DNA of 11,845 bases from DASVDK01 sp036562265 [NCBI: Thermodesulfobacteriota bacterium] (lineage in GTDB: Bacteria > DASVDK01). Under the pieces are notes generated by a model. The model did not search any database, had not been told where the DNA came from, and worked only from the letters and a program-made list of their open reading frames with translations. How positions within the stretch are numbered: position 1 is the first letter of the stretch; the number at the start of each line of letters is the position of its first letter. This document shows, in pieces, positions 1 through 11,845 of the stretch. A program made the position numbers and the translations under genes. The stretch lies in assembly GCA_036562265.1 (NCBI GenBank), contig DATCKS010000323.1, positions 1 to 11,845 on the forward strand, in the 5' to 3' direction.

Positions 1-684
1 GTCGACCTGTTCTCCGCGATCCAGCATGAGCTGGAAGGCGCCGATGGCCGCGCTCAGCATGAGGAAGCCGAACAGGTCGAAGGGACGCTCGGCATCGGGC
101 GGGGTCTCCGGCACGAAGGCGAGGATGCCGAGGAAGGCCAGGATCCCGAAGGGGAGGTTGATGTAGAAGATCCAGCGCCAGCTGTAGTACTCCGTCAGGT
201 ACCCGCCGAGCATCGGACCGAGGATCGGCCCGACCATGACCCCGATGCCCCAGAGCGCCATGGCCGAGGCGTGCCGCTCCCGGGGATAGGTGTCGAACAG
301 CACCGCCTGCGAGAGCGGGACGAGCGACGCGCCGAAGAGGCCCTGCAGGACCCGGAAGACGACCATCTGGCCGAGCGACCCGGCGAGGCCGCAGAGCATC
401 GAGGCCGCCGTGAAGCCCGCGACCGCGGTGAGGAAGAGCCGCTTGCGCCCGAAGCGCGCGGCGAGGAAGCCGGTGGGCGGGGTCATGATCGCCGCGGCCA
501 CGATGTAGGACGTGAGCACCCAGGAGGTCTGGTCCTGCGTGGCCGACAGGCCGCCCTGCATGTGCGGCAGGGCGACGTTCGCGATCGTGGTGTCGAGCGC
601 CTGCATGATGGTCGGCAGCATGATCGAGACGGTGATCGCGCCGACGTGCGGCGCACCGCCCTCCACGGGCCGCGCCGCGCTCAC
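1..684 (-). CDS. emrB: EmrB/QacA-type (DHA2) MFS drug-efflux permease, N-terminal part, cut by window edge
   Basis: Inner-membrane proton-driven exporter of the major facilitator superfamily, DHA2 (14-helix) group; with an EmrA-type adaptor it would push drugs or toxic compounds out across the envelope. Seen: 228 codons of a family usually near 500. Residues 31-38 are LDTTIANV, the typical DHA2 helix-1 motif; the loop after helix 2 reads GFLAARFGRKRLF, the MFS motif A region; VGPILGPMLGG is the motif C (antiporter) signature; WRWIFYINLPFG follows as usual, and the last visible residues (MLSAAIGAFQLMLDRGEQVD) are typical of the segment after helix 6. Start: GTG at 684, overlapping the TGA of the adaptor gene as GTGA, which implies translational coupling. 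An ATG lies further in, but it would cut helix 1. The C-terminal half is outside the window. Family call is firm; the substrate cannot be read from the sequence. Confidence 0.93.
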   Translation of the reverse strand, partial: MSAARPVEGGAPHVGAITVSIMLPTIMQALDTTIANVALPHMQGGLSATQDQTSWVLTSYIVAAAIMTPPTGFLAARFGRKRLFLTAVAGFTAASMLCGLAGSLGQMVVFRVLQGLFGASLVPLSQAVLFDTYPRERHASAMALWGIGVMVGPILGPMLGGYLTEYYSWRWIFYINLPFGILAFLGILAFVPETPPDAERPFDLFGFLMLSAAIGAFQLMLDRGEQVD

Positions 685-1796
685 CTCGGCGCACCGACCC
701 ACGGCAGCGCCGCCACGAACCGGTCGATGGGGGTGTGACGGCCGGTGTCGACCGTGACCGTCGCGCTCATGCCCGCCCGGAGGGGCGGCTCGCCGCCGTG
801 CGGGTGGATGGCGAGCCGCACCGGGATCCGCTGGACCACCTTCACCCAGTTGCCGGTGGCGTTCTGCGGCGGCAGCACCGAGAACTCGGCGCCGGTTGCG
901 GGGCTCACGCTCTCGACCTCCGCGTCGAACGTGCGGTCGGGGTAGGTGTCCACCTCCACGGTGGCCGGGGCCCCCGGACGGATGCGGGCCAGGTCGGTCT
1001 CCTTGAAGTTGGCCTCCACCCAGACGTGGTCGATGTCCACGAGCGTGAGGAGCGGATCGCCCGCCTCCACGTAGTCGCCCGGTCGCAACCGGGCGACCTG
1101 GCTCGCGACGCCGCTGCCCGGGGCCGTGATCGTGGTGCGCCTGAGCGCGAGCGCCGCCTGGTCGCGGGCGCCCCTGGCCTCGAGGTAGCGCGGGTGCGCC
1201 TCGGCGGCGATGTCGGGGTTGCCGCCGAGGGTGGCCAGGATTCCCTCGAGTTCCTCCCTCAGGGCCTCGACCTGCCGCCGCGCCACGTCGGCGTTGCGGC
1301 GGGCCTCGTCGAGCCGGTCGCGGGCCGCGATCCGCTCGGCCACGAGTCGCTCCTGGCGCAGGAGCTGCTGCTCGGAGTAGGCGAGGTTCGCCTCGGCCAG
1401 CTCGAGTTCGTGTCGCTTCTGGCGGGCGCTGGCCCGCAGCGCCGCGATCTCGTTGCGGACGCCCGCGAGGTGCGCCTCGGCCTGGGCGAGCGCGATGCGG
1501 AAGGGCTCCGGGTCGATCCGGACGAGGAGGGTGCCGGCCGTGACCGGTTGGTTCTCGGCGACGGCGACCTCGACCACGCGGCCGCTCACCTCCGCGCTGA
1601 CGACGACGGAGGGGGCCTTGACGTAGGCGTTGTCCGTCGAGACGTACCGGCCGCTCGTGAGGTACACGACGGCCGCCGCCACCGCGAGCGCCAGCGGACC
1701 GAGCGTGAGGAGGACGGCCCTGAGGGACGGACGCCGGGGCGTTCGCCGCCGGACCGGCGGCGTTCGGGGGTGCGAGGGGGCTGACTCGTCGGTCAT
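681..1796 (-). CDS. emrA: EmrA/HlyD-type membrane fusion (periplasmic adaptor) protein
   Basis: Periplasmic adaptor that links the inner-membrane permease to an outer-membrane channel in a tripartite efflux pump. Seen in 371 residues: a short cytoplasmic Pro/Arg-rich tail (1-26), one membrane anchor at about 27-47, the STDNAYV motif at 53-59 that is characteristic of EmrA-like adaptors, a first lipoyl half (about 65-95, VSAEVSGRVVEVAVAENQPV), a long Ala/Glu/Arg-rich coiled-coil hairpin (about 100-215), the second lipoyl half (ITAPGSGVASQVARLRPGDY) and a beta-barrel segment (VWVEANFKETDLARI, PATVEVDTYPD). The start ATG has a GGAGG ribosome site at 1803-1807 (minus strand). It is the first gene of an emrAB operon and overlaps emrB by 4 bases. 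The presence of an adaptor points to a two-membrane (Gram-negative type) envelope. Family is certain; the exact ortholog name is by similarity of motif and context. Confidence 0.93.
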   Translation of the reverse strand: MTDESAPSHPRTPPVRRRTPRRPSLRAVLLTLGPLALAVAAAVVYLTSGRYVSTDNAYVKAPSVVVSAEVSGRVVEVAVAENQPVTAGTLLVRIDPEPFRIALAQAEAHLAGVRNEIAALRASARQKRHELELAEANLAYSEQQLLRQERLVAERIAARDRLDEARRNADVARRQVEALREELEGILATLGGNPDIAAEAHPRYLEARGARDQAALALRRTTITAPGSGVASQVARLRPGDYVEAGDPLLTLVDIDHVWVEANFKETDLARIRPGAPATVEVDTYPDRTFDAEVESVSPATGAEFSVLPPQNATGNWVKVVQRIPVRLAIHPHGGEPPLRAGMSATVTVDTGRHTPIDRFVAALPWVGAPR

Positions 1797-1809
1797 CGGG
1801 GGCCTCCGC

Positions 1810-1838
1810 AGGATATACTTAATTGACTAACATATCAA
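1810..1838 (-). promoter_or_regulatory. Candidate sigma70-type promoter of emrAB
   Basis: Read on the minus strand, TTGATA (1838-1833) is followed after 17 bases by TATCCT (1815-1810). An overlapping alternative -10 is TATATC (1817-1812). The region is distinctly AT-rich against its surroundings. Caveat: with TATCCT the predicted start would fall on or very near the GGAGG ribosome site at 1807-1803, so the -10 further upstream or a different start may be the real one. Overlaps the operator-like site at 1819-1830. Confidence 0.45.
1819..1830. promoter_or_regulatory. SlyA/MarR-like operator between emrA and marR
   Basis: The minus-strand reading TTAGTCAATTAA is an imperfect palindrome (8 of 12 positions symmetric) and keeps the TTAG....TAA frame of the known SlyA consensus TTAGCAAGCTAA. 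It covers the -35 element of marR and lies inside the spacer of the candidate emrA promoter, so one bound MarR dimer could repress both directions. This is the usual layout for MarR-regulated efflux operons. The assignment is by pattern and position only. Confidence 0.5.
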
Positions 1839-1851
1839 GGCACTGTAGCAT
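1823..1851 (+). promoter_or_regulatory. Sigma70-type promoter of marR, probably giving a leaderless message
   Basis: TTGACT (1823-1828), a 17-base spacer, then TAGCAT (1846-1851). Six bases separate the -10 from the ATG at 1858, so the expected transcription start is at or within a base of the start codon. No Shine-Dalgarno sequence precedes the ATG, which agrees with a leaderless transcript. The -35 is inside the operator-like site at 1819-1830, which would give autorepression. Confidence 0.6.
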
Positions 1852-1857
1852 CGGGCA

Positions 1858-2415
1858 ATGACCACGCGCGGCGGGCGGCCGACGTCCCGGTCGGGGGCAG
1901 GGCGAAGAGGGGAAAGCGATCTCCGGTCGGACGCGGGCCGGCTACTCGAGCTCTTGCGGACGCTCCTCGGCGCCGCGTTCCGCCACCTGTTCTGGTCGTC
2001 GAGGGTGGCCGAGATCGAGCTCACCTTCGCGCAGGCGCAGATGCTCAACTACGTGGCCCGGCATCCGGGCTGTGCGATGGGCGACGTCGCGAGGCACTTC
2101 GGGGTCACCTTGCCGAACGTCACGCAGCTCGTCGATCGCCTGCAGCACAAGGGCTTCCTGAGCCGTGGCAGCGATCCGGCCGACCGGCGTGTCTGCACGC
2201 TGACGCTCACGGCGGAGGGACGAGGCCTGGTCGCCGAGCTCGAACGGCTGCGGGCCGGACGCCTCGAGTCGGTGCTCGCCCGGATGACCGTTCGCGACCG
2301 GGCGCGGGTGCTGAAGGGCCTCGAGGCGCTCGTCGAGGCGGCGCTCCGGGCGGGTGCCGAGTCCGACGACCCCGGGACCGGCCAGTCGCCGCGCTACCGT
2401 TCCTCCCCCCGGTAG
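1858..2415 (+). CDS. MarR-family transcriptional regulator
   Basis: Winged helix-turn-helix DNA-binding repressor, cytoplasmic dimer, probably controlling the divergent emrAB pump and itself in response to a phenolic or drug-like ligand (inference from family and position). Seen in 185 residues: a basic, Gly/Arg-rich N-terminal extension (about 1-22) not typical of the family, dimerisation helices (about 23-50), the helix-turn-helix (CAMGDVARHFGVTLPNVTQL, about 75-94), and the wing with the signature DPADRRVCTLTLTAEG (about 107-122), followed by C-terminal dimerisation helices. The ATG has no ribosome site but sits where transcription should begin. The last 22 bases overlap, tail to tail, the 3' end of the selenoprotein gene on the other strand. 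Confidence 0.93.
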   Translation: MTTRGGRPTSRSGAGRRGESDLRSDAGRLLELLRTLLGAAFRHLFWSSRVAEIELTFAQAQMLNYVARHPGCAMGDVARHFGVTLPNVTQLVDRLQHKGFLSRGSDPADRRVCTLTLTAEGRGLVAELERLRAGRLESVLARMTVRDRARVLKGLEALVEAALRAGAESDDPGTGQSPRYRSSPR

Positions 2416-3191
2416 CGTTCCCTGCGCCACCGGTACGGCAGGTCGACGATCACGCCGGGCGTCGACGCCGACACGAGGAGGTCGAGGGCGTCCTCGAGCA
2501 CCTGGCGCTGCTGGGCCGGGCGGCCGGGCTCGCCGAGCGGGTGTCCCATCGGCCACCGCAGATACACCGCGCGCGGCGGCCTCACCCGCTCGGTGACCTC
2601 CCGCACGAGCGAGATGCAGACGGTCGGGATGCCGGCCGCCTCGATGACCCTCGCGATCAGTCCCACGGACCGATTGCAGGAGGGTCAGGCCGGCGTGAGG
2701 ACCACCGCGCCGACGCGGGCGGCGACGAGTTCCCGCGCCACGACCGGCGCCGTCTCGCCGACGAGCGGCGCGACATCCCGGATCCAGCCGAAGCCGTAGT
2801 GCACCGGCGCCACGCCGCCGATCCGTCCGGCCGCCGCCAGTTCCTCGAGCCGGTCGAGCGGGAGGACGACGTTCACGTCGCGCCGGACGTCGCGGCTGTC
2901 GTAGTGGCCGTGGCTCACGACGAGCCGCCGCCGGTCGACGTCGCGCGGGATCCGCCGGAAGGTCGGATCGCCCTCGCGCGCGTCGAGGTCGAAGGGGGGA
3001 TCGGTGTCGAGGTGGACGCCCGCGGTCGTCACGAGCGCCACCGTCGTCGCGGCGAGCGACCGGGGCGGGGGCGCCCAGGGTACGTCCGTCGACCAGGTCA
3101 CCCGCCTCCGCGCCCAGAGACGCTGGAGAGCGGGGGAGGCGGCGAACGCCATGGCCCCCAGGCGATCGGCGAGACGTGCGAGCCGGCTCAC
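2394..3191 (-). CDS. GrdB-like selenoprotein (glycine/sarcosine/betaine reductase selenoprotein B family) with in-frame UGA = Sec169
   Basis: Seen: 266 codons in one frame, interrupted only by a TGA at 2685-2687 (codon 169) and ending at TAG 2394-2396. The stretch before it carries GRDB-family features: VALVTTAGVHLDTDPPFDL near residues 51-69, DVNVVLPLDRLEELAAAGRI, and GGVAPVHYGFGWI. It runs without a break into AVVLTPA-U-PSC and GLIARVIEAAGIPTV. The TGA lies where relatives of this family carry Sec or Cys, giving a U169-x-x-C172 redox pair. A SECIS-like hairpin follows directly. The GTG start at 3191 has a purine-rich ribosome site GAAGGGGGG (3206-3198) six bases upstream; an ATG at 3368 in the same frame would only add sequence antisense to the neighbour gene. 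Family knowledge: clostridial GrdB/PrdB cleave C-N bonds of glycine, betaine or D-proline reductively. The short stand-alone versions outside clostridia have no established substrate, so a redox enzyme role is inference. No grdA, grdC or thioredoxin genes are adjacent. Selenocysteine genes (selA, selB, selC, selD) must be elsewhere in the genome. Confidence 0.87.
2645..2687 (-). promoter_or_regulatory. Bacterial SECIS hairpin directing selenocysteine insertion
   Basis: On the minus-strand mRNA the UGA opens an 8-bp lower stem, UGACCCUC (2687-2680) with GAGGGUCA (2652-2645). Two more pairs (G2677-C2653, C2676-G2654) lie in between, and an 8-bp upper stem, AUCGGUCC (2674-2667) with GGACUGAU (2663-2656, one G-U pair), closes a GUG apical loop (2666-2664). 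Eighteen bases separate the UGA from the loop and the first loop base is G. These match the general bacterial SECIS rules (loop 16-37 nt after UGA, G in the first two loop positions, stable upper stem), and the spacing equals that in the E. coli fdhF element as I recall it. Pairings were checked base by hand; no folding energy was computed. Confidence 0.82.
2685..2687 (-). other. In-frame UGA codon read as selenocysteine (U169)
   Basis: The codon lies in the context A-V-V-L-T-P-A-U-P-S-C. Three residues later comes a cysteine, forming the UxxC redox motif of the GRDB family. The reading frame and family similarity are intact on both sides, so a terminating reading would discard 96 well-conserved-looking codons. 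Confidence 0.85.
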
Positions 3192-3197
3192 GTTCGG

Positions 3198-3206
3198 CCC
3201 CCCTTC
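3198..3206 (-). promoter_or_regulatory. Ribosome-binding site fixing the GTG start of the selenoprotein gene
   Basis: GAAGGGGGG on the minus strand lies six bases upstream of GTG 3191. It places the protein start at MSRLARLADRLGAM, which is where family members of this type begin, and makes the extended ATG start at 3368 unlikely. Confidence 0.6.
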
Positions 3207-3209
3207 GAG

Positions 3210-3215
3210 TAAGAT
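3210..3215 (+). promoter_or_regulatory. Candidate -10 element for the 3222 gene (leaderless geometry)
   Basis: TAAGAT is followed by six bases and then GTG 3222, the same geometry as at marR. A recognisable -35 is lacking: CTCACG 17 bases upstream matches only three consensus positions. The site sits in the 30-base gap to the divergent selenoprotein gene. Confidence 0.35.
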
Positions 3216-3221
3216 GTACCC

Positions 3222-4046
3222 GTGGACGCCGCCGTCGAGTTCGACCTCGAGATCCGGCCGGCCGGGTCGGGCCCCGTGCGCGCCATCACCGCCTCGGGGC
3301 TGTCGCTTGCGGACCTCCCGGCGCTGCGCCTCGCGCCCTTCGCGCGCGACTGGCTCATCGTCACTCACCTCGAGTCACCCGAACTCTACGACCGCACCCT
3401 CGCGGACCTCTGCCGGGTGACCGGCGTGGGGGGCGGACCGATAGACGGGACGCCCTACTACGCGTGCGAGCCGGGCGGAGCGCTGAGACTCTTCGCCACC
3501 CGGGCCGTCCAGGACGCCGACCACGCCATGCTCCTCTTCGCGCCGCAGCGTCCCACGGGGGCCGCCATGGCGAGGCTCGGCCTCGAGTCGACCGAGCGCT
3601 GGACCCCGCGGCGCCTCGGCGACGGGCTGTACGTGGAGTGCCGGGATCGCCGCGTCACCCTCTTCACCGAGTCCACGGACCTCTGCGCGCACGTCGTGAA
3701 CGGCGTCCTGCGCCTCGCCACCGGCCTCGACGACGACCACGTCCGGGCGCTCGCCATCGGCCTCGATCGCCACGCCGGGCGGTACGTCGTCGAGGAGACC
3801 CGCGAGGGACTCCGCCTCACGCGCCTCCCGTCGGGCGACGACGGGCCGAGGCTGCCCGAGGTCTTCCTGCGCACCCGGGCGGGGTGGGTGGTCGAGCCGA
3901 CCCCCGAGCCTCCGGTCGGGACGCCGGTCGCGGCGCCGGCCGACCGGGGCGTCCGTGCCCGCATGCGGCGGATGCTCGACGCGCTCGCCCGGGCCGCCCT
4001 CTTGCCCCCCTCCGCGAGGCAGCGCGTGAGGCGCCTCTTCAAGTAG
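3222..4046 (+). CDS. Hypothetical protein, unrecognised family
   Basis: I do not recognise this 274-residue product. Seen: no signal peptide and no membrane helix; a mixed alpha/beta-like composition; a Thr/Tyr/Cys-containing stretch near 72-84 (GTPYYACEPGGALRL); a segment with LLFAPQRPTGAAMARL; a short Pro-rich linker around residues 225-240 (EPTPEPPVGTPVAAPADRG); and a strongly basic Arg-rich C-terminal tail (RMRRMLDALARAALL..., ending RQRVRRLFK) that could contact nucleic acid or membrane. The codon pattern is like that of its neighbours, and the frame is open without alternatives, so it is probably real. A TAA lies 10 bases upstream in the same frame, which makes GTG 3222 the first possible start; no Shine-Dalgarno precedes it, so a start some codons downstream or a leaderless message are both possible. 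It is divergent from the selenoprotein gene with a 30-base gap, which hints at shared control but not at function. Confidence 0.7.
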   Translation: MDAAVEFDLEIRPAGSGPVRAITASGLSLADLPALRLAPFARDWLIVTHLESPELYDRTLADLCRVTGVGGGPIDGTPYYACEPGGALRLFATRAVQDADHAMLLFAPQRPTGAAMARLGLESTERWTPRRLGDGLYVECRDRRVTLFTESTDLCAHVVNGVLRLATGLDDDHVRALAIGLDRHAGRYVVEETREGLRLTRLPSGDDGPRLPEVFLRTRAGWVVEPTPEPPVGTPVAAPADRGVRARMRRMLDALARAALLPPSARQRVRRLFK

Positions 4047-4055
4047 CGGACGGCA

Positions 4056-4077
4056 GCGAGGTGTGCGATCACCTCGC
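4056..4077. terminator. Hairpin just downstream of the 3222-4046 gene, possible terminator
   Basis: GCGAGGTG (4056-4063) pairs perfectly with CACCTCGC (4070-4077) around a six-base loop TGCGAT, starting ten bases after the TAG. There is no T-run, so intrinsic termination would be weak; it may instead protect the 3' end. Confidence 0.4.
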
Positions 4078-4154
4078 GGAGGCCGCCCGCCCCTTCGGGA
4101 ACGCCCGCGTCCGCGCCGCCAGGTCGACCGCAGTCTATCTCGCACCACGCCGCC

Positions 4155-4172
4155 CGGCGGCGAGAGCCGCCG
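4155..4172. other. GC-rich hairpin with GAGA (GNRA-type) tetraloop
   Basis: Seven perfect pairs enclose a GAGA tetraloop, a fold-stabilising loop class. It lies about 200 bases ahead of the dehydrogenase gene. It could be part of an untranslated leader or a terminator stem without T-run; chance formation is possible at this GC content. Confidence 0.3.
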
Positions 4173-4368
4173 TTCGCGCCGGCTCGCTCGTCGGCCGGGG
4201 CCGGTCGGGCGGTGCGGCCCGGCCGGGGAGGGGGCGACTGGACCGTGGCCTCGAGATCGGTCAAGCTCCGGTGGACGACCCGCACGGTCGTCGAGCGCGA
4301 GGCCGGTCACGCCGGCGCGAGGGATGCGGTACGCTCCCCCTCGCGCCCGTAGTCCCGAGGGAGGAACT

Positions 4369-5358
4369 ATGCCGTCGACGCAACCTCTGAGAGTGGCGAT
4401 CCTGGACGATCTCGACAGGCTGGCGGCCCGGTCACCGGCGATCGCGCGCCTTCGGCAGGCGCCGGGAATCGAGGTGGAGGTGATCGAGGAGCACCTCGAA
4501 CCCCCCGAGCTGGCCGCACGGCTCGCCGGCGTGCCGGTGGTGATCCCCATTCGCGAGCGGACGCGGTTCGACGACGCGCTGCTCGCCCGCCTGCCGGACC
4601 TCGAGATGATCTCGCAGACCGGCACCGGCGTGAACCACATCGACCTCGACGCCTGCCGCCGCCGCGGGGTTCGCGTGGCGACCACGACGCACGAACAGGG
4701 GTCGCTCCAGTCGGTGCTCGAGCTGGTCTTCGGGTTGCTCTTCGCCGTGTCCCGCCGCATCGCTCGCCTCGACGCCGAGATGCGGCAGGGCCGGTGGCCC
4801 CGGTTCATCGGGCGCGAGATGGCCGGCTCGACGCTCGGCATCCTCGGCCTCGGCGCCATCGGCCAGGCGGTTGCCCGGGTCGGCCGGGCGTTCGACCTCG
4901 AGCCGATCGCCTGGGGCCCCACGCTCACCCCGGAGCGTGCCGCGGCGGCCGGGGTCGAGTACGTGGAGAAGGACGACCTCTTCCGCCGCAGCGACATCCT
5001 GTCGATCCACCTCAGGCTGTCGAACCTCTCGCGCGGCATGGTCGGCGCGCGGGAGATCGGGCTCATGAAGCCGACCGCCATCCTCATCAACACGGCAAGG
5101 GGGCCCATCGTCGACGAGGCGGCGCTCGTCGACGCGCTGCGCGAGGGGAGGCTCGCCGGCGCCGGTCTGGACGTCTTCTCGACCGAGCCGCTTCCCCCCG
5201 GAAGCCCGCTCACCACCCTCGAGAACGTGGTGCTCACGCCGCACATCGGGTGGCCGACCCACGAGACGTACGAGCGCTTCTTCGCGGGGGCGGCGGAGAA
5301 CGTCCTCGCCTGGCGAGAGGGCCGGCCCGTCCATTGGCTCGTGGAGGGGGCGGTATAA
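4369..5358 (+). CDS. D-isomer-specific 2-hydroxyacid dehydrogenase
   Basis: Cytoplasmic NAD(P)-dependent oxidoreductase that interconverts 2-keto acids and D-2-hydroxy acids; often annotated as phosphoglycerate dehydrogenase, but the substrate cannot be fixed here. Seen in 329 residues: an N-terminal flavodoxin-like substrate domain (about 1-100), the dinucleotide fold with GLGAIG at about 162-167, catalytic Arg in NTARGPIVDE (about 241-250), Glu in FSTEPLP, and His in LTPHIGWPT. Where NAD-specific members end the second strand with Asp, this protein reads IAWGPTLTPERAAAAGVEYV, the W-x-P/Q-x-L-T-P-E-R subgroup pattern without the acidic residue, so NADP use or relaxed cofactor choice is possible. 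Start: ATG 4369 with GGGAGGA just upstream; the same frame is open further left but without homologous sequence. Length is normal. The stop is 32 bases from the degP-like gene. Confidence 0.92.
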   Translation: MPSTQPLRVAILDDLDRLAARSPAIARLRQAPGIEVEVIEEHLEPPELAARLAGVPVVIPIRERTRFDDALLARLPDLEMISQTGTGVNHIDLDACRRRGVRVATTTHEQGSLQSVLELVFGLLFAVSRRIARLDAEMRQGRWPRFIGREMAGSTLGILGLGAIGQAVARVGRAFDLEPIAWGPTLTPERAAAAGVEYVEKDDLFRRSDILSIHLRLSNLSRGMVGAREIGLMKPTAILINTARGPIVDEAALVDALREGRLAGAGLDVFSTEPLPPGSPLTTLENVVLTPHIGWPTHETYERFFAGAAENVLAWREGRPVHWLVEGAV

Positions 5359-5359
5359 T
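5354..5359 (+). promoter_or_regulatory. Perfect -10 hexamer upstream of the degP-like gene
   Basis: TATAAT overlaps the stop codon of the dehydrogenase gene and lies 31 bases before ATG 5391, which leaves room for a start near 5366 and the GGAGGAAG ribosome site (5379-5386). The -35 is unclear: TTGGCT (5334-5339) is only 14 bases away. Part of the hexamer is coding (GCGGTATAA), so chance is possible, but TATAAT is rare in this GC-rich DNA. Confidence 0.4.
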
Positions 5360-5390
5360 TCCGCATCGTTTCTCGTCCGGAGGAAGTCCC

Positions 5391-6878
5391 ATGTCATCCG
5401 CTCCTCGCGCCCGGATTCGCATCGCGGCGCTCATGCTTGCCGCGATGCTCTCGGCCCCGCTCGAGGCGTGGGCCGCCGAGGGGACGCAGGCCCCTGCGGA
5501 CCCGTCGGGCGCGAGGGCGCCCGCGCAGGCTGCCGGCCGCGGCTCGGTCCCGCCGGGCGGCGCCGTGCAGACCGTGCCGTCGTTCGTCTCGCTCGCCAAG
5601 GCGATCGAGAACTCGGTCGTGAACGTCCAGGTGCGGAGCAAGTCTCCCGAGGCGCGCCTGCGCCGGCAGGCGCCCCCCTTCCCGTTCGGTCCGGGTCCGG
5701 GCCCGTTCGGCGGCCCGAGGACGCCGCGGTCGCCGATCCCCCGCCAGGGGCTCGGCTCCGGCTTCATCGTGAGCGAGGACGGCTACATCCTCACGAACAA
5801 CCACGTCGTCGAGGACGCCGAGGAGGTGAAGGTCCGCCTCCGCGACGAGCGCGAGTTCACCGCGAGGATCGTCGGGCGCGACCCGAAGACCGACCTGGCG
5901 CTCATCAAGATCGACGTGCCGGACACGAAGCTGCCGGCGGTCACCTTCGGCGACTCGGACCAGCTCGAGGTGGGGGAGTGGGTGCTCGCCGTCGGCAACC
6001 CGTTCGGGCTCGACCACTCGGTGACGGCCGGCATCATCAGCGCCAAGGGCCGCGTGATCGGCGCCGGGCCGTACGACGAGTTCCTGCAGACCGACGCGTC
6101 GATCAACCCGGGCAACTCGGGCGGGCCGCTCGTCAACATGCGCGGCGAGGTCGTCGGGATCAGCACGGCGATCGTCGCGCAGGGGCAGGGGGTCGGCTTC
6201 GCCATCCCCATCAACGTCGCCAAGAGCCTCCTGCCGCAGCTCAGGGACAAGGGCTCGGTGTCGCGCGGCTGGCTCGGCATCGTGATCCAGCGCCTCACGC
6301 CGGAGCTGGCCCGGGGCTTCAACGTCCCCGAGGACCGGGGGGCTCTCGTCTCCGACGTCATGAAGGGGAGCCCCGCCGAGAAGGGCGGCCTCAAGCGGGG
6401 TGACGTGGTGGTGGCGTTCAACGGCGAGCCGATCAAGGAGGTTACCGACCTCACCCGCCGCGTCGCCGCCGCACCGATCGGCTCCGAGGCGAAGGTCACC
6501 GTGATCCGCGACGGGCAGCGCATCGAGCTGCCGATCACGCTCGGCGAAATGCCGAGCGAGACGCGGCAGGCAAGCGTCGAGGAGGAACCTTCGTCGCGGC
6601 TGCTCGGTATGGCGCTCCAGGAACTCACCCCCGAGCTCGCGCGCCAGCTCGAACTCGACGAGGAGTCGGGCGTCGTCGTCACCGACGTCGACCAGGACAG
6701 CCCGGCGGCCCGGGCCGGGATCCAGGAAGGGGACGTCATCCAGGAGGTGAACCGGCGCCGGGTGGCCACGGTCCAGGACGTCGAGGCCGCGATCTCGGCC
6801 GCCAAGGAGGCGCAGCCGGTCCTCGTCCTCGTCAAGCGCGACGACGGCGCCTTCTACCTCCCCATCGAGCGCCAGTAG
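5391..6878 (+). CDS. degP: DegP/HtrA-type periplasmic serine endoprotease (Do family) with two PDZ domains
   Basis: Envelope quality-control protease that degrades or holds misfolded exported proteins. Seen in 495 residues: a signal peptide with basic N-region, hydrophobic core and an A-W-A-A cleavage region (about 1-28); an Ala/Pro/Gly-rich spacer; a chymotrypsin-like domain with His138 (TNNHVVED), Asp168 (KTDLALIKI) and Ser243 (NPGNSGGPL), the complete triad; PDZ1 from about 290 (GWLGIVIQRLTPELA) to 375; PDZ2 from about 401 (LLGMALQELTPELARQL) to 495. The activation loop before the His is a low-complexity Pro/Gly/Phe stretch (around 88-112, including PFGPGPGPFGG) instead of the long Q-linker of E. 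coli DegP. Strong ribosome site GGAGGAAG precedes the ATG, with a TATAAT nearby. The two PDZ domains fit DegP/DegQ rather than DegS. Which paralog (MucD, DegP, DegQ) cannot be told. Followed after 4 bases by the phosphoesterase gene. Confidence 0.96.
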   Translation: MSSAPRARIRIAALMLAAMLSAPLEAWAAEGTQAPADPSGARAPAQAAGRGSVPPGGAVQTVPSFVSLAKAIENSVVNVQVRSKSPEARLRRQAPPFPFGPGPGPFGGPRTPRSPIPRQGLGSGFIVSEDGYILTNNHVVEDAEEVKVRLRDEREFTARIVGRDPKTDLALIKIDVPDTKLPAVTFGDSDQLEVGEWVLAVGNPFGLDHSVTAGIISAKGRVIGAGPYDEFLQTDASINPGNSGGPLVNMRGEVVGISTAIVAQGQGVGFAIPINVAKSLLPQLRDKGSVSRGWLGIVIQRLTPELARGFNVPEDRGALVSDVMKGSPAEKGGLKRGDVVVAFNGEPIKEVTDLTRRVAAAPIGSEAKVTVIRDGQRIELPITLGEMPSETRQASVEEEPSSRLLGMALQELTPELARQLELDEESGVVVTDVDQDSPAARAGIQEGDVIQEVNRRRVATVQDVEAAISAAKEAQPVLVLVKRDDGAFYLPIERQ

Positions 6879-6882
6879 GCGC

Positions 6883-7386
6883 GTGGCCGGCGCCGTGCGC
6901 ATCGGGCTCGTCGCCGATACGCACGGCGTCCTCCACCCCGGCGCCGAGGCCGCCCTGGCCGGCGTCGACCGGATCCTCCACGCCGGGGACGTCGGCGGCG
7001 CCGCGGTGCTCGACCGGCTCGCCCGCGTGGCCCCCGTCTGGGCGGTCCGCGGCAACGTCGACCCGCCCGGCAGCCTGCCGGACGAGCGGGTCGTCGAGGT
7101 CGCGGGCCGGCGCATCCTCCTGCTCCACGCCTTCCCCGGTCCCCGCGGCTACGAGACCGACCCGGCGCGCCTCGCGCCCGCCGTCCGCGCCCGCCTCGAG
7201 GCCGACCGGATCGACGTCGTGGTCTTCGGGCACAGCCACCGCGCCCTGGTCCGCCGCGACGGCGCGGTCCTCTTCGTGAACCCGGGGGGCGGCGGCCGCA
7301 AGCGCTTCACGCTGCCCCGGTCCGTGGCGACGCTCGACCTCTCGGGGCCTGTGCCGGACGCGGCGATCGTCTACCTGGATCGTTGA
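6883..7386 (+). CDS. YfcE/MJ0936-like metallophosphoesterase
   Basis: Small calcineurin-like phosphoesterase, a two-metal cytoplasmic enzyme; relatives hydrolyse phosphodiesters in vitro and their natural substrates are mostly unknown. Seen in 167 residues: the metal-ligand motif series in order, D-x-H in VADTHG (about 10-15), GD in HAGDVGG, GN in RGNVD, His in LLLHAFPG, and GHSH in FGHSHRA, then the family's terminal NPGG motif. Length is normal for the YfcE group. Start: GTG 6883, four bases after the protease stop and without a ribosome site, so coupled translation is likely; GTG 6895 is an alternative that would begin exactly at the first beta strand. A terminator follows at 7451-7484. 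Confidence 0.92.
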   Translation: MAGAVRIGLVADTHGVLHPGAEAALAGVDRILHAGDVGGAAVLDRLARVAPVWAVRGNVDPPGSLPDERVVEVAGRRILLLHAFPGPRGYETDPARLAPAVRARLEADRIDVVVFGHSHRALVRRDGAVLFVNPGGGGRKRFTLPRSVATLDLSGPVPDAAIVYLDR

Positions 7387-7450
7387 CCGGGTCCCCGTTC
7401 GGCTCGCGTCGCGGAGCGACTCCGGCGCCGCCACGACGGGCCACGCGGCT

Positions 7451-7484
7451 CGGGCCCGGCAACCCGGGCCCGAACGGGCCTTTT
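7451..7484 (+). terminator. Rho-independent terminator after the phosphoesterase gene
   Basis: CGGGCCCGG (7451-7459) pairs with CCGGGCCCG (7464-7472) around CAAC. An overlapping second hairpin, GGCCC-GAAC-GGGCC (7467-7480), ends directly in TTTT (7481-7484), the form expected for intrinsic termination. The two stems exclude each other. The T-run merges into the -35 of the next promoter. Confidence 0.65.
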
Positions 7485-7512
7485 GACAGTGATTCCGGCA
7501 ACACGCTAGGAT
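7483..7512 (+). promoter_or_regulatory. Sigma70-type promoter of the Rho_N/nitrilase/amidohydrolase operon
   Basis: Consensus TTGACA (7483-7488), an 18-base spacer and TAGGAT (7507-7512). The start of transcription should be near 7519, giving a leader of about 48 bases that carries the strong ribosome site TAAGGAGGA (7549-7557). It begins inside the T-run of the preceding terminator, so one transcription unit ends where the next begins. Confidence 0.75.
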
Positions 7513-7566
7513 GCCGCGCACGCGGCGGACGAGTCGCGCGAGCGTCTGTAAGGAGGATCGAGCCCA

Positions 7567-7869
7567 GTGACCGGGAAGGAGATCGAGAAGCTCCCCACGC
7601 CGAAGCTCAGGGAGGAGGCGCTCAAGATCGAGGGCCTCACCGGCGTGCACGGCATGAACAAGGAAGAGCTGATCAAGGTCCTCAAGCAGCACTACGGGAT
7701 CAAGGAGGAGGGGAAGAAGAAGTCGGCCTCGACCCGTGAGCTCAAGGCGAAGGTCCGCGAACTCAAGGCGAAGCGCGAGGAGGCCCGTCAGGCGGGCGAC
7801 CGCAAGCGGGTCGATATCCTCCGCCGCCGGGTGAAGCGCCTCAAGCGGCTCATGCGCCGCAGCGCCTGA
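7567..7869 (+). CDS. Small Rho_N (SAP-like) domain protein with basic coiled-coil tail
   Basis: Seen in 100 residues: an N-terminal segment (about 4-42) with the look of the Rho N-terminal helical domain, KLREEALKIEGLTGVHGMNK followed by EELIKVLKQHYG, that is, the L-x-x-x-A/L...G-x-x-x-M/L-x-K-x-E-L-I pattern; a Lys-rich linker (about 46-56); and a highly charged helix (about 57-100) with a repeated ELKAKxxELKAKR, ending in an Arg/Lys-rich stretch (RRRVKRLKRLMRR). The ATPase part of Rho is absent. Such a protein would be expected to bind nucleic acid in the cytoplasm; its role is not established. GTG start with the strong TAAGGAGGA site nine bases upstream. It is the first gene of the operon, 10 bases ahead of the nitrilase gene. 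The Rho_N assignment is by pattern, moderately sure. Confidence 0.8.
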   Translation: MTGKEIEKLPTPKLREEALKIEGLTGVHGMNKEELIKVLKQHYGIKEEGKKKSASTRELKAKVRELKAKREEARQAGDRKRVDILRRRVKRLKRLMRRSA

Positions 7870-7879
7870 CCCGACGCCG

Positions 7880-8716
7880 GTGCAGATCCGCGTCGCCGGA
7901 ATCCAGTTCGCCGTCGGACCCGACCCGCGCCAGAACCTCGACAAGGCGGTCCGGCTCCTCGCGCTGGCGGTGGAGAAGGGGGCGCGCCTGGTCGCGTTCC
8001 CCGAGCTGTCCATCTACCCCTGGTTCCCGCGCACCGTGGGGCCGGAGCCCTTCCTGCTCGCCGAGCCGGTTCACGGGCCGGCGGTCACGGCCATGCAGGA
8101 GGCGGCCCGGCGGGCCGAGGCGGTGGTGGTCTTCCCGTTCTTCGAGACGGCCGTCGAGGGGCAGGAGGTCGGCTACTACAACGCCGCCGCGGTGATCGAC
8201 GCCGACGGCCGCCTGGTCGGCGTCTACCGCAAGAACCACATCCCGCACATCCCGCCGCTCTACGAGGAGCGCCACTACTTCCGCCCGTCGGACGCCGGCT
8301 TCCCGGTCTTCGACACGGCCGTCGGCAAGCTCGGCGTGCAGATCTGCTGGGACAACTTCTATCCCGAAGGGGCGCGCATCCTCGGCCTCAAGGGGGCGCA
8401 GATCGTCGTCGCCCCCACGGCGGGCGCGACCTTCGCGGCCCACGCCAAGTGGGAGACCGCCATCGCGGCCAACGCCATCGCGAACGGCTACTACGTCCTG
8501 CGCGTCAACCGCGTCGGCGAGGACGGTCCGATGCGGTTCTACGGCCGCACGTTCTGCGTGAACCCGCACGGCGAGTTCGCGGCCGAGCCGGCCGGGGACA
8601 AGGACGGCGTGGTCCTCGTGAACCTCGACCTTCGGGCCGTCGACGCCGCGCGGGAGCAGTGGGCCTTCTTCCGCGACCGCCGCGCGGGGGAGGTCTACGG
8701 AGAACTCGTACGCTGA
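7880..8716 (+). CDS. Carbon-nitrogen hydrolase (nitrilase superfamily), N-carbamoylputrescine amidase/beta-ureidopropionase-like
   Basis: Cytoplasmic thiol amidohydrolase cleaving a non-peptide C-N bond of an amide or carbamoyl compound. Seen in 278 residues: the catalytic triad Glu42 ([11 protein letters not shown]), Lys118 (YRKNHIPH) and Cys156 ([12 protein letters not shown]), plus the second conserved Glu in LYEERHYF (129/130). The motif forms resemble the AguB/beta-ureidopropionase branches more than aliphatic nitrilases, but the substrate is open. GTG start 10 bases after the Rho_N-like gene and without a clear ribosome site, so translation probably depends on the upstream gene. The stop TGA (8714-8716) overlaps the CTG start of the next gene. 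Its partnership with an amidohydrolase suggests stepwise hydrolysis of a cyclic or amidated nitrogen compound (inference). Confidence 0.93.
8699..8715 (+). promoter_or_regulatory. Ribosome site plus CTG start of the amidohydrolase gene
   Basis: GGAGA (8699-8703) lies nine bases before CTG 8713, which overlaps the nitrilase stop as CTGA. No ATG, GTG or TTG is found at a suitable place: the next, GTG 8734, would remove the first beta strand (ILARWVVPV) that this fold needs. Use of CTG as start is rare but known in bacteria. Confidence 0.6.
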
Positions 8717-10095
8717 TCCTCGCCCGCTGGGTCGTGCCGGTCTCGGACGCGCCGATCGAGGCCGGCGCCGTCAGGGTCGTGGGGGAGCGGATCGCCGCCG
8801 TCGGTCCGCGGCGCCGGGCGCCGGGCGACGGCGGGCTCTGGGCCGAGCCGGGCGAGCCGATCGTCGACCTCGGCGACGCCGCGCTCCTGCCGGGCCTCGT
8901 CGACGCCCACGCGCACCTCGAGTGGGCGGCGCTCCGCACGCTCCTCGACGGCCAGCCGCTCGAGGCCTGGCCGCGCGTCTTCCCCCGCATCCGCGCCGCC
9001 TGGACTTCCCCCGAGGACTACATGGTCTCCGCCCGCCTCGGCGCCCTCGAGGCGATCGAGGCCGGCATCACGACGGTGGCCGACTCCGGGCCGACCGGCG
9101 CGGGGCTCGAGGCGATGCGCGAGGTCGGCCTCGGCGGCCGGGTCTACGCGGAGGTGATCGGACCCGACCCGGAGGCCTGGGAGACGCTGGCCGACGCCGT
9201 CGAGCGACAGGTCGAACGGCTCGAGGCGGCTGCCGGGACGACGGGCGGTCGCCTCGGCGTCGGCCTGGCGCCGCACGCCCTGCACACCGTCTCGACCCCG
9301 CTGCTCAGGTGGTGTCGCCGCTTCGCCGACGCGAGGGGGCTTGCGCTCTCGGTTCACCTCGCCGAGTCGGCGGCCGAGGTCCGCTTCCTCGAGGCGGGCG
9401 ACGGGCCGTGGGCCGATCTCTACGCGCGCGCCGGTGTGAGGGCGGTCTCGCCGCGCCGCTCCCCGGCGGCCGCCGCCGCGGAGGTTGGGCTCCTCGCACG
9501 CGGTACAATCCTTGCGCACTGCGTCCGGCTGGACGCCGCCGACATCGCGCGCGTCGGCGCGTCGGGCGCGGCCGTCGCCTGCTGCCCGCAGTCGAACGCG
9601 GCGCTCGGCGTGGGCGACGCGCCGGCGGCCGAGCTGCTCGCCGCGGGCGTCACCGTGGGGCTCGGCACGGACAGCGGCGCCTCGGTCGGCGCGAAGGACC
9701 TCTTTGCCGAGGCGCGCGCGCTGCGGGGCCTGCTCGGGCGCGCGGCCCGCGGCCCGGTCGTCGGCGCCCGGCCGCTCCTCGAGGCGATGACGCGCCAGGC
9801 GGCCCGGGCGCTCGGCCTCGAGTCGGAGATCGGCTCGATCGAGGTCGGCAAGCGGGCCGATCTCGTGGCCGTCGCGCTCGACCGGCCGCACCTGCGCGGG
9901 GCCGCCGACGTCGAGGCGGCGCTCGTCGGCTCGGCGGGCCGCGGCGACGTGACCTGGGTGATGACGGCGGGCGAGGTGAGGGTCGAGCGGGGGGTCGCTC
10001 GCATCCCCGGCCGCCAGGCCCTGCTCGAGGCGGCCGACCGGCTCGCGGAGCGGACGAGGGCGGCGCTGCCGGACACGCGAAGGAGGCGCTCGTGA
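8713..10095 (+). CDS. Amidohydrolase / cytosine-deaminase-like (ATZ/TRZ-SsnA group) metal-dependent hydrolase
   Basis: Zinc or iron TIM-barrel hydrolase or deaminase acting on a heterocyclic or guanidino/amide nitrogen compound. Seen in about 460 residues: N-terminal beta-sandwich strand (ILARWVVPV...GERIAAVG), metal ligands His66 and His68 in [10 protein letters not shown], His215 in SVHLAES, His269 in ILAHCVRL, Asp320 in LGTDSGAS, and the C-terminal sandwich segment ([17 protein letters not shown]). The HLAES and GTDS forms are those of the chlorohydrolase/8-oxoguanine or adenosylhomocysteine deaminase branch; no closer substrate call is justified. Start chosen at CTG 8713 (CTGA overlap with the nitrilase stop); the frame itself is open further upstream inside the nitrilase gene. 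The stop overlaps the start of the next gene as GTGA. All ligand residues are present, so it should be active. Confidence 0.9.
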
Positions 10096-11141
10096 ACGAC
10101 GCGGTCATCGATCTGCGCAGCGACACCGTCACCAAGCCGACGCCCGGGATGCGGCGCGCGATGGCCGAGGCGGAGGTCGGCGACGACGTCTTCGGCGACG
10201 ACCCGACGGTCAACCGCCTCCAGGCGAAGGTCGCCGAGATGCTCGGCAAGGCGGCGGCGATCTTCGTCCCCTCCGGCACGATGGCCAACCAGCTCGCCGT
10301 GCGCGCCTGGACCGAGCCAGGCGACGAGGCGATCATGGAGCGCAACTCCCACACCTTCAACTACGAGGGTGGCGGGGCGGCGGCGCTCTCGGGCGTGCAG
10401 GTCCTCCCGATCGAGGGCAAGCGCGGCGTCATCACCGCCGAGCAGGTCGAGGAGGCGATCCGCCCCGACGACCACCACTTCCCCCGCACGCGCCTGGTCT
10501 GCCTCGAAAACACCCACAATCGCGCCGGCGGCGCCGTCTACCCGCTCGCGGAGATCGAGCGGGTGGCGGCGGTGACGAGCCGGCACGGCCTCAAGCTCCA
10601 CATGGACGGCGCGCGGCTGTGGAACGCGGTCGTCGCCACCGGCATCTCGCCGGCGCAGTACGCGGCCCCCTTCGATTCGGTCTCGGTCTGCCTCTCCAAG
10701 GGGCTCGGCTGCCCGCTCGGCTCCCTCGTCGCCGGCCCGGTCGACTTCATCGAGCGGGTCCACCGCTACCGCAAGCAGTGGGGCGGCGGGATGCGGCAGG
10801 TCGGCGTCGTCGCCGCCGCCGGCCTCTACGCCCTCGAGCACCACCTCGACCGGCTCAAGGACGACCACGCCAACGCGAAGCTCCTCGCCCGCGGGCTCAA
10901 GGACGTCCCGGGCATCGGCATCCGCCTCGAGGACGTGGAGACCAACATGGTCTTCTTCGAGGTGCCGCGCGCGAAGGCCTCGGCCCAGGCGGTCGTCGCC
11001 GCCCTCAGGGAGCAGGGCGTCCTGATGACGGCCACCTCGCCCTCCCGCATCCGCTGCGTCACCCACCTCGGCGTGACGCAGGCCGACATCGAGCGAGCGG
11101 TCGGCATCGTCCAGCGGACGCTCAAGGGGCTCCTGAGCTAG
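10092..11141 (+). CDS. ltaE: Low-specificity L-threonine aldolase
   Basis: PLP enzyme of fold type I that splits threonine or allo-threonine into glycine and acetaldehyde; cytoplasmic. Seen in 349 residues: the N-terminal signature [44 protein letters not shown] (phosphate-binding region), the stacking His in [11 protein letters not shown], the PLP-ring Asp172 in [10 protein letters not shown], and the Schiff-base Lys203 in [12 protein letters not shown]. Normal length. GTG start overlaps the amidohydrolase stop (GTGA) and has a strong ribosome site AAGGAGG (10080-10086) five bases upstream, which fixes the start. Within the operon it would feed glycine or acetaldehyde into central metabolism; serine hydroxymethyltransferase-like or beta-hydroxy amino acid cleavage is also possible. 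Confidence 0.95.
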
Positions 11142-11150
11142 GGAGGGGCC

Positions 11151-11845
11151 TTGGCGCTCGACCTCGACCGTCTGCGGCGCGACGCCGAGGCGTTCCTGCG
11201 CGACGCCGCCACCGAGGAGTACGAGAACCTCGCCGGCAAGAAGGCCGACAGCCGCCTCGCCGAGGTCTACGCGCGGTACGCGCGCCTCGCCGAGCCCGAC
11301 ATCGTCGCCGACGTGGCGAGCCGGCGCGACACGGCGGGCGGCCCCCTGGCCGAGTTCCTGGTCGGCCTCTACGCCGGGCGCGCCACCGCCGCGGTGACCG
11401 ACCGGCTGCTCGCGGCCGAGGCCGCGGCGACGCTCGACCTGCCCGGCGAGCCGCTCACCTACCGCAACGCGGCCGTGGCGATCCGCAACGAGCCCGACCG
11501 GTCGAGGCGCGAGGCGATCGCCCGCGCGAAGGCGGCCGTCGACGCCCGCCTGGCGCCGATCCGGGCCGAGCTGTGGGGGCGCACCTACGAGGCGCTGGCC
11601 GAGCTGGGGCACGGCGACTACATCGCCATGTGCGCCGGCTTCTCGGGGATCGACTACCCGGCGCTCGCGAGCCGTCTCGAGACGTTCACGCGGGAGACGG
11701 ACGACGTCTACCGGGACCACCTCGCCTACTACCTCAAGAAGTGGGTCGGGCCGACGCCGGGCGGTCCCGCCTCGCACGACCTCGCGCGGCTCCTGCGCGC
11801 GCCGCAGCTCGACCGCCTCTTTCCCGCGGGGAGCCTCGTGACGGT
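11151..11845 (+). CDS. Possible M3-like metallopeptidase, N-terminal part, cut by window edge
   Basis: Open frame from TTG 11151 to the window end (231 codons), with GGGAGGGG just upstream and nine bases after the threonine aldolase stop, so it belongs to the same operon. The visible part is an alpha-helical, Ala/Arg/Glu-rich region: MALDLDRLRRDAEAFLRDAA, then YRNAAVAIRNEPDRSRREAI, an Ala-rich helix, LGHGDYIAMCAGFSGIDYPA, ETDDVYRDHLAYYLKKWVG and HDLARLLRAPQLDRLFPAG. The arrangement (helical N-terminal body, an xETDDxYRDxLxxYL segment, a DLARLLRAP segment) resembles the N-terminal half of large uncharacterised proteins related to M3/oligoendopeptidases. The HExxH zinc motif that would prove it must lie beyond the edge. 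Coding status is fairly sure from operon position and frame; function is weak. Confidence 0.6.
   Translation, partial: MALDLDRLRRDAEAFLRDAATEEYENLAGKKADSRLAEVYARYARLAEPDIVADVASRRDTAGGPLAEFLVGLYAGRATAAVTDRLLAAEAAATLDLPGEPLTYRNAAVAIRNEPDRSRREAIARAKAAVDARLAPIRAELWGRTYEALAELGHGDYIAMCAGFSGIDYPALASRLETFTRETDDVYRDHLAYYLKKWVGPTPGGPASHDLARLLRAPQLDRLFPAGSLVT

Follow-up and report, generated by a model that had tools for sequence, protein, structure and literature searches.

Introduction

PrdA is a pyruvoyl protein and, as far as is known, the proline reductase reaction needs it. GrdB is described as the substrate-binding selenocysteine (Sec) subunit and PrdB as homologous to it (PMC13188914); the C-N bond is reported to be activated as a Schiff base before Sec attacks (PMC10838667). 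FarB, from the fluoroacetate reductase operon of Cloacibacillus, is a GrdB-like predicted Sec protein linked to a non-amino-acid substrate, to which the gene studied here can be likened by the published description, except that the FarB operon contains a GrdE-like partner (PMC10838667).

Proteins named PrdB are also described in sequence surveys. The Sargasso Sea survey gives 42 PrdB selenoproteins with a UXXC motif (PMC1088965, 2005), and the GOS survey gives 235 PrdB selenoproteins and 110 Cys homologues (pfam07355, UxxC) and ranks the family among the most abundant selenoprotein families (PMC2398784, 2008). A proline reductase selenoprotein is listed for Anaeromyxobacter dehalogenans and Geobacter uraniumreducens in a 2006 survey (PMC1794560), and 131 proline reductase selenoproteins are counted in 110 organisms in a 2016 survey (PMC5029168). 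In their passages on 'PrdB', the Sargasso Sea, GOS and 2006 surveys report no test of function and no search for PrdA, the passages of all four surveys leave the absence of PrdA undiscussed, and among the open-licence matches listed we recognised no paper on the function of a stand-alone PrdB.

Here we analyse one such gene, on the minus strand of a stretch of 11,845 nucleotides (the window). It resembles the 'proline reductase PrdB' of the surveys outside clostridia in its UxxC motif, its Sec and, for the GOS set, pfam07355, and setting the descriptions together we infer that they form the same group. An earlier note on this DNA had presented the gene as hidden and unusual, which is not supported, as non-clostridial UxxC PrdB/pfam07355 selenoproteins have been catalogued since 2005-2008 (PMC1088965, PMC2398784, PMC1794560). 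The gene adds a partnerless member to a selenoprotein family previously recorded in clostridia and in seawater.

Results

One reading frame is interrupted by a single TGA

The PrdB-like selenoprotein gene occupies positions 2394-3191 of the minus strand (265 codons), from a GTG start at 3189-3191 to a TAG stop at 2394-2396. When TGA is read as U, this frame gives 265 residues with a single TGA and a terminal stop; the TGA, at 2685-2687 (minus strand), encodes Sec169, the first position of U-P-S-C, in the context LTPAUPSCNRSVG. The earlier note's one minus-strand frame with a single TGA at U-P-S-C is thereby confirmed. Under translation table 11, the same frame is broken into two open reading frames, 2685-3368 and 2394-2666. 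A purine-rich stretch, GAAGGGGGG, lies just upstream of the GTG at 3189-3191, and a second in-frame GTG is found further upstream, at 3366-3368. We favour the start at 3191 because in four homologues (L019, L026, L044 and L024) the open frame extends just 2-6 codons past the matched stretch.

Both sides of the TGA have the character of coding sequence. Third-position G+C is 0.93 on the 5' side and 0.94 on the 3' side, inside the range of six other window genes (0.90-0.98). Identity to 24 aligned relatives is 34-48% over residues 38-168 and 37-56% over residues 170-257, and both halves therefore belong to a conserved protein. The sequences before and after the TGA do join, as had been claimed, with homology continuing past the codon.

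The TGA column is conserved in relatives

The homologue sample consisted of 52 genomes of one phylum, reached via the sole relative found in genome contigs ('Deltaproteobacteria bacterium UBA6967', L001), which has TGA at the same column. A match to the NCBIfam PrdB profile TIGR04483 at E <= 1e-10 was present in 45 of the 52 genomes, none above the cut-off of that profile. Among 68 homologue matches in these genomes, exactly one TGA was found in 67, and the 68th ends before the column; the TGA sits at the motif site in all 67 that cover it. Sec or Cys is what the earlier note had expected in this column, and outside the phylum sample the column carried TGA in the four plasmid PrdB sequences read (4/4; the Acetoanaerobium plasmid sequence L097 was left out of this reading) and Cys in the two alphaproteobacterial relatives, from Haematobacter and Roseomonas (2/2). 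These Cys-for-Sec relatives imply that the wider family can do without Sec. Two loci differed within the tblastn span, with one further stop in L028 and a second TGA in L049.

The motif itself is UxxC in 63 of the 67 homologues, and Asp replaces the second Cys in the other four, so a universal Sec/Cys pair does not fit. Further branches can be told by their motifs, UPVCHQ, UPNCTR and UPLDH. In alignment A1 (25 rows, including the window protein, 20 phylum homologues and the four plasmid PrdB), the invariant positions include Sec169, Cys172, D75, R79, H94, D105, E184 and R207. Cys172, encoded at 2676-2678 (minus strand) and invariant in all 25 rows, is the likely resolving thiol of the UxxC.

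A TGA that is simply a general sense codon in the source organism, for Trp for example, would have to be reconciled with the ten window genes scanned with Pfam, which are open under table 11, and with a column that is Sec or Cys in relatives; we give this reading next to no credence.

A conserved hairpin follows the UGA

A bacterial SECIS-type hairpin starts at the UGA and spans 2645-2687 (minus strand), with a core stem pairing 2668-2674 with 2656-2662. The 48 bases from the UGA fold with a minimum free energy of -26.8 kcal/mol (z -4.25), and one of 200 shuffles was equally stable. The seven-pair stem lies at a fixed distance from the UGA: across 68 sequences, the window included, all seven positions pair in 55, six in 11 and five in two, so that 96.8% of stem cells are paired. 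By comparison, 1000 synonymous shuffles with family codon usage averaged 74.3% and peaked at 80.0%, those with uniform usage averaged 67.6% and peaked at 72.5%, and pairing falls to 19-41% when the partners are slid. At several positions of the stem both partners vary, for instance CG, TA and GC at the second pair. Because the sequences are related, the counts are not independent events. Among 2000 GC3-weighted synonymous shuffles made for the window alone, 0.75% equalled its stem pairing and 0.05% its folding stability.

No SECIS family was reported by Rfam at the site even at E <= 5, and no match over the window reached gathering score. Two weak Rfam matches at that E-value, EAV_LTH and CcsR1, lie on the opposite strand and away from the UGA and were taken as chance.

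Two components of the Sec insertion machinery are common in the phylum sample. SelB was found above cut-off in 48 of the 52 genomes vs 2 of 14 controls, and tRNA-Sec passed the Rfam cut-off in 42 (41 at >= 52.9 bits) vs 5 of 14. Only tRNA-Sec matches above the cut-off were counted, because those at E <= 0.001 occurred in all 14 control genomes. No tRNA was found in the window itself. The UGA in a conserved UxxC and the conserved SECIS-type hairpin are the grounds on which SelB and tRNA-Sec would insert Sec at UGA codon 169, and SelB recoding at the hairpin is well supported by these comparisons.

The one point in favour of a pseudogene, or of a sequencing error in which the TGA is a mutated or misread Cys codon, is that the window is a single record. 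Such an accident would leave the TGA of all 67 homologues, stem pairing in excess of synonymous shuffles, and protein-like conservation and GC3 on both sides of the codon to be explained, and we assign it a very slight chance. The in-frame stop is almost certainly read as selenocysteine, and on the sequence evidence we hold with great confidence that the gene is genuine: it is a selenoprotein gene, neither a pseudogene nor a sequencing error.

The protein is PrdB-like rather than GrdB-like

According to the earlier note, the joined product was a full GRDB-family protein. The Pfam GRDB profile (PF07355) does pass its gathering score of 22, at 37.3 bits, yet it covers residues 35-166 only (profile positions 212-345 of 347), and the claim of a full-length match is not supported on this point. 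The best profile was TIGR04483 (PrdB), which spans the TGA and aligns residues 38-257 to positions 19-236 of 238, nearly its full length, at 166.7 bits; its equivalog cut-off of 300 is not reached. The models for GrdB, GrdF and GrdH, the Sec subunits of glycine, sarcosine and betaine reductases (TIGR01917, NF040794 and NF040795), scored 48-54 bits, below their cut-offs of 602-800, and TIGR01918 scored 51.2 bits, below its cut-off of 65.45. Homology to these subunits lies in the C-terminal half, and their profiles of 431-435 positions contrast with a product of 265 amino acids, which is near PrdB length. The protein is thus PrdB-like in sequence, and 'GrdB-like' is true at superfamily level only. 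The in-frame TGA, combined with the 300-bit threshold of TIGR04483, could cause such genes to go unnamed or be split in annotation.

A tblastn search of plasmids matched 24 records. PrdB-type matches at 36-45% identity came from Terrisporobacter, Ligilactobacillus, Enterococcus, Peptoclostridium, Acetoanaerobium and Paraclostridium, most of them annotated as PrdB and some unannotated. Identity was 42-45% to the annotated PrdB of Terrisporobacter, Enterococcus and Ligilactobacillus by tblastn, and 40-42% to the four plasmid PrdB in A1, where Sec occupies the same UxxC column. The window protein differs from PrdB in its motif (U-P-S-C-N-R, against U-G-T-C-H-R), in an N-terminus about 20 residues longer, in its score under the equivalog cut-off and in the lack of any Prd family among the window genes scanned. 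Relatives at 35% identity were found in Haematobacter and Roseomonas, named 'glycine/sarcosine/betaine reductase selenoprotein B family protein'. They belong to the same superfamily, carry C-P-x-C for U-P-x-C and likewise have no Grd or Prd gene annotated in the stretches shown; they differ in length (~300-310 codons), in having Cys instead of Sec and in forming a separate tree branch.

Viral contigs scanned with the window protein and with alignment A1 contained no relative, and sequence searches of the PDB returned nothing credible. A structure prediction from two sequences had a mean pLDDT of 52.2 and a pTM of 0.59. In this low-confidence model, Sec169 lies between a strand (162-166) and a helix (172-185), in a block of pLDDT 64-81, and a Foldseek search with it gave nothing at E <= 0.001. 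We make no fold claim, because the model is weak and Foldseek was without a match.

The window protein joins the phylum homologues in the best tree

In a 72-row tree (without the three short rows L081, L083 and L085), the four PrdB form their own group, and a weakly supported node (85/75) joins the window as sister to a clade of 32 rows. In a thinned tree of 57 rows (without L081, L083, L085, L080, L064, L052 and 12 thinned rows), the window again groups with the 32-row clade (93/94). The letter make-up of the window sequence departs from that of the alignment in both trees, and its placement is tentative.

These placements bear on the possibility that the protein is a true PrdB, a subunit of a D-proline reductase for which prdA is encoded at another place in the source genome. 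Besides the 42-45% identity to annotated PrdB, two results speak for it: over residues 38-168, identity is higher with the four PrdB from plasmids (47-48%) than with the 20 phylum homologues in A1 (34-45%), and a tree constrained to join the window to PrdB is not significantly worse (p-AU 0.185). The stretch after the TGA points the other way, being nearer to the phylum homologues (44-56%) than to PrdB (37-42%), as do the best tree, which joins the window to those homologues, and a TIGR04483 score far under the equivalog cut-off. The best identity of the window protein in A1 is 47%, and the nitrilase of the window is at most 44% identical to proteins in the phylum; by these sequence comparisons, the window does not look like a close member of the 52-genome phylum.

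PrdA and other partners were not found among the genes scanned

The Pfam scan of the window covered ten genes, two ORFs cut by the window ends being left out. These comprise a HlyD-type protein, a MarR-type regulator, an ORF without a Pfam match, a 2-hydroxyacid dehydrogenase, a trypsin/PDZ (HtrA-type) protease, a metallophosphoesterase, a short ORF without a match, a nitrilase-type hydrolase, an amidohydrolase and a beta-eliminating lyase. None of them matched a Grd or Prd family, in agreement with the earlier note, which had found none of the usual partners adjoining.

The flanking genes are the MarR-type regulator (1858-2415, plus strand; PF12802, 55.6 bits), which is convergent and whose 3' end runs into that of the selenoprotein gene, and the 274-codon ORF without a Pfam match (3222-4046, plus strand), which is divergent and whose listed start lies 30 bases from that of the selenoprotein gene. 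Neither is thought to belong with it. The two divergent starts, 30 bases apart (3191-3222), make a shared control region possible. Judged from its translation alone, the truncated gene beside the HlyD-type gene reads as an MFS efflux pump; over 1-2415, a MarR gene divergent from a HlyD-type and a truncated MFS-like gene is a common drug-efflux arrangement.

In the phylum sample, PrdA (TIGR04480) matched in none of the 52 genomes, 45 of which have the PrdB-like family; the same search matched in the three plasmid control records (3/3, two above cut-off). In each of three annotated plasmid clusters, prdA precedes prdB with a gap of 300-400 bases, and no PrdA-type family occurs among the ten window genes. 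Together with the tree and the sequence after the TGA, these counts make a true PrdB improbable. An autonomous protein is the reading we prefer: independence from PrdA in the source organism is likely on the sequence evidence, and the window's branch probably has a function other than 'D-proline reductase'. The family is named for a reaction that, as far as known, needs PrdA; with the family in 45 of 52 genomes and a PrdA match in none, what these enzymes reduce becomes a concrete, testable question.

Partners of the Grd type were also rare. A PF09338 domain, which we take to be the GrdE-type subunit, matched in one of the 52 genomes, and GrdA likewise in one (G006). The PF09338 gene (G011:C103:3309-3911) lies right after L080, the most divergent member, whose motif is U-G-T-C-N-R; this locus may be a genuine one of Grd or Prd type in the phylum. 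On the Peptoclostridium acidaminophilum plasmid (L093:7941-8654 region), a 594-codon open frame just before prdB has no gene annotated and matches PrdA below cut-off (556 bits, record 258978-260267).

We clustered neighbouring ORFs of at least 70 codons within 7 kb at 68 loci and examined the 40 widest clusters, among which there was no widely conserved neighbour. Setting aside the selenoprotein gene and a frame antisense to it, clusters of at least 10 loci fall mostly inside the 32-row clade; they include a divergent alanine-racemase-N protein (Pfam; presumably YggS-like) at 19 loci, 18 of them in the clade, and a CoA-transferase-like protein, named by eye, at 13 loci (11 in the clade). Clusters that spread beyond the clade reach at most 7 loci, at scattered distances. 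The 20 of 153 listed neighbours scanned with Pfam were diverse, the only repeats being an O-methyltransferase after L021 and L053 and a histidine kinase after L042 and L063.

A stand-alone Sec enzyme is the favoured reading

Taken by analogy with described reductases, the simplest scheme has Sec169 as nucleophile and Cys172 as resolving thiol. Sec169 would attack the substrate, Cys172 would resolve the selenium intermediate as a Se-S bond, and a thioredoxin-like donor would reduce that bond; PrdB and GrdB contribute this half-reaction to proline and glycine reductase. The predicted position of the motif, between a strand and the start of a helix, fits such a scheme and proves nothing. With no pyruvoyl subunit of PrdA or GrdE type, there would be no imine activation by such a partner, so the substrate is probably not D-proline and would need to carry a leaving group that does not depend on an imine. 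We think reduction of an activated carbon-heteroatom (or S/Se) bond of a small metabolite the most likely mechanism. Overall, we put a probability of about 0.75 on a stand-alone PrdB-like selenoprotein in which Sec attacks the substrate, no pyruvoyl subunit takes part and such a bond is likely reduced.

A general Sec/Cys redox protein, active in thiol-disulfide, peroxide or selenylsulfide reduction with no carbon-heteroatom cleavage, would accord with the frequency of UxxC in redox selenoproteins as the surveys describe them (PMC2398784, PMC1088965) and with neighbourhoods in which a conserved metabolic partner was not found. It sits less easily with the invariant polar residues at a distance from the motif, which a substrate site would be expected to have, with the second Cys absent in 4 of 67 homologues, and with Pfam and NCBIfam searches that gave no thioredoxin-type family match (Foldseek was uninformative). 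We consider it unlikely and retain the stand-alone substrate-reducing enzyme as the better account. A broader proposal, that non-clostridial 'PrdB' selenoproteins as a whole are autonomous selenoenzymes, their Sec alone reductively cleaving a metabolite, and that they are not proline reductases and so wrongly named in the literature, is tentative, and we would place it somewhat short of an even chance.

Two groups of homologues depart from the common architecture. L021, L022, L046 and L053 form a sub-branch with U-P-L-D-H for UxxC, in which the second Cys is lost; a Sec enzyme of this kind would need an external resolving thiol. Directly 3' of L021 and L053 lies the O-methyltransferase gene (PF00891). 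In L063, L066 and L069 (motif UPNCTR or UPFCTR), the frame continues 171-191 codons beyond the matched stretch, possibly as an extra C-terminal domain.
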